Positions 1 to 64,000 of a stretch of 64,000 nt of DNA are shown in pieces. The stretch spans positions 62,001 through 126,000 of the forward strand of contig NZ_SMBU01000007.1 in NCBI RefSeq assembly GCF_004342485.1, read 5' to 3'. The notes beneath the pieces are model-generated. The model was not told the DNA's origin. It did not search any database and worked only from the letters and a program-made list of their open reading frames with translations. This DNA is from Roseateles saccharophilus (GTDB lineage: Bacteria; Pseudomonadota; Gammaproteobacteria; Burkholderiales; Burkholderiaceae_C). Numbering within the stretch: position 1 is the stretch's first letter; the number at the start of each line of letters is the position of its first letter. The position numbers and the translations under genes were made by a program.

Positions 1-1118
1 ACGGGGTCCTGGTTGGCCAGGCGCAGCAGCTCGCGTTCGCGCTCGCGTGCCTCGCTGACGTCGCTGCCGACGCCGCGCCAGCCGCCGTCGCCGCCCAGCC
101 GCCGCCCGCTCAGCGACCACCAGACATCCTTGCCGGCAACCTGTAGGCGCAGGTCATGGTCGCGCAGCGGCTCGTCCGACGCCAGCGCTGTACCGAGCTG
201 GTCCAGGCGCTGCCGGGCCTCGGCGTCGTCGGCAGGCAGGTGCCTTGCCAGCAGGGCCAGCAAAGGCTGCGAAACCAGCGCCCCGACCGGCTGGCCCAGG
301 CGCTCGGCCAGGCGCTGCGACACATGGCGCAGCCGGCCGCCGGCGTCGATCTCCCAGAGCCAGTCGCTGGCGTGTTGCTCGAAGTCGCGCAGCAGCAGCG
401 ACACGGTCAGCCGGTCGCGTGCGGCCTCGTGCTGGGCCTGGCGGCCGAGCAGGAAAAGCCGCGCGTTCAGCAGCGCCGCCATGCACAGCACCAGGGCATA
501 CAGCGGCAGCAGCGGCAGCAGGCCGTCCATCCAGGCCAGCGGCAGGCCGGCGATGCCCGCGGCCAGCGTGCCGCAGGCGCCCAGCACCCAGGCGACGGCC
601 ACCACCGGCAGCAGCGCGAACATCCAGGCCGCCGCGGCGATGGCGCCGGCCAGGCCGGCTACCAGCGGCGCATGCAGGCCGGGCTGCACCAGCTGGGCGG
701 CCTGCAGCACGAGCAGCGCGTCCAGCACGCCGCCGACGAACAGGTCCAGCGCCAGCAGCAGGCCGGCGCCCAGGCCGCGTGGCGACGCATCGGGCGCGCG
801 GCGGTGGCGCTCCCACCACCACAGCGCGAAGTTGAAGCCGTTGAGCAGGGCCAGCCCGAACAGCAGCGGGCCGAGTCGGACCGCGTCGGCCTGGCGGCCG
901 AGTGCGGCCAGCAGCAGGCCCACGGTGACGACCGTGGCCAGCACGGAGGCGGGCAGCTGGTCGACGACGGCGCGCCATTGGTCCTGGCGCAGCCGGGCCC
1001 GCTGCGGCGGGTCGTCGCCCGGTACCCGCCAGGCGGTCGCCAGCAGCGCCCTCAGGCCCGCCGGAGGGGCGCGGCCCGGCACCTCGGGCACGGCGGTGGA
1101 GGGCGTGGGCGCGGCCAT
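1..1118 (-). CDS. Membrane PAS/GGDEF-type signalling protein, N-terminal part (runs off the window)
   Basis: Reading the minus strand from the ATG at 1118 gives an open frame to the window edge, about 372 residues. Residues ~45-210 are very hydrophobic with several membrane segments. A PAS-like domain follows, with the typical DWLWEID start, and then a charged helix. The last visible residues, LLRLANQDPV, match the usual entry into a GGDEF domain (A-x-x-D-x-x-T-G-L). The likely role is a membrane sensor that makes or breaks cyclic di-GMP, but the catalytic part lies outside the window, so the activity (GGDEF alone or GGDEF-EAL) cannot be decided. Several long frames overlapping it on both strands are Arg/Ala/Pro-rich and look like GC shadows. 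Confidence 0.72.
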   Translation of the reverse strand, partial: MAAPTPSTAVPEVPGRAPPAGLRALLATAWRVPGDDPPQRARLRQDQWRAVVDQLPASVLATVVTVGLLLAALGRQADAVRLGPLLFGLALLNGFNFALWWWERHRRAPDASPRGLGAGLLLALDLFVGGVLDALLVLQAAQLVQPGLHAPLVAGLAGAIAAAAWMFALLPVVAVAWVLGACGTLAAGIAGLPLAWMDGLLPLLPLYALVLCMAALLNARLFLLGRQAQHEAARDRLTVSLLLRDFEQHASDWLWEIDAGGRLRHVSQRLAERLGQPVGALVSQPLLALLARHLPADDAEARQRLDQLGTALASDEPLRDHDLRLQVAGKDVWWSLSGRRLGGDGGWRGVGSDVSEARERERELLRLANQDP

Positions 1119-1202
1119 GTCCGCCCCATCCTAGGCGGGGCGCGGCCCGGGCGGGTGTGAAGCAATCCCGCGCGGCGGCTTTACTTGCGCCGCGCTGCCG
1201 GC

Positions 1203-1757
1203 TCAGCGGTCGGGCGCGGACTCGCGCAGCATGCGCTGCATCAGCGTGAAGAAGCGGTCGTAGAACTCGCCGGCCGGGATGGTCTCGGACGCGACCTTGA
1301 TGAGGGAGTCCTGCGTGGACGACAGCGGCACCGAGATCGAGCCCAGCGCGCTGACGCCGAGGCTCGCGGCCTGCGGGTTGCGCTTGAGGGCGTAGCGGTC
1401 CTGCTGGGCGCTGACATAGGCCGTGGCGACCTGCTGCTTGGGGCCGTCGCTGACGCAGACGACGTGGAAGCTGATCTCCACATGCACCTCGCCCTCGGGC
1501 TGGAAGCTCTTGGCGCCCTGCACCAGGCCGCCGTCGGCCTTGCTGATGACATAGCCCTGGCTCAGCAGCGCGCGCCGCGCGGCCTCGCAGGTGTCGCCCA
1601 GGCTGGCGTCGAACAGGCGCGAGAAGGTCTCGTCGGCGGTGAAGCTCTCGCCCAGGTAGACGGCCTTCCTGGGCTTTTCCAGCGAGGGCAGGGCGCTGCA
1701 GCCGGCCAGCAGGGCGCCGAGCAGGACCATCAGGACTGGGGTGCGGATGCGAAGCAT
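1203..1757 (-). CDS. DUF2242-family lipoprotein
   Basis: A 184-residue protein starting at the ATG at 1757. The frame is open further upstream, but only this start places a lipoprotein signal at the N-terminus: hydrophobic stretch, then the lipobox LLAGC with Cys near residue 20. The body carries the segments ESFTADETFSRLF and CEAARRALLSQGYV that I associate with DUF2242 proteins of Burkholderiales. It is expected to be anchored in the outer membrane or periplasm; its function is unknown. It stands alone between the GGDEF fragment and a LysR gene transcribed in the same direction 102 bp upstream. Confidence 0.75.
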   Translation of the reverse strand: MLRIRTPVLMVLLGALLAGCSALPSLEKPRKAVYLGESFTADETFSRLFDASLGDTCEAARRALLSQGYVISKADGGLVQGAKSFQPEGEVHVEISFHVVCVSDGPKQQVATAYVSAQQDRYALKRNPQAASLGVSALGSISVPLSSTQDSLIKVASETIPAGEFYDRFFTLMQRMLRESAPDR

Positions 1758-1859
1758 GGCGGCATTATTCCGTCGTCGGGTTGCGCTTTGTTGCTGGCAC
1801 CCGGCGGGCGCCGCAACATCCGGCAACGCGGCAGCCGTCCCGCTCGATGACAGGGCTTG

Positions 1860-2744
1860 TCAGAGGGCGGCCACACAGGCCGCCAGCCAGCCGCTGGCCG
1901 TGGCCGGCCGCCACACGAGGTGGACCTGTTCGACGCACTCGTAGGGGCAGTCGGGCACGGTCAGGCGCACCAGGCCCGGCGACTCCGCCAGCGCGAAGTC
2001 GGGCAGATAGGCCAGGGCCTGGCCGCTGCGCACCAGGCTGAAGAACAGCTGCAGGTCGTCCAGCCAGAAGCGGATGCGTCTGGGCAGGCGGTCGTCGCGC
2101 CAGCCATCGGCACGGGCCCCGCGCTCCAGGCCGCAGAACATCGAATGCTGCGGGCAGGCGAAGTCGTGCCGCAGCACCTCGGCGGTCGGCACCTCGCCGC
2201 GGCCGGCCAGCGGGTGGTCCGGGCCGGCGGCCAGCTGCATGCGAATCTCGCCCAGGCGTTTCGCCGCCAGCCCGGCCGGCAGCGCGGCACCCAGGGCCAC
2301 GCCGGTCACCAGGGCCAGGTCGCCCTCGCCGCGGGCCAGGGCGGCCAGCGCAGCGTCCTCGAAATGCGTGACGAAGGCCAGGCTGGCCTGCGGCCGGCTG
2401 GCCGACAGGCGCGCCGCGAGGGTCGCTCCGAAACCCCACTGCAGCACGGCTGGCGCCAGCAGGCGGCAATGTGAGCGCAGGCTCACACCACGGAATTCGG
2501 CCTCGGTCTGGTCGGCCAGCGCGACCAGGGCCAGTGCCCGTTCGCGCAGCCGCTCGCCGGCCGCATTGAGCCGGATGGCCTTGCCGACGCGGTCGAAGAC
2601 GGGCGTGGCCAGCGAGGCTTCCAGCCGCTTGACGGCCTTGGACAGGGCCGACGGCGTCTGGTGCAGCTCGTCCGCCGCCGCGCGCAGGTTGGCGTGGCGG
2701 GCGATGACGAGGAAGCTGCGCAGGTCGGCGATGTCCATGTTCAT
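1860..2744 (-). CDS. LysR-family transcriptional regulator
   Basis: A 294-residue protein. Residues ~3-62 form the winged helix-turn-helix of LysR regulators (DLRSFLVIARHANLRAAADE, then S-ALSKAVKRLE). The rest is the periplasmic-binding-like effector domain, which is of normal length. Two in-frame ATGs (2744 and 2738) are possible starts and neither has a strong ribosome site. The gene diverges from the NADPH oxidoreductase gene with 75 bp between starts, the classical arrangement for a LysR protein controlling its neighbour. The effector cannot be read from the sequence. Confidence 0.88.
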   Translation of the reverse strand: MNMDIADLRSFLVIARHANLRAAADELHQTPSALSKAVKRLEASLATPVFDRVGKAIRLNAAGERLRERALALVALADQTEAEFRGVSLRSHCRLLAPAVLQWGFGATLAARLSASRPQASLAFVTHFEDAALAALARGEGDLALVTGVALGAALPAGLAAKRLGEIRMQLAAGPDHPLAGRGEVPTAEVLRHDFACPQHSMFCGLERGARADGWRDDRLPRRIRFWLDDLQLFFSLVRSGQALAYLPDFALAESPGLVRLTVPDCPYECVEQVHLVWRPATASGWLAACVAAL

Positions 2745-2819
2745 TCGTGTCTTATTGGGCATCGATTGTGGACTTTGTTTTGCTTCACAGGAAATGTGCA
2801 ACTGCCCAGAATCGGCCGC
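2745..2819. promoter_or_regulatory. Divergent promoter region between LysR gene and oxidoreductase gene
   Basis: This 75-bp gap separates two divergent start codons and is clearly more AT-rich than its surroundings. It contains a loose inverted pair TGTG (2767-2770) and CACA (2786-2789), a spacing compatible with a LysR site, although the half-sites are short. Both promoters must lie here or in the flanking coding sequence. Confidence 0.45.
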
Positions 2820-3851
2820 ATGGATGCACAGCTGAACAACCGCCAGTGGCTCTACCGCCGCCACCCTGAGGGCCTGGTTGGGCCCGAGCACTACGAACTC
2901 GTCACCATGCCGCTGGCCACCGCGCTGTCGGCCGGCGAGGTGCTGGTCGAGGCGCGGTACTGGTCGGTGGACCCGTATATGCGCATCAACCAGTCGCTCA
3001 AGCCGACCTACAACGAGCTGCCGCATGCGCTGGACACGGTGCAGACGGCCGGCGTCGTCGGCCGCGTGCTGGCGTCGTCGGTGCCCGGCCTGACCGAGGG
3101 CGACTGGGTCGAGGGCATGCTGGGCTGGCAGACGCATGCGCGCGTCCACCACTCGGTGCTGCGCAGGCTCGACCCGGCGCTCGCGCCACCGTCCACGGCC
3201 ATCGGCGTGCTGGGCATGCCGGGGCGCACGGCCTGGTTCGGGCTGATGGAGTCGGGGGCCCCAAAGGCGGGCGAGGTCGTCGTCGTATCCGGCGCGGCCG
3301 GGGCCGTGGGCTCGCTGGTCGCGCAGTTCGCGCTGAAGAACGGCTGCCGCGTGCTCGGCATTGCCGGCGGCGCCGCCAAGTGCGAGTGGCTGCGCAGCCG
3401 GCTCGGCCTGACCTGGGCGGTGGACTACAAGGCCCATGCCGACACGGCTTCGCTGGCCGAAGAGATCAAGGCCCTGACCGGCGGCGTGGACGTCTATTTC
3501 GACAACGTCGGCGGCTGGATCACCGATGCCGTCATCCCGCTGATCAACCGCCGCGCCCGCATCGTCATCTGCGGCGCCATCAGCCAGTATTCCGGTGGCC
3601 TGGACACGCCCGAACTCGGCCCGCGCTTCCTGCACCACATGCTCTACCAGCGTGCCACCATCCAGGGCATGCTGGCGCGCGACTACCTGCATCGCATGGA
3701 CGAGATGCTGCGCGTCGTCGGGCCGATGTTGCAGCGCGGCGAGATCGTCTTCGAGGAGACGGTCGTGAAGGGCTTCGAGAACCTGCCGGCCACGCTGCAG
3801 AGCCTGTTCACGAGCGACCACCGCGGCAAGCTCATCGTGGCGGCCGAATGA
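2820..3851 (+). CDS. NADPH-dependent MDR-family oxidoreductase (CurA/YncB-like)
   Basis: A 343-residue zinc-independent medium-chain dehydrogenase/reductase. The first ~130 residues are the GroES-like catalytic domain (NRQWLYRRHPEG, SVDPYMR), which has no zinc cysteines. The Rossmann fold follows, with the nucleotide loop SGAAGAVGSLVAQFA, then YFDNVGG. This pattern is typical of 2-alkenal or curcumin reductases, which reduce activated C=C bonds with NADPH. The start is the ATG at 2820; the frame is open upstream but overlaps the divergent LysR gene. The stop overlaps the next start (ATGA), so translation is probably coupled to the following gene. Confidence 0.88.
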   Translation: MDAQLNNRQWLYRRHPEGLVGPEHYELVTMPLATALSAGEVLVEARYWSVDPYMRINQSLKPTYNELPHALDTVQTAGVVGRVLASSVPGLTEGDWVEGMLGWQTHARVHHSVLRRLDPALAPPSTAIGVLGMPGRTAWFGLMESGAPKAGEVVVVSGAAGAVGSLVAQFALKNGCRVLGIAGGAAKCEWLRSRLGLTWAVDYKAHADTASLAEEIKALTGGVDVYFDNVGGWITDAVIPLINRRARIVICGAISQYSGGLDTPELGPRFLHHMLYQRATIQGMLARDYLHRMDEMLRVVGPMLQRGEIVFEETVVKGFENLPATLQSLFTSDHRGKLIVAAE

Positions 3852-4501
3852 GGCGCCGCAGCTTCGCACTCGCCGCGCTGCTGCCGGCTCTCGGTCGCGC
3901 GGAGGAAACCGCGATGGGCAGCCACGGCATGGCCGTCTTCGGCGGCCGCGAGGGCCTGTATGCCTCGCATCTGCCGATGTTCCATGCGCCGCACGACAGC
4001 CAGCTCGTGTTCCGCTTCCACATCGCCGACGCGGCGGCCGACCGGGCGCTGCGCGACACGCTGGCGCGCGAGCCCAGGCTCTGGACCTTCGACCCCGAAG
4101 CCTTCGACCTGCTGCGCCTTGCGCCCGGCCACGTGAAGCCGCTGCGCGAGTTCAAGGCGCGCTTCTTCGAAGGCCACTTCGAGCGTGGCGGCAAGCCGCA
4201 GGCGGGCGAGCAGCAAGTCGTCGTCGACGAGGTGCTGCTGTTCCGCCGCCTTCGGGCGGCTCCGCGCGAGGCTGCAACGGGGAGCTACCGGCTGATCGGC
4301 AAGGGCGACGAGTGGTTCGCTTTCAAGCGCATCGACCGCCGGCCGGACTTCGACCACATCCTGCGGCTGGACTCGCCTCAGGTCCGCGGCGAGGTCGCCG
4401 TCGCCATTCAGGGCCTGTCCAGGCCCAGCGGTGCCGTGCAAACAGCCTTCAAGGCCAGGGGCTTGACCGAGATCTACTTCGAGACCGAAGACCTGCGCTG
4501 A
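3848..4501 (+). CDS. Secreted hypothetical protein
   Basis: A 217-residue protein whose ATG overlaps the stop of the oxidoreductase gene (ATGA), suggesting one transcript. The N-terminus (RRRSFALAALLPALGRAEE) looks like a signal peptide with a twin arginine. The mature part starts with an Ala/Gly/His-rich segment, GSHGMAVFGGREGLYASHLP, then alternating strands with several His and Arg. I do not recognise a catalytic motif. It appears to be a conserved periplasmic protein of unknown role. Confidence 0.7.
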   Translation: MRRRSFALAALLPALGRAEETAMGSHGMAVFGGREGLYASHLPMFHAPHDSQLVFRFHIADAAADRALRDTLAREPRLWTFDPEAFDLLRLAPGHVKPLREFKARFFEGHFERGGKPQAGEQQVVVDEVLLFRRLRAAPREAATGSYRLIGKGDEWFAFKRIDRRPDFDHILRLDSPQVRGEVAVAIQGLSRPSGAVQTAFKARGLTEIYFETEDLR

Positions 4502-4527
4502 GAATCGCCTTCACACACGGAGGCTTC

Positions 4528-4983
4528 ATGGACCAACCCAGCGTCACCCTGACCCAGCGCCAGGGCTACCAGTTCGAACACCGCTATGCGCCGGAGCTGC
4601 CGGTGCTGCTGTCCGACGAGCCGCCGCCGGCCGGCACCGGCCTCGGGCCCGACCCCGTCCAGCTGCTGGCCTCGGCGGTGGGCAACTGCCTGAGCGCGTC
4701 CATCTGGTTCGCCTGCCAGAAGTACAAGGACGACCCCTCGCCGCTGCGCACCGAGGTGCTGGCCACGGTGGGCCGCAACGAGCGCAACCGCAACCGCGTG
4801 CAAGGGCTGGCCGTGGACATCCACCTCGGCAAGCCGGCCGCCGAGCTGGCCCATATCCAGCGCGTGCTCGATACCTTCGAGGACTTCTGCACCGTCACGC
4901 GGAGCATCGCGCCGGCCGTTCCGGTGACGCTGCGGGTGCTGGACAGCACGGGCGCCGTGCTGAAGCCGGTCGACGACGCCTGA
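4528..4983 (+). CDS. OsmC/Ohr-family protein
   Basis: A 151-residue protein with the OsmC fold pattern. The two redox cysteines of this family are present, in AVGNCLSAS (near residue 58) and DFCTVTRS (near residue 119). Such proteins reduce organic or inorganic hydroperoxides with cysteine chemistry, but many OsmC-like members have no proven activity. The start at ATG 4528 follows a good ribosome site (CGGAGG). It lies 26 bp after the secreted hypothetical and may be the last gene of that operon. Confidence 0.85.
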   Translation: MDQPSVTLTQRQGYQFEHRYAPELPVLLSDEPPPAGTGLGPDPVQLLASAVGNCLSASIWFACQKYKDDPSPLRTEVLATVGRNERNRNRVQGLAVDIHLGKPAAELAHIQRVLDTFEDFCTVTRSIAPAVPVTLRVLDSTGAVLKPVDDA

Positions 4984-4990
4984 TTCCCTG

Positions 4991-5203
4991 CGGGCCGAGC
5001 GCCGGGCCCGCCATGGGCCAGAGGCCCAAGGCCTTGCGTAGGCACAAGCAGTCCGCAGGGGCTGCTTGTGTCCGACTCCAGTTCCCAAGCCGGCCCGCTC
5101 CGGCGATGTGCGAGCGGCTCAACGCCGGGACCATCGCCGTCCCCTTGGGGGACCGCCTAGACGCGACCGCGTTCAGCAGGTCGCGACTGGGCGAGGGGCA
5201 TCA
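4991..5203. repeat. Dispersed intergenic repeat, copy A
   Basis: This gap between the convergent OsmC and ABC ATPase genes shares several blocks, in the same order, with the gap at 59501-59722. They are an 18-bp block CGGGCCGAGCGCCGGGCC (4991-5008), CCCAAGCCGGCCCGC (5084-5098) followed after 3 nt by GGCGATGTGC, CATCGCCGTCCCC (5132-5144), and CGCGTTCAGC followed by an ACTGG-CGAGGGGC end. Copy A also contains a strong hairpin (5043-5054 pairing with 5059-5070, loop GCAG) that copy B lacks. It probably serves as a 3' element or is a REP-like repeat of this genome. Confidence 0.7.
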
Positions 5204-5205
5204 CC

Positions 5206-5973
5206 TCACGCCGGCATCTCCAGCCCCAGCTCCTTCAGGATGGACTCGCGCAGCGCGTCCATCTCGGGGCTGATCAGGCGCCGCGGGTGCGGCATGTCCA
5301 GCTCGAAGCGGGCCTGGATGCGCGTGGGCCGTGGCGACAGCACGAGGATGCGGTCGGCCATGTAGAGGGCCTCGTCGACGTCGTGGGTGATGAGCAGCAC
5401 GGTGTGCTTCTCCTCCGCGAGGATGCGCAGCAGTTCGTTGCGCATGCGCAGGTTCATCAGCGCGTCCAGCGCCGAGAAGGGCTCGTCGAGGTAGAGGATC
5501 TCGGGCTTGACGATGAAGGCCCGCGCCAGCTCCACGCGCTTGAGCATGCCGCCCGAGAGCTCGTGCGGGTAGGCGTTCTCGAAGCCCTTGAGCCCGACCA
5601 TGGCCGCGTAGTGGTCGGCCAGCGCCACCTTGTCGCCGCCATGCTGCTCGCCGAGGCCGAACATCAGGTTCTGCTGCACGGTGAGCCAGGGGAAGACCGA
5701 ACCGTGCTGCGAGATGACGATGCCCTGCGGGCTGGGTCCGGGGTGGGGCTTGCCGTCGATGAGCAGGCGGCCGGCATCGGGCTGATCGAAGCCGGCGAGG
5801 ATGTTCATCAGCGTGGACTTGCCGCAGCCCGAGGGGCCGACGATGGCGACGAACTCGCCTTCGGCGACCTCGAAGTCGACGCCGGCGATGACGGGCAGCA
5901 GGCCGCCCTTGGCGGCCTTGAAGCTCTTGCTCAGGCCGCTGACGGCGATCTTGGGGGGCTTGTTATCGGACAT
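5206..5973 (-). CDS. ABC transporter ATP-binding protein (SsuB/TauB/NrtD type)
   Basis: A 255-residue ATPase. Visible are Walker A GPSGCGKST, the Q-loop region VISQHGSVFPWLTV, the signature LSGGM, Walker B ILYLDEPFSALD and the switch His in LLITHDVDEAL. The sequence type is that of importers for nitrate, sulfonates, taurine or related small molecules. It energises the permease at 5963-6757, whose 3' end it overlaps by 11 bp. It is the last gene of the minus-strand operon that begins at 8988. Confidence 0.92.
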   Translation of the reverse strand: MSDNKPPKIAVSGLSKSFKAAKGGLLPVIAGVDFEVAEGEFVAIVGPSGCGKSTLMNILAGFDQPDAGRLLIDGKPHPGPSPQGIVISQHGSVFPWLTVQQNLMFGLGEQHGGDKVALADHYAAMVGLKGFENAYPHELSGGMLKRVELARAFIVKPEILYLDEPFSALDALMNLRMRNELLRILAEEKHTVLLITHDVDEALYMADRILVLSPRPTRIQARFELDMPHPRRLISPEMDALRESILKELGLEMPA

Positions 5974-6757
5974 AGCGCCAACGCACGGTCTTGAGTTTTT
6001 CGAGGAGGCGGGTGATGCCGTCCAGCAGCAGGCCGATGACGCCGATGAGGATCATGCTGGCGATGACGAGGTCGTAGCGGTTGCCGGCGTTGCGCGAGTC
6101 CATGATGAGATAGCCCAGGCCCGAGCGCAGCGCGATCATCTCGGCCGCCACCACCACCAGCCAGGCCACGCCGATGCCGATGCGCATGCCGATGATGATC
6201 TCCGGCAGCACGGCCGGGATGACGACGCGGCGGAACATCACGCTGCGCGACACGCCGAAGTTGGCTGCCGCGCGCAGGTAGCGCCGGTCGATGGTGTGCA
6301 CGCCCGAGGTCGTCTGCACGATGAGCGGGAAGACCGAGGAGATGAAGATCAGGAAGATGGGCGACAGATCGCCGACGCCGAACCACAGGATGGCGAGCGG
6401 GATCCAGGCGATGGGCGAGATCGGCCGCAGCATCTGGAAGATGGGATTGAAGGTGCGGTAGGCCGCATCCACCCAGCCCATCCACAGGCCCAGCGGGATG
6501 CCGACGAGCATGGCCAGGCCGAAGCCTATGCCCACCCGCGTCAGCGAGGCGGTGATGTGCTCCCACAGGGTGCCGTCCTGGGCCAGCTCCAGCGTGCCGG
6601 TGACGACGGCCCAGGGCGTCGGGAATATGGGGCTGTCGGTGTAGACGACGATGCCCCACCAGGCCGCGATGAGGATGGCGATGACGGCCAGTGGCGGCCA
6701 TATCTTGCCCAGGCGTGAATTCAACCTAGATCCGGCAGTTGAGCGCTCGCTACTCAT
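5963..6757 (-). CDS. ABC transporter permease (SsuC/TauC/NrtB type)
   Basis: A 264-residue inner-membrane permease with about six membrane segments and the EAA-type loop (AAANFGVSRSVMFRRVVIPA). It pairs with the ATPase at 5206-5973 and the binding protein at 7972-8988. The start is odd: the ATG at 6757 and the first dozen residues (MSSERSTAGSR) are encoded inside the left inverted repeat of the 238-bp element at 6723-6960. Homology to permeases should begin only around LNSRLGKIWPPLAV. The original N-terminus was therefore probably replaced when the element inserted. Confidence 0.88.
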   Translation of the reverse strand: MSSERSTAGSRLNSRLGKIWPPLAVIAILIAAWWGIVVYTDSPIFPTPWAVVTGTLELAQDGTLWEHITASLTRVGIGFGLAMLVGIPLGLWMGWVDAAYRTFNPIFQMLRPISPIAWIPLAILWFGVGDLSPIFLIFISSVFPLIVQTTSGVHTIDRRYLRAAANFGVSRSVMFRRVVIPAVLPEIIIGMRIGIGVAWLVVVAAEMIALRSGLGYLIMDSRNAGNRYDLVIASMILIGVIGLLLDGITRLLEKLKTVRWRYVR

Positions 6758-6960
6758 CGAAAGGCTCCGTGCATCGAGGCCTTCGCGCCAAGGCGGCGAT
6801 CACCACTTCGATGAGCAGCGCTGCGCGCCCGCTGGACTGGCGCTTCGGCCCGCTGGCTGCGTTGCTTCTCCTCGTGGGCAGGCGCCCACTTCGTCGGCGC
6901 GCCTTGCCAGCCGGCCGCCTCCCCAGCCCCTTGGGCGCACTCAACTGCCGAATCTAGGTT
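6723..6960. mobile_element. 238-bp non-coding element with inverted-repeat ends (MITE-like)
   Basis: The segment is bounded by 21-bp inverted repeats, 6723-6743 and 6940-6960, that match at 20 of 21 positions (ends AACCTAGAT, CGGCAGTTGAG). It also contains a second inverted pair CTCATCGAA (6753-6761)/TTCGATGAG (6807-6815). No convincing protein is encoded inside. It fills the gap between the cupredoxin gene, whose stop codon touches the right end at 6960, and the permease gene, whose start codon lies inside the element. No target-site duplication is obvious, so the mobile nature is inferred from structure. Confidence 0.6.
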
Positions 6961-7394
6961 CAAGCGACGGTCTCCTGAAGGGCTTGTTTTTTCTTCCAGC
7001 GCTGCCAGCGCCATTGCAGCCTCGGCCAGCCCGGGGCGGGCGTGGGTGCGACGACGATGCTCATCTGCCCGCTGGCGTGGGCGCTGCACGCGAAGCTGTA
7101 GGTCGACGCGACCTCGAAGGGCAGCCTGAAGCTCTGCCCCGGCATGATCAGCACGGGCCCGAACTGCTGTGGCACCTCGTCCCGGTTGCGCAGCAGCAGC
7201 ACGTCGTTCAGGCCTAGCGTCAGATCGATGCGGTCGGGCAGGATCTCGACCTTGTTGCCGGCCATGCGGCGGGCGTAGGTGCCGGGCGGGATCTCGAACA
7301 GCTCGTCGCGCGTGGACAGGGCGACGGGCGCGAAGGCGGCCCAGGCGAGCGGGGCCAGCAGCAGCGCCGGCAGGAGCCAGAGCAGTCGTTTCAC
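6960..7394 (-). CDS. Cupredoxin-like periplasmic protein with incomplete copper site
   Basis: A 144-residue protein with a signal peptide (residues 1-19) and a cupredoxin C-terminal ligand loop, CSAHASGQM, matching C-x2-H-x4-M. The upstream His ligand of type-1 copper sites, expected in a segment such as NxDxVPHxF, appears as NRDEVPQQF, so one ligand seems missing. The start is GTG at 7394, overlapping the stop of the SCO gene (GTGA), so the two are translationally coupled. The C-terminus is a basic, Trp/Lys-rich tail. It probably handles copper or supports the neighbouring ABC system; its redox role is doubtful. Confidence 0.75.
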   Translation of the reverse strand: MKRLLWLLPALLLAPLAWAAFAPVALSTRDELFEIPPGTYARRMAGNKVEILPDRIDLTLGLNDVLLLRNRDEVPQQFGPVLIMPGQSFRLPFEVASTYSFACSAHASGQMSIVVAPTPAPGWPRLQWRWQRWKKKQALQETVA

Positions 7395-7975
7395 TTCGAG
7401 GCCAGCAGCAGCCGGAGGTCGTGGACGAAGTCCTTGGCCTCGTGACCGTAGGGCATCATGCCGCGCAGCTTGCCCGTGCGGTCGATCAGCCAGACCGACG
7501 TGGAGTGGTTCATGCCGTACGCGTTGCCCTGCTTGGGCGCAATCTTCTCGGCGACGACGCCGTAGCGCTTGCGCATCGCGGCCAGCGTGTCGGGCGTGTC
7601 GGTGCCGCCGATGAAGCTCGCATCGAAGGCGCCCAGGTACTTGCGGATGCGGGTGACGTCGTCGCGCTCCGGGTCCACCGTCACATAGACGACCTGCACG
7701 TCGGCCGCGTCGGCGCCCAGGTCCTTGCGCGCCTGGGCCAGCGTGGCCAGCGTCGTCGGGCAGACCTCGGGGCAGTTCGTGAAGCCGAACACCAGCAGCA
7801 CCAGCTTGCCCTTGAAGCGCGCGAGCTTGAGTTCGGCGCCGTCGCTGCCCTTGAGCGTGAACTCGGGCGCGGGCTGGGCGGGCTCGAAGACGCCGGCCTT
7901 GAGCTGCGGCGTGATGGCCCGGGCGGCCAGCGGCAGCACGACGGCCAGCGACAACAACAGGTGGCGGCGCTTCAT
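7391..7975 (-). CDS. SCO1/SenC-family copper chaperone
   Basis: A 194-residue thioredoxin-fold protein with an N-terminal signal peptide/anchor (residues 1-19). It has the copper-binding pair CPEVC followed by PTT, and the conserved distal His in GMNHST, so all three ligands of SCO proteins are present. SCO proteins deliver copper to the CuA site of cytochrome oxidase or act in thiol redox control. The start at ATG 7975 overlaps the stop of the ABC binding-protein gene (ATGA). Its position inside an ABC-importer operon, instead of beside cytochrome oxidase genes, is unusual. Confidence 0.9.
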   Translation of the reverse strand: MKRRHLLLSLAVVLPLAARAITPQLKAGVFEPAQPAPEFTLKGSDGAELKLARFKGKLVLLVFGFTNCPEVCPTTLATLAQARKDLGADAADVQVVYVTVDPERDDVTRIRKYLGAFDASFIGGTDTPDTLAAMRKRYGVVAEKIAPKQGNAYGMNHSTSVWLIDRTGKLRGMMPYGHEAKDFVHDLRLLLASK

Positions 7976-8988
7976 ATCGGGATGGGTGCGGCCTTGGCCG
8001 CCTTGACGAAGCTCTCGTCGACGTATTTCTCGTAGGCCACCGGGGCCTTGAGCGTGCCGGCCTCGATGGACAGCTGCATCAGCTCGTCGAATTCGGCGCG
8101 GATCATGCGCAGGTCGCCGTAGGTCACGCGGTCCGTCGGGTTCTCCATCACGAAGCGCAGGATGTTGGGGTCCTGGTTGAAGAACTTGCGGCCGGCGGCG
8201 ATCTGGATGGCCTTCTCGCGGTTGGCCTGCTGCAGGTCCAGCCAGTTGCCGGCGCCCTGCACATGGTTGACGAGATCCTGCACCAGCGGCCGGTTCTCCT
8301 TGATGAGCTCCTCGCGCACGGTCAGCACGCAGCAGATGTAGTTGCGCCACTCGTCGCGCGTCATGCGCAGCGGCCTGGCATAGCCGGCGCGCTGGGCCGC
8401 GGCACCAAAGGGCTCGCCGGTGCAATAGGCGTCCACGGCCTTGGCGTAGAGCGCGGCCGGCATGTCGGGCGGCGGCATCTCGATGATCTGGATGTCCTTC
8501 GGCGTCATGCCCTCCCGGGCCAGCATCTTGCGCAGGAACAGGAAGTCCACCGCAAAGCGGCTGGGGATGGCGATGCGCTTGCCCGCAAGGTCGCGGAACT
8601 TCTTGTAGGGCGAGTCGCTGCGCACCATGATGACGGCGCCGGAGCGGTGGCCCAGGGAGACGATCTTCACCGGGATGCGCTTGTCCGCCAGGTCCATCAC
8701 CAGCGGCGCCAGCATGTAGGCCGCCTGGATGCGGCCCGTCATCAGCGATTCCTTGATTTCGGGCCAGCCGTTGTACTTGCTGTACTCGAACTGGAAGGCC
8801 GCGCTGCCGGCCGCCTTGTTGCTGGCGGCGCGCGCGGTGCAGGCGACGGGCAGGGTCAGGTTGCAGGTGACCGGCAGGCCGCCGACGGTCAGCGGCCCGG
8901 AGGAGGAGGCGGCGGCTGGCAGGCCGAGCGCGGGCAGGGCCGACGCGACGGCGCCGCGCAGCAGCTGACGGCGGCCGACGAGGGGCAT
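7972..8988 (-). CDS. ABC transporter substrate-binding protein (NMT1/NrtA-like, Tat signal)
   Basis: A 338-residue periplasmic binding protein. It begins with a twin-arginine signal (GRRQLLRG followed by an Ala-rich core). The body has NrtA/SsuA-like segments such as MTGRIQAAYMLAPLV, LAGKRIAIP and KAVDAYCTGEPFG. The ligand cannot be read directly; nitrate, sulfonates, thiamine precursors or another small molecule are possible. The ATG at 8988 was chosen because it gives the cleanest Tat signal; a TTG at 9018 is in frame but has no ribosome site. It is the first gene of an operon with SCO, cupredoxin, permease and ATPase. Confidence 0.85.
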   Translation of the reverse strand: MPLVGRRQLLRGAVASALPALGLPAAASSSGPLTVGGLPVTCNLTLPVACTARAASNKAAGSAAFQFEYSKYNGWPEIKESLMTGRIQAAYMLAPLVMDLADKRIPVKIVSLGHRSGAVIMVRSDSPYKKFRDLAGKRIAIPSRFAVDFLFLRKMLAREGMTPKDIQIIEMPPPDMPAALYAKAVDAYCTGEPFGAAAQRAGYARPLRMTRDEWRNYICCVLTVREELIKENRPLVQDLVNHVQGAGNWLDLQQANREKAIQIAAGRKFFNQDPNILRFVMENPTDRVTYGDLRMIRAEFDELMQLSIEAGTLKAPVAYEKYVDESFVKAAKAAPIPI

Positions 8989-9109
8989 GGGGGATTCGGT
9001 GGGCACGACGGATTCCAAGGCGAAGCGGCGCGACTCTGCCTGTCTGGCGCCGTCTGTCCATCCGGACTCACGAAATTGTGCCTACGTACCTATATTTGCG
9101 CCGGGCACG

Positions 9110-9132
9110 AAAAAGCCCGCACGGGGCGGGCT
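9110..9132 (-). terminator. Rho-independent terminator of the glutamate dehydrogenase gene
   Basis: On the minus strand the sequence reads AGCCCGC, loop CCCGT, GCGGGCT, followed by a run of T. It lies about 100 nt after the glutamate dehydrogenase stop codon. Two further hairpins precede it: 9199-9207/9212-9220 and 9159-9168/9175-9184. Confidence 0.8.
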
Positions 9133-9231
9133 GGTGCGGCGGCGTGGCCGGGGCTGATGCCGACCCGCCTGCATGCGGGTCGGCCTTCGTCGGGCGTCGA
9201 ACAAGCCGCTGGGCTTGTTCTCGGTCCCGAC

Positions 9232-10503
9232 TCAGGGGTAGAGGCCGCGCTCCTCGCGCGCCTGCAGCACCCGCGTGCAGGCCACCGTGAAGGCGGCCGT
9301 GCGCAGCGCGATCTTGTGCTGCTCGCCGGTCTCCCAGATGTGCTTGAAGGCGCCGATCATGATCTTGTCCAGGCGCACATTGATCTCGTCCTCGGTCCAG
9401 AAGAAGGACGAGAAGTCCTGCACCCATTCGAAATAGGACACGGTCACGCCGCCGGCGTTGGCGATCACGTCGGGCACGACGACGATGCCGCGGTCGGTCA
9501 GCACGTCCTCGCCGTCGGGCGTGGTCGGGCCGTTCGCGCCTTCCAGCACGAGGCGGGTGCGGATGCGCTTGGCGCGCTCGGCGGTGATCTGGCCTTCCAG
9601 CGCGGCCGGGATCAGCACGTCGCTCTGCACGTCCCAGAAGTTCTCGTTGTCGATCTTGTCGGCACCGGCGAAGCCGGCCACGCCGCGGTACTTGGCGACG
9701 TGCTCCAGCAGGCTGGCCATGTCGAAGCCGTTCTCGTTCAGGATGGTGCCGGTGTGGTCCTGCACGCAGACGACCTTGGCGCCGTTGGCGGCGAACAGCT
9801 TGGCGGCGATGGAGCCGACGTTGCCGAAGCCCTGCACGGCGACGCGGGCGCCGTCCATGTCGATGTTCAGGCGGCGCATGGCCTCGCGGCCGACGACGAA
9901 GACGCCGCGGCCGGTGGCGGCCACGCGGCCCAGCGAGCCGCCCAGCGGGATGGGCTTGCCGGTGACGACGCCGGTCGCCGTCGCGCCGGTGTTCATCGAA
10001 TAGGTGTCCATCATCCAGGCCATGATCTGGCCGTTGGTATTGACGTCAGGTGCCGGGATGTCCTGGTTGGGGCCGATGATGATGCCGATCTCGCTGGTGT
10101 ACCTGCGCGTAACTTTCTCCAGCTCCTTCAGCGACAGCAGGCTGGGGTCCAGGCGGATGCCGCCCTTGGCGCCGCCATAGGGCAGGTTCACCGCGGCGTT
10201 CTTCACCGTCATCCAGGCCGACAGGGCCATCACCTCTTCCAGCGTGACGTCGGGGTGGTAGCGCACACCGCCCTTGCCGGGGCCGCGGGTCAGGCTGTGC
10301 TGGACGCGGAAGCCCTCGAAGTGGGCGATGGTGCCGTTGTCCAGCTCGATGGGGATGTCCACGATCAGCGCGCGCTTGGGGCGGCGCAGCGTCTCGACCC
10401 AGCGGCTCAGATGGCCCAGATAGGGTTCCACGGCGTCGATCTGCGACAGATACGTTCCCCACGGGCTGTTGCGCGTGGGCGAAACAAAGGACAGGTTGGG
10501 CAT
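9232..10503 (-). CDS. gdhA: Glutamate dehydrogenase (Glu/Leu/Phe/Val family)
   Basis: A 423-residue enzyme of the short hexameric class, which makes 2-oxoglutarate and ammonia from glutamate with NAD(P). The substrate region [14 protein letters not shown], the catalytic region [22 protein letters not shown] and the dinucleotide loop VQGFGNVGS are all present, as is [15 protein letters not shown] near the C-terminus. The start at ATG 10503 is preceded by a CGGAG ribosome site. It is transcribed alone, ends in a hairpin-rich 3' region with a terminator, and diverges from the CPA2 antiporter gene. Confidence 0.95.
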
Positions 10504-10686
10504 GAAATGCTCCGTAACTTTTAGTGGGGCGAACGGTAGCGCGAAGCTTCCCTCCGCCGCCAGGGCTTGTCTAGCCAAGTGCGTATGCGCTTATGCACGC
10601 AACGCATGGCATCGGTTTCCGGTGTCGGATTTCACGGCCGGGGCGCCCGGGCGGGAAGTCCTCCGCGGCCCGAATACCATCGCCCG

Positions 10687-12678
10687 GTGACCTCCCTGGA
10701 CCTCGCCCTGCTCTATCTTGTCGCCGCGGTGCTCGGCGTGGTGGCCTGCCGTTCGCTGAAGCTGCCGCCCATGCTGGGCTACCTGGCCGTGGGCGTGCTG
10801 ATCGGCCCGAATGCGCTGGCCTTCGCCCACGATTCGGCCAGCATCCAGTACCTGGCCGAGTTCGGCGTCGTCTTCCTGATGTTCGTCATCGGGCTGGAAT
10901 TCAACCTGCCCAAGCTGCGCGCGCTGAAGACGGCCGTCTTCGGCCTGGGCCTGGCCCAGGTGGTGCTGACCATCGCCGGCGCCATCCTCGGCAACGCGCT
11001 GCTGGTGGCCGGCTTCGCGGCATTGGGCTGGGCCTGGGACCTGGGCTGGCGCGGCGCTCTCGTGCTGGGCGCGGCCATGGCGATGAGCTCCACTGCCATC
11101 GTCGTCAAGCTGATGGCCGAGCGGCTCGAGCTGGAGGGGCCGCACGGCCGGCTGGTCATGGGCGTGCTGCTGTTCCAGGACCTGGCCGTGGTGCCGCTGC
11201 TGGTGCTGATCCCGGCGCTGAACAGCGGCGCCGCCGGGATGGCCGACGCGCTGGCCGTGGCCGGCGTGAAGGCGGCCGTGCTGCTGGGCCTGCTGCTGTA
11301 TGGCGGCCAGAAGCTGATGCGCTGGTGGCTGACGCTGGTCGCCCGGCGCAAGAGCGAAGAGCTCTTCATGCTCAACCTGCTGCTCGTCACCCTCGGCCTG
11401 GCCTGGCTGACCGAGCATGCCGGCCTGAGTCTGGCCCTGGGCGCCTTCGTCGCCGGCATGCTGATCGCCGAGACCGAATACAAGCACCAGGTCGAGACCG
11501 ACATCCGGCCCTTCCACGACGTGCTGCTGGGCCTGTTCTTCATCACCATCGGCATGAAGCTGGACTGGCATCCGCTGGTGCACAGCTGGTGGCTGGTCGT
11601 GCTGCTGACGACCCTGCCCGTGCTGGCCAAGTTCGCGCTGATCGCCGCGCTGGCACGGCTGTTCAGGTCGCCGCCCGGCGTGGCCCTGCGCACCGGTCTC
11701 TACCTCGCCCAGGCCGGCGAGTTCGGCTTCGTGCTGCTGACGCTGGGCGCCCAGCAGAACCTGATCGGCGTGCCCTGGGTCAGCCCGGTGCTGGCCAGCA
11801 TGGTGCTGTCCATGCTCGCGACGCCGCTGATCGTGATGTACAGCAACCGCATCGTCATGAAGCTCAGCAGCAGCGACTGGCTGATGCAGTCCGTGCAGCT
11901 GACCACCATCGCGAAGAAGTCCATCAAGAGCGAGGCCCACGTCATCATCTGCGGCTACGGCCGCTCGGGCCAGAACCTGGCACGCCTGTTGGACGGCGAG
12001 CACATCCCCTACATGGCGCTGGACCTCGACCCCGACCGCGTGCGCCAGGCCGCTGCGGCCGGCCAGAGCGTCGTGTTCGGCGACGCGGCCAAGGTGCAGA
12101 GCCTGATGGCCGCGGGCTTGGCGCGGGCCAGCGCCGTCGTCGTCAGCTACCCCGACACGCCCTCGGCGCTGAAGATCCTGCACCTCGTGCAGACCCATGC
12201 GCCCAAGGTGCCCGTCGTCGTGCGCACCATCGACGACAGCGACCTCGAGAAGCTGCGCGGCGCCGGCGCCACCGAGGTCGTGCCCGAGGCCATCGAGGGC
12301 TCGCTGATGCTGGCCTCGCACGCGCTGGCCCTGGTGGGCGTGCCGATGCGCCGCGTCATCCGCATCACGCGCGACGCGCGCGACAAGCGCTACGGCCTGC
12401 TGCGCGGCTACTTCCACGGCCAGGACGACGACACCGTCGACGAGCTGGACCAGGCGCGCCTCGCCTCCGTCACCCTGCCCACCGCCAGCGCGCACAGCGG
12501 CCGGCCGCTGGACGAGCTGGCCCTGCAGGCCCTCGGTGTCGCCGTGGTGTCACTGCGTCGCGCCAGTGGCAAGGGCCAGCCGGTGGACGGGGCGACGCTG
12601 GCCGGCGGCGACACCCTGGTGCTCAGCGGCACGCCGGCCGCGCTGGCCCTGGCCGAGGACAGGCTGCTGGTGGGCTGA
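10687..12678 (+). CDS. CPA2-family cation:proton antiporter (Kef/YbaL-like)
   Basis: A 663-residue protein. The first ~390 residues are a multi-span antiporter core (LPPMLGYLAVGVLIGPNAL, FLMFVIGLEF, FQDLAVVPLLVL). A TrkA-N/RCK domain follows, with the nucleotide loop ICGYGRSGQNLARLL, and then a TrkA-C domain at the end. Such proteins export K+ or Na+ in exchange for protons, gated by NAD(H) or glutathione adducts. No ATG fits the N-terminus; GTG at 10687 gives MTSLDLALLYLVAA, the usual beginning. It diverges from glutamate dehydrogenase across a 183-bp gap in which I see no clear operator. Confidence 0.9.
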   Translation: MTSLDLALLYLVAAVLGVVACRSLKLPPMLGYLAVGVLIGPNALAFAHDSASIQYLAEFGVVFLMFVIGLEFNLPKLRALKTAVFGLGLAQVVLTIAGAILGNALLVAGFAALGWAWDLGWRGALVLGAAMAMSSTAIVVKLMAERLELEGPHGRLVMGVLLFQDLAVVPLLVLIPALNSGAAGMADALAVAGVKAAVLLGLLLYGGQKLMRWWLTLVARRKSEELFMLNLLLVTLGLAWLTEHAGLSLALGAFVAGMLIAETEYKHQVETDIRPFHDVLLGLFFITIGMKLDWHPLVHSWWLVVLLTTLPVLAKFALIAALARLFRSPPGVALRTGLYLAQAGEFGFVLLTLGAQQNLIGVPWVSPVLASMVLSMLATPLIVMYSNRIVMKLSSSDWLMQSVQLTTIAKKSIKSEAHVIICGYGRSGQNLARLLDGEHIPYMALDLDPDRVRQAAAAGQSVVFGDAAKVQSLMAAGLARASAVVVSYPDTPSALKILHLVQTHAPKVPVVVRTIDDSDLEKLRGAGATEVVPEAIEGSLMLASHALALVGVPMRRVIRITRDARDKRYGLLRGYFHGQDDDTVDELDQARLASVTLPTASAHSGRPLDELALQALGVAVVSLRRASGKGQPVDGATLAGGDTLVLSGTPAALALAEDRLLVG

Positions 12679-12768
12679 ACGCACCCACAGTTTTGATGCC
12701 TCGGTGACAAGTGCGCGGCCGCTGCTGCGCCAAACTGGCGCCACCCGCACTCGACACAAAGCCGCGCC

Positions 12769-14031
<1,263 letters not shown>

Positions 14032-14088
14032 CGCCGCGCGGCAAGCCTGCGGCGGCTAGAGTCGGAGCTCCCTGAAAGGAGCCCGCCC

Positions 14089-15339
14089 CTGGTCACGCAT
14101 GCCCACCCGCAGTTCGACCGCCGCGCTATTCTTGCGCTGCTGAGCGGCCTGGCCGGCTGCGGCGAGCCTGCGGGCCCGCAGCGCAGCCGCATCGACACCG
14201 CCTGGCACCGGGCCGACCTCGAGGCGCTGCTGCAGCGCTGGAGCCGGCATTCGCCCCGGCCCGATGGCAGCTTCCAGCTCGCCTTCGACCGCGCCTGGAC
14301 GCCCCAGCCCCAGGCCGAGCTGGAGCTGACCGGCCAGGCCCGCCTCGTCTACGCCTTCGCGGCCGGTCACGAACTCACGCAGGAGCGGCGCTATCTCGAC
14401 CTCGCCCGCCGTGGCGCGGACCTGCTGCTCGAGCGCTTCCACGACCCGCTGCACGGCGGCTTCTTCCACACGCTGGCGCCCGACGGCAGCCCACGCGCGA
14501 TGCACAAGCGCGCCTACGGCCATGCCTTCGCGCTGCTGGCCCTGGCCGAGCTCTACCGCGTCGGCCGCGACGCCCGTCATCGCGATGCCGCGCTACGGGC
14601 CTGGGCCGAGATCGAGACCGGCTTCTTCGACGCCATGGGCGGCCTCGTCAACGAATGCGGGCGCGACTTCAAGCCCTTCCCCGGCGCGCGCACGCAGAAC
14701 CCCGTCATGCACATGTTCGAGGCCGTGCTGGCGCTGGCCGAGGGCAGTGGCGACAAGGCCGCACAGGCCGGCGCGCGCCGCCTCGGCGACTTCGTCGCCT
14801 ACCGGCTGCTGCAGGGCCAGGCCGAGTCCGACGGCGGCGGCGCGCGCATCCCCGAGTGGTACGACGAGGCCTGGAAGCCCCTGCCCAGCAAGGACGCCGG
14901 CGGCTACATCGACCTCGGCCACCAGTTCGAGTGGAGCCATCTGCTGACGACGGGCGCGGCCGTCTCGCCCGTCTACCCTCAGGTGGCCGAGCGCGTGCTG
15001 GCCTATGCGCTGGCCGCGGGCTATGACGAGATCGACGGCGGCTGCGGCACGCGTGCCTTCCCGGACGGCGCCAGGGCCGATGCCAGCAAGGGCTGGTGGC
15101 AGCAGGCCGAATGCCTGCATGCGCTGCTCGTCGCGGCCCAGGCCAGCGGCCGCAACGACCTGTGGCGGCGCTACGAGCAGACGCTGGGCCTCGTGCGGGA
15201 GCAGCTCGTCGACGCCGGGCAGGGCGGCTGGCAGGCCGCCTATGCGCTGCCCTGCAGGAGCGGCGGCTGCAAGGACGAGCAGCCCGACCCGTATCACATG
15301 GTGCGGCTGCACCAGGCGGCGCTGAAGCTCGCAACCTGA
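14089..15339 (+). CDS. AGE-family epimerase/isomerase, probable Tat lipoprotein, CTG start
   Basis: A 416-residue N-acylglucosamine 2-epimerase-like protein with the alpha/alpha barrel motifs of the family (HGGFFHTLAPDGSP, KRAYGHAFALLALAELY, DLGHQFEWSHLL). Relatives interconvert sugars, for example mannose/glucose, cellobiose or N-acylmannosamine. The upstream reading frame has no ATG, GTG or TTG. The only start well placed after the ribosome site AAAGGAG (14075-14081) is CTG at 14089. From it the protein begins with DRRAILALLSGLAGC, a twin-arginine signal ending in a lipobox. The ATG at 14099 is in another frame and stops after 15 codons. It precedes the arabinose locus but need not belong to it. 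Confidence 0.8.
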   Translation: MVTHAHPQFDRRAILALLSGLAGCGEPAGPQRSRIDTAWHRADLEALLQRWSRHSPRPDGSFQLAFDRAWTPQPQAELELTGQARLVYAFAAGHELTQERRYLDLARRGADLLLERFHDPLHGGFFHTLAPDGSPRAMHKRAYGHAFALLALAELYRVGRDARHRDAALRAWAEIETGFFDAMGGLVNECGRDFKPFPGARTQNPVMHMFEAVLALAEGSGDKAAQAGARRLGDFVAYRLLQGQAESDGGGARIPEWYDEAWKPLPSKDAGGYIDLGHQFEWSHLLTTGAAVSPVYPQVAERVLAYALAAGYDEIDGGCGTRAFPDGARADASKGWWQQAECLHALLVAAQASGRNDLWRRYEQTLGLVREQLVDAGQGGWQAAYALPCRSGGCKDEQPDPYHMVRLHQAALKLAT

Positions 15340-15493
15340 GCGCCTGCTGTTGCTCAGGCTCGACAGCAGCCCTCGACCGCATGCCCCCGCGCATCGCAGT
15401 CGCGCGCTGATCGGCCCTTGTGCCCCTGGGAGAGCTCGGGGCTAACCCGGACACGCGATGCGCAAACCAGCATCGAGAAGTCCAAAAATGTGA

Positions 15494-15523
15494 TTAGTCG
15501 CGGATCGGTCGCTTCCCTAGCAT
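15494..15523 (+). promoter_or_regulatory. Promoter-like sequence before the TonB receptor
   Basis: TTAGTC (15494-15499), an 18-nt spacer ending in CC, and TAGCAT (15518-15523). The same layout occurs before the arabonate dehydratase (19557) and the lipoprotein GH43 (24707). The transcript leader would be about 85 nt. An inverted repeat CGATGC/GCATCG (15456-15475) lies just upstream and could be an operator. Confidence 0.5.
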
Positions 15524-15615
15524 GACTTCATACCCCAGCTCCACAGGCCCGCCACAGAGGTCCTGGGCGGTTGCAGAGGTTGGTCGCTCCCTCCAATAAC
15601 GATCCCGGAGACAAG

Positions 15616-18489
15616 ATGAAGAAATCTGCCATGGTGCTGCGTGCAGGCACCGACAACCGGCGCTTCGCGCTGCGCCTGACGGCCGCCGCCGCGCTCGCCG
15701 CCCTGTCCACCATCGCCGTGGCCCAGGAAGCCGCGAAGACCGAGACGCAGCTGGAAACGGTGACCGTCACCGGCGTCAAGGCCTCGCTGACCAAGAGCCT
15801 GGCGGTCAAGCGCACCAGCGACCAGGTCGTGGAATCGGTCGTCGCCGAAGACATCGGCAAGCTGCCCGACAACAACGTCGTCGAAGCGTTGCAGCGCGTG
15901 ACGGGCATCCAGGTCACGAACCGCGCGGGCGGCGAGGTCGGCACCCTGTCCATCCGCGGCATGCCCGACGTCGAAACCACCTGGAACGGCCGCAACATCT
16001 TCACGGCGTCCGGCACGCAGGTCGCGTTGCAGGACATCCCCTCGACGCTGGTGCGCCAGATCGACGTCTTCAAGACGCGCGACGCCAGCCAGCTGGAAAC
16101 CGGCATCGCCGGCCAGATCGACGTCAAGTCGCTGCGCCCCTTCGATTTCAAGGGCCGGAAGATCTCCCTGTCGGCGCGTGAAACCTATCTCGATCCCGCG
16201 AAGAAGGCGAATCCGCAGCTCAGCGCCATGTTCAGCGACCGCTGGACGACCGGCGCCGGCGAATTCGGCGCGCTGGTCAATCTGTCGGAGACCAAGACGC
16301 AATACCGCAACGAAAGCGTGACGCCGGGCGCCATGGTGCCGTTCGCCAGCCCCAATGCCGGCGAAGACCCGGCGGGCTACACGCCGCTGCAGCGCATCTT
16401 CGACACCTCGGTCTGGACGCCCGGCACCCATACCGGCCTGCCGGAGGCGGCGGGCTCGACGCTGAATTTCAACGGCAAGGCCTATCCCTACTACCTGTCG
16501 CGCGACGCCGTCTTCCAGAGCGACGTCCAGGGCAAGCGGGAGCGCCCGGCCGCGAACCTCGCGCTGCAGTGGAAGCCCAACGACGACGCGGTGTACACCT
16601 TCGAGGCGATGTACAACGGCTATCGCGACAAGACCTTCAACCAGCTGCTGTTCAGCTTCGTCGACTGGTGGGGCAATCTGGGGAGCAACCCCGCGGGGTC
16701 GATCACGACCTACCCGGGCACGAACATCGTCAAGACCCGTACGAACGTCGGTTCGGTCTACGGCTTCAACAGCGGCGACTACACCACCTCGGCCACCGAC
16801 TCCTATGTCTACGCGCTGAACGGCAAGTGGAACCTGGGTGACCGCCTGCGCCTGGACGGCGACCTGTCCTACCAGACCAGCACCTACCACTCGGAATTCA
16901 CCGCCACCCGGATCGATCGTGTGGCAGATGCCATCAGCGTCGACTTCAATTCCGGCGGCGGCAATATGTCGTTCCACTTCAACGACGATGCCAAGCTGGT
17001 CGACCCGACCCAGTGGAACGTGGCGCAGTTCTACGACAACGCCAACCGCAACCAGGGCAGTGCCGCGACGGCCAACCTGTCGGGCACCTACGACGCCGAC
17101 TGGGGCGCGGTGAAGACACTGCATTTCGGCGCGCGCTTCGACGACCGCAAGGCGTCTGAAGCCAACCGGACGCAATCGAGCTTCCTGGGCCGCAGCCTGT
17201 CCTCGCTGGGCTCGAACTACTACTGGACCAACTCGGGCTTCGGCACGGACATCTCGAGCGTTCCGCGCACATGGCTGGAACCCAACGCCTATTACATCCG
17301 CGACCATATCGACGACTGGCGCAAGCTCTACCACTCGGTCGACGCGAATTTCCAGACGACGGACCAGCTGCATCTGCAGAAGACCTTCGACGTCGACGAA
17401 AAGACCAGCAACCTCTATCTGATGGCGGATACCGAGAACGAACTGTTCGGCCATCACCTGAAGGGCAATTTCGGCGTGCGCTACACGAATGTCGGCACCG
17501 ACATGACCTTCTACAAGGTCGATGCCACGACCAAGGTGGTCACGCCGTCCAGCGCCAGCAAGTCGACCGGCAAGTTCCTGCCCAGCCTGACCCTGCGCTA
17601 CGACCCGGCCAAGGACGTGCTGCTGCGCTTCAACTACGGCGAAACGCTGCGCCGCCCGAACTTCGGCGACCTGAACCCCGTGCTGCAACTCGGTGACGAC
17701 GTCTCCAAGGTCGGCTATGGCTCGGGCAGCGGCGGCAACCCCGACCTGAAGCCGACGCGCTCCAAGAACCTCGACCTGACGGCCGAGTGGTATTTCCAGA
17801 AGGACAGCGCGCTCTACGGCACGGCGTTCACGCGCCGGATCGAAGGCCTGGTGGTGGGCCTGCGTCACAAGGTTCACGTCGATCGGGCCAACGACCCGTT
17901 CGCCAACTCGACCTCGGGCGGCGACCACAGCAACGGCTACGACTACGTCATCAACTCGCCGGTCAACGCCTCCAACGGCAGGATCAGCGGCTTCGAACTG
18001 GGCACGATCTACTTCCCGAAGGGTCTGCCGTGGGTTCTGGACGGCTTGGGCTTCCAGGGCAGCTACACGCAGCTGACCTCGTCGCAGAACGTGCCCGACG
18101 CCAACGATGCCGGCGTCGTCGTCGCCCAACTCAAGACCCCGTTCTTCGGCGTGTCGAACCGCTCCTACAACGCCACGCTGGCCTACGAAAAGGGCCCGGT
18201 CGGCGCGCGCCTGTCCTATGTTTGGCGCTCCGGCTTCCTGGCCGCCAACGAGGCCGCCCTGTTTGCCAACCCGATCGGCATCTGGCGCCAGCCGGAACAC
18301 AGCCTGGATTTCCAGCTGACCTACAACATCAACGATCGCATGTCCTTCGATGTCAGCGGCGTCAACCTGACGAACGAGAAGCAGCAGCAGTACTACCACT
18401 TCGGCGATGCGGGCAGCCCGCAGACGACCAATTTCGGTACGGTCCAGATCGGCCGCTCGTTCTCGGCCGGGTTCCGCTGGAAGCTGTAA
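15616..18489 (+). CDS. TonB-dependent receptor
   Basis: A 957-residue outer-membrane receptor. A signal peptide with a long basic start ends near AVAQE (about residue 37). The plug domain follows, with EDIGKLPDNNVVEALQRVTG and SIRGMPDVETTW, the pattern seen in carbohydrate receptors of the Caulobacter/Xanthomonas type, then a long beta-barrel. Substrates are moved into the periplasm with energy from TonB/ExbBD, which are not in the window. The start is ATG 15616 after GGAG. The last residues are GFRWKL, so the usual terminal aromatic is replaced by Leu. Its place at the head of the locus suggests that it imports arabino-oligosaccharides. Confidence 0.93.
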   Translation: MKKSAMVLRAGTDNRRFALRLTAAAALAALSTIAVAQEAAKTETQLETVTVTGVKASLTKSLAVKRTSDQVVESVVAEDIGKLPDNNVVEALQRVTGIQVTNRAGGEVGTLSIRGMPDVETTWNGRNIFTASGTQVALQDIPSTLVRQIDVFKTRDASQLETGIAGQIDVKSLRPFDFKGRKISLSARETYLDPAKKANPQLSAMFSDRWTTGAGEFGALVNLSETKTQYRNESVTPGAMVPFASPNAGEDPAGYTPLQRIFDTSVWTPGTHTGLPEAAGSTLNFNGKAYPYYLSRDAVFQSDVQGKRERPAANLALQWKPNDDAVYTFEAMYNGYRDKTFNQLLFSFVDWWGNLGSNPAGSITTYPGTNIVKTRTNVGSVYGFNSGDYTTSATDSYVYALNGKWNLGDRLRLDGDLSYQTSTYHSEFTATRIDRVADAISVDFNSGGGNMSFHFNDDAKLVDPTQWNVAQFYDNANRNQGSAATANLSGTYDADWGAVKTLHFGARFDDRKASEANRTQSSFLGRSLSSLGSNYYWTNSGFGTDISSVPRTWLEPNAYYIRDHIDDWRKLYHSVDANFQTTDQLHLQKTFDVDEKTSNLYLMADTENELFGHHLKGNFGVRYTNVGTDMTFYKVDATTKVVTPSSASKSTGKFLPSLTLRYDPAKDVLLRFNYGETLRRPNFGDLNPVLQLGDDVSKVGYGSGSGGNPDLKPTRSKNLDLTAEWYFQKDSALYGTAFTRRIEGLVVGLRHKVHVDRANDPFANSTSGGDHSNGYDYVINSPVNASNGRISGFELGTIYFPKGLPWVLDGLGFQGSYTQLTSSQNVPDANDAGVVVAQLKTPFFGVSNRSYNATLAYEKGPVGARLSYVWRSGFLAANEAALFANPIGIWRQPEHSLDFQLTYNINDRMSFDVSGVNLTNEKQQQYYHFGDAGSPQTTNFGTVQIGRSFSAGFRWKL

Positions 18490-18511
18490 GCCGACGGCCC
18501 TTGGCCTGTCC

Positions 18512-18550
18512 AGGGCGTTGCAGGGGCCTCCCCGGCAACGCCCTTTTTCC
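18512..18550 (+). terminator. Rho-independent terminator after the TonB receptor
   Basis: A perfect 10-bp stem AGGGCGTTGC (18512-18521)/GCAACGCCCT (18535-18544), followed by a T-run. It should uncouple high receptor expression from the downstream GH43 gene, which starts only 17 nt later. Confidence 0.85.
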
Positions 18551-18567
18551 TTCCTGCCGTACATCCC

Positions 18568-19521
18568 ATGTCCGACCTGCTTGAGCCGCTGATCCGCCAG
18601 CGCGCCGACCCCCACATCTCCCGTCACGCCGACGGCTTCTATTACTTCACCGCCTCGGTGCCGCAGTACGACCGCATCGAGGTGCGCCGTGCGACCACCC
18701 TCGAAGGCCTGGTGGACGCGCCGGTCTTCGACGTCTGGCACAAGCCCGACACGGGGCCCTGGTCCGAGCTGATCTGGGCGCCGGAGCTGCATTTCAACGA
18801 CGGCGCCTGGTATGTCTACTTCGCCGCGGCGCCGACGCGGGCCCTGGACGGGCTGGGCATGTTCCAGCACCGCATGTACGCGATCCGCAACAGCGCGGCC
18901 GACCCGCTCGGCGGGCCCTGGGAGTTCCTCGGCCCCGTCGACACGGGCATGGACAGCTTCTGCCTGGACGCCACCACCTTCACGCATCGCGGCCGGCTCC
19001 ACTACCTGTGGGCGCAGAAGGACCCGGCCATTGCCGGCAACTCCAACCTCTACATCGCGGCTATGAAGACGCCCTGGCAGCTCGCCGGCGCGCCGGTGCT
19101 GCTCAGCCGGCCCGAGTTCGACTGGGAATGCCGCGGCTTCCTTGTCAACGAGGGGCCGTCGGTGCTGATCCGCAACGGCCGCGTCTTCATCAGCTACTCG
19201 GCCAGCGCGACGGACGAGAACTATGCGATGGGCCTGTTGTGGGCGGACGAGGGCGCCGACCTGCTCGACCCGAGGAGCTGGCGCAAGTCCGCCGAGCCGG
19301 TGATGTGCAGCTGCGCCGAGGACAGCGTCTTCGGCCCCGGCCACAACAGCTTCACGGTGGGCGCCACGCCCGACGAGGTGCTGCTGGTCTTTCACGCCCG
19401 CACCTACACCGAGATAGCGGGCGACCCGCTGTGGAACCCCGACCGCCATACCTTCGTGAAGCCGCTGCGCTGGAGTGCCGACGGCATGCCGCTGTTCGGC
19501 AAGCCCTCCCGCCGCGACTGA
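18568..19521 (+). CDS. Cytoplasmic glycoside hydrolase family 43 enzyme
   Basis: A 317-residue five-bladed propeller without a signal peptide. The three catalytic carboxylates of GH43 appear as D14 (RADPH, base), D134 (SFCLDATTF, pKa modulator) and E195 (VNEGPSV, acid). Related enzymes are alpha-L-arabinofuranosidases or beta-xylosidases; the surrounding genes favour arabinofuranosides. It would cleave short oligosaccharides already brought into the cytoplasm by the ABC importer at 28723-33308. It lies between a terminator and the promoter-like region of the next gene, so its transcription may depend on read-through. Confidence 0.85.
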   Translation: MSDLLEPLIRQRADPHISRHADGFYYFTASVPQYDRIEVRRATTLEGLVDAPVFDVWHKPDTGPWSELIWAPELHFNDGAWYVYFAAAPTRALDGLGMFQHRMYAIRNSAADPLGGPWEFLGPVDTGMDSFCLDATTFTHRGRLHYLWAQKDPAIAGNSNLYIAAMKTPWQLAGAPVLLSRPEFDWECRGFLVNEGPSVLIRNGRVFISYSASATDENYAMGLLWADEGADLLDPRSWRKSAEPVMCSCAEDSVFGPGHNSFTVGATPDEVLLVFHARTYTEIAGDPLWNPDRHTFVKPLRWSADGMPLFGKPSRRD

Positions 19522-19541
19522 TACCGGTTTCCATATCGGTA
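19522..19541. promoter_or_regulatory. Palindromic operator candidate before the arabonate dehydratase gene
   Basis: TACCG and CGGTA half-sites separated by 10 nt (TACCGGTTTCCATATCGGTA), directly after the GH43 stop codon and 15 bp upstream of the promoter-like TTGGAT. The position suits a regulator of the arabinose genes. I did not find the same palindrome before the other two promoter-like sites. Confidence 0.35.
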
Positions 19542-19556
19542 CACGGAGGAAATTGA

Positions 19557-19586
19557 TTGGATTGCAATTCCACCGGCTCCTAGCAT
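19557..19586 (+). promoter_or_regulatory. Promoter-like sequence before the arabonate dehydratase gene
   Basis: TTGGAT (19557-19562), 18 nt ending in CC, TAGCAT (19581-19586). It has the same spacing and nearly the same hexamers as the sites at 15494 and 24707. The leader to the ATG at 19641 would be about 48 nt. Confidence 0.5.
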
Positions 19587-19640
19587 CGTCTTGCAATGCC
19601 CCCTGCGGGGCAAAGAACACCCAGTCCCGAGACAAGACCC

Positions 19641-21395
19641 ATGACGACTGACGACAAGAAGCGCAAGGTCAAGCTGCGTTCCGCCGAGTGGTTCGGCACC
19701 CAGGACAAGAACGGTTTCATGTACCGCTCCTGGATGAAGAACCAGGGCATCCCCGACCACGAGTTCCAGGGCAAGCCCATCATCGGCATCTGCAACACCT
19801 GGAGCGAGCTGACGCCCTGCAACGCCCACTTCCGCAAGCTGGCCGAGCATGTCAAGCGCGGCATCATCGAGGCGGGCGGCTGGCCGGTGGAGTTCCCGGT
19901 GTTTTCCAACGGCGAGAGCAATCTGCGCCCCACGGCCATGCTGACGCGCAACCTCGCCAGCATGGACGTCGAGGAGAGCATCCGCGGCAATCCGATGGAC
20001 GCCGTCGTGCTGCTGGTGGGCTGCGACAAGACCACGCCGGCCCTGCTGATGGGCGCGGCCAGCGTCGACGTGCCGGCCATCGTCGTCACCGGCGGGCCCA
20101 TGCTCAACGGCAAGCTGGGCGGCAAGAACATCGGCTCGGGCACGGCCGTGTGGCAGCTGCACGAGCAGGTCAAGGCCGGCGAGATCAGCATGCACGACTT
20201 CATGGCCGCCGAGGCCGGCCACTCGCGCTCGGCCGGCACCTGCAACACCATGGGCACGGCGAGCACCATGGCCTGCATGGCCGAGGCGCTGGGTACGTCA
20301 TTGCCGCACAACGCCGCCATCCCCGCCGTCGATGCACGCCGTTATGTGCTGGCCCATCTGTCCGGCATGCGCATCGTCGAGATGGTCTGGGAGGAGCTGA
20401 CGCTGTCCAAGGTGCTGACCAAGCATGCCTTCGAGAACGCCATCCGCGTCAACGCCGCCATTGGCGGCTCCACCAATGCCGTGATCCACCTGAAGGCCAT
20501 CGCCGGCCGCATCGGCGTGGACCTGGAGCTGGAGGACTGGACCCGCATCGGCCGCGGCACGCCCACCCTCGTCGACCTGCTGCCCTCGGGCCGCTTCCTG
20601 ATGGAGGAGTTCTATTACGCCGGCGGCCTGCCCGCCGTGCTGCGCCGCCTGGGCGAGGCCGGCCTGCTGCCGCACAAGGATGCATTGACCGTCAACGGCA
20701 AGAGCCTGTGGGAGAACGTCGTCGACGCGCCCATCTACGACGACGAAGTCATCCGCACGCTGGACAACCCCCTCATCGAGGACGGCGGCATCTGCATCCT
20801 GCGCGGCAACCTCGCGCCGCGCGGCGCCGTGCTCAAGCCCTCGGCCGCCACGCCCGAACTGATGAAGCACCGCGGCCGCGCCGTCGTGTTCGAGAACTTC
20901 GAGGACTACAAGGCGCGCATCGTCGACCCTGCTCTCGACGTCGACGCCAGCTCCGTCCTCGTCATGAAGAACTGCGGCCCCAAGGGCTACCCCGGCATGG
21001 CCGAGGTCGGCAATATGGGCCTGCCACCCAAGCTGCTGGCGGCCGGCGTGAAGGACATGGTGCGCATCTCCGACGCACGCATGAGCGGCACGGCCTACGG
21101 CACCGTCGTGCTGCATGTCGCGCCCGAGGCCCGTGCCGGCGGCCCGCTGGCCGTCGTGCGGGAGGGCGACTTCATCGAGCTGGACTGCGCGGCCGGCCGC
21201 CTGCACCTGGACATCTCCGATGCCGAGCTGGCGCAGCGCCTGGCCGACTGGGCCGCGGCCCAGACCATCGACCCGCAGGACGCCAGCGGCTACCGCCAGC
21301 TCTACGTCCAGCATGTGCTGCAGGCCGACGAGGGCTGCGACTTCGACTTCCTGCGCGGCAAGCGCGGCTCGGCCGTGCCGCGCCATTCACATTGA
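19641..21395 (+). CDS. L-arabonate dehydratase (IlvD/Edd family)
   Basis: A 584-residue dehydratase that converts L-arabonate to 2-keto-3-deoxy-L-arabonate in the non-phosphorylative arabinose pathway. The three iron-sulfur cysteines of the family are visible: C60 (SELTPCN), C128 (GCDKTTPAL) and C201 (TCNTMGTAST). Near the C-terminus is RISDARMSGTAYGT, which carries the catalytic serine. Length and N-terminus (LRSAEWFG) fit the sugar-acid branch better than dihydroxyacid dehydratase. The assignment to arabonate is inferred from the arabinofuranosidases and the semialdehyde dehydrogenase beside it. The stop is followed after 7 nt by the next start. Confidence 0.88.
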   Translation: MTTDDKKRKVKLRSAEWFGTQDKNGFMYRSWMKNQGIPDHEFQGKPIIGICNTWSELTPCNAHFRKLAEHVKRGIIEAGGWPVEFPVFSNGESNLRPTAMLTRNLASMDVEESIRGNPMDAVVLLVGCDKTTPALLMGAASVDVPAIVVTGGPMLNGKLGGKNIGSGTAVWQLHEQVKAGEISMHDFMAAEAGHSRSAGTCNTMGTASTMACMAEALGTSLPHNAAIPAVDARRYVLAHLSGMRIVEMVWEELTLSKVLTKHAFENAIRVNAAIGGSTNAVIHLKAIAGRIGVDLELEDWTRIGRGTPTLVDLLPSGRFLMEEFYYAGGLPAVLRRLGEAGLLPHKDALTVNGKSLWENVVDAPIYDDEVIRTLDNPLIEDGGICILRGNLAPRGAVLKPSAATPELMKHRGRAVVFENFEDYKARIVDPALDVDASSVLVMKNCGPKGYPGMAEVGNMGLPPKLLAAGVKDMVRISDARMSGTAYGTVVLHVAPEARAGGPLAVVREGDFIELDCAAGRLHLDISDAELAQRLADWAAAQTIDPQDASGYRQLYVQHVLQADEGCDFDFLRGKRGSAVPRHSH

Positions 21396-21402
21396 AATCA
21401 CC

Positions 21403-22989
21403 ATGAGCAACACCATCCAGGGTCTGGCGCTGATCGGCGGCCAGGCCGTGCGCGGCAACGGCGCCGCCTTCCAGGCCTTCGACCCGGGCAGGAACGAGGC
21501 CCTCGGCCCCGACTTCAACGCCGTCGATGGGCCCCAAGTCAACGAAGCCTGCGTGCTGGCCGGTGCCGCCTTCGACGCCTTCCGCGCGACGACCGACCAC
21601 GAGCGCGCCGACCTTCTCGACCTGATCGCGGCCCAGATCCTCGCGCTGGGCGACGAGCTCATCGCCCGTGCGATGGCCGAGACCGGCCTGCCGCGCGCCC
21701 GCCTCGAAGGTGAGCGTGGCCGCACGATGAACCAATTGAAGCTGTTCGCCGAGCTGCTGCGAGAAGGCTCCTGGCAGGACGCCCGTATCGACACCGCCCT
21801 GCCCACGCGCACGCCGCCGCGGCCCGACCTGCGCCTGCGCTTCGTCGGCGTCGGCCCGGTGGCCGTGTTCGGCGCCAGCAACTTCCCGCTGGCCTTCTCG
21901 GTCGCCGGCGGCGACACCGCGGCTGCCCTGGCCGCCGGCTGCCCCGTCGTCGTGAAAGCGCACTCGGCCCACCCGGGCACGTCGGAACTCGTCGGCCGCG
22001 CGGTCGTCGAGGCCGTGCGCCAGGCTGGCCTGCCGGCCGGCGTGTTCGCGCTGCTGACCGGCAGCGGCCACGGCATCGGCGACACCCTGGTGCGCCACCC
22101 GGCCATCCAGGCCGTCGGCTTCACCGGCTCGCGCAGCGGCGGCATGGCGCTGATGGCCGCCGCCGCGGCCCGGCCGCAGCCGATTCCCGTCTATGCCGAG
22201 ATGAGCAGCATCAATCCCGTCGTCCTGCTGCCCGGCGCCCTCAGCCGCCGCGGCGCCGACATCGCGACCGGCTTCGCCGCCTCGCTGACGATGGGCGTGG
22301 GCCAGTTCTGCACCAACCCCGGCCTGGTGCTGGGCATCGCCGGCCCCGACTTCGACCGCTTCGCCGCCGCTGCCGCCGAGGCCCTCAGGCCCGTGCCCGC
22401 CGCGACCATGCTGACCCCCGGCATCGCCGGCGCCTACCAGCGCGGCGAGGAGCAACTCGCCGGCCAGCCGGCCGTGGACAGCCTGCTGCGCGGTGAGTCC
22501 GCTGGCTGCCAGGGCGCGCCCAGCCTGTTCAAGACCAGCGGCGCGGCCTTCCTGGCCAACCACGCGATGTCGGCCGAGATCTTCGGCCCCGCCTCGCTGC
22601 TGGTCGCCTGCCGCGACCTGGACGAGCTGCTCGCCGTCGTCGAGGGCCTGGAGGGCCAGCTCACCGCCACGCTGCAGCTGCAGGACGACGACGAGGCCGA
22701 CCTCGCTGCCGCGCGCCGCCTGCTGCCCGCGCTGGAGCGCAAGGTCGGCCGCATCCTGGCCAACGGCTACCCGACCGGCGTCGAGGTGTCGACGGCCATG
22801 GTGCACGGCGGCCCCTTCCCGGCCACGAGCGATGGCCGCAGCAGCTCGGTCGGCACCGCGGCCATCGAGCGCTTCCTGCGCCCGGTCTGCTACCAGAACC
22901 TGCCGCGTGCGCTGCTGCCGGCCGTGCTGCGCGAGCCCAACGAGCGCGGCGTCTGGCGGCGCCGCGATGGCGCACTGACGCGCAATTGA
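21403..22989 (+). CDS. 2-oxoglutarate semialdehyde dehydrogenase (aldehyde dehydrogenase family)
   Basis: A 528-residue NAD(P)-dependent aldehyde dehydrogenase. The catalytic Cys is C303 (GQFCTNPG) and the general base is E266 (YAEMSSINPV); the cofactor loop FGASNFPLAFSVAGGDTA and GFTGSRSGG are also present. This long form matches alpha-ketoglutaric semialdehyde dehydrogenases, which perform the last step of non-phosphorylative arabinose oxidation and deliver 2-oxoglutarate to the citric-acid cycle. It is co-transcribed with the arabonate dehydratase (7-nt gap). The intervening keto-deoxy-arabonate dehydratase is not in the window. Confidence 0.9.
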   Translation: MSNTIQGLALIGGQAVRGNGAAFQAFDPGRNEALGPDFNAVDGPQVNEACVLAGAAFDAFRATTDHERADLLDLIAAQILALGDELIARAMAETGLPRARLEGERGRTMNQLKLFAELLREGSWQDARIDTALPTRTPPRPDLRLRFVGVGPVAVFGASNFPLAFSVAGGDTAAALAAGCPVVVKAHSAHPGTSELVGRAVVEAVRQAGLPAGVFALLTGSGHGIGDTLVRHPAIQAVGFTGSRSGGMALMAAAAARPQPIPVYAEMSSINPVVLLPGALSRRGADIATGFAASLTMGVGQFCTNPGLVLGIAGPDFDRFAAAAAEALRPVPAATMLTPGIAGAYQRGEEQLAGQPAVDSLLRGESAGCQGAPSLFKTSGAAFLANHAMSAEIFGPASLLVACRDLDELLAVVEGLEGQLTATLQLQDDDEADLAAARRLLPALERKVGRILANGYPTGVEVSTAMVHGGPFPATSDGRSSSVGTAAIERFLRPVCYQNLPRALLPAVLREPNERGVWRRRDGALTRN

Positions 22990-23029
22990 CGCGTCAGGCC
23001 CTGACAGAACAACGAAGGAGACAAGAGAC

Positions 23030-24574
23030 ATGAAGAAGCCACTGCTGGCCCTCGCGGCGAGCCTGGCCTGGGCCTGCGCCGCCCAGGCCGCCGACATCAA
23101 GCTGGTCGTCAATGCCGACCAGCCCGGCCCCGTCATCCACCGCAACATCTACGGCCAGTTCGCCGAGCACCTGGGTACCGGCATCTACGAGGGCATGTGG
23201 GTCGGCCCCGAGTCCAAGATCCCCAATGTGCGCGGCTGGCGCAAGGACGTCGTCGCGGCGCTGAAGGAACTCAAGGTGCCGCTGGTGCGCTGGCCCGGCG
23301 GCTGCTTCGCCGACGAATACCACTGGCGCGAAGGCATCGGCCCGCGCAAGCAACGCCCGGTCAAGGTCAATACCACCTGGGGTGGCGTGGCGGAGAACAA
23401 CGCCGTCGGCACGCACGAGTTCTTCGACCTCGTCGACCAGCTCGGCGCCGAGGCCTATGTGAACGGCAACATGGGCACGGGCAGCCCGCAGGAAATGGCC
23501 GAGTGGCTGGAGTACATGACGGCCGAGGGCCACTCCACGCTCGCGGACCTGCGCCGCAAGAACGGCCACGACAAGCCGTTCAAGGTGAGCTACTTCGCCG
23601 TCGGCAACGAGACCTGGGGCTGCGGCGGCAATATGCGGCCCGAGTACTACGCCGACATGTACCGACACTGGGCGACCTTCCTGAAGACGCCCGAGAACAA
23701 CCGGCCCAAGTTCGTCGCCAGCGGCGGCAACGACCAGGACACCACCTGGGAGGACGTGCTCAGCAAGAGCGTGCGCTTCAACTTCGACGCCATCTCCCAC
23801 CACGCCTACACCTTCCCCAGCGGCCAGTGGGAGCCCAAGGGCCCGGCGGCCGGCTTCCCCGAGGCCGAGTGGATCTCCATGCTGTCGCAGGTCAGCAAGA
23901 TCGACAGCACGCTGACCAAGACCGCGGCCGTTCTCGACAGGAACGACCCGAAGAAGCGCCTGGAGATCTACTTCGACGAATGGGGCAGCTGGTACGACCC
24001 CGAGCCCGGCAGCAACCCCGGCTTCCTCGTGCAGCGCAACACGCTGCGCGACGCGCTGCTGGCGGCCCTGCATTTCAACGTGTTCCACGCCCACGCCGAC
24101 CGCGTGAAGATGACCAACGTCGCGCAGATGGTCAACGTGCTGCAGGCCATGATCCTCACCAGCAGGGACAAGCTGGTGCTGACGCCGACCTACCACGCGT
24201 TCGCGCTCTACACGCCCTTCCAGGACGCGACCTCGCTGCCCGCGACGATCGAGAACAACCCGGTCTACAAGGTCGGCGCGACCGAGATGCCCGAGCTCAG
24301 CGCCACCGCCGCGCGCGGCAGGGACGGCAAGCTCTACGTCGGCGTCGTGAACTCCAACGCCACGCAGGGCGCGGAGCTGGTGCTGCAGGTCGGCGCGAAT
24401 GCACCGAAGTCCGTCAAGGGCCGCCTGCTGACCGCCACCGCGATGGACGCACAGAACGAGCTCGGCAAGGCGCCCCAGGTCACGCCCGTGGCCTACGAGG
24501 CCCAGGCCGTCGACGGCAGGCTCACGCTGAAGCTGCCGGCCAAGTCCATCGTCGTCGTCGCGGTCGAGGGCTGA
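23030..24574 (+). CDS. Secreted alpha-L-arabinofuranosidase, GH51
   Basis: A 514-residue retaining glycosidase with a signal peptide ending near AQAAD (residue 21). The acid/base is E194 in VGNETWGCGG and the nucleophile is E317 in YFDEWGSWY. The active-site segments VRWPGGCFADEYHWR and ISHHAYTFP are typical of GH51. It releases alpha-linked arabinofuranose from arabinan or arabinoxylan fragments in the periplasm; many GH51 enzymes are cytoplasmic, so the export signal matters. A strong ribosome site (GAAGGAG) precedes the ATG, 40 nt after the dehydrogenase stop, so it is probably in the same operon. Confidence 0.92.
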   Translation: MKKPLLALAASLAWACAAQAADIKLVVNADQPGPVIHRNIYGQFAEHLGTGIYEGMWVGPESKIPNVRGWRKDVVAALKELKVPLVRWPGGCFADEYHWREGIGPRKQRPVKVNTTWGGVAENNAVGTHEFFDLVDQLGAEAYVNGNMGTGSPQEMAEWLEYMTAEGHSTLADLRRKNGHDKPFKVSYFAVGNETWGCGGNMRPEYYADMYRHWATFLKTPENNRPKFVASGGNDQDTTWEDVLSKSVRFNFDAISHHAYTFPSGQWEPKGPAAGFPEAEWISMLSQVSKIDSTLTKTAAVLDRNDPKKRLEIYFDEWGSWYDPEPGSNPGFLVQRNTLRDALLAALHFNVFHAHADRVKMTNVAQMVNVLQAMILTSRDKLVLTPTYHAFALYTPFQDATSLPATIENNPVYKVGATEMPELSATAARGRDGKLYVGVVNSNATQGAELVLQVGANAPKSVKGRLLTATAMDAQNELGKAPQVTPVAYEAQAVDGRLTLKLPAKSIVVVAVEG

Positions 24575-24706
24575 CGGCTCCATCGACCGGCGACTTCCGC
24601 TGACCCGCAACACCTGGCCCGCCATGCTGCTTGCCCAGGCGTTGCGCTGCGTCCGTGCCTCACACGCGGCATATCAAAACCAGGATCGCCCGCGCCTGCA
24701 ATGTCA

Positions 24707-24736
24707 TTGGTGCGCCGCCGCCGAGCCTCCTAGGCT
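24707..24736 (+). promoter_or_regulatory. Promoter-like sequence before the lipoprotein GH43
   Basis: TTGGTG (24707-24712), 18 nt ending in CC, TAGGCT (24731-24736), about 40 nt before the ATG at 24776. It is the third member of the set with 15494 and 19557. Confidence 0.45.
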
Positions 24737-24775
24737 GCGCCGGCATCCACCACCCGACCCGGAGACAAACACATC

Positions 24776-26335
24776 ATGGCCCTTCAGAACCGACGCAACT
24801 TCCTCGCGGGTTCTGCCGCCCTCGCCCTGACCGCCTGCGGCGGTGGTGGCGGTGGTGGTGGCAACACCAGCACGGGAACCGGCACTGGCACCGGCACTGG
24901 CACTGGCACAGGTACCACCACGACCAACCCCAACCCGGTCCAGACCGCGCTGAGCTTCGGCAACGCTTCGGTCCACGACCCATCCGTCATCAAGACCAGC
25001 GGCACCTACTACGTCTTCGGTTCCCACCTCGCGGCGGCCAAGACGACGGACCTGATGAACTGGACCAAGCTGGCCGACGGCGTCGACAACAACAACCCCT
25101 TGTTCGGCGACAAGGTGACGACCGAGCTGGCCGCCACCTTCGCGTGGACCACGGTGACCGACTTGTGGGCGCCGGACGTGGAGCAGCTGCCCGACGGCAA
25201 GTTCTACTACTACTACTGCTCCTGCCAGGGCAGCAGCCCGCTGTCCGCGCTGGGCGTGGCCGTGGCCGGCAATGTCGAAGGGCCGTACGCGAACAAGCAG
25301 ATCCTGCTGAAGTCCGGCATGGTGGGCGTGTCCGAGGACGGCACCCCCTACGACGCGACCAAGCACCCCAACGTCGTCGATCCGCAGGTCTTCAAGGACG
25401 CGGCGGGCAACTGGTGGATGGTCTATGGCTCCTACTCGGGCGGCATCTTCATCATGGCGATGGATGCGACGACGGGCTTGGCCCAAGCCGGCCAGGGCTA
25501 TGGCAAGCACCTGATGGGCGGCAACCATGCCGAGATCGAGGGCGCCTACATCCTCTACAGCCCGACGAGCAAGTACTACTACCTGTTCACGTCCTGGGGC
25601 GGCCTGGCCGCCAACGGCGGCTACAACGTGCGCATCGCACGCTCGCTGGCGCCGGACGGCCCCTACCTGGACGGCTTCGGCACCGACATGGCCACCGTCA
25701 GGGCCAGCGTGCCCTTCGACCGGCCCAGCATCCAGAACTACGGCATGAAGATGATGGGCGGGCACGACTACGTCAATGCCGCCTTCGAGACCGGCACCCC
25801 GCTGGGCTATGTGTCGCCGGGCCACAACTCGGCCTACTACGAGGCGACGACGGACCAGTACTTCATCATCTTCCACTCGCGCTTCCCCGGCACCGGCGAG
25901 TACCACGAGCTGCGCGTGCACGAGATGCACCTGAACGAGGACGGCTGGCTGGTCATCGCGCCGCTGCGTTATGCGCCGCTGAGCCTGGCCAGCCCCGCGC
26001 AGACCGCCGACGTCAGCGCCGCGCAGGCGGCCGGCACCTACAAGCTCGTCAACCACGGCAAGGACATCACGGCGGTGAGCAAGACCTCCATCGTCGTGAC
26101 GCTCAACACCGACGGCACGGTCGGCGGCAGCGGCGGCATGACCGGAACCTGGACGCACAACGGCAACAACAAGCTCACCGTGGTGAGCGGCGGCGTCACC
26201 TACAAGGGCGTGCTGTCCCGGCAATGGAACACGAACTCCAGCGCCTTCGTCGTGGGCTTCAGCGTGCTGTCGTCGACGGCAAGCACCGCAGCGGCAACTG
26301 GAGTCGCGCTCTGGGCCGTCCGCTTGAGCGCCTGA
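24776..26335 (+). CDS. GH43 arabinan endo-1,5-alpha-L-arabinosidase-like lipoprotein
   Basis: A 519-residue enzyme. It begins with a twin-arginine lipoprotein signal (NRRNFLAGSAALALTAC) and then a Gly stretch and a Gly-Thr repeat linker (residues ~22-50). The GH43 propeller follows with base D68 (VHDPSVI), D202 (VVDPQVF) and acid E255 (AEIEGAY). The C-terminal ~130 residues form a beta domain like that of extracellular arabinanases. It should sit on the cell envelope and open arabinan chains. The stop is followed 2 nt later by the GTG of the GH127/146 gene. The Gly-Thr linker is encoded by near-identical GGCACT/GGCACC units. Confidence 0.9.
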   Translation: MALQNRRNFLAGSAALALTACGGGGGGGGNTSTGTGTGTGTGTGTGTTTTNPNPVQTALSFGNASVHDPSVIKTSGTYYVFGSHLAAAKTTDLMNWTKLADGVDNNNPLFGDKVTTELAATFAWTTVTDLWAPDVEQLPDGKFYYYYCSCQGSSPLSALGVAVAGNVEGPYANKQILLKSGMVGVSEDGTPYDATKHPNVVDPQVFKDAAGNWWMVYGSYSGGIFIMAMDATTGLAQAGQGYGKHLMGGNHAEIEGAYILYSPTSKYYYLFTSWGGLAANGGYNVRIARSLAPDGPYLDGFGTDMATVRASVPFDRPSIQNYGMKMMGGHDYVNAAFETGTPLGYVSPGHNSAYYEATTDQYFIIFHSRFPGTGEYHELRVHEMHLNEDGWLVIAPLRYAPLSLASPAQTADVSAAQAAGTYKLVNHGKDITAVSKTSIVVTLNTDGTVGGSGGMTGTWTHNGNNKLTVVSGGVTYKGVLSRQWNTNSSAFVVGFSVLSSTASTAAATGVALWAVRLSA

Positions 26336-26337
26336 CC

Positions 26338-28695
26338 GTGAAACGCCTGCTCGCCGCCCTTGCCATCGCGCTGTGTGCTCACGGCGCGGTTGCGGCAACG
26401 CAGGCCTTCCCGCTGGACCGGGTGCGCCTGCAGGACGGGCCCTTCCTCGACGCCCAGGACACCGACCTGCACTACCTGCTGGCCCTCGACCCCGAGCGCC
26501 TGCTCGCGCCCTTCCGGCGCGAGGCCGGCCTGCCGGTGCCGGTGCCCAGCTATGGCAACTGGGAGTCCTCGGGCCTGGACGGCCATATGGGCGGCCACTA
26601 CCTGTCGGCGCTGGCGCTGATGTGGGCCGCCACCGGCGACGCCGAGGTCAGGCAGCGCCTCGACCACTTCGTCGCCGAGCTCAAGCGCTGCCAGGACGCG
26701 ATCGGCAGCGGCTATCTCGGCGGCATCCCCGATGGCGCCCAGGCCTGGGCCGAGATCGCCCGTGGCGAGCTGAAGGTCGACAGCTTCTCCGTCAATGGCC
26801 GCTGGGTGCCCTGGTACAACCTGCACAAGCTCTTCGCCGGCCTGCGCGACGCCTGGGTGCATGCCGGCAATGCCGACGCCAGGGCCATGCTCGTGCGCCT
26901 GTCCGACTGGGCACTGCAGCTCACCGCGCAGCTGAGCGACGCGCAGATGCAGGACATGCTGCGCGCCGAGCAGGGCGGCATGAACGAGGTGCTGGCCGAC
27001 GTGTCCGAGATGACCGGCGACCCGCGCTACCTCGCGCTCGCGCAGCGCTTCTCTCACCAGGCCCTGCTCAAGCCGCTCGCCGAGGGGCGCGACGTGCTGA
27101 CCGGCCTGCACGCCAACACGCAGATCCCCAAGGTCATCGGTTTCGAGCGAATTGCGCAATTGAGCGCAGACGACGAAGGCCGGCGCGCCGCCGAGTTCTT
27201 CTGGCACGACGTCGTCGAGAAACGCAGCGTCGCCATCGGCGGCAACAGCGTAAAGGAACACTTCCACGCGGCCGACGACTTCCGGCCCATGCTGGACGAG
27301 GTGGAAGGCCCCGAGACCTGCAACAGCTACAACATGCTGAAGCTGACCGCGCTGCTGCAGCACGAGTCGCCCGAGGTCGGCAGCTACGCGGACTTCTACG
27401 AGCGCACCCTCTACAACCACATCCTCGCGGCCCAGCATCCCGGCGACGGCGGCTTCGTCTACTTCACGCCGATGCGGCCCCAGCACTACCGCGTCTACTC
27501 GCAGGTGGATCAGGGCATGTGGTGCTGTGTCGGCTCGGGCCTGGAGAGCCATGCCCGCCACGGCGAGTTCATCTACGCCCACGACGGCGACACGCTCTAC
27601 GTCAACCTCTTCATCGCCTCCACGCTGGACTGGCGCGAGCGCGGCGTCCATGTCACGCAGAGCACCCGCTTCCCCGACGAGGCGCGCACGCGGCTGACCG
27701 TGAATGACGCGGGCGAGTTCGCGCTGAAGATCCGCTACCCCGGCTGGGTCGCGCCGGGCGCGCTGAAGCTCAGGCTCAACGGCAGGGCCGTCGCCGTGAA
27801 GGCCGGGCCCGGCCGCTATGTCGAGCTGCGCCGCCGCTGGGCCGCGGGCGACCAAGTCGACGTCGAGCTGCCGATGCGCACGACGCTGGAGCCCATGCCG
27901 GGCCTGAAGAACTACGTCGCGGTGCTGCACGGCCCCATCGTGCTGGCCGCCAGGACGCCGCAGCCCGGCGAGACCCTGAGCTTCCGTGCCGACGACTCGC
28001 GCATGGGCCATATCGCCCAGGGGCCTGTCTGCCCGCAGGAGGCCGCGCCGGTCTTCGTCAGCGACCGCGCCGACTTCATCCGGCGCTTGCGGCCCGTGCC
28101 CGGCCAGCCGCTGACCTTCACGGCGCCCGGCCTCATCCAGGGTGGCCCGGGCGCCGACAAGCTCAAGCTCATCCCCTTCTTCCGCCTGCACGGCTCGCGC
28201 TACATGATCTATTGGGCGCGCAGCACACCGGCCCGGCAGAGCCTGCTGCGCGACGAGCTGGCAAGGGCCGAAGCGGCCCGCCTCGCGCTGGACGCGCAGA
28301 CCATCGACCAGGTCGCGCCCGGCGAGCAGCAGCCCGAGTCCGACCACGGCTTCCAGGGCGAAGGCGTCGAGAGCGGCATCGCGCCCGCCGGCCGCTGGCG
28401 GCATGCGCGGCAGTGGTTCGGCTATGTGCTGAACGACCCGCAGGCAGCGGGCCGCATGCTGCGTCTGAGCTTTGCCAAGGGCGACGCCGGCCGCCGCTTC
28501 GACCTTGTCGTCAACGGCCACCTCATCGCGCAGATCGAGCTGGCCGTCGTCGACACGCCGGGCGAGCTCTACACCCGCGACTTCGCGCTGCCCGCCGACC
28601 TGGCCCGCAGCGCCGACGGCAAGCTCGCCCTGAAGTTCATCGCCCAGCCGGGCTCCATCGCCGGCAGCCTCTACGGCCTGCGGCTGCTGCGCTAG
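26338..28695 (+). CDS. Secreted beta-L-arabinofuranosidase, GH127/GH146 type (DUF1680)
   Basis: A 785-residue protein with a signal peptide (residues 1-20), the alpha/alpha barrel of the DUF1680 clan (GNWESSGLDGHMGGHYLSAL) and C-terminal beta-sandwich domains. The zinc-cysteine active centre of GH127/146 is complete: E326 and C328 (EGPETCNSYNML), C396 and C397 (GMWCCVGSG), with C396 in the nucleophile position. Such enzymes remove beta-linked L-arabinofuranose, found in plant extensins and pectins. The length and N-terminal pattern look more like GH146 than the shorter GH127 prototype; this choice is a judgement from memory. The start is GTG at 26338, tightly coupled to the preceding GH43 gene. 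Confidence 0.88.
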   Translation: MKRLLAALAIALCAHGAVAATQAFPLDRVRLQDGPFLDAQDTDLHYLLALDPERLLAPFRREAGLPVPVPSYGNWESSGLDGHMGGHYLSALALMWAATGDAEVRQRLDHFVAELKRCQDAIGSGYLGGIPDGAQAWAEIARGELKVDSFSVNGRWVPWYNLHKLFAGLRDAWVHAGNADARAMLVRLSDWALQLTAQLSDAQMQDMLRAEQGGMNEVLADVSEMTGDPRYLALAQRFSHQALLKPLAEGRDVLTGLHANTQIPKVIGFERIAQLSADDEGRRAAEFFWHDVVEKRSVAIGGNSVKEHFHAADDFRPMLDEVEGPETCNSYNMLKLTALLQHESPEVGSYADFYERTLYNHILAAQHPGDGGFVYFTPMRPQHYRVYSQVDQGMWCCVGSGLESHARHGEFIYAHDGDTLYVNLFIASTLDWRERGVHVTQSTRFPDEARTRLTVNDAGEFALKIRYPGWVAPGALKLRLNGRAVAVKAGPGRYVELRRRWAAGDQVDVELPMRTTLEPMPGLKNYVAVLHGPIVLAARTPQPGETLSFRADDSRMGHIAQGPVCPQEAAPVFVSDRADFIRRLRPVPGQPLTFTAPGLIQGGPGADKLKLIPFFRLHGSRYMIYWARSTPARQSLLRDELARAEAARLALDAQTIDQVAPGEQQPESDHGFQGEGVESGIAPAGRWRHARQWFGYVLNDPQAAGRMLRLSFAKGDAGRRFDLVVNGHLIAQIELAVVDTPGELYTRDFALPADLARSADGKLALKFIAQPGSIAGSLYGLRLLR

Positions 28696-28722
28696 ACAGC
28701 CTTCCACCCACGGAGACAAACC

Positions 28723-29679
28723 ATGAAATTCCGCATCGCCCGCCGCACGCTGCTCGCCGCCGCGCTGTCCCTGCCCGCCTTGGCCGCCGTCGCCGCGCCG
28801 TTGGTGCTCGGCTTCTCCCAGGTCGGCGCCGAGAGCGAATGGCGCAGCGCGAACACGGCCTCCATCAAGGCCGCGGCCAAGGAGGCCGGCGTCACGCTGA
28901 AGTTCGCCGACGCGCAGCAGAAGCAGGAGAACCAGGTCAAGGCCATCCGCAGCTATATCGCGCAGAAGGTCGACGTCATCGCCTTCTCGCCGGTCGTGGA
29001 GAGTGGCTGGGACACGGTGCTGAAGGAGGCCAAGGCCGCCGGCATCCCCGTCATCCTGACCGACCGCGCCGTCAAGGTGGCCGATCCCTCGCTCTACGTC
29101 AGCTTCATAGGCTCCGACTTCGTCGAGGAGGGCCGCCGGGCCGGGCGCTGGCTGCTGGAGCGCGCCGCCAAGACGCCGAACGCGTCGCTGAACATCGTCG
29201 AGCTGCAGGGCACCGTGGGCTCGGCGCCGGCCCTGGACCGCAAGAAGGGCTTCGAGGAGGTCATCAAGGGCAACCCAAAGCTGCAGATCATCCGCTCCCA
29301 GTCCGGCGAGTTCACGCGCGCCAAGGGCAAGGAGGTGATGGAGGCCTTCCTGAAGGCTCGCGACAAGAAGATCGACGTGCTCTATGCGCACAACGACGAC
29401 ATGGCCATCGGCGCGATCCAGGCCATCGAGGAGGCGGGGCTGAAGCCGGGCGTCGACATCGCCATCGTCTCCATCGATGGCGTGCGCGGGGCTTTTGAGG
29501 CGATGAAGGCGGGCAAGCTGAACGTGACCGTCGAGTGCAACCCGCTGCTGGGGCCGCAGTTGATGCAGCTGGCCAGGGATGTGGCGGCGAAGAAGCCAGT
29601 CGAGAAGCGGATCACGGTGAACGAAGGAGTGTTTCCGGCCGAAGTGGCGGCGAAAGAGTTGCCGAACCGGAAGTACTGA
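28723..29679 (+). CDS. ytfQ: Sugar ABC transporter substrate-binding protein (YtfQ/AraU-like)
   Basis: A 318-residue periplasmic binding protein with a signal peptide (residues 1-25). It matches the galactofuranose/arabinofuranose class: LGFSQVGAESEWRSANT at the start, YAHNDDMAIGAIQAIEEAG, and the C-terminal IDGVRGAFEAMKAGK with CNPLLGPQL. YtfQ homologues bind furanose forms of galactose and arabinose, which fits the arabinofuranosidases encoded upstream. It begins 27 nt after the GH127/146 gene behind a CGGAG site. The gene symbol is given by family resemblance. Confidence 0.9.
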   Translation: MKFRIARRTLLAAALSLPALAAVAAPLVLGFSQVGAESEWRSANTASIKAAAKEAGVTLKFADAQQKQENQVKAIRSYIAQKVDVIAFSPVVESGWDTVLKEAKAAGIPVILTDRAVKVADPSLYVSFIGSDFVEEGRRAGRWLLERAAKTPNASLNIVELQGTVGSAPALDRKKGFEEVIKGNPKLQIIRSQSGEFTRAKGKEVMEAFLKARDKKIDVLYAHNDDMAIGAIQAIEEAGLKPGVDIAIVSIDGVRGAFEAMKAGKLNVTVECNPLLGPQLMQLARDVAAKKPVEKRITVNEGVFPAEVAAKELPNRKY

Positions 29680-29788
29680 TGCTTGCTCGTGGAGGTGGGA
29701 TGCCTTTGCTGTCGGCCTTGGCGTTCGATGCATCGCGCCGGGGGAACTCCCTGCACCACTCTTCGCACCAAACCGAAGGGTCCATGAC

Positions 29789-31321
29789 GTGACAAAGACA
29801 AAGCCCGTGCTGGAACTCTCCGGCCTCCACAAATCCTTCCCCGGCGTCAAAGCCCTCAGCAACGTCAGCCTTCGCCTCTTCCCCGGCGAAGTCCACGCAT
29901 TGATGGGCCAGAACGGCGCCGGCAAGTCGACGCTGATCAAGGTGCTGACCGGCCTCTACCAGCCCGACGCCGGCAGCATCACCCTCGACGGCAGCCACAT
30001 CGCCCCCAAGCGCACCGAGGACGCCCAGGCCCACGGCATCCGCACCGTCTACCAGGAGGTCAACCTCTGCCCCAACCTCAGCGTGGCGGAGAACATCTGC
30101 GCCGGCCGCTTCCCTCAGCGCTGGGGCCGCATAGCCTGGCCCGCCGTCAACGCGGAAGCGAAGCGCGTGCTCGCGCAGATGGACCTCGACATCGACGTGA
30201 CCGCGCCGCTGTCGCGCTACTCGCTGTCCGTGCAGCAGATGGTGGCCATCGCCCGCGCGCTGCGCATCTCGGCGCGCGTGCTCATCCTCGACGAGCCCAC
30301 GTCCAGCCTCGACGACGCGGCCGTGCAGCGCCTCTTCGCGGTGCTGCGCCGCCTGCGCGACCAGGGCCTGGCCATCCTCTTCGTCACCCACTTCCTCGAC
30401 CAGACCTATGCGCTGGCCGATCGCATCACCGTCATGCGCAACGGCGAGACCGAGGGCGAATACCTGGCCAGCGAGCTCGGCCGCCTGGCCCTGGTCAACA
30501 AGATGGTGGGCGCGCCGCCCGACCAGCAAGCCTCCCGCCTGGACAGCCGCGCCCCGCAGACCGGCGCCCCTGTGCTGCGCGCCGAGGGCCTGGGCCGGCG
30601 CGGCGCGCTACACCCCCTCGACCTGGAACTGCGCGGCGGCGAGGTGCTGGGCCTGGCCGGCCTGCTGGGCTCGGGCCGCACCGAGGCGGCGCGGCTGCTG
30701 TTCGGCGCCGACGCGGCCGACGCCGGCCATGTCGACATGCAGGGCCGCAGGCGCCGCTGGCGCTCGCCGCGCGAGGCCATCGCCGCCGGCATCGCCTTCT
30801 GCTCCGAGGACCGCAAGCACGAGGGCGCCGTCCTCGAACTCTCGGTGCGCGACAACATCCTGCTCGCGCTGCAGGCCCGCGCCGGCCTGCGCCTGGTCAT
30901 GAACCGCGAGCAGCAGCAGGCCCTGGCGGAGGACTACATCGGGCGCCTGGACATCAAGACGGCGAGCGCCGACACGCCCATTGGCCAGCTTTCCGGCGGC
31001 AACCAGCAGAAGGCCCTGCTCGCCCGCTGGCTGGCCACGCGGCCGGCCGTCCTCATCCTCGACGAACCCACGCGCGGCATCGACGTGCGCGCCAAGGAGG
31101 ACCTGATGGACATGGTCCGCGCCCTCGCCCACGGCGCCGATGGGCAGGGCATGGCCATCGTCTTCATCTCTTCCGAACTGCCCGAGGTCCTGCACTGCAG
31201 CGACCGCCTCCTGGTGCTGCGCGACCGCCGCGCCGCCGGCGTCTACCGCCGCGGCGAGCTGGACGAGCGCAGCGTGCTCGAGGTCATCGCCGCCGAGCCA
31301 GCCACCGCCGAAGCCGCATGA
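29789..31321 (+). CDS. ytfR: Sugar ABC transporter ATP-binding protein (YtfR-like)
   Basis: A 510-residue protein with two ABC domains. The first has Walker A GQNGAGKST and Walker B ILILDEPTSSLDD. The second has an altered Walker A region (GLLGSGRTEAARLL), as usual for this class, with signature LSGGNQQKAL and LILDEPTRGIDV. It energises the two permeases that follow. The start is GTG at 29789 after GAAGGG; an ATG five bases earlier is out of frame. The 109-bp gap before it carries no clear promoter or terminator. The stop overlaps the next start (ATGA). Confidence 0.92.
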   Translation: MTKTKPVLELSGLHKSFPGVKALSNVSLRLFPGEVHALMGQNGAGKSTLIKVLTGLYQPDAGSITLDGSHIAPKRTEDAQAHGIRTVYQEVNLCPNLSVAENICAGRFPQRWGRIAWPAVNAEAKRVLAQMDLDIDVTAPLSRYSLSVQQMVAIARALRISARVLILDEPTSSLDDAAVQRLFAVLRRLRDQGLAILFVTHFLDQTYALADRITVMRNGETEGEYLASELGRLALVNKMVGAPPDQQASRLDSRAPQTGAPVLRAEGLGRRGALHPLDLELRGGEVLGLAGLLGSGRTEAARLLFGADAADAGHVDMQGRRRRWRSPREAIAAGIAFCSEDRKHEGAVLELSVRDNILLALQARAGLRLVMNREQQQALAEDYIGRLDIKTASADTPIGQLSGGNQQKALLARWLATRPAVLILDEPTRGIDVRAKEDLMDMVRALAHGADGQGMAIVFISSELPEVLHCSDRLLVLRDRRAAGVYRRGELDERSVLEVIAAEPATAEAA

Positions 31322-32325
31322 ATTCCCCCAGCCTTTCCATGTCCACCCCAAGCGCCCGCACCAAGGCCTGGAACCATCCCCTCGCGCGGCCCGTCGCGGC
31401 GCTCGCGCTGCTGCTCGCCGTCGCGGCCGCCTGCGTGCCCGGCTTCCTGCATCTCGAGATCAAGGACGGCCACCTCTACGGCAACCTCATCGACATCCTG
31501 CACCGCGCGGCGCCCCTGATGCTCGCGGCGCTCGGCATGACCCTGGTCATCGCCACGCGCGGCATCGACGTGTCGGTGGGCGCCGTCGTCGCTATCGCCG
31601 CCGCGGTGGGCTGCGTGCTCGTCGGCTCGCAGGGCCTGGCGATCGCCATCGCCGCGGCCCTGGGCGCCGCGCTGCTGTGCGGCCTGTGGAACGGCCTGCT
31701 CGTCGCCGCCCTGGGCCTGCAGCCCATCATCGCGACGCTGATCCTGATGGTCGCCGGCCGCGGCCTCGCCCAGCTGCTGACCGACGGCCAGATCATCACG
31801 GTCTACGAGCCGGTGAGCTTCTTCTGGCTGGGCGGCGGCCATCTGCTCGGTCTGCCGGTGTCGCTGTTCGTCGTCGCCGCGGTGGCCGGCCTCACGGCGC
31901 TGCTGATGAAGCGCACGGCCCTGGGGCTCTTCATCCAGGCCGTCGGCATCAACCCCGTGGCCGCGCGCCTGGCCGGCGTGCGCACCGCGGCCATCGTGTT
32001 CTTCGTCTATGTCTACTGCAGCCTCGGTGCGGGCCTGGCCGGGCTGATGATCTCGTCCAACATCAGGAGCGCCGACGCCAACAACGCCGGCCTGCTGCTG
32101 GAGCTGGACGCCATCCTCGCGGTCACCCTCGGCGGCGGGCAGCTGGGCGGCGGCCGGTTCAGCTTGGCCGGCAGCCTCGTCGGCGCCCTCATCATCCAGA
32201 CGCTGACCTCCGCCATCTACGCGCTGGGCGTGCCACCCCAGGTGACGATGGTCGTCAAGGCCATCGTCGTGTTCGCGGTCTGCATCTCGCAGTCCCCGGT
32301 CTGGTCCACGCGGAGGTCCCAATGA
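31318..32325 (+). CDS. ytfT: Sugar ABC transporter permease (YtfT-like)
   Basis: A 335-residue membrane protein of the ribose/galactofuranose permease family (BPD_transp_2) with 8-10 predicted spans. Typical segments are MTLVIATRGIDVSVGAVVA, NGLLVAALGLQPIIATL and AVTLGGGQLGGGRFSL. It forms the channel with the YjfF-like permease. Its start overlaps the YtfR-like stop and its stop overlaps the next start, both as ATGA, so the importer subunits are translated in a coupled manner. Confidence 0.92.
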   Translation: MNSPSLSMSTPSARTKAWNHPLARPVAALALLLAVAAACVPGFLHLEIKDGHLYGNLIDILHRAAPLMLAALGMTLVIATRGIDVSVGAVVAIAAAVGCVLVGSQGLAIAIAAALGAALLCGLWNGLLVAALGLQPIIATLILMVAGRGLAQLLTDGQIITVYEPVSFFWLGGGHLLGLPVSLFVVAAVAGLTALLMKRTALGLFIQAVGINPVAARLAGVRTAAIVFFVYVYCSLGAGLAGLMISSNIRSADANNAGLLLELDAILAVTLGGGQLGGGRFSLAGSLVGALIIQTLTSAIYALGVPPQVTMVVKAIVVFAVCISQSPVWSTRRSQ

Positions 32326-33308
32326 AACAGGCCTTGCGCAGGGCCGTGGCGGCCCCCTCCTTCACCAGCTGGGTCAGCGTCGCGCTGATGGCGGCGCTGT
32401 TCGGCGCCGGCGCCGGCAGCTACACCGGCTTCGCCTCCACGCAGGTGGTGCTCAACCTGCTCATCGACAACGCCTTCCTGCTCGTCATCGCGGTGGGCAT
32501 GAGCTTCGTCATCCTGTCCGGCGGCATCGACCTGTCGGTGGGCTCGGTGCTGGCGCTGACGACGATGGTCAGCGCCTGGCTGCTGCAGGTGGCGCACTGG
32601 CCGGCCGAAGCGGTCATCGCCCTCGCCCTGGTCGGCGGCGCGGCCTTCGGCGCGTTGCAGGGCGTAGTGATCCATGTGTTCAAGCTGCAAGCATTTATCG
32701 TCACGCTGGCCGGCATGTTCCTGGCGCGCGGCCTGTGCTTCCTGATCAGCGTGGACAGCATCACCATCGACGCGCCGCTGTTCGTCACGCTGTCGCAGAC
32801 GCAGATCCCCTTGCCGGGCCCCTTCAGCGGTGCCTTCCTGTCGCCCGGTGCGCTCATTGCGCTCGTCGTGCTGGCCGCGGGCCTCTACGTCGCGCACTGC
32901 ACCGCCTTCGGCCGCGGCGTCTACGCGCTGGGCGGCAGCGAGGCCTCGGCGCTGATGATGGGCTTGCCCGTGGGCCGCACCAAAGTCGCCGTCTACGCGC
33001 TCAGCGGCTTTTGCGCGTCACTGGCCGGCCTGCTGTTCGCCTTTTACATGCTCAGCGGCTATGGCCAGCATGCCCAGGGCGTGGAGCTGGACGCCATCGC
33101 CGCGGTCGTCATCGGCGGCACCGTGCTGACCGGCGGCTATGGCTATGTGGCCGGCGCGCTGTCGGGCGTGCTGGTGCTGGGCCTGATACAGACGTTGATC
33201 GCGTTCGACGGCACGCTCAGCTCCTGGTGGACCAAGATCGTCATCGGCGGGTTGCTGTTCCTGTTCTGCGCGGTGCAGCGCCTGCTGGCGCCGCGGGCGA
33301 AGCATTAG
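32322..33308 (+). CDS. yjfF: Sugar ABC transporter permease (YjfF-like)
   Basis: A 328-residue second permease of the furanose importer. It shows FVILSGGIDLSVGSVLAL, ALGGSEASALMMGLPV and GGTVLTGGYGYVAGALSG. It is the last gene of the arabinose locus. Its last 291 bp overlap, on the opposite strand, the open frame of the membrane protein gene at 33018-33803; the permease frame is well conserved to its end, so the overlap is attributed to the other gene. Confidence 0.92.
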   Translation: MKQALRRAVAAPSFTSWVSVALMAALFGAGAGSYTGFASTQVVLNLLIDNAFLLVIAVGMSFVILSGGIDLSVGSVLALTTMVSAWLLQVAHWPAEAVIALALVGGAAFGALQGVVIHVFKLQAFIVTLAGMFLARGLCFLISVDSITIDAPLFVTLSQTQIPLPGPFSGAFLSPGALIALVVLAAGLYVAHCTAFGRGVYALGGSEASALMMGLPVGRTKVAVYALSGFCASLAGLLFAFYMLSGYGQHAQGVELDAIAAVVIGGTVLTGGYGYVAGALSGVLVLGLIQTLIAFDGTLSSWWTKIVIGGLLFLFCAVQRLLAPRAKH

Positions 33309-33803
33309 CGCCGCCCGGGCCGCGAGTGCCGTGACGCCCAGCATCGCCGCCATGTGAACGCCGACGACCGCCAGCGCCAGCGCGAGCGAGCCCGAGGCCG
33401 TGATCTCGCGTGCGGGCGACGCGCTCAGGCACAGCGGCAGCAGGGCCGGCAGCAGCATCAGGCCGCTGCCGTGGACGGTGGCGATGCCGAAGGACCACAG
33501 CCCCAGCCCGAGCTGCCCGGCCCGCCGCGTCAGCGCGAGCTTGAGCAGCAGGCCGGCGAGCCCGGCGCCGGCCAGCCAGGGCAGGTGCTCCATCGCCAGC
33601 CCCGCGGCCACCAGCGCGGCCACCAGGGCCACCGAGGCCGCGTGGCCCAGGGCCAGCGGCAGCAGCGCGCGCAGCGCCTCGCGGCGGTCGTGCCGGCCGC
33701 AGGCCGCCGCCAGCGCCCAGCCCGTGCAGGGGTTGAGGCCGTGCAGCGCGCCGGCGCCGGCCACGGCGAGCCAGGGCGCGATGCCGAGCCAGGCTGCGGC
33801 CAT
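33018..33803 (-). CDS. Small membrane protein (LHGLNPCTGW type) with antisense C-terminal extension
   Basis: From ATG 33801-33803 the first ~170 residues form a plausible membrane protein with about six spans, beginning WLAVAGAGALHGLNPCTGWALAAACG. The pattern recalls transporter-like proteins with a conserved His and Asn-Pro-Cys near the N-terminus. After the last span the frame continues for about 90 polar residues (Gln, His, Asp-rich) that are simply the antisense of the permease gene. The true protein probably ended near 33309, and loss of its stop may have created the extension. It follows the DUF899 gene with a 10-bp gap and is likely in that operon. Confidence 0.6.
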   Translation of the reverse strand: MAAAWLGIAPWLAVAGAGALHGLNPCTGWALAAACGRHDRREALRALLPLALGHAASVALVAALVAAGLAMEHLPWLAGAGLAGLLLKLALTRRAGQLGLGLWSFGIATVHGSGLMLLPALLPLCLSASPAREITASGSLALALAVVGVHMAAMLGVTALAARAALMLRPRRQQALHRAEQEQQPADDDLGPPGAERAVERDQRLYQAQHQHARQRAGHIAIAAGQHGAADDDRGDGVQLHALGMLAIAAEHVKGEQQAGQ

Positions 33804-33813
33804 GGCCCTGCCC

Positions 33814-34578
33814 TCAGGCCTGTGCCCTGGCACTGCCGCAGCAGGCGGCGGCCGGCGCGGCCATATCCTCGTAGCGGTCGTGGTGGCGCACCCAGGCCAT
33901 CGTGTACTCGAGGCCGTCCTCGTCGCGGCCCCGGGGCGTCAGGTCGACGAGGTTGTAGGTGCCCATCATCACCTCCACGCCGCGGCCGAAGGTCGAGTAG
34001 GTGTGGAAGACCTGGCCCGTGTCGTCCCTGCTGAAGACGCTGACGCCGGGCGCCTCCTCCAGCGGGAAGGCTGTCATGTGGAAGTTGTAGAAGACCTCGC
34101 CGCGCGCGCGCTCCTCGGGCGTGAAGCTGACGTGGAAGTCGCGGTTGAAGTCGTTGCCGTGTGACGAGACCCAGGGGAAGCGCCAGCCCATGCGCTGGCG
34201 GAAGGCCTGGATCTCGGCCAGCGGTGCACGCGACACGGCCAGCAGCGCGATGTCGCGGTGGGCCAGGTGGGGGGCCATGCCGTCCAGGTGGTCGGCCATG
34301 AAGGAGCAGCTCTTGCAGCCCTGCTCCCAGCCCGGGCCGAACATGAAGTGCTGCACCAGCAGCTGGCGCCGGCCCTGGAAGAGCTCGCTCAAGCGGCGCG
34401 GGCCATCCGCGGTGTCGAACAGATAGTCCTGCTCCAGCCGGACCCAGGGCAGGGCACGGCGTTCGGCGGCGATGCGATCGCCGAGGCGGGTCAGCTCCTT
34501 CTCGCGGGCGAGCAGGGCCTTGCGTACGGCGATCCAGTGGTCGCGGCTGACGATGGGGTGTTGGATGGGGGCATTCAT
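33814..34578 (-). CDS. DUF899-family thioredoxin-like protein
   Basis: A 254-residue protein of the DUF899 family. It shows RDHWIAVRKALLAREKELT at the start, then FMFGPGWEQGCKSCSFMADH, with a CxxC pair in the position of a thioredoxin active site, and WVSSHGNDFNRDFHV. The C-terminus carries a Cys-Cys pair. The biochemical role of DUF899 proteins is unclear; a redox function is inferred from the fold and the CxxC. It lies downstream of the beta-propeller gene and upstream of the small membrane protein, all in one direction. Confidence 0.88.
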   Translation of the reverse strand: MNAPIQHPIVSRDHWIAVRKALLAREKELTRLGDRIAAERRALPWVRLEQDYLFDTADGPRRLSELFQGRRQLLVQHFMFGPGWEQGCKSCSFMADHLDGMAPHLAHRDIALLAVSRAPLAEIQAFRQRMGWRFPWVSSHGNDFNRDFHVSFTPEERARGEVFYNFHMTAFPLEEAPGVSVFSRDDTGQVFHTYSTFGRGVEVMMGTYNLVDLTPRGRDEDGLEYTMAWVRHHDRYEDMAAPAAACCGSARAQA

Positions 34579-34650
34579 GGCATCTCCTTGGGTTGGATGG
34601 GCAATGCAGCGGCTCCACCCGGCCGGGTGGGGCGTTTGCTCGGGGGGAAA

Positions 34651-35304
34651 TCAGGCGGCGCTGGCGGGCCTGGGCCGCTTCACGGCGCGGACCTTGCTGC
34701 TGTTGCCGCCGCCGGCATAGAAGAGGTCGCGGCCGTCGGACTCCAGGCCGCTGACAGCGGTGCCCGGCGGCATCTGCAGGCAGTCCAGCACCGCGCCGCT
34801 GGCGGGGTCGATGCGGCGGATGTCGCTCGCCTCCCCCTCCCAGGTGCCGTGCCAGAGCTCCCCGTCGACCCAGGTCACGCCGGTCACGAAGCGGTCGGAC
34901 TCGATGGTGCGGCGGATGGCGCCGGTGGCCGGGTCGATCTGGTGGATGCTGCGCCCGCGGTACTGGCCCACCCACAGGCTGCCCTCGGCCCAGGCCAGGC
35001 CCGAGTCGCTGCCCTGCCCCGGCGCCGGGATGGAGGACACGATCTCGCCGCTGGCGGGGTCGATCTTGTCGATGCGCGACTCGGCGATCTGATAGAGGTA
35101 GCGGCCGTCGAAGGCCGTGCCGGCATCGGCCGCGCGGGCGATGCGCCGCACGACCTCGCCGCTCGCCGGGGCGATGGCCAGCAGCGCGGAGCCGGCGGCG
35201 GCCCAGATGCACTCGCCGTCATGCGTGACGCCGCCGATGTTGGCGACGCCGGCGAAGGGGCCGTACTCGCGCACGATCTCGGCGGTTCGGGTCTTGGTGC
35301 TCAT
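34651..35304 (-). CDS. Beta-propeller protein (glutamine cyclotransferase/Vgb-like)
   Basis: A 217-residue protein built from repeated propeller strands (ASGEVVRRI, ASGEIVSSI, ATGAIRRTIE, ASGAVLDCL), each following an ID-P-A-S/T-G turn. No signal peptide is visible. Proteins of this look are annotated as glutaminyl cyclotransferase-like or virginiamycin B lyase-like; catalytic residues cannot be assigned with confidence. The start at ATG 35304 follows an AGGAGCG ribosome site. The upstream regulator gene ends 45 bp before it, so regulator, propeller and DUF899 protein probably form one operon. Confidence 0.78.
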   Translation of the reverse strand: MSTKTRTAEIVREYGPFAGVANIGGVTHDGECIWAAAGSALLAIAPASGEVVRRIARAADAGTAFDGRYLYQIAESRIDKIDPASGEIVSSIPAPGQGSDSGLAWAEGSLWVGQYRGRSIHQIDPATGAIRRTIESDRFVTGVTWVDGELWHGTWEGEASDIRRIDPASGAVLDCLQMPPGTAVSGLESDGRDLFYAGGGNSSKVRAVKRPRPASAA

Positions 35305-35349
35305 GCGGTCGCTCCTGGCTGCGCGCCGTGCTTGGCGCATGACTGCAAT

Positions 35350-36570
35350 CTACTCAAGCGGCAGCGCGGCAGGGAGTAACAAGATCGTCGTGAAACCCGT
35401 CAGTGGCGGCGCCAGCCAGCGCCGCGCCCGGGTCTGGCCGATGGCGCGCACGCGGCCGGCGGCCTCCAGCCCGGCCAGCTCGCGCTGCACCGTGCGCTGG
35501 CTGGCGCCCAGGGCCAGGGCCAGCCCCGAGGTGGACCAGGCCGCGCCGTCGGCCAGCAGCGCCACCAGCTCGCCCTGCTCGCCGTCCATAGGCGGCGCCA
35601 GCACGGCCACCGCGCGGCCGTCGCGCGGCCGCAGCGCGAAGCCGCGCGGCGTGGCCGCGATGTCCGCCAGGCCCGCCACCAGCGCACGCAGCCGGCCCAT
35701 CTCCACGCGCAGCCGCGCGCGGTGGCTGTCGTCGGCCTCGCGCAGGCGGAAGGCACGGGCGATCAGCGCGTCCCGGCCGGCGTCGCCCGGCCAGGCCTCG
35801 GCCAGTGCGCGCAGCAGCGTGAACAGGATGGGCCGGCGCGCCAGCATCAGACTGGCCTCGCCCGCGCGCAGCCCATGGCGGCAGGCATCCACGACGAGGG
35901 CGCCCGAGTCCAGCAGCGCCACCACCTCGGCCAGGCGCAGGGGCTGGGCCTCGCCAGCGCACAGGCGCCGCGCGGCTGGCTGCTGCAGCAGGCTCCGGGC
36001 CCGCGCCACCTCGGCCTGCAGGGCCGGGATGCCGGCCCGGCGCGCCGCGGCCTCGGCGCGTTCCAGCGCGGCCTGTGCGTCGGCCATGCGCAGCGTGCGC
36101 AGGGCCAGCTCGGCCGCTGCCAGCGCCGCCACGGCCGCGGGCAGCGGCGGCAGGCCCTGGCTGCCGACCGGCGCAAGCAACTCGGCCGCCGCGTCCAGCC
36201 TACCCAGCAGCAGCCAGCGCCGCGCCGCGATCAGCCGCGCCTGCAGCGCATTGGCGCGGTCGCCGCGCGCCTCCAGCTCGGCCATCGCGGCGGCCAGCGC
36301 GTGCGGCGGGTCGCCGAAGTCGCGCAGGGCCAGCGCCACCTCGGCCTCGGCGACGACGCAGCGCGCCCGCGCCAGCACCTCGTGCGCGCCGAACTCGCGC
36401 GAGGCGCGCCTCAGCAGCTCGCGCGAGCGCGCCAGCTCGCCGAGCTGGGCCATCGCGATGCCGCGCAGCGCCAGCGCCGGCGGGTCGTCGCGCAGCGCCA
36501 CATGCTTGAGCGCCTGCAGCGCGTCGCCGGTGGCGAGCGCCCGTGCGGCGGCGGAAATCAGCGAGTCCAT
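35350..36570 (-). CDS. Large transcriptional regulator with C-terminal winged helix
   Basis: A 406-residue protein. Residues ~1-220 are Ala/Leu-rich helical repeats, TPR-like (ARALATGDALQALKH, AMAQLGELARSRELL). The middle holds a segment resembling a transcriptional-activation DNA-binding domain (FRLREADDSHRARLRVEMGRLRALV). The last ~80 residues contain a helix-turn-helix (STSGLALALGASQRTVQREL). It probably controls the beta-propeller and DUF899 genes downstream. ATG 36570 was chosen; a TTG two codons earlier is also possible. It diverges from the small protein gene at 36654. Confidence 0.75.
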   Translation of the reverse strand: MDSLISAAARALATGDALQALKHVALRDDPPALALRGIAMAQLGELARSRELLRRASREFGAHEVLARARCVVAEAEVALALRDFGDPPHALAAAMAELEARGDRANALQARLIAARRWLLLGRLDAAAELLAPVGSQGLPPLPAAVAALAAAELALRTLRMADAQAALERAEAAARRAGIPALQAEVARARSLLQQPAARRLCAGEAQPLRLAEVVALLDSGALVVDACRHGLRAGEASLMLARRPILFTLLRALAEAWPGDAGRDALIARAFRLREADDSHRARLRVEMGRLRALVAGLADIAATPRGFALRPRDGRAVAVLAPPMDGEQGELVALLADGAAWSTSGLALALGASQRTVQRELAGLEAAGRVRAIGQTRARRWLAPPLTGFTTILLLPAALPLE

Positions 36571-36653
36571 CCCCAAAGGCTAACTTGTCGCCGCCGTGGG
36601 CCTGCGCCACCATGCCGCCACGCGCCTGCGGTCCGGGCGCGCGGGAGGATGCG

Positions 36654-37013
36654 ATGTTTCCCTGGTTCTGGCTCTGGGCACCGCAATTGCGCCTGCCCTT
36701 CAGCGGTGACGTGGCGCAGGACATCGAGCCGCGCCTGGACTGGTTCTTCAACGGCATCAAGCCGCAGGCCGGCAATGCACGCATCGAGGCCCAGGCCTTC
36801 GAGGTGGCCAGCTACGGCCACCAGCTCGGCCTCATCACCGAGGCCTTGATCGACCTGGCCGAGCGCCAGCAGGCCGAATCCGAGCCCTTGCGCGAGCTGC
36901 GCGCCATCCGCGACCGCATCGAGGCCATCAAGGCCGGCGAGCACGAGCGCGAGCTGGCCGCATTGGAGGCGCGCGTGCGGCAGCTGCGTGCCCGCCGAGC
37001 GGCGGTCGACTGA
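36654..37013 (+). CDS. Conserved hypothetical protein, helical
   Basis: A 119-residue protein beginning MFPWFWLWAPQLRLPFSGD. This is not a signal peptide but a Trp-rich segment that could lie on a membrane. The C-terminal half is a charged coiled-coil (ERQQAESEPLRELRAI, ERELAALEARVRQLRA). The start at ATG 36654 has a GGGAGG site; a longer frame exists upstream but overlaps the divergent regulator. The sequence looks familiar as a Burkholderiales hypothetical of unknown function. Confidence 0.75.
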   Translation: MFPWFWLWAPQLRLPFSGDVAQDIEPRLDWFFNGIKPQAGNARIEAQAFEVASYGHQLGLITEALIDLAERQQAESEPLRELRAIRDRIEAIKAGEHERELAALEARVRQLRARRAAVD

Positions 37014-37017
37014 GCGT

Positions 37018-37302
37018 TCAGTCGGCGGCTTCGTAGCGCCGCTCGCCGCTGCGCGGGTTGTAGAGCACCTGCATCGTCTGCCCCGACTCGGGGTCGACGA
37101 AGCGCTCCTCGGTCTTCTGCCAGCCATCGCCGTCCGTGGCGCTGCGCGCCTTGTTGTAGCGCCAGCGTTCCACCAGCACCGCCGCGGCGATCATGCAGCC
37201 CCAGATGGCGAAAGGCGTCGCGTCCCGATGGCCGGCCAGGCGGGCACCCAGGCCGAGCGCGCCGACGGCCAGCGCCACGATGAGCAGCAAGTTGCGCAGC
37301 AT
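37018..37302 (-). CDS. Small membrane protein with acidic tail
   Basis: A 94-residue protein with two membrane segments (residues ~3-22 and ~30-46) and a soluble tail containing TEERFVDPESGQTMQVLYNP, which reads like a short beta module. It starts 3 nt after the stop of the YbjQ-like gene, so the two are probably co-transcribed. It is convergent with the preceding hypothetical. Function unknown. Confidence 0.72.
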   Translation of the reverse strand: MLRNLLLIVALAVGALGLGARLAGHRDATPFAIWGCMIAAAVLVERWRYNKARSATDGDGWQKTEERFVDPESGQTMQVLYNPRSGERRYEAAD

Positions 37303-37305
37303 GGC

Positions 37306-37632
37306 TCAGCCCGGCAGCTTCTCGACGACGACGGCGGTGCCGTAGGCGACGATCTCGCTCATCGTCTGGCCCATCTCCGACGAGTCGAAGCGCATCATGA
37401 CGACGGCATTGGCGCCCATCAGGCTGGCGTTCTTGACCATGCGGTCGATGGCGTGGCGGCGGGCCTCCTCGAGCAACTGGGTGTACTCGGTGATCTCGCC
37501 ACCGACGATGGACCTCAGCCCCGCCAGGATGTTGCCGGCCAGCCCGCGGCTGCGCACGACGACGCCGAAGACCTGGCCCTTGACCTCGGCGACGCGATGG
37601 CCGGCGAGGTTTTCCGTGGTGGCAATCAGCAC
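37306..37632 (-). CDS. YbjQ/UPF0145-family protein
   Basis: A 108-residue protein of the YbjQ family (heavy-metal-binding domain fold). Characteristic segments are TTENLAGHRV, GVVVRSRGLAGNILAGL, EARRHAIDRMVKNASLMGAN and AVVMMRFDSSEMG. Family members form pentamers; their biological role is uncertain. The start is GTG at 37632 with an AGGAG ribosome site; the open frame extends upstream, but that part is not conserved in character. Confidence 0.87.
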   Translation of the reverse strand: MLIATTENLAGHRVAEVKGQVFGVVVRSRGLAGNILAGLRSIVGGEITEYTQLLEEARRHAIDRMVKNASLMGANAVVMMRFDSSEMGQTMSEIVAYGTAVVVEKLPG

Positions 37633-37690
37633 GCTGCTCTCCTGGGTGTTGCGGTGGGGCAATGCTAGGCGCGCGGCCGTTAGGAAGTTG

Positions 37691-38560
37691 TTAGGGAGCC
37701 GTTGGCAGGCCGGACCGCGGGCAGGACGAGGGCGTGACGGTCGGGTTGTCCAGCTCGAAGACCCGGCGCTGCTCCAGCTTCGCGGCCTGGATCGCATCGC
37801 CGTAGAACTGCCGGAAGAGCCGCTCGAACGCGCCGTCCTTCTGCGCGCGCCGCAGGCCCTGCTCGAGGCGCCGCGCGAGTTCGGCGTTCTGCCGCGACAC
37901 GAAGAAGTAGGTGCACATCGGGTAGTGCAATGCCAGGCGAGGCTCGATGACCAGCCCGAGCGAGCCGTAGTTGCGCAGCTCGCCCGCGATCTCGCCGATG
38001 CCGCGCGGCAGGTAGCGAAAGCGCTGCACCGCCAGCATCCTGAACAGGCTTTCGTAGTGCGTTGCGGTGACGACGGGCAGGCCGTTGGCGCGCAGGACGG
38101 CGGTGTCGGCCCATTCGCCGACCTGGCCGGCCGGCAAGGCCTTGAGCTGCTCCTGCGAGTTGACGGCTTCGAACAGGCCCTGATCGTGTTCGGCGATCAG
38201 GAAGATGCGCCAGCCGAGGATGCCCTTGTCGAGCGGGATGCGCACGGGCAGGTAGTCGCGCTCCAGTTCGGCCGTGGTCGGCGCCCAGATCACGTCGATG
38301 CCGCGGCCGGTGCCCATGTTCGCGAAGGCGCGCGTCGCGACGCTCGGATCGGCCGAGGGCTGCACGACGAAGTGGCCGTCGGCGCCGGCCAGGGCCAGCT
38401 TCAGCAGGTTGACGTAGTAGTCGCCGCGCTGGTCGCCGGCGGCGCTGGTCGCGGGATAGACCACGACGCGGGGCGGCTCCTGCGCCGGCACGGCCGCCGC
38501 GATCGACCCGAGCAGCATGGCGCCCGCGAGGAGCAGCGCTCGTGCCATGGTGGGGGTCAT
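37691..38560 (-). CDS. Periplasmic solute-binding protein (SBP_bac_3-like)
   Basis: A 289-residue secreted protein with a signal peptide ending near VPAQE. It resembles the amino-acid binding protein family used as stand-alone receptors: GTGRGIDVIWAPTTAEL, RIPLDKGILGWRIFLI, ALHYPMCTYFFVS and a C-terminal helix FERLFRQFYGD. No permease or ATPase lies beside it, so it may be an orphan binding protein or sensor part. ATG 38560 was chosen; ATG 38548 is four codons later. It diverges from the small oxidoreductase-like gene. Confidence 0.8.
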   Translation of the reverse strand: MTPTMARALLLAGAMLLGSIAAAVPAQEPPRVVVYPATSAAGDQRGDYYVNLLKLALAGADGHFVVQPSADPSVATRAFANMGTGRGIDVIWAPTTAELERDYLPVRIPLDKGILGWRIFLIAEHDQGLFEAVNSQEQLKALPAGQVGEWADTAVLRANGLPVVTATHYESLFRMLAVQRFRYLPRGIGEIAGELRNYGSLGLVIEPRLALHYPMCTYFFVSRQNAELARRLEQGLRRAQKDGAFERLFRQFYGDAIQAAKLEQRRVFELDNPTVTPSSCPRSGLPTAP

Positions 38561-38628
38561 GAAAGCTCGGGACTCTGCGTGCGGGTGGCGGGCGATGATA
38601 GCCACGGCCGTGCCGGAAAATCGGCCCG

Positions 38629-38808
38629 ATGACGCCCTGCCCCGCGCCCGATCCCGACCCCATGCCCCAGCCGCCGCCCGAGCCCGACTTCGATGCCTGC
38701 TGCGGCAACGGCTGCTCGCCCTGCATCTTCGACCTGCACGACCTGGCGATGGACGAGTACCGCCGCGCGCTGCGGGCCTGGCGCGAGCGGCATCCCGACG
38801 CTGACTGA
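38629..38808 (+). CDS. Small Cys-rich oxidoreductase-like protein
   Basis: A 59-residue protein from ATG 38629. A Pro/Asp-rich start leads to DACCGNGCSPCIFDLHDLAM, with four cysteines, and ends in a charged helix (DEYRRALRAWRERHPD). This is the pattern of the oxidoreductase-like domain (Oxidored-like, PF09791) found in short bacterial proteins and in mitochondrial OXLD1. The role is not established. It lies 11 nt before the DUF2277 gene in the same direction, behind which a GAAGGAGG site overlaps its stop. Confidence 0.8.
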   Translation: MTPCPAPDPDPMPQPPPEPDFDACCGNGCSPCIFDLHDLAMDEYRRALRAWRERHPDAD

Positions 38809-38819
38809 AGGAGGCCCGC

Positions 38820-39098
38820 ATGTGCCGCAACATCCGCACCCTGTTCAACTTCGAGCCCCCGGCCACCGAGGTCGAGATCCGCGACGCGGCGCTGCAGTTC
38901 GTGCGCAAGCTCAGTGGCTTCAATGTGCCTTCGCAGGCCAATGCGGCGGCCTTCGACCATGCGGTGGCGGCCATCGCGGCCGAGGCGCGCACGCTGATCG
39001 CCTCGCTGACGACCTCGGCCGAGCCGAAGAACCGCGAGGTCGAGGCCGCCAGGGCGCGCGAGCGCTCGCAAACCCGCTTTGGCGCGCGCCCGGGCTGA
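38820..39098 (+). CDS. DUF2277-family protein
   Basis: A 92-residue protein starting MCRNIRTLFNFEPPATEVEI, a very conserved signature of DUF2277. The rest is helical with a conserved QFVRKLSGFNVPSQAN. Function unknown. The ribosome site GGAGG (38812-38816) is ideally placed. It is probably co-transcribed with the small oxidoreductase-like protein before it. Confidence 0.9.
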   Translation: MCRNIRTLFNFEPPATEVEIRDAALQFVRKLSGFNVPSQANAAAFDHAVAAIAAEARTLIASLTTSAEPKNREVEAARARERSQTRFGARPG

Positions 39099-39135
39099 CG
39101 TAGGCTGGCGCCCCCTTTGACCCGAGGAGTGTGCG

Positions 39136-39531
39136 ATGCCCAAGCTCTTGTCCCTGGTGATCTGCATGGCCGTGCTGACCTGGCTGATGCTGCTCGTGGC
39201 CAGCCTGATCCGCGCCCGCGCCTGGACGCCTAAAGGGCTGATGCTGGCCTTCGGCAACCGTGCCGACCTGCCCGAGGCCACGCCGCTGGCCGGCCGCGCC
39301 CAGCGCACGGCGGCCAACACGCTGGAGAACTTCGTGCTGTTCGCGGCGCTCGCGCTGACGGCCCAGCTCGCCGGCGCCACCGGCGAGCGCGTGCTGCTGG
39401 GCGCCGAGGTCTTCCTGTGGGCACGCATCGCCTACATCCCGGTCTATCTGCTGGGCCTGCCCTTCCTGCGCACGGCGGTCTGGGCAGTCGGCATCGTCGG
39501 CCTGGGCATGATGATCGCGGGCATGCGCTGA
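39136..39531 (+). CDS. MAPEG-family membrane protein
   Basis: A 131-residue integral membrane protein with four spans and the MAPEG pattern (GRAQRTAANTLENFVLFAALA, then FLWARIAYIPVYLLGLPFLR). MAPEG proteins include glutathione-dependent transferases of membrane lipids; bacterial members are mostly uncharacterised. It stands 37 bp after the DUF2277 gene in the same direction. Confidence 0.88.
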   Translation: MPKLLSLVICMAVLTWLMLLVASLIRARAWTPKGLMLAFGNRADLPEATPLAGRAQRTAANTLENFVLFAALALTAQLAGATGERVLLGAEVFLWARIAYIPVYLLGLPFLRTAVWAVGIVGLGMMIAGMR

Positions 39532-39571
39532 CGCACAATCGCCGCGCCCCCGGCTCCTCCCATCGTCCGCC

Positions 39572-39988
39572 ATGCGCCTGAAGATCGCCCTGTCCGTCGT
39601 CGCCCTGCTGCTGCTCATCGCGGCCTGGTTCGCCTTTGCCTGGCACTGGAGCTACTCGGAGGGCGAACGCGCCGGCTGGGTGCAGAAGTTCTCGCGCAAG
39701 GGCTGGGTCTGCAAGACCTGGGAGGGCGAGCAGGCCCTGGTGTCCCTGCCCGGCACCAGCACGGTCGAGAAGTTCCAGTTCACCGTGCATGACCAGGCCA
39801 CGGCCGAGGCGATCAACAAGGTCATGGGCAAGCGCGTGAACCTGCATTACGAGGAGAAGGTCGGCCTGCCGGGCTCCTGCTTCGGCGAGACGCGCTACTT
39901 CGTCACCGGCGTCACCGCGGCCGACGAGATCCCGCTGACGCCCGGCGTCGTCGTGCCGGTGCCGCCGGCCTCGGCCGCCAGCCAGTAG
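39572..39988 (+). CDS. Conserved membrane-anchored hypothetical protein
   Basis: A 138-residue protein with one N-terminal membrane segment (residues ~5-24). A small beta domain follows, containing EGERAGWVQKFSRKGWVCKTWEGE and two cysteines (in WVCKTWEG and GSCFGETRYF). Similar proteins are often mislabelled 6-phosphogluconate dehydrogenase in databases, but no dehydrogenase motif is present. The C-terminus is Pro/Val-rich. It follows the MAPEG gene by 40 bp. Confidence 0.8.
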   Translation: MRLKIALSVVALLLLIAAWFAFAWHWSYSEGERAGWVQKFSRKGWVCKTWEGEQALVSLPGTSTVEKFQFTVHDQATAEAINKVMGKRVNLHYEEKVGLPGSCFGETRYFVTGVTAADEIPLTPGVVVPVPPASAASQ

Positions 39989-40059
39989 GCCGCCGCCAGG
40001 GCCCGGCGGCCGAGCCCTAATGCCATGTTTTGACAGCGCTGCCCGGCGACACTCCCGGC

Positions 40060-41918
<1,859 letters not shown>

Positions 41919-41922
<4 letters not shown>

Positions 41923-42905
41923 CGTTTCAGCAGCTGCGGCAAGTCCAGCGGCTGGCCGCGCAGCCGTGCATCCAGGAAGGCCGTGCTGGCGTGCAGGGCC
42001 TCGCCCAGGTCGGACTGGGCCGCCTCGGTCGCGCTGCCGCTGCGCGGCCCGCGCGCGCCACCCCCTGCCGGCCCCTGCGGGCCGCCGCCCTCCATGCCGC
42101 CGCGCCCGCGGCCTCCACCCATGCCGCCGGCCTGGCCACGGTGCTGGTCCTGCGCATGCCAGCCCTCGGGCGCCAGCGTACCGGCCAGCGCCGCATGCGA
42201 GACGGCGCCGAGGTTCAGCAGCCAGCCGTTGCCCGGTGTCAGGCCGTCGAAGGCCTGCCGGCGCTCGGCGGGGCGGCGCAGCAGGCCGAGCGGGTCCTGG
42301 TCGGTGTCGCTGGTGACCAGCAGCGTGGCGGCGCCGCCGGCCGGCGCCTGCATGGCCGGCGGGCTGATCGCGACGACCGCTTGCCAGCCGGCATCGGCGC
42401 GCGCGTCCAGCGCCGTCTGAGCGCCGGTTTCGTAGCCGGCCAGCGCGGCGTGGCTCCAGTCCAGCGCCGGCTGGGCCGCACGCAGAGCCGGCAGCAGGCG
42501 GCGCAGCACGTCCAGGCGCTCGGCGCGCAGCGCGTCGCCGTAGTGCAGCAGGCCCAGCTCGCGGAACTCGCCGGTGCGCGCCAGCTCGGAGCGCCAGGCC
42601 GCGGCGTCGGCCTCCAGCGGCTGCAGGCCCAGCACGGTGTAGCCGGCCTGGGCCCAGGCCGCGGCCCAGCGCTGACCGGCCTCGCTGCCCTGGCCCAGGC
42701 CCGGCAGGTAGACGACCACCGGCTGGCCCGGAGCGGCAGCGGCGCTGCGCGTGATGTTCACGCGCCGGCCCTGCGCCTCGAAGCTGGCCAGCGACAGGTG
42801 CAGCTCGCGCGTCGCCGTCTCGGCCCAGGGCTTGGGTGCGGGCGGGCCGCCGGCGCAGGCGGCGAGGGCAGCGCAGAGCAACAGGACGGAGCGGGCAGAC
42901 GTCAT
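41919..42905 (-). CDS. Alpha/beta-hydrolase-like lipoprotein
   Basis: A 328-residue protein from ATG 42905, which begins with a lipoprotein signal ending in LAACAGG. The fold pattern is that of an alpha/beta hydrolase: strand VVVYLPGLGQGSEAG, then a helix and strand leading to HAALAGYETGAQTA at the nucleophile-elbow position. The usual G-x-S-x-G reads G-Y-E-T-G, so the Ser is missing and activity is doubtful. A Gly/Arg-rich low-complexity stretch (GGMGGGRGRGGMEGGG) interrupts the C-terminal part. Confidence 0.75.
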
Positions 42906-43005
42906 GGGCGGGGCGGGAGTCGGTTGCCGCGCAACGATAGCCCGGCCATGTCGCTGCTTTGTGTCCCGGCGGCTGCGGGAAAACACGACGCTTAGACTTC
43001 ATGCC

Positions 43006-43818
43006 ATGAGCTCCCAAGTGATTGCCTTCATCGGCGGCGGCAACATGGCCAGCGCCGTCATCGGCGGCCTGCTGCGTGCCGGCCTGGCCGCGGCGCAGCT
43101 GCGCGTCGTCGAGCCCCACGCGCCGCAGCGCGACAAACTGCTGGCCGAGTTCGGCGTGCGGGCCCTGGCCGCGGGCGACGCCAGCCTGGGGGATGCCGGC
43201 ACCGTCGTCTGGGCCGTCAAGCCCCAGCTGTTCGTCGAGGCTGCCGCGCCGCTGCGCGCCTGGGTGGGCAGCGCGCTGCAGCTGTCGGTGATGGCCGGCA
43301 TCCCGTCGGATTCGCTCGTGCGGGCCACCGGCAGCGAGCGCGTCGTGCGCAGCATGCCCAATACGCCGGCCCTGATCGGCCAGGGCATCGCCGGGCTGTA
43401 CGCGCGCCCGGCGGTGTCGGCCGAGGAGCGCACCACGGTCGAGCGCCTGCTGGCGCCGACCGGCCAGACGCTGTGGGTCGAGCGCGAGGCCGACCTCGAC
43501 GCCGTCACGGCGCTGTCGGGCTCGGGCCCGGCCTATTTCTTCTTCTTCGTCGAGGCCATGATGGCCGCGGCCGTGGAGATGGGCCTGACGGCCGAGCAGG
43601 GCCGGCGCCTGGCGCTGGCCACCTGCGCGGGCGCCGCGGCCCTGGGCCTGGCCTCCGACGAGTCGCCGACGACGCTGCGCGAGCGCGTGACGAGCAAGGG
43701 CGGCACGACGCATGCGGCCATCACGTCCATGCAGGCCGACGCGGTCGACGCGGCCATCCGCCGCGCGGTGCTGGCGGCGCAGCAGCGCGCCGCCGAGCTG
43801 GGCCGCGAATTCGGCTGA
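43006..43818 (+). CDS. proC: Pyrroline-5-carboxylate reductase
   Basis: A 270-residue enzyme for the last step of proline synthesis, reducing pyrroline-5-carboxylate with NAD(P)H. It shows the Rossmann start AFIGGGNMASAVIGGLL, VKPQ, SVMAGIPS, RSMPNTPALIGQG and the dimer/active-site motif ALSGSGPAYFFFFVEAM with TLRERVTSKGGTTHAAI. Length is normal. A divergent promoter region of 100 bp separates it from the lipoprotein gene. Its stop overlaps the ubiC start by one base (TGATG). Confidence 0.96.
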   Translation: MSSQVIAFIGGGNMASAVIGGLLRAGLAAAQLRVVEPHAPQRDKLLAEFGVRALAAGDASLGDAGTVVWAVKPQLFVEAAAPLRAWVGSALQLSVMAGIPSDSLVRATGSERVVRSMPNTPALIGQGIAGLYARPAVSAEERTTVERLLAPTGQTLWVEREADLDAVTALSGSGPAYFFFFVEAMMAAAVEMGLTAEQGRRLALATCAGAAALGLASDESPTTLRERVTSKGGTTHAAITSMQADAVDAAIRRAVLAAQQRAAELGREFG

Positions 43819-44360
43819 TGGGGATTGCGAGCCGCAACAGCCTGCGCGACTGGCTGCGGGCGCCGGGCTCCCTGAGCCGCCGCCTGGCCCGGCTGGGTGA
43901 ACGCTTCGAGGTGCAGGTGCTGCGCCAGGGCGTGGCGCCCTTCCGTGCGCTGGAGCGACTGGCCCTGGGGCTGCCGCCGCGCGGGCTGACCGTCGTGCGC
44001 GAGGTGATCCTGCGTGTCGACGGCGAGCCGCTGGTATGGGCGCGCTCCGCCGTGCACCAGCGCGCGACGACCGGCCCCTGGCGCGCGCTCAAGGGCCTGG
44101 GCGCCAAGCCGCTGGCCCATCTGCTCTACGACGACTACCGCATCCACCGCAGCGAGCTGCAGCCGCGCCGCCTGGCCCGCCAGGGCCACACGCGCCGCCA
44201 TGCCGCGCGCCAGTGGCAGGCCGCGGTCGGCACGCCGCTGCCGGCGCAGATGCAGTGGTCGCGCAACTCGGTGTTCAGCCGCAGCGGCGCGCAACTGCGC
44301 GTGATGGAGCTGTTCGCTCCGGGTTTGGCCGGACAACGCCCCGGGCGGCCGCGCCGCTAG
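43818..44360 (+). CDS. ubiC: Chorismate-pyruvate lyase
   Basis: A 180-residue protein resembling UbiC, which removes pyruvate from chorismate to give 4-hydroxybenzoate for ubiquinone. Visible family features are an N-terminal LRDWLRAPGSLSRRLARLG, then ALGLPPRGLTVVREVILRVDGEPLVWARSAV and the C-terminal QMQWSRNSVFSRSGAQLRVMELF. It is translationally coupled to proC (TGATG). The next enzyme of the pathway, UbiA, is encoded at 51531-52448. Confidence 0.9.
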   Translation: MGIASRNSLRDWLRAPGSLSRRLARLGERFEVQVLRQGVAPFRALERLALGLPPRGLTVVREVILRVDGEPLVWARSAVHQRATTGPWRALKGLGAKPLAHLLYDDYRIHRSELQPRRLARQGHTRRHAARQWQAAVGTPLPAQMQWSRNSVFSRSGAQLRVMELFAPGLAGQRPGRPRR

Positions 44361-44389
44361 AGTCACTGGACACATTCCAGGGAGCCCCC

Positions 44390-45982
44390 ATGCGCCGTTT
44401 CGCTTGCGCCGCCACGCTGGCGCTGCTGAGCCTGTCCGCCCAGGCCTTCTGCGGCTTCTACGCCGGCAAGGCGGATGCCTCGCTGTTCAACGAGGCCAGC
44501 CAGGTCGTCATCGCGCGCGATGGCCCGCGCACCGTGCTGACGATGGTCAACGACTACAAGGGCGCGCTGACCGAGTTCGCCCTCGTCGTGCCCACGCCTC
44601 AGGTGATCCGCGAGGGCCAGGTGCGGGTGCTGGACAAGGCCATCGTCGAGCACCTCGACGCGTTCTCGGCGCCGCGGCTGGCGGAGTACCACGACAGCGA
44701 TCCGTGCAGGTTCGATTTCAGGTGGGGGGAGATTCCCTACCCACCGCCCATGCCCATCGCGTACGCGCCCACGCCGGCGGCCAAATCCGCCCGCGACGCC
44801 GCCCTCGGCGTCACCGTCGAGGCCCGCTACACGCTGGAGGAATACGACATCGTCAGCCTGTCGGCCACGCAATCCGACGGGCTGGAGACCTGGCTGGCCG
44901 AGAACGGCTACCGCATCCCCAAGGGCGCCAGCGCGGCGCTCAGGCCCTATATCGCCCAGGGCATGAAGTTCTTCGTCGCCAAGGTCAACCTGCAGAACCA
45001 GGCCCGGACCGGCTACACGATGCTGCGCCCGCTGCAGTTCGCGTTCGAGAGCGAGAAGTTCATGCTGCCAATGCGGCTGGGCATGCTGAACGCCCCGCCC
45101 GACAAGCCGCAGGACCTGATCGTCTACGTGCTGAGCGCCCGAGGCCGCGTCGAGAGCAGCAGCTACCGCACGGCCCGCCTGCCCACCGGCGTGAACCTGC
45201 CCTTCTTCGCCAAGCCGCTGTTCAAACAGGTCTACCAGGACATGTTCAGCGAACAGGCTAGGCGCGAGGACTACCGCGTCGTGTGGACCGAATACTTCTG
45301 GAACATGGGCTTCTGCGATCCCTGCGCGGCCGAGCCGCTGACGCTGCAGGAACAGCGCAAGCTCGGTGCCTTCTGGACGGGGGGTGGCGACCCGATCCAG
45401 AACTTCAAGGCCCTGGTCACACCCGGTGCCGAGGCCGGCAAGATGGACGCGGCCCTGATGAACCAGCGCTGGGGCGGCACACCCACCATGGTCACGCGGC
45501 TGCACCTGCGCTACACGGCCAACAGCTTTCCCGAGGACCTGATGCTGACGCAGACCTCGGACCAGCAGAACTGGCAGGCCCGCTACGTCATCCAGCAGCC
45601 CTATGACGGCACGCTCGGCGCCTGCTTTGCCAACCTCAACGGCAAGGACTGCCCGGCGCTGTGCAAGCCCAAGGTGGCGAGCTGGCTGGGCGCCAAGGGC
45701 AGCTACCGCGAGAAGCCCGGCGTGGACTCCGACGACCCCGCCGTGCTGCAGCGTGACTGCGAGTCCGTCTGCACGGCCGCCAAGCGGGCCGGCCTGCAGG
45801 CCGCCGGCAGCTACTACCAGCGCGAGCTGCCCGAGCGCCTGCAGCGCGAGAAGCTGGCGCTGGCCCAGCTGACCGGCTGGAGCCTGGCGCGCATCGATGC
45901 GCTGCCCGACGCGCAGCGCTACGGCGCGCCGGCCGCCATGCCCGACCGGCCCTGGTGGCAGCGCCTGTTCGGCACGCGATGA
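44390..45982 (+). CDS. DUF2330-family secreted protein
   Basis: A 530-residue protein with a signal peptide (residues 1-18, ending SAQAFCGFY). The DUF2330 domain shows FCGFYAGKADASLFNEASQVVIARDG, TVLTMVNDYKG and FALVVPTP near the N-terminus. Eight or more cysteines are scattered in the C-terminal half (FCDPCAAEP, DCPALCKPK, DCESVC), which suggests disulfides or metal binding. The function is unknown. The ATG overlaps nothing upstream, but its stop overlaps the start of the RnfD-like gene (ATGA), so the two work as a pair. Confidence 0.87.
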   Translation: MRRFACAATLALLSLSAQAFCGFYAGKADASLFNEASQVVIARDGPRTVLTMVNDYKGALTEFALVVPTPQVIREGQVRVLDKAIVEHLDAFSAPRLAEYHDSDPCRFDFRWGEIPYPPPMPIAYAPTPAAKSARDAALGVTVEARYTLEEYDIVSLSATQSDGLETWLAENGYRIPKGASAALRPYIAQGMKFFVAKVNLQNQARTGYTMLRPLQFAFESEKFMLPMRLGMLNAPPDKPQDLIVYVLSARGRVESSSYRTARLPTGVNLPFFAKPLFKQVYQDMFSEQARREDYRVVWTEYFWNMGFCDPCAAEPLTLQEQRKLGAFWTGGGDPIQNFKALVTPGAEAGKMDAALMNQRWGGTPTMVTRLHLRYTANSFPEDLMLTQTSDQQNWQARYVIQQPYDGTLGACFANLNGKDCPALCKPKVASWLGAKGSYREKPGVDSDDPAVLQRDCESVCTAAKRAGLQAAGSYYQRELPERLQREKLALAQLTGWSLARIDALPDAQRYGAPAAMPDRPWWQRLFGTR

Positions 45983-46839
45983 AGCTCGACGCGCGCTGGC
46001 TGCAAATCGTTTTCCTGGCCAGCTTCCTGCTGCTGGGCGCGCTGGCACGCGACTTCGCGATCACGCCGGCCCAGGTCGCGCTGTGCTTCGGCGCCGCGCT
46101 GGCGACCCAGGCCGCCTGGCAATGGGGCCTGGCCCTGCCGCAGCGCCGCCAGTGGGGCGGCTACCTGAGCGCCCTGGTCTCGGCCTTCGGCATCTGCATC
46201 CTCGTGCGCGCCGAGAACCTCTGGGCTCACCCGCTGCTGGCAGCCGTGGCCATGAGCAGCAAATACCTGCTGCGCGCCGGCAGCGGCGCCGTGCGCAGCC
46301 ATGTGTTCAACCCGGCCAACCTGGCGGCCTTCGCGGCCTGGGCCTGGCTGCCGGGCACCTGGCTCAGCCCCGGGCAGTGGGGCGCGCAGACGCTGGCGGC
46401 GCTGTGGTTCATCGCGCTCGGCCTCGTCGTCACGCGCCGCGCCCAGCGCTGGGACGTCAGCCTCGTCTTCCTGGCCAGCTGGGCCGTGCTGCTGGCCGGC
46501 CGCCTGCTGTGGCTGGGCTATGCCTGGGACCCGGGCGCCGCGATGTGGCTGCAGCAGGTCGGCAACGGCGCCGTGCTGCTGTTCGCCTTCTTCATGATCT
46601 CCGACCCGATGACGACGCCGCAGCGCCGCGACGCCCGCCTGGCCTATGCGGTAGCCGTGGCGGCGGGCGCCTTCGGCTGGCAGTACCTGGGCTTTCGGCC
46701 GCATGGCCTCATCGTCGCCCTGTTCGTCGCCAGCCTGGCCGTGCCCCTCATCAACCGCCGCTGGCCGCAGCCGCGCTTCGCCTGGGCGCCGGCCGGGCCG
46801 CGACCCGCCCGACCGTCGCGTCAGCTGTCGCGGACCTGA
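45979..46839 (+). CDS. RnfD/NqrB-like membrane protein
   Basis: A 286-residue integral membrane protein with about ten spans. It carries the RnfD/NqrB family region SSKYLLRAGSGAVRSHVFNPAN. The flavinylation motif (SGAT) that binds FMN in true RnfD and NqrB is not visible, and no other Rnf or Nqr genes lie nearby. It is translationally coupled to the DUF2330 protein, and I recall the two families occurring together. A membrane redox partner for the Cys-rich secreted protein is a reasonable guess, not shown by the sequence. Confidence 0.82.
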   Translation: MKLDARWLQIVFLASFLLLGALARDFAITPAQVALCFGAALATQAAWQWGLALPQRRQWGGYLSALVSAFGICILVRAENLWAHPLLAAVAMSSKYLLRAGSGAVRSHVFNPANLAAFAAWAWLPGTWLSPGQWGAQTLAALWFIALGLVVTRRAQRWDVSLVFLASWAVLLAGRLLWLGYAWDPGAAMWLQQVGNGAVLLFAFFMISDPMTTPQRRDARLAYAVAVAAGAFGWQYLGFRPHGLIVALFVASLAVPLINRRWPQPRFAWAPAGPRPARPSRQLSRT

Positions 46840-46870
46840 CGACGTGGTGATGGAAGTGTTTTTACGGAGT

Positions 46871-46905
46871 CATAAATTAGCGGCGTGCCCATAAACGCTC
46901 ATAAA
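46871..46905. repeat. Three CATAAA direct repeats upstream of a hypothetical gene
   Basis: CATAAA occurs at 46871, 46890 and 46900, the last two one helical turn apart, in an unusually AT-rich patch of this GC-rich window. The patch lies 75-110 bp before the start of the gene at 46979 and could hold its promoter or a regulator site. Confidence 0.4.
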
Positions 46906-46978
46906 CTCAACCGTACCAAAGGGGCGTTAGACGACCCGCCGCGCACTGCGACGGTGGGCAAGCAAGAGGGGCAGCAAC

Positions 46979-47527
46979 ATGAAGACCCGAGACGTGGTGA
47001 TCTTCAGCGGCGAACACTTTGTGGTGCCGCAGTGCATTCAACGGATCGACCATCTGTCGACACATGGCTGGCAGCTGCGCTATGGCGGCACCAAGCTGTA
47101 CTCGGACCACAGCCAGGACGGCAGCGGCGCGCGCAAGGCGCTGGCGCTGGCCACCAAAGAGCTGCTCAAACGCATCGCGACGATGCCGGCGCCGTCCAGG
47201 CTGCGCCGCACCCCCAGCCGCAAGAAGCAGAGCGACCTGCCCTCGGGCATCTCCGGCCCCATCGTGCGCCAGCGCGCGGGCAGCCGCGTGCGCGACTGCA
47301 GCTTCGCGGTGACGCTGCCGCGCTTCGGCGAAACGCCGCTGGCGCGCAGCGTCTACATCGGCACCGAGAATACCTACACGGTGGAGCGCTATCAGGAGGC
47401 GCTGGAGCGGGCCGTGGCCCTGCGCGAAAAGGCCGAGGCCGCCTACCAGCGCGCCGCGACCAAGGAGCGCCGTGCCCAGGCCGTGACGTTGAAAGTGCAG
47501 ATGGCCGGCCTGCTCGGTCGCGCCTGA
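46979..47527 (+). CDS. Conserved hypothetical protein, possible AP2-like domain
   Basis: A 182-residue protein. The N-terminal half is mixed and basic (SRLRRTPSRKKQ). The C-terminal half has GISGPIVRQRAGSRVRDC, then strands and a final helix in SVYIGTENTYTVERYQEALERA. This three-strands-plus-helix layout with GxxGP and G-T-E-N resembles AP2/integrase-type DNA-binding domains, but the match is loose. A DNA-binding role is only a suggestion. The leader region upstream is AT-rich with three direct repeats. Confidence 0.65.
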   Translation: MKTRDVVIFSGEHFVVPQCIQRIDHLSTHGWQLRYGGTKLYSDHSQDGSGARKALALATKELLKRIATMPAPSRLRRTPSRKKQSDLPSGISGPIVRQRAGSRVRDCSFAVTLPRFGETPLARSVYIGTENTYTVERYQEALERAVALREKAEAAYQRAATKERRAQAVTLKVQMAGLLGRA

Positions 47528-47604
47528 GCTGAAACCAGCTTGAACCGGCCGCGGTGCCGGCGGCGGACACAATCGGCGGCTTGGCCTTCCCTGCCCCGCC
47601 GTCC

Positions 47605-48750
47605 ATGCCCGACACCTCCCCGCCACCCGACCGCGTTCTCGCCTGGCTGAACGCGCTGCGGCCTGCGCCGCAGGCGGTCAATGCGCGCGAGCGCCTGCGC
47701 GTCGTGCTTGGCGCCGGCCTCGGCCTGCTGCTGGCGGGGGCGTTCAGCCATGCGGCCATGGCGCCGGCCCTGCCCTGGCTCGTCGCGCCGCTGGGCGCGA
47801 GCGCGGTGCTCGTCTTCGGCCTGCCCGCCAGCCCGCTGGCCCAGCCTTGGGCCGTGGTGGGCGGCAACACGCTGTCGGCCCTGGTCGGCATCGCCTGCAT
47901 GCAGTGGCTGCCGCTGCCGCCGCTGGTGGTGGCCGCCGTTGCCGTGGCCGGGGCCATCGCCGTGATGTTCCTGCTGCGCTGCCTGCACCCGCCCGGCGGC
48001 GCGGCCGGCCTGCTGATGGTGCTGACCGCGACGCATGACTGGCATTTCGCCTTCCTGCCCGTCGCGCTGAACTCGCTGCTGCTGGTGCTGGCCGGCATGG
48101 CCTACAACACGCTCACCGGCCGGCGCTACCCGCACTCCCAGCAGCCGCATGCGCCGGCGCTGGGTGCCAGCATCGCGCCGCCGCGCTTCGGCGACGCCGA
48201 GCTCGACGCCGTGCTGGCCCGCTACAACCAGGTGCTGGACGTGCCGCGCGACGACCTCGCCGACCTGCTGCACGAGGCCGAGCTGCTCAGCTATGGCAAG
48301 CGCCTGGGGCGGCTGCGCTGCGCGGACATCATGTCCAGCCCCGTCATCACCGTCGAGTTCGGCACGCCGCTGGCCGAGGCCTGGACGCTGTTGCAGCGCC
48401 ACGGCATCAAGGCCCTGCCCGTGGTGGACCGCGTGCAGCGCATCGTCGGCATCGTCACGCGGGCCGACTTCATGCGCGCGGCTGAAGGCCAGCAGCGCGA
48501 GGGCCTGGCCGGCCGGCTGCAGGCGCTGCTGAAGCCCTCGCCCGCCACGCATTCGATCAAGCCCGAGGTCGTCGGCCAGATCATGAGCCGCCAGGTGCGC
48601 GTGGCCAGCGCCGAGCGCGCTATCGCCGAGCTGGTGCCGCTGTTCTCCGACACCGGCCACCACCACATCCCCATCGTCGGCGAGCAGGCCCGGCTCGTCG
48701 GCATCCTGACGCAATCCGACTTGGTGAAAGCACTCGGCCATGGCCCCTGA
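47605..48750 (+). CDS. HPP-family membrane protein with CBS domains
   Basis: A 381-residue protein. The N-terminal ~175 residues are an HPP domain with four or five spans and its name-giving motif in LRCLHPPGGAAGLLMVLTA. Two CBS domains follow (CADIMSSPVITVEFGTPLAEA; IMSRQVRVASAERAIAEL), which usually sense adenine nucleotides. HPP proteins have been linked to nitrite transport in plants; bacterial HPP-CBS members are little studied. ATG 47605 was chosen to start the conserved part. Its 3' end overlaps the next gene by 11 bp. Confidence 0.88.
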   Translation: MPDTSPPPDRVLAWLNALRPAPQAVNARERLRVVLGAGLGLLLAGAFSHAAMAPALPWLVAPLGASAVLVFGLPASPLAQPWAVVGGNTLSALVGIACMQWLPLPPLVVAAVAVAGAIAVMFLLRCLHPPGGAAGLLMVLTATHDWHFAFLPVALNSLLLVLAGMAYNTLTGRRYPHSQQPHAPALGASIAPPRFGDAELDAVLARYNQVLDVPRDDLADLLHEAELLSYGKRLGRLRCADIMSSPVITVEFGTPLAEAWTLLQRHGIKALPVVDRVQRIVGIVTRADFMRAAEGQQREGLAGRLQALLKPSPATHSIKPEVVGQIMSRQVRVASAERAIAELVPLFSDTGHHHIPIVGEQARLVGILTQSDLVKALGHGP

Positions 48751-49771
48751 CCACGACATCTTCCGCTGGGGCGTCATCGGCCCCGGCGGCATCGCCAACC
48801 GCTTTGCCGGCGCGCTGGCCGCCGTGCCGGGCGCCCGCCTGGCGGCCGTGTTCGCGCGCGACGTGGCCAAGGGGCTGGCCTATGCCCGGCAGTGGCAGCA
48901 GGCCGGCGAGCCCGCCCGCGTGACGACGGACCTCGCCGAGCTGCTGGCCAGCGCCGAAGTGGACGCCGTCTACATCGCCACGCCCCATTCCAACCATGGC
49001 GAATACGTCCGCGCGGCCCTGCTCGCGGGCAAGCCCGTGCTGTGCGAGAAGCCCCTGGTGACCTCGCTGGAGGAGGGCCAGGCCCTGGTCGATCTGGCAC
49101 GCGAGCGCGGCGTCTTCCTGATGGAGGCGCTGTGGACGCGCTTCCTGCCGGCCTACGAGCTGGCCGGCCGCTGGCTGCGCGAGGGCGCGATCGGCGAACT
49201 GCGGGCGATGCAGTCGAGCTTCTGCTTCTCGGCGCCCTACGACCCGCAGCACCGCGCCTTCAACCCGGCGCTGGCCGGTGGCGCGCTGTGGGACATTGGC
49301 ATCTACAACCTCGCCGTCACACGCTGGGTGCTGCAGCAGATGAACGACGGCGCCTGCCCCGAGCCGACGGCCATCGACGTGAGCGCCCAGCTCGCACCCA
49401 CCGGCGTGGACGCGGCCGTCGTCGTGACGCTGCATTTCCCCGGCGGCGTGAGCTCGCAGTTCCGCTGCGGCTTCGACGCCCACTCGATGAATGCCTTCGA
49501 GGCGCTGGGCAGCAAGGCGGCGCTGCGCTTCCCGACGGACTTCTGGCAGGCCGAGGCCGCCGAGCTGGTCACGCGCAAGGCGCCCACGCGGTGCGAGGCG
49601 GCGCCCTTCGTCGTCAACGGCTTCGAGGGCGAGATCGCCGAGGCCCAGGCCTGCATTCGCGCCGGCCTGCCGGAGAGCCCGCGCATGCCGCACGCCGAGA
49701 CGCTGGCCCTGCTGGGCTGGATGGACGCCATCCGCGCTCGCTTCTCCGGCGGCGTGAACCGCAAGGGCTAG
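48740..49771 (+). CDS. Gfo/Idh/MocA-family oxidoreductase
   Basis: A 343-residue NAD(P)-dependent dehydrogenase. The Rossmann start is RWGVIGPGGIANRFAGAL, the cofactor/catalytic segment is PVLCEKPL (with the catalytic Lys of EKP) and there is a second motif GGGALWDIGIYN-like stretch (AGGALWDIGIYNL). Length and pattern resemble dimeric dihydrodiol dehydrogenases and related sugar dehydrogenases. The substrate is unknown. It overlaps the HPP-CBS gene and ends in a stem shared with the convergent protease gene. Confidence 0.9.
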   Translation: MAPDHDIFRWGVIGPGGIANRFAGALAAVPGARLAAVFARDVAKGLAYARQWQQAGEPARVTTDLAELLASAEVDAVYIATPHSNHGEYVRAALLAGKPVLCEKPLVTSLEEGQALVDLARERGVFLMEALWTRFLPAYELAGRWLREGAIGELRAMQSSFCFSAPYDPQHRAFNPALAGGALWDIGIYNLAVTRWVLQQMNDGACPEPTAIDVSAQLAPTGVDAAVVVTLHFPGGVSSQFRCGFDAHSMNAFEALGSKAALRFPTDFWQAEAAELVTRKAPTRCEAAPFVVNGFEGEIAEAQACIRAGLPESPRMPHAETLALLGWMDAIRARFSGGVNRKG

Positions 49772-49800
49772 GGCCTGCTGCCGCAGTGTCAACAGGCCCT
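49770..49800. terminator. Bidirectional stem between convergent genes
   Basis: AGGGCCTG (49770-49777) pairs with CAGGCCCT (49793-49800). The stem covers the end of both stop codons, of the Gfo/Idh/MocA gene and of the S41 protease gene. There is no T-run, so termination strength is uncertain. Confidence 0.5.
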
Positions 49801-51418
49801 AATGCGTCAGCAGCACGGCATTGCTGCGCCCCGGGTGGCGCCTGGGCACGAGCGGCACGCCGCCCTTGCCGGTGGCCGCGTCCAGCGCATGCATGGTGGT
49901 GGCCGACGCGCCCGCAAGCACGGGGCAGCTGCCCTTGTCCAGATGGCCCAGGGCCGTGGCCAGCATGGCCTCGGCCGGGTCGCCCAGTGCGTGGGCGAAG
50001 TCGTCGCTGACGCTGCAGCCGTGCACGAAGCGCGTGCTGGTGTCGGCGCCGGTGGTGGGCTCGAAGCCGTCGGCGTAGTCGCCGAAGCCCTTGTCGTTGA
50101 CGCCGCCGAATTCGATGGGCAGGTAGCTGACGCCGCAGTTGTCCCGGGCCGTGAAGCCATAGGGCTTGCCGCAGGTCTTGCCGCCCACCAGCACCACGTC
50201 GACATTGATGCCGCGCAGGCCGTTGATGATGGTCTCGCTGGCCGAGCAGGTGCCCGACTGCGCCAGCACATAGACGCGCGTCAGGTTCAGCGCCGGCAGC
50301 GGCTGCTGGCTCGTGCAGTTGTTGCCGACGAGGTAGCAGGACGTGCTCTGGAAGGGGTTGGCCGTGTTCTCGCTGCTGCGCCGCGCGTTGTAGGTCAGTG
50401 ATTCGAAGTTGTGGCCGCTGGTGGCGGCGGTGCCGGCGATCATCGTGGCCAGTTCGCTGGCGATGTAGAGATAGCCGCCGCCGTTGTAGCGCAGGTCCAG
50501 CACCAGCTCGTGCAGGCCCTGGGCCTGGAATCCCTGCATGGCCGTGATGAGCTGGGCCTCGGACGGCGCGATGTGGTCGTTGAACAGCAGATAGCCGGCC
50601 CGCGTGCCGGCCGGCGTCGTGACGACGCGGGCGATGGGCACGGGCGTCTTCGTCACGTTGGCACTGGTCAGGCCGAGGTTGAGCGTCGTGCCGTTGGCGC
50701 GCGTGAACACGAAGCTGTGCGGCAGGTTGAGCGCCGTGGGGAAGAGGCCGGCGTTGAGCGCGTCCACGCCGGCCTGGTCGGCGGCATCGGCACTGGTGCC
50801 GTCCACGCTGACGAGCTGGTCGCCGCGCATCAGGCCCGCCTGCTCGGCCGGGCTGCCCGGCTCCACATAGGCGATGCGGATCAGCCGCGGCGGCGTCGTG
50901 TTCGTCAGCTTCCACTCGATGCCATAGCCGGCCTCGACGGCGTCGGTGAACAGCGCGTTCCAGGATGCGGTCGAGATCGTGAAGCTGAAGCGGTCGCGCT
51001 TGTTGCCGCTGGCGGTGAGCTGCGTCGTTTTCAGAGCCTGGAAGTAGTTGTCCATCGCGACATAGCTGTCGCTGTCGCTGTAGGCGGCCCAGCTCGGGTC
51101 CACGCTGGGCACCTGGTCGCGCCAGAGGTAGGCCTCGTCGAAATAGGCCCGCAGCCATTTCTTCTCGGTGTCCAGCGTCGCCGTTCGCAGGCTGGCGGCT
51201 GCCAGCGTGTTGTTGGCCGCGCACTGCTGCGCGAAGCTGGCCGAGGGGCCGGCGGGGCCGAAGGAGGCGCTGCCCGAGGAGCCCGAAGACCCGCTGGAAC
51301 CCGACGAGCCCGAGCTGCCGCCAGGGCTTGCCGCCCCGCCACCGCCGCCGCCGCAGCCACTCAATGCCAGGCCCAGCACCACGGCCAGCGCCGCGGCACC
51401 GCGGATCGGATTCGTCAT
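49799..51418 (-). CDS. S41-family peptidase lipoprotein with PDZ domain
   Basis: A 539-residue protein. The lipoprotein signal ends in LALSGCGGG and is followed by Gly and Ser-Gly repeats (residues ~25-45). An S41 N-terminal domain follows, then a PDZ (YVEPGSPAEQAGLMRGDQL) and a peptidase core with LVLDLRYNGGG. The catalytic Ser lies in CSASET and the Lys in VGGKTCGKPYG, as in C-terminal processing peptidases. It is expected on the periplasmic face of the outer membrane. ATG 51418 was selected because of the AGGGAG site and the signal; earlier ATGs exist at 51445 and 51493. Confidence 0.88.
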   Translation of the reverse strand: MTNPIRGAAALAVVLGLALSGCGGGGGGAASPGGSSGSSGSSGSSGSSGSASFGPAGPSASFAQQCAANNTLAAASLRTATLDTEKKWLRAYFDEAYLWRDQVPSVDPSWAAYSDSDSYVAMDNYFQALKTTQLTASGNKRDRFSFTISTASWNALFTDAVEAGYGIEWKLTNTTPPRLIRIAYVEPGSPAEQAGLMRGDQLVSVDGTSADAADQAGVDALNAGLFPTALNLPHSFVFTRANGTTLNLGLTSANVTKTPVPIARVVTTPAGTRAGYLLFNDHIAPSEAQLITAMQGFQAQGLHELVLDLRYNGGGYLYIASELATMIAGTAATSGHNFESLTYNARRSSENTANPFQSTSCYLVGNNCTSQQPLPALNLTRVYVLAQSGTCSASETIINGLRGINVDVVLVGGKTCGKPYGFTARDNCGVSYLPIEFGGVNDKGFGDYADGFEPTTGADTSTRFVHGCSVSDDFAHALGDPAEAMLATALGHLDKGSCPVLAGASATTMHALDAATGKGGVPLVPRRHPGRSNAVLLTH

Positions 51419-51530
51419 CGCATCACTCCCTGCAAACGCGTTCATCGCACGGCGGTCGTTGCCGCCTCGCGGCGAATGTAACGGGAATGTCATGCAATGT
51501 CGGTAGGTACCGACACTGGCGCCTGCACGT

Positions 51531-52448
51531 TCAGTGCCGCAGCGTCAGGTCCAGCACCGTGCCGGCGAAGACGGCGAAGCCCAGCCAGTGGTTGGCGCGG
51601 AAGGCGCGGAAGCAGGGATCGCGCTCGCGCCCGCGGATCAGCAGGAAATGCCAGACCGCCTGCGCCGCCGCTACGGCCACGCCGAGCAGGAACCAGCGCC
51701 CCAGGCCCAGGCGCAGGCTCAGCCAGGTCCACAGCCCGAGGTGGATGGCGTAGAAGGCCATGATGCCGGCCACGTCGAAGCGGCCCAGCGCAACGGCCGA
51801 GGAGCGCACGCCGATGCGCAGGTCGTCGTCGCGGTCCACCATCGCGTACTCGGTGTCGTAGGCCAGCACCCAGAACAGGTTGGCCACCAGCAGCGCCCAG
51901 GCCGACAGCGGCACCGAGCGCAGATTCCATTCCGTGCCGCCCAGGGCCGCCGCGAAGGCCATCGGGATGCCGAAGGAGAAGGCCACGCCCAGCACGGCCT
52001 GCGGCATGGCCAGCACGCGCTTGGCGAACGGGTAGACGATGGCCACGGCCAGGGCCCCGAAGCTCAGCAGGATGGTCGGCGGGTTGGTCGTCAGCACCAG
52101 GCCGAAGGACAGCAGGGCCAGCGCCGCGCCCAGCCCCAGGGCCTCCTTCACCGACACGGCGCCGGTCGTCACCGGGCGCTGCGCGGTGCGCTTCACATGG
52201 CGGTCGAAGTCGCGGTCGGCCACGTCGTTCACGCAGCAGCCGGCCGAGCGCATCAGCACCGTGCCCAGCGTGAACACGGCCAGCAGATGCCAGCCGGGAA
52301 AGCCGTCCGCCGCGATCCACAGCGCCGACAGCGTCGGCCACAGCAGCAGCAGCCAGCCGGCCGGGCGGTCCCAGCGGATCAGCTGCAGGTAGAGCGCGAG
52401 CCGCGACGGCGGCGCGGCGACGGGGGCGGCGGAAGTCATGGCGGACAT
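51531..52448 (-). CDS. ubiA: 4-hydroxybenzoate polyprenyltransferase
   Basis: A 305-residue integral membrane enzyme that attaches the polyprenyl tail to 4-hydroxybenzoate in ubiquinone synthesis. Both Asp-rich prenyl-diphosphate motifs are present: [15 protein letters not shown] and [12 protein letters not shown]. The start [20 protein letters not shown] is typical. ATG 52448 or 52439 may be the start. It is 7 kb from ubiC, which makes its substrate. Confidence 0.95.
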
Positions 52449-52518
52449 TTTCACGCCGCCCGGGCCCGGCTTTGTTGGCATAGTCTGCCCAGCCCCGCCA
52501 TCACGCCACGCCCGCACC

Positions 52519-52892
52519 ATGAGCCCGTCGACCCGCGACCTCGTCCTGCGCCACTGGCAGCTCGCCAACGCGCGCGAATGGGTCGCGTTCGGCCGGCTGC
52601 TGCATCCCGGCATGGTCTACGAGGCGCCGCAAAGCCGCGAGCGCATCCGTGGCGCACCGGGCTATGTGGACTTCTTCGCCACCTGGCCCCAGCCCTGGCG
52701 GGTCGAGGTGCTCCGGTGCATCGCCGACGCGGCCGGTGCGATGACCCAATCGACTTCTTCAGCAGCGCGCCGACGATGACGGGCCTGTCCATCTTCGACG
52801 TCCGCGACGGCCTCATCGTGCGCGTGACCGACTACTGGCCCGACCCCTACGAGCCGGGGCCGCGGGCGTCGGCGCATGTGGAGCGGTATTGA
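52519..52892 (+). pseudogene. SnoaL/NTF2-like gene with a single-base frameshift
   Basis: From ATG 52519 one frame encodes [20 protein letters not shown] and continues to RCIADAAGAMTQ. Then the natural continuation, IDFFSSAPTMTGLSIFDVRD followed by GLIVRVTDYWPDPYEPGP, lies in another frame down to the stop at 52892. Restoring one A at the CAATC around 52748-52750 would join both into one SnoaL-like protein of about 125 residues. Members are small alpha+beta barrels used as cyclases, isomerases or of unknown role. It is either a fresh pseudogene or a sequence error. Confidence 0.75.
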
Positions 52893-52897
52893 TCTCC

Positions 52898-53251
52898 ATG
52901 AGACTGTCCAGTCCCATCGGGCTGTTGCTGCTGTGGGCGTCATTGGCATCCTGGGCCGATCCGGCTCCGCTGCCTCGCGACGTGCAGGCCTTTGTCGAGA
53001 CGCGGGAATCTTGCGACCACTGGCGGGGCGAAGGCGGTTATGACGAGGAGCGTCGGAAGGACATCGACTGGTCGATCTGCCAGAGCTGCCGCGGCACGGA
53101 TGCCGAACTGGCGCGGTTGAAGCGCAAGTACCGGCGCAGTGCGCATGTCATGGATGCCCTGGCAGCCTTCGAGCCCCACATCGAGCCGGACGACAAGGCG
53201 GCCGTCGAACGGTTCTGCAAGGCGACGCGCAAGCCGAGCTGGGAGCACTGA
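52898..53251 (+). CDS. Small secreted hypothetical protein
   Basis: A 117-residue protein with a signal peptide ending near SWADP (residue ~21) and a mature domain rich in charged residues with four cysteines (RESCDHW, SICQSCRG, ERFCKAT). It starts 5 nt after the end of the SnoaL-like gene, so it may share a transcript. I do not recognise a family. A TTG three codons upstream is an alternative start. Confidence 0.6.
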   Translation: MRLSSPIGLLLLWASLASWADPAPLPRDVQAFVETRESCDHWRGEGGYDEERRKDIDWSICQSCRGTDAELARLKRKYRRSAHVMDALAAFEPHIEPDDKAAVERFCKATRKPSWEH

Positions 53252-53380
53252 CCAGCGCCTGCTGCGCTTGCACCCATGGATGTTTAGCGTAGCTTCCTAC
53301 GCCGACGCCGAAATCCCCGCCCGCATCAGGCCATGGCGGCGGCACCTACAGTCCGCCGCTTCGGAAAACCATTCCCCGCC

Positions 53381-54085
53381 ATGCCCGACCTCAGCGCCTT
53401 CCCCATCACGAAGAAATGGCCCGCCGCCCACCCGGAGCGCCTGCAGCTCTACTCCCTGCCCACGCCCAACGGCGTGAAGGTGAGCATCATGCTGGAGGAG
53501 ACGGGCCTGGCCTACGAGCCGCATCTGGTCAGCTTCGACAGCGGCGACCAGCGCAGCCCGGAGTTCGGCTCGCTGAACCCGAACCTCAAGATCCCCGCCA
53601 TCCTCGACCCCGACGGCCCGGGCGGCGCACCGCTGCCGCTGTTCGAGAGCGGCGCCATCCTGGTCTACCTGGCCGACAAGACCGGCCAGCTGCTGCCCGC
53701 GGAGCCCGCCCGGCGCTACGAGGCGCTGCAGTGGCTGATGTTCCAGATGGGCGGCATTGGGCCGATGTTCGGCCAGGTCGGCTTCTTCCACAAATTCGCC
53801 GGCAAGGACTACGAGGACAAGCGCCCGCGCGACCGCTATGCCGCCGAGGCGCGCCGCCTGCTGGGCGTGCTCGACGCCCACCTGAAGGGCAGGGCCTGGC
53901 TGCTGGGCGACGAATACAGCATCGCCGACATCGCCACCTGGCCCTGGGTCAACAACCTGATCGGCTTCTACGGCGCGCGCGACCTCGTCGGCTACGACGA
54001 CTTCCGCGAGGTCGACCGCGTGCTGCAGGCCTTCCTCGCGCGCCCGGCCGTGCAGCGCGGGCTCAGGATCCCGGCGCGGGGCTAA
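53381..54085 (+). CDS. Glutathione S-transferase family protein (YghU/YfcG-like)
   Basis: A 234-residue protein. The thioredoxin-like N-domain shows LQLYSLPTPNGVKVSIMLEE, NPNLKIPAILD and LFESGAILVYLADKTG; the helical C-domain shows GDEYSIADIATWPWVNN. The TPNG start of the active site is that of the Nu-class disulfide-bond oxidoreductases YghU and YfcG, which reduce disulfides with glutathione. ATG 53381 fits the family start. Its TAA stop overlaps the TAG stop of the convergent DUF2145 gene. Confidence 0.92.
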   Translation: MPDLSAFPITKKWPAAHPERLQLYSLPTPNGVKVSIMLEETGLAYEPHLVSFDSGDQRSPEFGSLNPNLKIPAILDPDGPGGAPLPLFESGAILVYLADKTGQLLPAEPARRYEALQWLMFQMGGIGPMFGQVGFFHKFAGKDYEDKRPRDRYAAEARRLLGVLDAHLKGRAWLLGDEYSIADIATWPWVNNLIGFYGARDLVGYDDFREVDRVLQAFLARPAVQRGLRIPARG

Positions 54086-54936
54086 GGCACGCAGCCCGCC
54101 GGCAGCGGCTCGCCGTCGTCGCGGCTCAGCACGCCTTGCGGGCCGTGGCAGAACTCGATGCGCCGCGCCGCGGGCCAGCGCTGCATCGCGAAGGCTTCCA
54201 GGCTGGCGGGCAGGCTGGTCTGCACGGCGCCGGCATCGAGTTGCTCAGCCGGGTGGTCGCCGAAATGCAGCCAGGGCACGAAGCGGCCGGCCAGCATCAG
54301 CCAGGGCGAGGCATGCACGGGCTCGGGCGCATAGCCCTCGCGCCGTAGCCAGGCCTGGGCGTCCTCGCGGGTCGTGCTGCCCGCCGTGGCGGCCGCGATC
54401 AGCTCGGCCACCCACTGGTTGCAGTTCTGGAACATCGGGCTGAACGGGTAGGCGTTGGCGCTGTAGCGCGCGTTCAGCAGGCCGAGGGCGAGACCCCTGT
54501 CCAGCGTCGCCGCGGCCAGCGGCGCTGCAGCCTCGGGCGGCAGCAGCAGCAGGCTGACGAAGCCCACGTCCGCGTCGTCGCTGCCCGACACGAAGCCCGC
54601 AAGGCCCTGGTCGAACAGGCGCGGCGCGCCTTCGGCGCAGGCGTAGTAGAGCTGGCGCACCGCCCAGGGGCTGCCCAGGCCGTCGGGTAGCGTGATGCCG
54701 GCATGCGAGTAGCGCAGGCCGAAGCGCGACAGGTCGGTGCCCGAGCGCGAGATCAGCGCGGCCTGGGCGCCTGAGCCGGCCAGCACCTCGCGGATGGCGG
54801 CCGCGAAGCGCAGCAGACGGTCCTGCTGCGCGGCCGTGATGTCGTGGCTGCGGTCGCAGCCGCGCGGCGGCGAGCCGGCCTGGGCGCCGCCGGCGGCCAG
54901 CGCGAGGGCGGCGGCCGCGGCGAAGCGGAGGATCAA
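54082..54936 (-). CDS. DUF2145-family secreted protein
   Basis: A 284-residue protein with a signal peptide (hydrophobic AAAALALAAGGAQA) and the DUF2145 pattern: LISRSGTDLSRFGLRYSHAG, WAVRQLYYACAEG, FQNCNQWVAELIAAA and an ending PLPAGCVP. The layout of Cys, His and Asn recalls NlpC/P60-like papain folds, so an amidase or peptidase activity is conceivable. No ATG fits: TTG at 54936 overlaps the stop of the upstream gene as TTGA and begins the signal peptide. It forms a coupled pair with the gene at 54933-55376. Confidence 0.82.
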   Translation of the reverse strand: MILRFAAAAALALAAGGAQAGSPPRGCDRSHDITAAQQDRLLRFAAAIREVLAGSGAQAALISRSGTDLSRFGLRYSHAGITLPDGLGSPWAVRQLYYACAEGAPRLFDQGLAGFVSGSDDADVGFVSLLLLPPEAAAPLAAATLDRGLALGLLNARYSANAYPFSPMFQNCNQWVAELIAAATAGSTTREDAQAWLRREGYAPEPVHASPWLMLAGRFVPWLHFGDHPAEQLDAGAVQTSLPASLEAFAMQRWPAARRIEFCHGPQGVLSRDDGEPLPAGCVP

Positions 54937-55376
54937 GGCGTGACGACGCGCGCCGCCAGCTCGCGATGCCAGGCGTCTTCCAGCACGAGGTAGAAGGCCT
55001 GGCCGGTGTCGGCATGCGCGAACGCGATGCCATAGGGCTGGGGCGTGGCCTGCACCTCGTCGCCGATGTTGACGGTGCGCGCGGCCAGGGCCTGCTGGGG
55101 CAGGGTCAGCTCGACCGGCTCGGCGCCATCGCGCCTGAGCGTCAGGCGCAACTTGCCGGCCTCGTCGGCGCGGGCCACCTCGGTGACGCGGTAGCGGCCC
55201 TCGGCATGGCGTTCGCCGCCGCTGCTGCTGCCGGAGGACTGCTTGAAGGAGTCGGACACGCTGCCGGACGAGGCCGAGCCGGCGCCGGCGGCGGAGGAGA
55301 CGAAGGAGTCGGCCTGCGCAGCCGTGGCGGCGACGGCCGAGGCAAGGGCCAGGGTGGTGATGAGGACGAGGCGCAT
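54933..55376 (-). CDS. Secreted Ser/Gly-rich protein paired with DUF2145
   Basis: A 147-residue protein with a signal peptide ending near AQADS (residue 23). A Ser/Gly/Ala low-complexity stretch follows, and then a beta-rich domain (GRYRVTEVARADEAGKLRL, VNIGDEVQATPQPYGIAFA). It is translationally coupled to the DUF2145 gene through the TTGA overlap. The two probably act together in the periplasm. Function unknown. Confidence 0.72.
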   Translation of the reverse strand: MRLVLITTLALASAVAATAAQADSFVSSAAGAGSASSGSVSDSFKQSSGSSSGGERHAEGRYRVTEVARADEAGKLRLTLRRDGAEPVELTLPQQALAARTVNIGDEVQATPQPYGIAFAHADTGQAFYLVLEDAWHRELAARVVTP

Positions 55377-55459
55377 CGTGGGGCTCGCGGGTGATGGAAC
55401 GACAGGCCAACGATAGCGCGCCCGGCCGTCGCGCCGTTGACAGCCGGCCGCGGGCCCCG

Positions 55460-55846
55460 CTACTTCGGCGCGTCCAGCTTCAGGATCCAGCCCACCAGCA
55501 GGCGTGCGTCGGCCTCCTTGATCGCGACCTCGTTGGGCGGCATGGCCAGGCCGCTGACCTTGCCCTTCCAGTGGCTGCTGTAGGGGTTGGAGCCGGTCAT
55601 CACGGTGCGCGTCAGCTGGTTCTGGGCGTCGGCCACGCTACGGTACTTGGTCGCCACGTCGCGCCAAGCGGGGCCGATGGGCGCGAGGCCCTCGGGGCCC
55701 TTGGCGCCGGGCTCGATGTGGTGGCAGGTCATGCAGCCGCTGCCGGTGGCCAGCTTGAGCATGGCGGCGTCCTCGGCGGCCGGCGCGGCCCAGACCGGCA
55801 ACGCCGTGATCGACAGGGCGAGCAGCGAAAGGAGGCGTGATTTCAT
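55460..55846 (-). CDS. Class I c-type cytochrome (c551-like)
   Basis: A 128-residue periplasmic electron carrier. After the signal peptide (residues 1-20) it has one haem site CMTCH and the distal Met ligand in GLAMPPNEV, and it ends in a helix LVGWILKLD. The size and spacing fit small cytochromes of the c551/c5 type. The start at ATG 55846 follows GGAGAGAA. It is transcribed alone; a minus-strand TTGACG at ~55924-55919 could be its -35 box. Confidence 0.92.
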   Translation of the reverse strand: MKSRLLSLLALSITALPVWAAPAAEDAAMLKLATGSGCMTCHHIEPGAKGPEGLAPIGPAWRDVATKYRSVADAQNQLTRTVMTGSNPYSSHWKGKVSGLAMPPNEVAIKEADARLLVGWILKLDAPK

Positions 55847-56208
55847 GAGGTTCTCTCCGTGGATGAAAGCCGTTTTCGCCTGCAGGCTAGGCAGGCCTAA
55901 CTGAGCCAGCTTTGACAATCGTCAACCGCGCCGGCGGAATTGCCATCGTGGAACAGGCGCATGGCGTCGTGGCCACGGGGGTGCTCCGGCGTGGAGCAGT
56001 ACGAACGGCTGCCGGTGTCGCGCTTGGGTACAGCGCGCATGCCTGGTTGGCGCTGAAACCGCCGCCACCTAACGCCAGGATGACTGGCGTCCGCCTCATC
56101 CGCCCCGTTGGTGCATCACAACGCGGCGGCCCCATCCCGCTTGCGCCAGGCTGCCGACGCCCCCATCATTCGCTCCCCATTGCCGACGGCGCCCACGACA
56201 GCGCCCGC

Positions 56209-56259
56209 ATGACGGAGATCCCTCTTATGTCCTCCCTGTTCATCTCGACCATCGACTGA
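56209..56259 (+). other. Possible 16-residue leader peptide
   Basis: ATG 56209 opens a 17-codon frame (MTEIPLMSSLFISTID, then TGA). It is followed directly by a hairpin and a terminator-like structure before the gene at 56374, the layout of attenuation leaders. No ribosome site stands out, so translation is unproven. Confidence 0.3.
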
Positions 56260-56260
56260 A

Positions 56261-56289
56261 CACGGTTCCCGAGCCCCGGCCGGACCGTG
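56261..56289 (+). promoter_or_regulatory. Hairpin in the leader of the AAA/M41 unit
   Basis: CACGGT (56261-56266) pairs with ACCGTG (56284-56289); the loop is GC-rich and can pair further. It begins 1 nt after the stop of the leader candidate. Confidence 0.4.
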
Positions 56290-56326
56290 TCTGTTCCCAG
56301 ATACGGCCTCAGACCGCGTGGCGTGC

Positions 56327-56365
56327 AAAGCCTCGCCTCCAAAGAGCCGGGGCTTTTGCTTTTCG
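56327..56365 (+). terminator. Terminator/attenuator-like structure before the small basic protein gene
   Basis: AAAGCC (56327-56332) can pair with GGCTTT (56351-56356), followed by the T-rich TTGCTTTT. It lies only 9-10 nt before the start codon at 56374, so it could limit transcription into, or ribosome access to, the two genes downstream. Confidence 0.45.
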
Positions 56366-56373
56366 GAAACCGA

Positions 56374-56601
56374 ATGAGTGACCAACTCCGTTCCCGCGCC
56401 TTGCAAGAAGGCCGGGTCAAGGCCTTGCGCCGCATGAAACAGCCGATGACGCTGGTGCTCGAAGCGAGCCCCGGCGCGCGCGCCATGGTCCAGCGTGGCC
56501 TGCGTGGCGCCGGCCAGCACATCCAGAGTCGCGGCGCCCAGCGCCGTGCCGACCGCGTGGCGCTGCAGGCGCTGCTGCGAAGAAAGGATTGGGATGAGTG
56601 A
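56374..56601 (+). CDS. Small basic protein encoded before the AAA/M41 protease
   Basis: A 75-residue protein rich in Arg, Gln and Ala (RSRALQEGRVKALRRMKQP, HIQSRGAQRRADRVALQALL), probably helical, with no membrane segment or signal. The Arg content suggests nucleic-acid or acidic-protein binding. It overlaps the start of the ATPase-protease gene by 8 bp, so both are made together; an adaptor, substrate or inhibitor role is possible. I do not recognise the family. Confidence 0.7.
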   Translation: MSDQLRSRALQEGRVKALRRMKQPMTLVLEASPGARAMVQRGLRGAGQHIQSRGAQRRADRVALQALLRRKDWDE

Positions 56602-58492
56602 TTCCCAGAACGAACTGCGCGCGCAGCTGGCGCAGAAGAACCAGCAGCTGCAGGCCATTGCCACCCAGCTCAAGACCGAGCTTTTTGGCATCGACCCCAT
56701 CATCGACCGCGTCATCGATTCGGTGCGTGCCTGGTATGTGCTGCCCGAGCTCGTCTCGCGGCCCGTCATCGTCTGCCTTTGGGGCCTGACCGGTACCGGC
56801 AAGACCCAGCTCGTGCGCCGCCTGGCGCAGTTGCTGGGTTTTTACGACCGCTTCGTCGAAGTGCAGATGGACGGCTTCTCCAACGGTGCGGGCTGGCGCG
56901 GTGCACAGAGCATCTCGGGCATGCTGGCCCAGTCCGGCGTGCGTGAGGGCGAGCCAGGCATCCTCGCGCTCGACGAGTTCCAGCGCTTTCGCACTATCGA
57001 CAACAAGCGCGGCGAGGTACGCGTCGAGCGCTACCAGGACGTCTGGGCCCTGCTGTCCGATGGCCGTCTGCCGCCGGCGCTATCGCTGCTGGGTGATATC
57101 GAATCAGCCATTGCCGAGGCGGCCTTCGACGCCGAACGCGCCGACGCCGCCGACGCCGGGCTGCGCTTCAAGCTGCGCAGCTGGGAGGCCCAGGAGCTGC
57201 AGCGTCAGCTCAAGCTCGACGCGCCGCTGCTGGAGATCATGGCCTGGACACCTGAGCAGATCCAGCAGCGCCTGCGCGCCTTCCACGAGAGCGGGCAGCA
57301 GCAGTGGGAGACCGACTACAGCCGCCTGCTCGTGTTCGTCTGCGGCAATCTCGACGAGATGTACGAGGAGCTCGCCACCAGTGTGGACGACTGCGACAGC
57401 GATGCCGACACCTTCCACTCACTGACTGGCAAGCTGAGCGTCATCGACGTCAAGCAGGCGCTGAACAGGCGCTTCAAGCCCGAGCAGGTGGCACGCTTGG
57501 GTAACGAGCATGTGATCTACCCCTCGCTGTCGCGTCGCGCCTACGAGCAGTTGATCGAGCAGGACTGTGCCCGCTATGCCCGCGAGACTGAGGCACATTG
57601 CGGCCTGCACTTCGAGCTGGCCGCCAGCGTGCGCGAGCAGATCTACGCCAACGCCGTCTTCCCCGCCCAGGGCACCCGGCCGCTGTTCTCGTCGCTTCAT
57701 GCCATCCTCGGTGCGGGCCTGGCCAAGGCCGCGCTGTGGGCGCTGGAGCGCGGAGCGGTGGCTGGCGACGGCGTGGGCCTCACCGCGGATGGTCGCAGCC
57801 TGGTCGTGCACTGGCGCGGCCAGTCGCAGGCCATCGCCGCGCCCTTCGAGATCAGCCGCCTGCGCCAGCGCAGCAACGCCGACTTCCGCGCGCTGCTGGC
57901 CGTGCACGAGGCCGGCCACGGCTTGGTGCACGCATTGCTGTTTGACCGTGCGCCGACCGAGATCAAGATCCATGTGGCCAGCTTCGAGGGCGGCTACAAC
58001 GCCTACACCTCGCGCAAGGTCTGGTCGAGCCGGAACCTGCTCGACTCCATCTGCACCAGCCTCGCCGGCCGTGCCGCCGAACTGCTCGTCTTCGGGCCGG
58101 AGATGAGCTCCAGCGGTGCCGAGAGCGACCTGCGCAAGGCCACGGAAGCGGCAGCGCGCATGCTGCGCCACCTCGGTCACGGCGCGCGTATCGGCCGCGT
58201 CGACGTGTCGGTCGACAGCGAGGACAACCTTTGTACCGACGTAGAGGCCAGCAACGCGCCCATCGAGGCGCTGCTGCAGGCCGAGCACGCGCGCGCAACG
58301 CAGCTGCTCGAAATCCATCGGGGCGCATTGCTAGCATTGGTGGACGAGTTGCTGGCGCATGGCCAGGTTACGCCGGACAGGTTCGCGACCGTGGTGGGGC
58401 TGCCGCTGGGCAGGCCCGAGGACGCGCTCGACCCTTACGCGCAGAAGCTGGCGGCGTTCCGCGCGCAGAGGCTGGAGAGGCTGCGGGCCTAG
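56594..58492 (+). CDS. Soluble Clp-like AAA+ ATPase fused to an FtsH-type M41 zinc protease
   Basis: A 632-residue protein. A short coiled-coil (residues 5-30) precedes an AAA+ module with Walker A GLTGTGKT (64-71), Walker B ILALDEF (D127, E128) and a sensor-1 candidate N252. A region like the Clp small-domain entry follows (NRRFKPEQVARLGN, HVIYPSLSRRAYEQLI; 291-321). The C-terminal ~200 residues are an M41 peptidase: HEAGH (438-442) with zinc ligands H438 and H442 and a third at D512 (AESDLRKAT). Unlike FtsH there is no membrane anchor, and the ATPase looks like the Clp/AAA_2 branch. It should unfold and degrade proteins in the cytoplasm. Targets are unknown; the small basic protein is a likely partner. 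Confidence 0.85.
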   Translation: MSDSQNELRAQLAQKNQQLQAIATQLKTELFGIDPIIDRVIDSVRAWYVLPELVSRPVIVCLWGLTGTGKTQLVRRLAQLLGFYDRFVEVQMDGFSNGAGWRGAQSISGMLAQSGVREGEPGILALDEFQRFRTIDNKRGEVRVERYQDVWALLSDGRLPPALSLLGDIESAIAEAAFDAERADAADAGLRFKLRSWEAQELQRQLKLDAPLLEIMAWTPEQIQQRLRAFHESGQQQWETDYSRLLVFVCGNLDEMYEELATSVDDCDSDADTFHSLTGKLSVIDVKQALNRRFKPEQVARLGNEHVIYPSLSRRAYEQLIEQDCARYARETEAHCGLHFELAASVREQIYANAVFPAQGTRPLFSSLHAILGAGLAKAALWALERGAVAGDGVGLTADGRSLVVHWRGQSQAIAAPFEISRLRQRSNADFRALLAVHEAGHGLVHALLFDRAPTEIKIHVASFEGGYNAYTSRKVWSSRNLLDSICTSLAGRAAELLVFGPEMSSSGAESDLRKATEAAARMLRHLGHGARIGRVDVSVDSEDNLCTDVEASNAPIEALLQAEHARATQLLEIHRGALLALVDELLAHGQVTPDRFATVVGLPLGRPEDALDPYAQKLAAFRAQRLERLRA

Positions 58493-59056
58493 TCAGCGGT
58501 ATTGATCCCAGGCCGGCCGCGCCAACGCCGCCAGCATCGCCACGCCCGTGTAGTGGCCGACGATCTGGGTCATCTCGATCAGCGTGGGCTCGTCGAAGTG
58601 CTCGCGCAGCGCCGCCCAGGTCGCGTCGTCCACGTCTATGCGCGCGACGAGGCCATCCACCAGGCGCAGCGCGGCGAGCAGGGCCGGCGTCCACAGCGTC
58701 GGGTCCGGCGCGGGCCGGCGCAGGTCGTCGATCTGCGCGCTGTTCAGGCCCATGCGACGCGAGATCGTCTGCTCGTGCAGGTTGAACTCGTAGCCGCAGC
58801 GCGTGGCGGCGCAGGTGCGCAGGATCAGCGCCTCGCGCAGCAGCGGCGGCAGGCGCCGGCGGTCCGCCAGGCCCGTGGGGCCGAGAAAGCCGCTGTCCAC
58901 CATCTCCTTGAACAGCTCGGCGTGGCGGGCCACGGTCAGGAAGATCTGCGGTGGCGGCGTGCCGGCGGGCAGCAGCCGGGCCATGCGTTCGGCAAGCTCG
59001 GGCGGCAGCGGCAGGGGTTGGGGCGCAATGCGGGGCGAATGTGCTGAGGTGTTCAT
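58493..59056 (-). CDS. Carboxymuconolactone decarboxylase (AhpD-like) family protein
   Basis: A 187-residue helical protein of the CMD/AhpD superfamily (PPLLREALILRTCAATRCGYEF, LHEQTISRRMGL). The CxxC of AhpD is spaced differently here (CAATRC), with the downstream His in LHEQ retained, so a peroxidase-type redox role is uncertain. Its divergent neighbour is an HxlR regulator, and the gap contains two matching operators, which suggests control by a redox- or aldehyde-sensing HxlR protein. Confidence 0.85.
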   Translation of the reverse strand: MNTSAHSPRIAPQPLPLPPELAERMARLLPAGTPPPQIFLTVARHAELFKEMVDSGFLGPTGLADRRRLPPLLREALILRTCAATRCGYEFNLHEQTISRRMGLNSAQIDDLRRPAPDPTLWTPALLAALRLVDGLVARIDVDDATWAALREHFDEPTLIEMTQIVGHYTGVAMLAALARPAWDQYR

Positions 59057-59073
59057 GCTTCGAAATCAGAAGC
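59057..59073. promoter_or_regulatory. HxlR operator candidate 1
   Basis: A 17-bp inverted repeat GCTTCGAAATCAGAAGC (half-sites GCTTC/GAAGC, 7-bp centre), immediately next to the start codon of the CMD-family gene. A related copy lies at 59102-59118. Confidence 0.55.
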
Positions 59074-59101
59074 GTTGGGTGATCGGACTCTAGTCGGATC
59101 T

Positions 59102-59118
59102 GCTTCTAAAATCAAAGC
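59102..59118. promoter_or_regulatory. HxlR operator candidate 2
   Basis: A 17-bp inverted repeat GCTTCTAAAATCAAAGC, same half-site spacing as copy 1, ending 1 nt before the start codon of the HxlR gene. The two copies are 45 bp apart, centre to centre. The placement suggests that the regulator represses both its own gene and the divergent one. Confidence 0.55.
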
Positions 59119-59119
59119 A

Positions 59120-59482
59120 ATGACGACGAAACGCCTGGCCCGGCTCGCGGCGGCCGAGAGCCCACCCTCGGGCAAGGACGCCATCAATGCGGCGCTGGAG
59201 CTCTTCCAGCGTCGCTGGACGCTGCGCATCCTGTGGGAGCTGCGTGCCGAGGATGCGAGCCTGAACTTCCGCGCGCTGCAGGCCGCCTGCGGCGACCTGT
59301 CGGCCTCGGTGCTGAACCAGCGCCTGACCGAGCTGCGCGAGGCCCTGCTCGTCGAGCACGACGCGGGCAGCGGCTACCGGCTTGGCGCCCAGGGGCGGTC
59401 GTTGCTGGTGGCGATTGCGCCGCTGCTGCAATGGGCGCCCAGGTGGGCGCGCGAGGTGCAGAAGGCCGGCAACGCGGGCTGA
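59120..59482 (+). CDS. HxlR-family winged-helix transcriptional regulator
   Basis: A 120-residue regulator. The HxlR core is visible: LELFQRRWTLRILWELRAED, NFRALQAACGDLSASVLNQRLTEL (recognition helix) and the wing LLVEHDAGSGYRLGAQG. HxlR proteins sense aldehydes, quinones or oxidants and usually control an adjacent detoxification gene, here the CMD-family gene. ATG 59120 lies at the end of operator candidate 2, so the start of translation itself may be covered by the repressor. Confidence 0.9.
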   Translation: MTTKRLARLAAAESPPSGKDAINAALELFQRRWTLRILWELRAEDASLNFRALQAACGDLSASVLNQRLTELREALLVEHDAGSGYRLGAQGRSLLVAIAPLLQWAPRWAREVQKAGNAG

Positions 59483-59500
59483 CACCGACGCCGGCCTTGG

Positions 59501-59722
59501 CGGGCCGAGCGCCGGGCCGCCCCAAGCCGGCCCGCGTTGGCGATGTGCTTGCGGCTCGACGCCGCAAGCATCGCCGTCCCCGCGGGGGCTGAGGCCGGAC
59601 ACATTGCGCCCAGCGGGCGCGATGCGCCAGCCGAAGGGCTGCGGCGCAAGTCGCAGCGCGGTCTGCAAGACCGGTCAGGCGCGCCCGCGTTCAGCGCGGC
59701 GGGACTGGACGAGGGGCTGTGA
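59501..59722. repeat. Dispersed intergenic repeat, copy B
   Basis: This is the second copy of the repeat seen at 4991-5203, again lying between the 3' ends of two convergent genes (HxlR and the receiver protein). Shared blocks are 59501-59518, 59521-59535, GGCGATGTGC at 59539-59548, and 59569-59581. Here the centre forms a strong hairpin: TGCTTGCGGC, loop TCGAC, GCCGCAAGCA (59546-59570), flanked by GGCGA/TCGCC that extends the stem. Confidence 0.7.
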
Positions 59723-59723
59723 T

Positions 59724-60857
59724 TCAGGCCGCCACCCGCACCGCCAGCCGCGCCCGCTCGATGGCGGCCAGCAGGGCCCCCTCGGAGAAGGGCTTGCCGA
59801 GCAGTTGGGTCACGCCGGCGGCGGCGGCGGCTTCCTGCTTGTCGTCGGAGGACGTGATCATCAGCACCGGCAGCGCGGCCGTGGCGGCGGCGGCGCGCAC
59901 CTGGCGGGTCAGCTCGAAGCCGTCGATGCCGGGCATCTCGACGTCGGTGATCAGCACATGCGGGCGCTCGGCGGCCATCAGCGCCAGCGCCTGCTCGCCG
60001 CTCTCGGCCAGGGCCACGCGGTAGCTCTTGGTGGCCAGCAGGCGGCTGAGCTTGACGCGCACGATCTTGGAGTCGTCGGCCACCAGCACCAGGGTTTCGT
60101 CGGCACGCAGCTCGCGGGTGGCTGCTGCTGCTGCCGCCTGCTGCGCGGCCCGTTCGCGTGCGAGGCGCTCGGCCTCGCCACGGGCCGCCGCGGCTTCGGC
60201 TGCCGCGCGCTGCGCTGCGGCCTCCTGCTCTGCGCGTTCGCGGGCCAGGCGCTCGGCTTCCGCGCGGGCTGCGGCCTCGGCGGCCAGGCGGTCCAGCTCG
60301 GCGGCCCGGGCGGCCTCCCATTCGGCCCGTTCGCGGGCCTCGATCTCGGCGGCGATGCGTGCGGCCTCGGCTGCGGCGGCCTGGCGGGCAGCTTCTTCGG
60401 CAGCCTCGCGCTCGGCTTGTTCGCGCGCCCGGCGTTCGGCTTCGGCGCGGGCCGATGCCTCGGCGGCGGCCCGGGCGGCTTCGGCCTCCTCGGCGCGGCG
60501 GGCAGCTTCGCGGGCTTCGAGTTCCTCGCGGGCCTGGCGTTCGGCTTCTTCCTGGGCGCGGCGCTCGGCCTGGCGGCGGACCTGGGCCTCCTCGGCCTCA
60601 CGCTGGGCAGCTTGGGCGGCTTGCTGCTCGGCCTGCTGCTGGGCCTCACGCTCGCCGGCCTCGGCGGGGGCGGCCATCTCGGCGGCCAGGCGCTGGGCGC
60701 GGGCCACATGCTCGGCCTGTTCCAGCGCCAGGCGCTGGGCCTCGCGGTGGGCGGAAGCCTCGCGCACGCGCTGCTGGCGCCGCCGGCCCAGCCACAGCAG
60801 CCAAACAAACACCGCCGCGAGCGCGGCGCCCAGGATCCAGATCAACAGCTCATTCAT
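59724..60857 (-). CDS. Membrane-anchored coiled-coil protein with C-terminal receiver domain
   Basis: A 377-residue protein. One membrane helix (residues ~4-24, LIWILGAALAAVFVWLLWL) is followed by a very long Ala/Glu/Arg coiled coil (~25-255, repeats such as AERLARERAEQEAA). A CheY-like receiver domain forms the end: VADDSK (acidic pair), LITDVEMPG (phospho-acceptor Asp), MITSSDD and LLGKPF (conserved Lys). No output domain or kinase lies next to it. It probably holds a phosphorylatable receiver at the inner membrane as a scaffold or phosphate sink. ATG 60857 begins the membrane helix. Confidence 0.85.
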   Translation of the reverse strand: MNELLIWILGAALAAVFVWLLWLGRRRQQRVREASAHREAQRLALEQAEHVARAQRLAAEMAAPAEAGEREAQQQAEQQAAQAAQREAEEAQVRRQAERRAQEEAERQAREELEAREAARRAEEAEAARAAAEASARAEAERRAREQAEREAAEEAARQAAAAEAARIAAEIEARERAEWEAARAAELDRLAAEAAARAEAERLARERAEQEAAAQRAAAEAAAARGEAERLARERAAQQAAAAAATRELRADETLVLVADDSKIVRVKLSRLLATKSYRVALAESGEQALALMAAERPHVLITDVEMPGIDGFELTRQVRAAAATAALPVLMITSSDDKQEAAAAAGVTQLLGKPFSEGALLAAIERARLAVRVAA

Positions 60858-60914
60858 CGTCGGGGAGGCCACACGTGCAGCGAACACCACATCATCGGGC
60901 CCAAGGATGGCAGC

Positions 60915-63320
60915 TTAGCGAAGAGCGGCGGGGCTGGCGCCGGTCATGGGCGCTTGCGCGGCAGTTTTGCTCGCTCGGGGCGGCGCCCCGGCCTGCAGCG
61001 AGAAGGCCACGCGCGCCCATCGGCCGCGTCCGTCCAGCGCCGTCAGCGCGTGGGCGCCGGCCTGTTGCAGCGTCAGCAGCTGCAGCGCGCCGGCTTTGTC
61101 GTTGCTGCCAACGAGCTGGCCGTCGAGCAGCCAGTTGACGCCTTGCTGTGCGCCGATGGCCTGCAGGCGCAGCGTCACGTCGCGCTGCCCCGGCGCGGGG
61201 CGCAGCACGGTGCCGGGCTCCAGGCCGACGATGCGCAGGGCCTGCGACGTCGCGGTGCGCGGCGCGCAGCCGGCAGCCCAGGGCAGGCGCTCGACGGGGT
61301 CGAGCTGGGTGGCATCCAGAAAAGGCCCGAGCAGCGTGGGCCAGCGCAGGGCCTCGACGGGCGTTGCGCTGGCGGCGCAGTCGGGGCGCACGCGTGTCTT
61401 GCCCTGGGTCCACGCGGCCTCGACGAGGCCGCCGGGCTGCAGCCGGTCCGGCAGCGTCGGCGGCGCGGCGCCGTCCAGCGTCCAGGCGGTGCGGCGCTGT
61501 AGGCAGTGGTCGGGCCGGGTTGCGGCCTCGGCCAGGCCCAGCGGCCAGCAGATGGCGACGGCGCGCACGCTGCCGGGCTGGCGGCGCGGGGCCAGTTGTT
61601 GCCTGGCCTCGGCCGGGCCCAGGGCCGCGGCGATGTCGCGCAGCAGCGGCGCCGAGGTGTTGGCGCCGAAATGGCCGGGGTTGGGCGTGCCGTCGGGCCG
61701 GCCGACCCAGACGCCGAAGGTGTAGCGGTCCGTCACGCCCAGGGCCCAGGCGTCCCGGAAGCCGAAGCTGGTGCCGGTCTTCCAGGCCACGCGCTGGTTG
61801 CTTTCGCGGAACGGGCTGCCGGGCCGGCCGCCGTTCTCCAGGATCTCGCGCACGATGAAGGCGGCGCCCTCGCTCATCAGCCGCACCTCCTGGGCGGGCG
61901 CCTCGGGCGTGAGGCGCGGCCGGCCGGCGAGACCGCCCCGGGCCAGCGCCGTGTAGGCGCCGACCAGCTCCTCCAGCGAGGTGCTGCCGCCGCCGAGGAT
62001 GAGGCTGAGGTTGGGCGCCGCGTTGGCCGGCATGCGCAGCCGCAGGCCCGCGTGGCGCAGCCGGCCGGCGAAGCGCTCGGGGCCGAGGCGGTCCAGCAGG
62101 TCCACGGCGGGCACGTTCAGCGAGCGCTGCAGCGCCTCGGACACGCTGACCGGCCCCGAGAAATCCGCCTGGAAGTTGCCAGGCGCATAGCCGCCGAAGT
62201 TCTGCGGCGCGTCGATGAGCAGGCTCTCGGAATGGATCAGGCCCTCGTCCAGCGCCATGCCGTAGAGGAAGGGCTTGAGCGTCGAGCCCGGCGAACGCTG
62301 GGCGCGCACCATGTCGACGTGGGAGCCGCGGCGCGCATCGCCGAAGTCGGCCGAGCCGACATAGCCGCGCACCTCCAGCGTGCGGTTGTCGACGACGAGG
62401 GCCGCCATCGAATTGGCCTCGGGCAGCGTGTTCAGCCGGTCGGTCAGCAGCTGCTCCAGGCGGGCCTGCAGGCCGGCGTCCAGCGTCGTCTGGATGACGG
62501 CTTCCGATTTGCCCTCGCGGCGGGCCTGCTGGCGCAGCCGCTCGGCCGCCAGCGGGGCCAGCCAGCGGGCGCGCAGCGGCGGCGCGAAGACGCGCTCCAG
62601 CTTGGCGTCGGCCACCTCGGCGGCGGGCCAGACGTGCAGGGTCTGCATGCGCGTCAGCACCTTGTCGCGCGCGGCCTGGGCGGCCTGCACGGCACGGTCG
62701 GGGCGCAGCCGGGTGGGCGACTGCGGCAGCGCGACGAGCAGCGCAGCCTCCGCGGGCGACAGCTCGGCCGCGCCCTTGCCGAGGTAGGCGCGGCTGGCCG
62801 TCTCCACGCCCTCCAGCGGCCCGCCCATCGGTGCGAGGTTCAGGTAGAGGGTCAGGATCTCGCGCTTGCTGCAGTGGAGTTCGAGCTGCAGCGCGCGGGC
62901 GATCTGGCGCAGCTTGGCCGGCACGCTGCGGCCGGCGGCTTTGTCGTCCACCAGCCGCGCGACCTGCATCGTCAGCGTGGACCCGCCCGACACGATGCGC
63001 CCATGCCGCGCCCACTGCCAGGCCGCGCGCGCCAGCGCCACCGGGTTCACGCCCGGGTGCCAGCGGAACCAGCGGTCCTCGTAGTGCAGCAGCGCCTCCA
63101 GGTAGCGCGGCGACACGGCCTCGGGCGTCGTCGGCTGGCGCTGCGCGCCGTCCTCGCTCGCCCAGCTGCGCAGCGGCGTGCCGTCGGCGGCCAGCACGGT
63201 CAGCGTGGGGGAGTCGGCCGCGGGCCGGGGCAGCGGGAAGGCGAAGTCCAGCGCGAGGACGGCCAGCAGCAGCGCGGCGAGGGTGAGTTCGAAGCGGCGC
63301 AGGCGGCGAGGGCTTGGCAT
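60915..63320 (-). CDS. pbpC: Penicillin-binding protein 1C
   Basis: An 801-residue bifunctional peptidoglycan synthase: a membrane anchor (residues ~9-30), a GT51 glycosyltransferase (EDRWFRWHPG, GGSTLTMQVARL, KLRQIARALQLE), a transpeptidase with active Ser in SPGSTLKPF and KTGTSFGFRDAWALG, and a C-terminal BiPBP_C domain. PBP1C is often encoded next to an alpha-2-macroglobulin (YfhM); here the neighbours are the receiver protein and a toxin-antitoxin pair, so the partner is absent or elsewhere. ATG 63320 was chosen; a GTG at 63344 abuts the antitoxin stop. Confidence 0.93.
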   Translation of the reverse strand: MPSPRRLRRFELTLAALLLAVLALDFAFPLPRPAADSPTLTVLAADGTPLRSWASEDGAQRQPTTPEAVSPRYLEALLHYEDRWFRWHPGVNPVALARAAWQWARHGRIVSGGSTLTMQVARLVDDKAAGRSVPAKLRQIARALQLELHCSKREILTLYLNLAPMGGPLEGVETASRAYLGKGAAELSPAEAALLVALPQSPTRLRPDRAVQAAQAARDKVLTRMQTLHVWPAAEVADAKLERVFAPPLRARWLAPLAAERLRQQARREGKSEAVIQTTLDAGLQARLEQLLTDRLNTLPEANSMAALVVDNRTLEVRGYVGSADFGDARRGSHVDMVRAQRSPGSTLKPFLYGMALDEGLIHSESLLIDAPQNFGGYAPGNFQADFSGPVSVSEALQRSLNVPAVDLLDRLGPERFAGRLRHAGLRLRMPANAAPNLSLILGGGSTSLEELVGAYTALARGGLAGRPRLTPEAPAQEVRLMSEGAAFIVREILENGGRPGSPFRESNQRVAWKTGTSFGFRDAWALGVTDRYTFGVWVGRPDGTPNPGHFGANTSAPLLRDIAAALGPAEARQQLAPRRQPGSVRAVAICWPLGLAEAATRPDHCLQRRTAWTLDGAAPPTLPDRLQPGGLVEAAWTQGKTRVRPDCAASATPVEALRWPTLLGPFLDATQLDPVERLPWAAGCAPRTATSQALRIVGLEPGTVLRPAPGQRDVTLRLQAIGAQQGVNWLLDGQLVGSNDKAGALQLLTLQQAGAHALTALDGRGRWARVAFSLQAGAPPRASKTAAQAPMTGASPAALR

Positions 63321-63344
63321 GCCCGTCGTTTGTGCTGTCGGCAC

Positions 63345-63653
63345 TCAGGCCGGATGCATGGGTTGGGCCACCAGGCGCACGCCGAGCGCCGCGCAGACGC
63401 GGCTCACCGTGTCAAAGCGCGGCTCGCTGCCGGGCCGGAGCGCCTTGTACAGCGCCTCACGCGTGATGCCCGATTCCTTGGCGATCTGCGTCATGCCGCG
63501 AGCGCGGGCGATATCGCCGAGCGCGGCAGCCAGCAGCGCCGGATCGTTCTCTTCCAGAACCGCCGTGAGGTAGGCCGCCAGTTCTCCTTCGCTGTTCAGG
63601 TACTCGGCGGCATCGAACTCGGGCAGCTCGGAAACCTTGATCTTCTGGGTCAT
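63345..63653 (-). CDS. HigA-like antitoxin (addiction module antidote, HTH)
   Basis: A 102-residue protein. The first ~40 residues are the toxin-binding extension (LPEFDAAEYLNSEGELAAYL). The rest is a helix-turn-helix (GMTQIAKESGITREALYKAL, then PRFDTVSRVCAALGVRL). This is the pattern of putative addiction-module antidotes paired with RelE/HigB-type toxins. It lies 3 nt after the toxin frame in the toxin-first order. It should neutralise the toxin and repress the common promoter. Confidence 0.88.
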   Translation of the reverse strand: MTQKIKVSELPEFDAAEYLNSEGELAAYLTAVLEENDPALLAAALGDIARARGMTQIAKESGITREALYKALRPGSEPRFDTVSRVCAALGVRLVAQPMHPA

Positions 63654-63656
63654 CGT

Positions 63657-63954
63657 TCAATCCTCCAGGGAGCGGGCCAGCTTGATGGCCCGGCTGATGT
63701 CGGCAAGCTGCATCGACTTGTCGCCACCGCCCAGCATGACGATCAGCGTGTTGCCCCGCAGGACGTAGTACATGCGCCAGCCCGGACCGAAGTGCGCGCG
63801 CATCTCGTACACCCCTTCGCCAACAGCTTCCATGTCGCCGAGATTGCCCAGTTGCACCTTGCGCAGCCGCTTGATGAGACTGCCTGACGAGGCCATCCTT
63901 CAGGCCCCTGAGCCAGTCCGAGAAGGGCTCGAGCCGCCTCACGGTGTACGTCAT
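63657..63954 (-). pseudogene. RelE/HigB-like toxin gene, frameshifted
   Basis: From ATG 63954 the frame reads TYTVRRLEPFSDWLRGLKDG, then LVRQ, the normal start of this toxin family. The rest, LIKRLRKVQLGNLGDMEAVG, YEMRAHFGPGWRMYYVLRG and LGGGDKSMQLADISRAIKLA, lies in another frame. Removing one T near 63879 would join LVRQ to LIKRLRK into a ~98-residue ribosome-dependent mRNA interferase. Unless this is a sequence error, the toxin is inactive or made only by frameshifting. An internal ATG at 63896 could also start a 79-residue shortened form. Confidence 0.78.
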
Positions 63955-63962
63955 CGGCGAAC

Positions 63963-63980
63963 TGTAATCGAACGATTACA
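63963..63980. promoter_or_regulatory. Operator palindrome of the toxin-antitoxin promoter
   Basis: TGTAATCGAACGATTACA: two perfect 8-bp half-sites TGTAATCG/CGATTACA around AA, 9 bp upstream of the toxin start. It is the natural binding site for the HigA-like antitoxin. The patch is AT-rich and probably overlaps the -10 or -35 region. Confidence 0.75.
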
Positions 63981-64000
63981 CAAACTCAAGAAAGCCGTGG

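Follow-up and report, generated by a model that had tools for sequence, protein, structure and literature searches.

P0001, a 632-residue protein encoded in the window (the whole stretch of 64,000 nucleotides from Roseateles saccharophilus that was analysed), joins a Clp/Hsp100-type AAA+ motor to an M41 zinc peptidase in one chain, and is probably a soluble AAA+ protease that comes, in Burkholderiales, with a small basic partner protein and a leader RNA. An earlier note on this DNA had drawn a two-gene unit at 56374-58492. Both frames lie exactly where it placed them and overlap by 8 nt, the protease start falling within the last codons of the small gene, but the unit as drawn omits a conserved leader at about 56141-56373 (Table 1). 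Apart from P0001, the genome encodes a single M41 protein, a canonical FtsH whose gene lies at a separate place. When ten genes of the window were looked for around relatives of P0001, matches were found for the small gene and the protease only, stray hits apart. By eye, a further frame of the window, at 59724-60890, resembles a response-regulator receiver domain preceded by a very long N-terminal stretch rich in Ala, Glu and Arg.

Table 1. Features of the leader, the small basic gene and the protease gene in the window.
Feature	Positions	Strand	Basis
Tentative promoter-like pair TTGCGC, 17 nt, CATCAT	56141-56169	+	By eye
uORF, 10 codons (MSSLFISTID), stop TGA, GGAG before	56227-56259	+	uORF-plus-hairpin rule, covariance model
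Helix 1:2 (ACACGGTTC / GGACCGTGT), loop GCCCCGGC at 56273-56280	56260-56290	+	Pair counts, shuffles
Alternative helix 2:3 (CCGTGTCTG / CAGATACGG), excludes 1:2	56285-56306	+	Shuffles, minimum-energy fold
Terminator-like hairpin (AAAGCCTC / GGGGCTTT, then TTTTGCTTTT)	56327-56363	+	
Small-gene Shine-Dalgarno/start region, partly complementary to strand 1 (56260-56272)	56365-56373	+	Paired in minimum-energy fold
Small basic protein P0002, 75 aa	56374-56601	+	Conserved family A4/A5, purifying selection
AAA+/M41 fusion protein P0001, 632 aa	56594-58492	+	Open frame, profile and structure matches
Clp/Hsp100-type AAA+ module with D2-small-like subdomain, residues 1-415	56594-57838	+	Structure alignment, profile search
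M41 zinc peptidase domain, residues 426-611	57869-58426	+	Pfam M41 (E 3.9e-20), structure, profile

The two halves of P0001 have different relatives

The earlier note had read the ATPase half as Clp-like rather than FtsH-like and had advised searching the whole protein and its AAA half separately. Searched half by half, the peptidase half goes to FtsH and the AAA half to the Clp/Hsp100 branch: the peptidase-half profile finds FtsH or FtsH-like proteins in 23 of 23 matches, whereas the AAA-half profile, run against solved structures at an E threshold of 1e-3, finds Clp/Hsp100 chains in 41 of 46 matches and FtsH in none. An ATPase half lying squarely in the FtsH family, which the note had named as one outcome that would overturn its reading, is thus not seen in the profile matches. 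The motifs that it had picked out, Walker A GLTGTGKT, Walker B ILALDEF, HEAGH (H438, E439 and H442) and the distal ligand D512, were all recovered in P0001.

The peptidase half is an M41 zinc peptidase with HExxH and a third Asp ligand, as in FtsH. Pfam M41 matches 44 of 44 family members, and in the AlphaFold2 model of P0001 (pLDDT 79.5) the M41 domain superposes on 2di4 at 2.9 Å over 164 residues, the two M41 structure matches for this model lying at 2.9 and 3.4 Å. Hydropathy gives no N-terminal membrane helices of the FtsH kind, and the claim that the chain has no membrane anchor is borne out, since its highest 19-residue Kyte-Doolittle mean is 1.31, against 2.36 for FtsH of the same genome; the highest values among relatives are 1.88 for bacterial and 1.78 for viral proteins.

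The assignment of the motor draws on profile search, curated models and structure alignment. The NCBIfam ClpB model matches all 25 AAA-half members (in P0001 at residues 285-381), while none of the FtsH models in NCBIfam matches any of these 25 at E 0.01; the NCBIfam lon model gives weak matches in 10 of them. Pfam ClpB_D2-small is found in 26 of the 44 full-length members, though not in P0001 at E 0.01, and Pfam AAA_2 in 8 of the 44. Structures of ClpX, ClpB, ClpC and Skd3 superpose on the P0001 model over residues about 14-409 at 3.1-5.3 Å, with ClpX 4i81 at 3.1 Å over 273 residues, so that the D2-small subdomain is indicated both by the Pfam and NCBIfam matches and by a fold that extends to about residue 409. 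The other hallmarks of Clp/Hsp100 proteins, namely Walker A and B, sensor 1, the Arg finger and the sensor-2 arginine, are present as well; profile alignment to ClpE places the last two at R301 and R362, which we take to have these roles. Between Walker B and sensor 1, some 80 residues match nothing, and no pore loop of a known type was recognised by eye in the low-confidence stretch 98-103. P0001 is not a ClpA or ClpB orthologue, because its scores (31.7 and 29.5 bits) fall far below the equivalog cut-offs of 993 and 1232. Neither should it be filed as an FtsH, since both the motor and the membrane anchor of FtsH are missing.

No curated family in Pfam or NCBIfam spans the whole 632-residue chain, and no description of such a fusion was found in the open-licence literature, as judged by title and the start of the abstract. 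The domain combination, which the note allowed might prove to be an already characterised protease, was therefore not found described in the families and literature searched.

The small basic gene is linked to the protease at most bacterial loci

A single-sequence scan of genome contigs gave 111 confirmed relatives of P0001, of which 80 loci (55-89% identity) were kept; by genus names they are mostly what we take to be Burkholderiales, the others being labelled by higher taxa only. A homologue of the small gene lies within 1.5 kb upstream of the protease gene, on the same strand, at 56 of these 80 independent loci (83 of 116 when some genomes are repeated), and three of the 24 loci without it (L032, L050 and L053) have less than 400 nt of contig upstream. 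The gene is real and, judged by substitution patterns, under selection, with a pN/pS of 0.175 (78 pairs from 13 loci) or 0.385 over 15 more divergent loci. After dropping forms more than 93% alike, 47 remained, of 73-107 residues, mostly 77-83. The window protein has 17 K+R versus 5 D+E in 73 counted residues and lacks five residues present in close relatives. Searches of Pfam, NCBIfam, PADLOC and PHROGs returned nothing or E values above 0.08, and six relatives searched in PHROGs and Pfam fell in no family (best E 0.023). AlphaFold2 modelled it at pLDDT 63.2 and pTM 0.29, the C-terminal helix being the best part. The 75-residue protein is related to a wider, unnamed family of other small basic proteins, with the core PRNPxxxAA...AGxHxKSxxAxRRxxK, whose genes in several genomes lie apart from that of the protease (L203, L218-L225).

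Among 299 genomes of the family, with both counts taken as drawn from this one sample, a strong copy of the small gene (E up to 1e-18, a cut set after seeing the list) occurs in 28 and the protease in 31. Both are present in 25, where about 3 would be expected by chance, leaving 3 genomes with the small gene only and 6 with the protease only. Three of these six, Variovorax-like, have a divergent small-gene copy elsewhere in the genome. Weaker matches in a further 14 of the 299 are, as far as inspected, the divergent form or members of the wider family. The two genes do not always co-occur, a point that the earlier note had asked to have checked: the small gene was not found upstream at 24 of the 80 loci and is unlinked in Variovorax-type genomes. 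In the flanks of 67 viral copies of the protease, tblastn at E 10 found no homologue of the small protein, and a profile search found a degraded small gene in L125 and L126 and one chance-level match. The small protein may be a dedicated partner in Burkholderiales, where the genes are linked, but no intact copy was found beside the viral proteases.

A conserved leader RNA precedes the small gene

We examined 94 upstream regions. A uORF of 6-11 codons, followed by the same layout as in the window, was found in 75 distinct leaders of sufficient length, with TGA as the uORF stop in 73 and TAA in 2. Six loci fail this uORF-plus-hairpin rule, two of which (L018 and L100) carry the leader further upstream, and the remaining regions were duplicates or too short. 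Only 8 of 1880 shuffled leaders passed the rule. A covariance model of the leader (R1, covering 56220-56294 and trained with the window copy included) found this copy at E 1.5e-15 in a search of the genome, the next match being at 0.1. Rfam 15 gave no match at E up to 1 in window positions 55900-59100 or at nine loci, and no run of a single amino acid was seen in the uORFs. The promoter-like pair was also seen by eye in the leaders of relatives, e.g., L003 and L017, but was not called by an automatic promoter scan of the window; the terminator-like hairpin was likewise not called by an automatic terminator scan in which loops of 3-8 were allowed.

The helices were assessed in 40 non-redundant leaders against shuffles of related sequences, a kind of control that does not give exact probabilities. 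A score of 11 or more is reached by helix 1:2 in 29 of the 40 leaders, against 5.8% of shuffles, and by helix 2:3 in 34, against 14.3%. The alignment of helix 1:2 has 72.6% pairing cells (65.0% when shuffled), 32 cells changed on both sides (14.5 when shuffled) and a covariation of 0.255 (0.164 when shuffled), none of 500 shuffles being as high in any of the three. The number of pairs changed on both sides, however, was reached in 23 of the 500, and the number of further pair types in 201. Slid registers score lower, with two exceptions: for pairs changed on both sides +1 ties, and for pair types both +1 and +3 are higher. The loop GCCCCGGC is complementary by at least 7 bases to a downstream stretch in 35 of the 40 leaders, against 4.9% of shuffles; in the window, this is the 3' arm region GCCGGGGC (56346-56353) of the terminator-like hairpin. 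The window leader folds with a z of -4.75, and its minimum-energy state pairs strand 1 with the start region, the loop with the arm, and strand 2 with strand 3.

Complementarity between strand 1 and the Shine-Dalgarno/start region of the small gene reaches a score of 11 in 16 of the 40 leaders, as compared with 4.2% of shuffles and 14.3% of pairings with the tails of other leaders; examples are CGGTTCC/GGAACCG, GCACTCC/GGAGTGC and CGCACAC/GTGTGCG. The match in the window itself is modest (score 8.6, 5 contiguous pairs) and is approached by a third of shuffles. As strand 1 tracks the Shine-Dalgarno sequence across the leaders, we favour a switch acting on translation rather than on transcription.

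The leader accompanies the small gene and not the protease. In Variovorax-type genomes it is found with the small gene at sites unlinked to the protease, as could be expected if the small protein had nothing to do with the protease, were merely co-transcribed with it, and were preceded by a transcription attenuator of its own. The three small-only genomes, with no remnant of the protease near the small gene, agree with this, and so do the 34 of 40 leaders in which the 14 nt following the GC-rich arm include at least 7 T, as in an intrinsic terminator. Yet the excess of genomes with both genes over chance, the overlap of the frames in the window and the pairing of strand 1 with the Shine-Dalgarno region, which exceeds that of shuffles across the leader set, all speak against mere co-transcription. 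We hold it possible, though less likely than the reading in which the small protein is a partner of the protease.

Distribution of the protease and its viral copies

The protease has a patchy distribution across bacteria. With the window genome counted each time, the samples gave 31 of 299 genomes for the family, 1 of 300 for the order, 3 of 369 for the class and, by a profile scan, 2 of 398 for the phylum; none of the three other listed genomes of the genus has it. The two class-level copies from another order (L084 and L085) are 34% identical. Judged by eye, hisF and hisE frames flank the gene there and tatABC-like frames follow, and hisI, which would be expected between the two his frames, was not seen.

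Among viral contigs, a profile scan found 67 loci; the contigs range from 10.8 to 548 kb, and 20 of the loci are on contigs of at least 200 kb. At least 590 residues are encoded by 63 of the 67 frames, and an 85% identity cut leaves 44 representatives of these 63. Terminase PF03237 was found on 16 of 49 records tested; a search for the T4 portal gave no match in 33 records, and none in its controls either. Each of ten chosen neighbour genes matches a phage family, for the most part one of replication or of nucleotide or NAD metabolism, including a clamp loader, a DNA helicase, a Dda-like helicase and thymidylate synthase. There is no widely recurring partner gene, the commonest non-protease neighbour being present at 8 of the 44 representatives. 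A collection of isolated phages, searched with three queries, gave no relative covering 80% of the query, and a plasmid collection gave none. One 297-kb viral contig (L124:146-9451) carries about 29 tandem small frames directly upstream of its protease gene, their C-termini ending in variants of DEEAALFKLTHL, an array seen at 1 of the 67 loci by the pattern used; the shared tail could be a degron or an assembly tag.

In an unrooted tree of 70 chosen sequences, built by a quick method, the 24 Burkholderiales-type copies group together (support 89); L125 joins this group (support 100), which otherwise stands among viral branches, and the two his-operon copies are on a separate branch. We favour a phage origin of the bacterial copies, and the gene, recurrent in huge phages, was apparently taken up into bacterial chromosomes on two or more occasions. 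L125 and L126 are short contigs filed as viral, with the leader, the degraded small gene and a 51%-identical protease; they are possibly bacterial DNA or a provirus.

The earlier note had also suggested a defence role. Support for this comes from one small side clade only: next to the protease of L060 and L074 stand GmrSD-like, WYL and DUF2779 genes (Cas4-like in L060, with PP2C in L074), and L052 has an IetA-like AAA ATPase and a VWA protein nearby. An anti-phage module would also fit the patchy distribution and the weak matches of the NCBIfam anti-phage ATPase IteA model to 3 of 25 AAA halves (best 3.9e-5). However, these three loci lack the small gene, and what recurs elsewhere is instead an upstream gene read by eye as hrpA, common to 19 of 39 representative bacterial loci, and a downstream gene read as argA, kept in 17 of the 39. 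PADLOC gives P0001 a weak best match (20 bits over residues 9-96) and the small protein none at E 1, and many relatives are phage-borne. A defence module is in our view unlikely.

The active site is conserved and a divergent FtsH is very improbable

P0001 might be a remodelling chaperone or a regulator whose peptidase is dead or serves for self-processing only; inactive FtsH-like proteins of plastids are indeed named among the peptidase-half matches. In an alignment of 44 chosen members (9 bacterial and 35 viral, with nine further viral representatives left out), however, the HExxH residues H438, E439 and H442 and the distal ligand D512 are invariant, very divergent viral copies included, as are K70, T71, D127 and E128 of the motor and N252, R301 and R362. 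HExxH is kept in 63 of 67 viral frames, and one of the nine representatives outside the alignment (L184) has GKS in place of GKT. A dead or solely self-processing peptidase is quite unlikely, and the chimera is real and looks functional.

Equally, P0001 could be a divergent FtsH without its anchor, its Clp likeness a convergence of the AAA core, for the order of AAA and M41 domains is that of FtsH, the best Pfam AAA model for P0001 is general AAA (29.1 bits) and not AAA_2, FtsH chains come top by E-value in Foldseek, and in the structure alignments whole FtsH chains reach Z 20.8 against 20.5 and 20.4 for Skd3 and ClpX; this is very improbable and largely refuted by the AAA-half profile matches, by whole-FtsH alignments that reach only 10.9-15.4 Å, by the alignment of its GTRP with GARP of ClpE, and by the FtsH equivalog model TIGR01241, which covers residues 430-593 only, at 60.2 bits against a cut-off of 600.

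Proposed mechanism and comparison with known systems

By analogy with both parent families, six chains of P0001 would form a ring which unfolds its substrate at the expense of ATP and feeds it to the M41 peptidase; the protein most likely works like both FtsH and Clp. In Burkholderiales, the small basic protein would be its partner, most likely an adaptor, a regulator or a substrate. The uORF and the alternative helices could couple expression to translation of the uORF: strand 1, when free, could mask the Shine-Dalgarno/start region of the small gene by pairing, and this region would be released by a ribosome standing on the uORF stop or by local formation of helix 1:2. More tentatively, it is quite possible that this further class of AAA+ protease is in widespread use by huge phages to remodel the proteome of their hosts, and was captured at least twice by bacteria, whose Burkholderiales copies have acquired a small specificity factor and a translation-sensing RNA switch.

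Among the AAA+ proteases known to us, the FtsH motor is the sole partner of M41, and any peptidase serving an Hsp100 motor is a separate protein. A chimera occurring in nature would demonstrate that motor and peptidase parts are exchangeable; P0001 would offer a single-chain soluble system in which to study the handover of substrate from a Clp motor to a peptidase, and its relatives point to a protease family recurrent in huge phages. The leader is a conserved riboregulator candidate that is easy to probe with reporters.

With FtsH and the m-AAA and i-AAA proteases, P0001 shares a C-terminal M41 domain with HEAGH and a distal Asp, and motor and peptidase in one chain, but it differs from them in its Clp/Hsp100-type motor and in having no N-terminal membrane helices. 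Hsp100 motors work alone or with a separate ClpP. P0001 resembles the ClpB D2 module, ClpX, ClpC, ClpE and Skd3 in its AAA core, Arg finger, sensor-2 arginine and D2-small-like subdomain, and differs in the fused zinc peptidase and the extra residues, about 80, between Walker B and sensor 1. Lon, too, is soluble and unites an AAA+ motor and a peptidase in a single chain, but the latter is a serine peptidase and the motor is different. In leader-peptide attenuators of the erm/trp type, a short uORF is followed by helices that exclude one another and by a start site that can be occluded; the window leader shares all three, yet has no Rfam match and precedes a small basic protein and a protease.

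As for phages, the words FtsH and M41 are absent from the text available to us of a comparative survey of 224 jumbo phages (PMC7824862). The FtsH-like protein of phages MIJ3 and PA5oct is treated as an FtsH in the portion of its report that we could consult (PMC6892783). It is likewise an M41 protein encoded by a jumbo phage, but a viral member of the present family matches its M41 part only (query residues 429-593).
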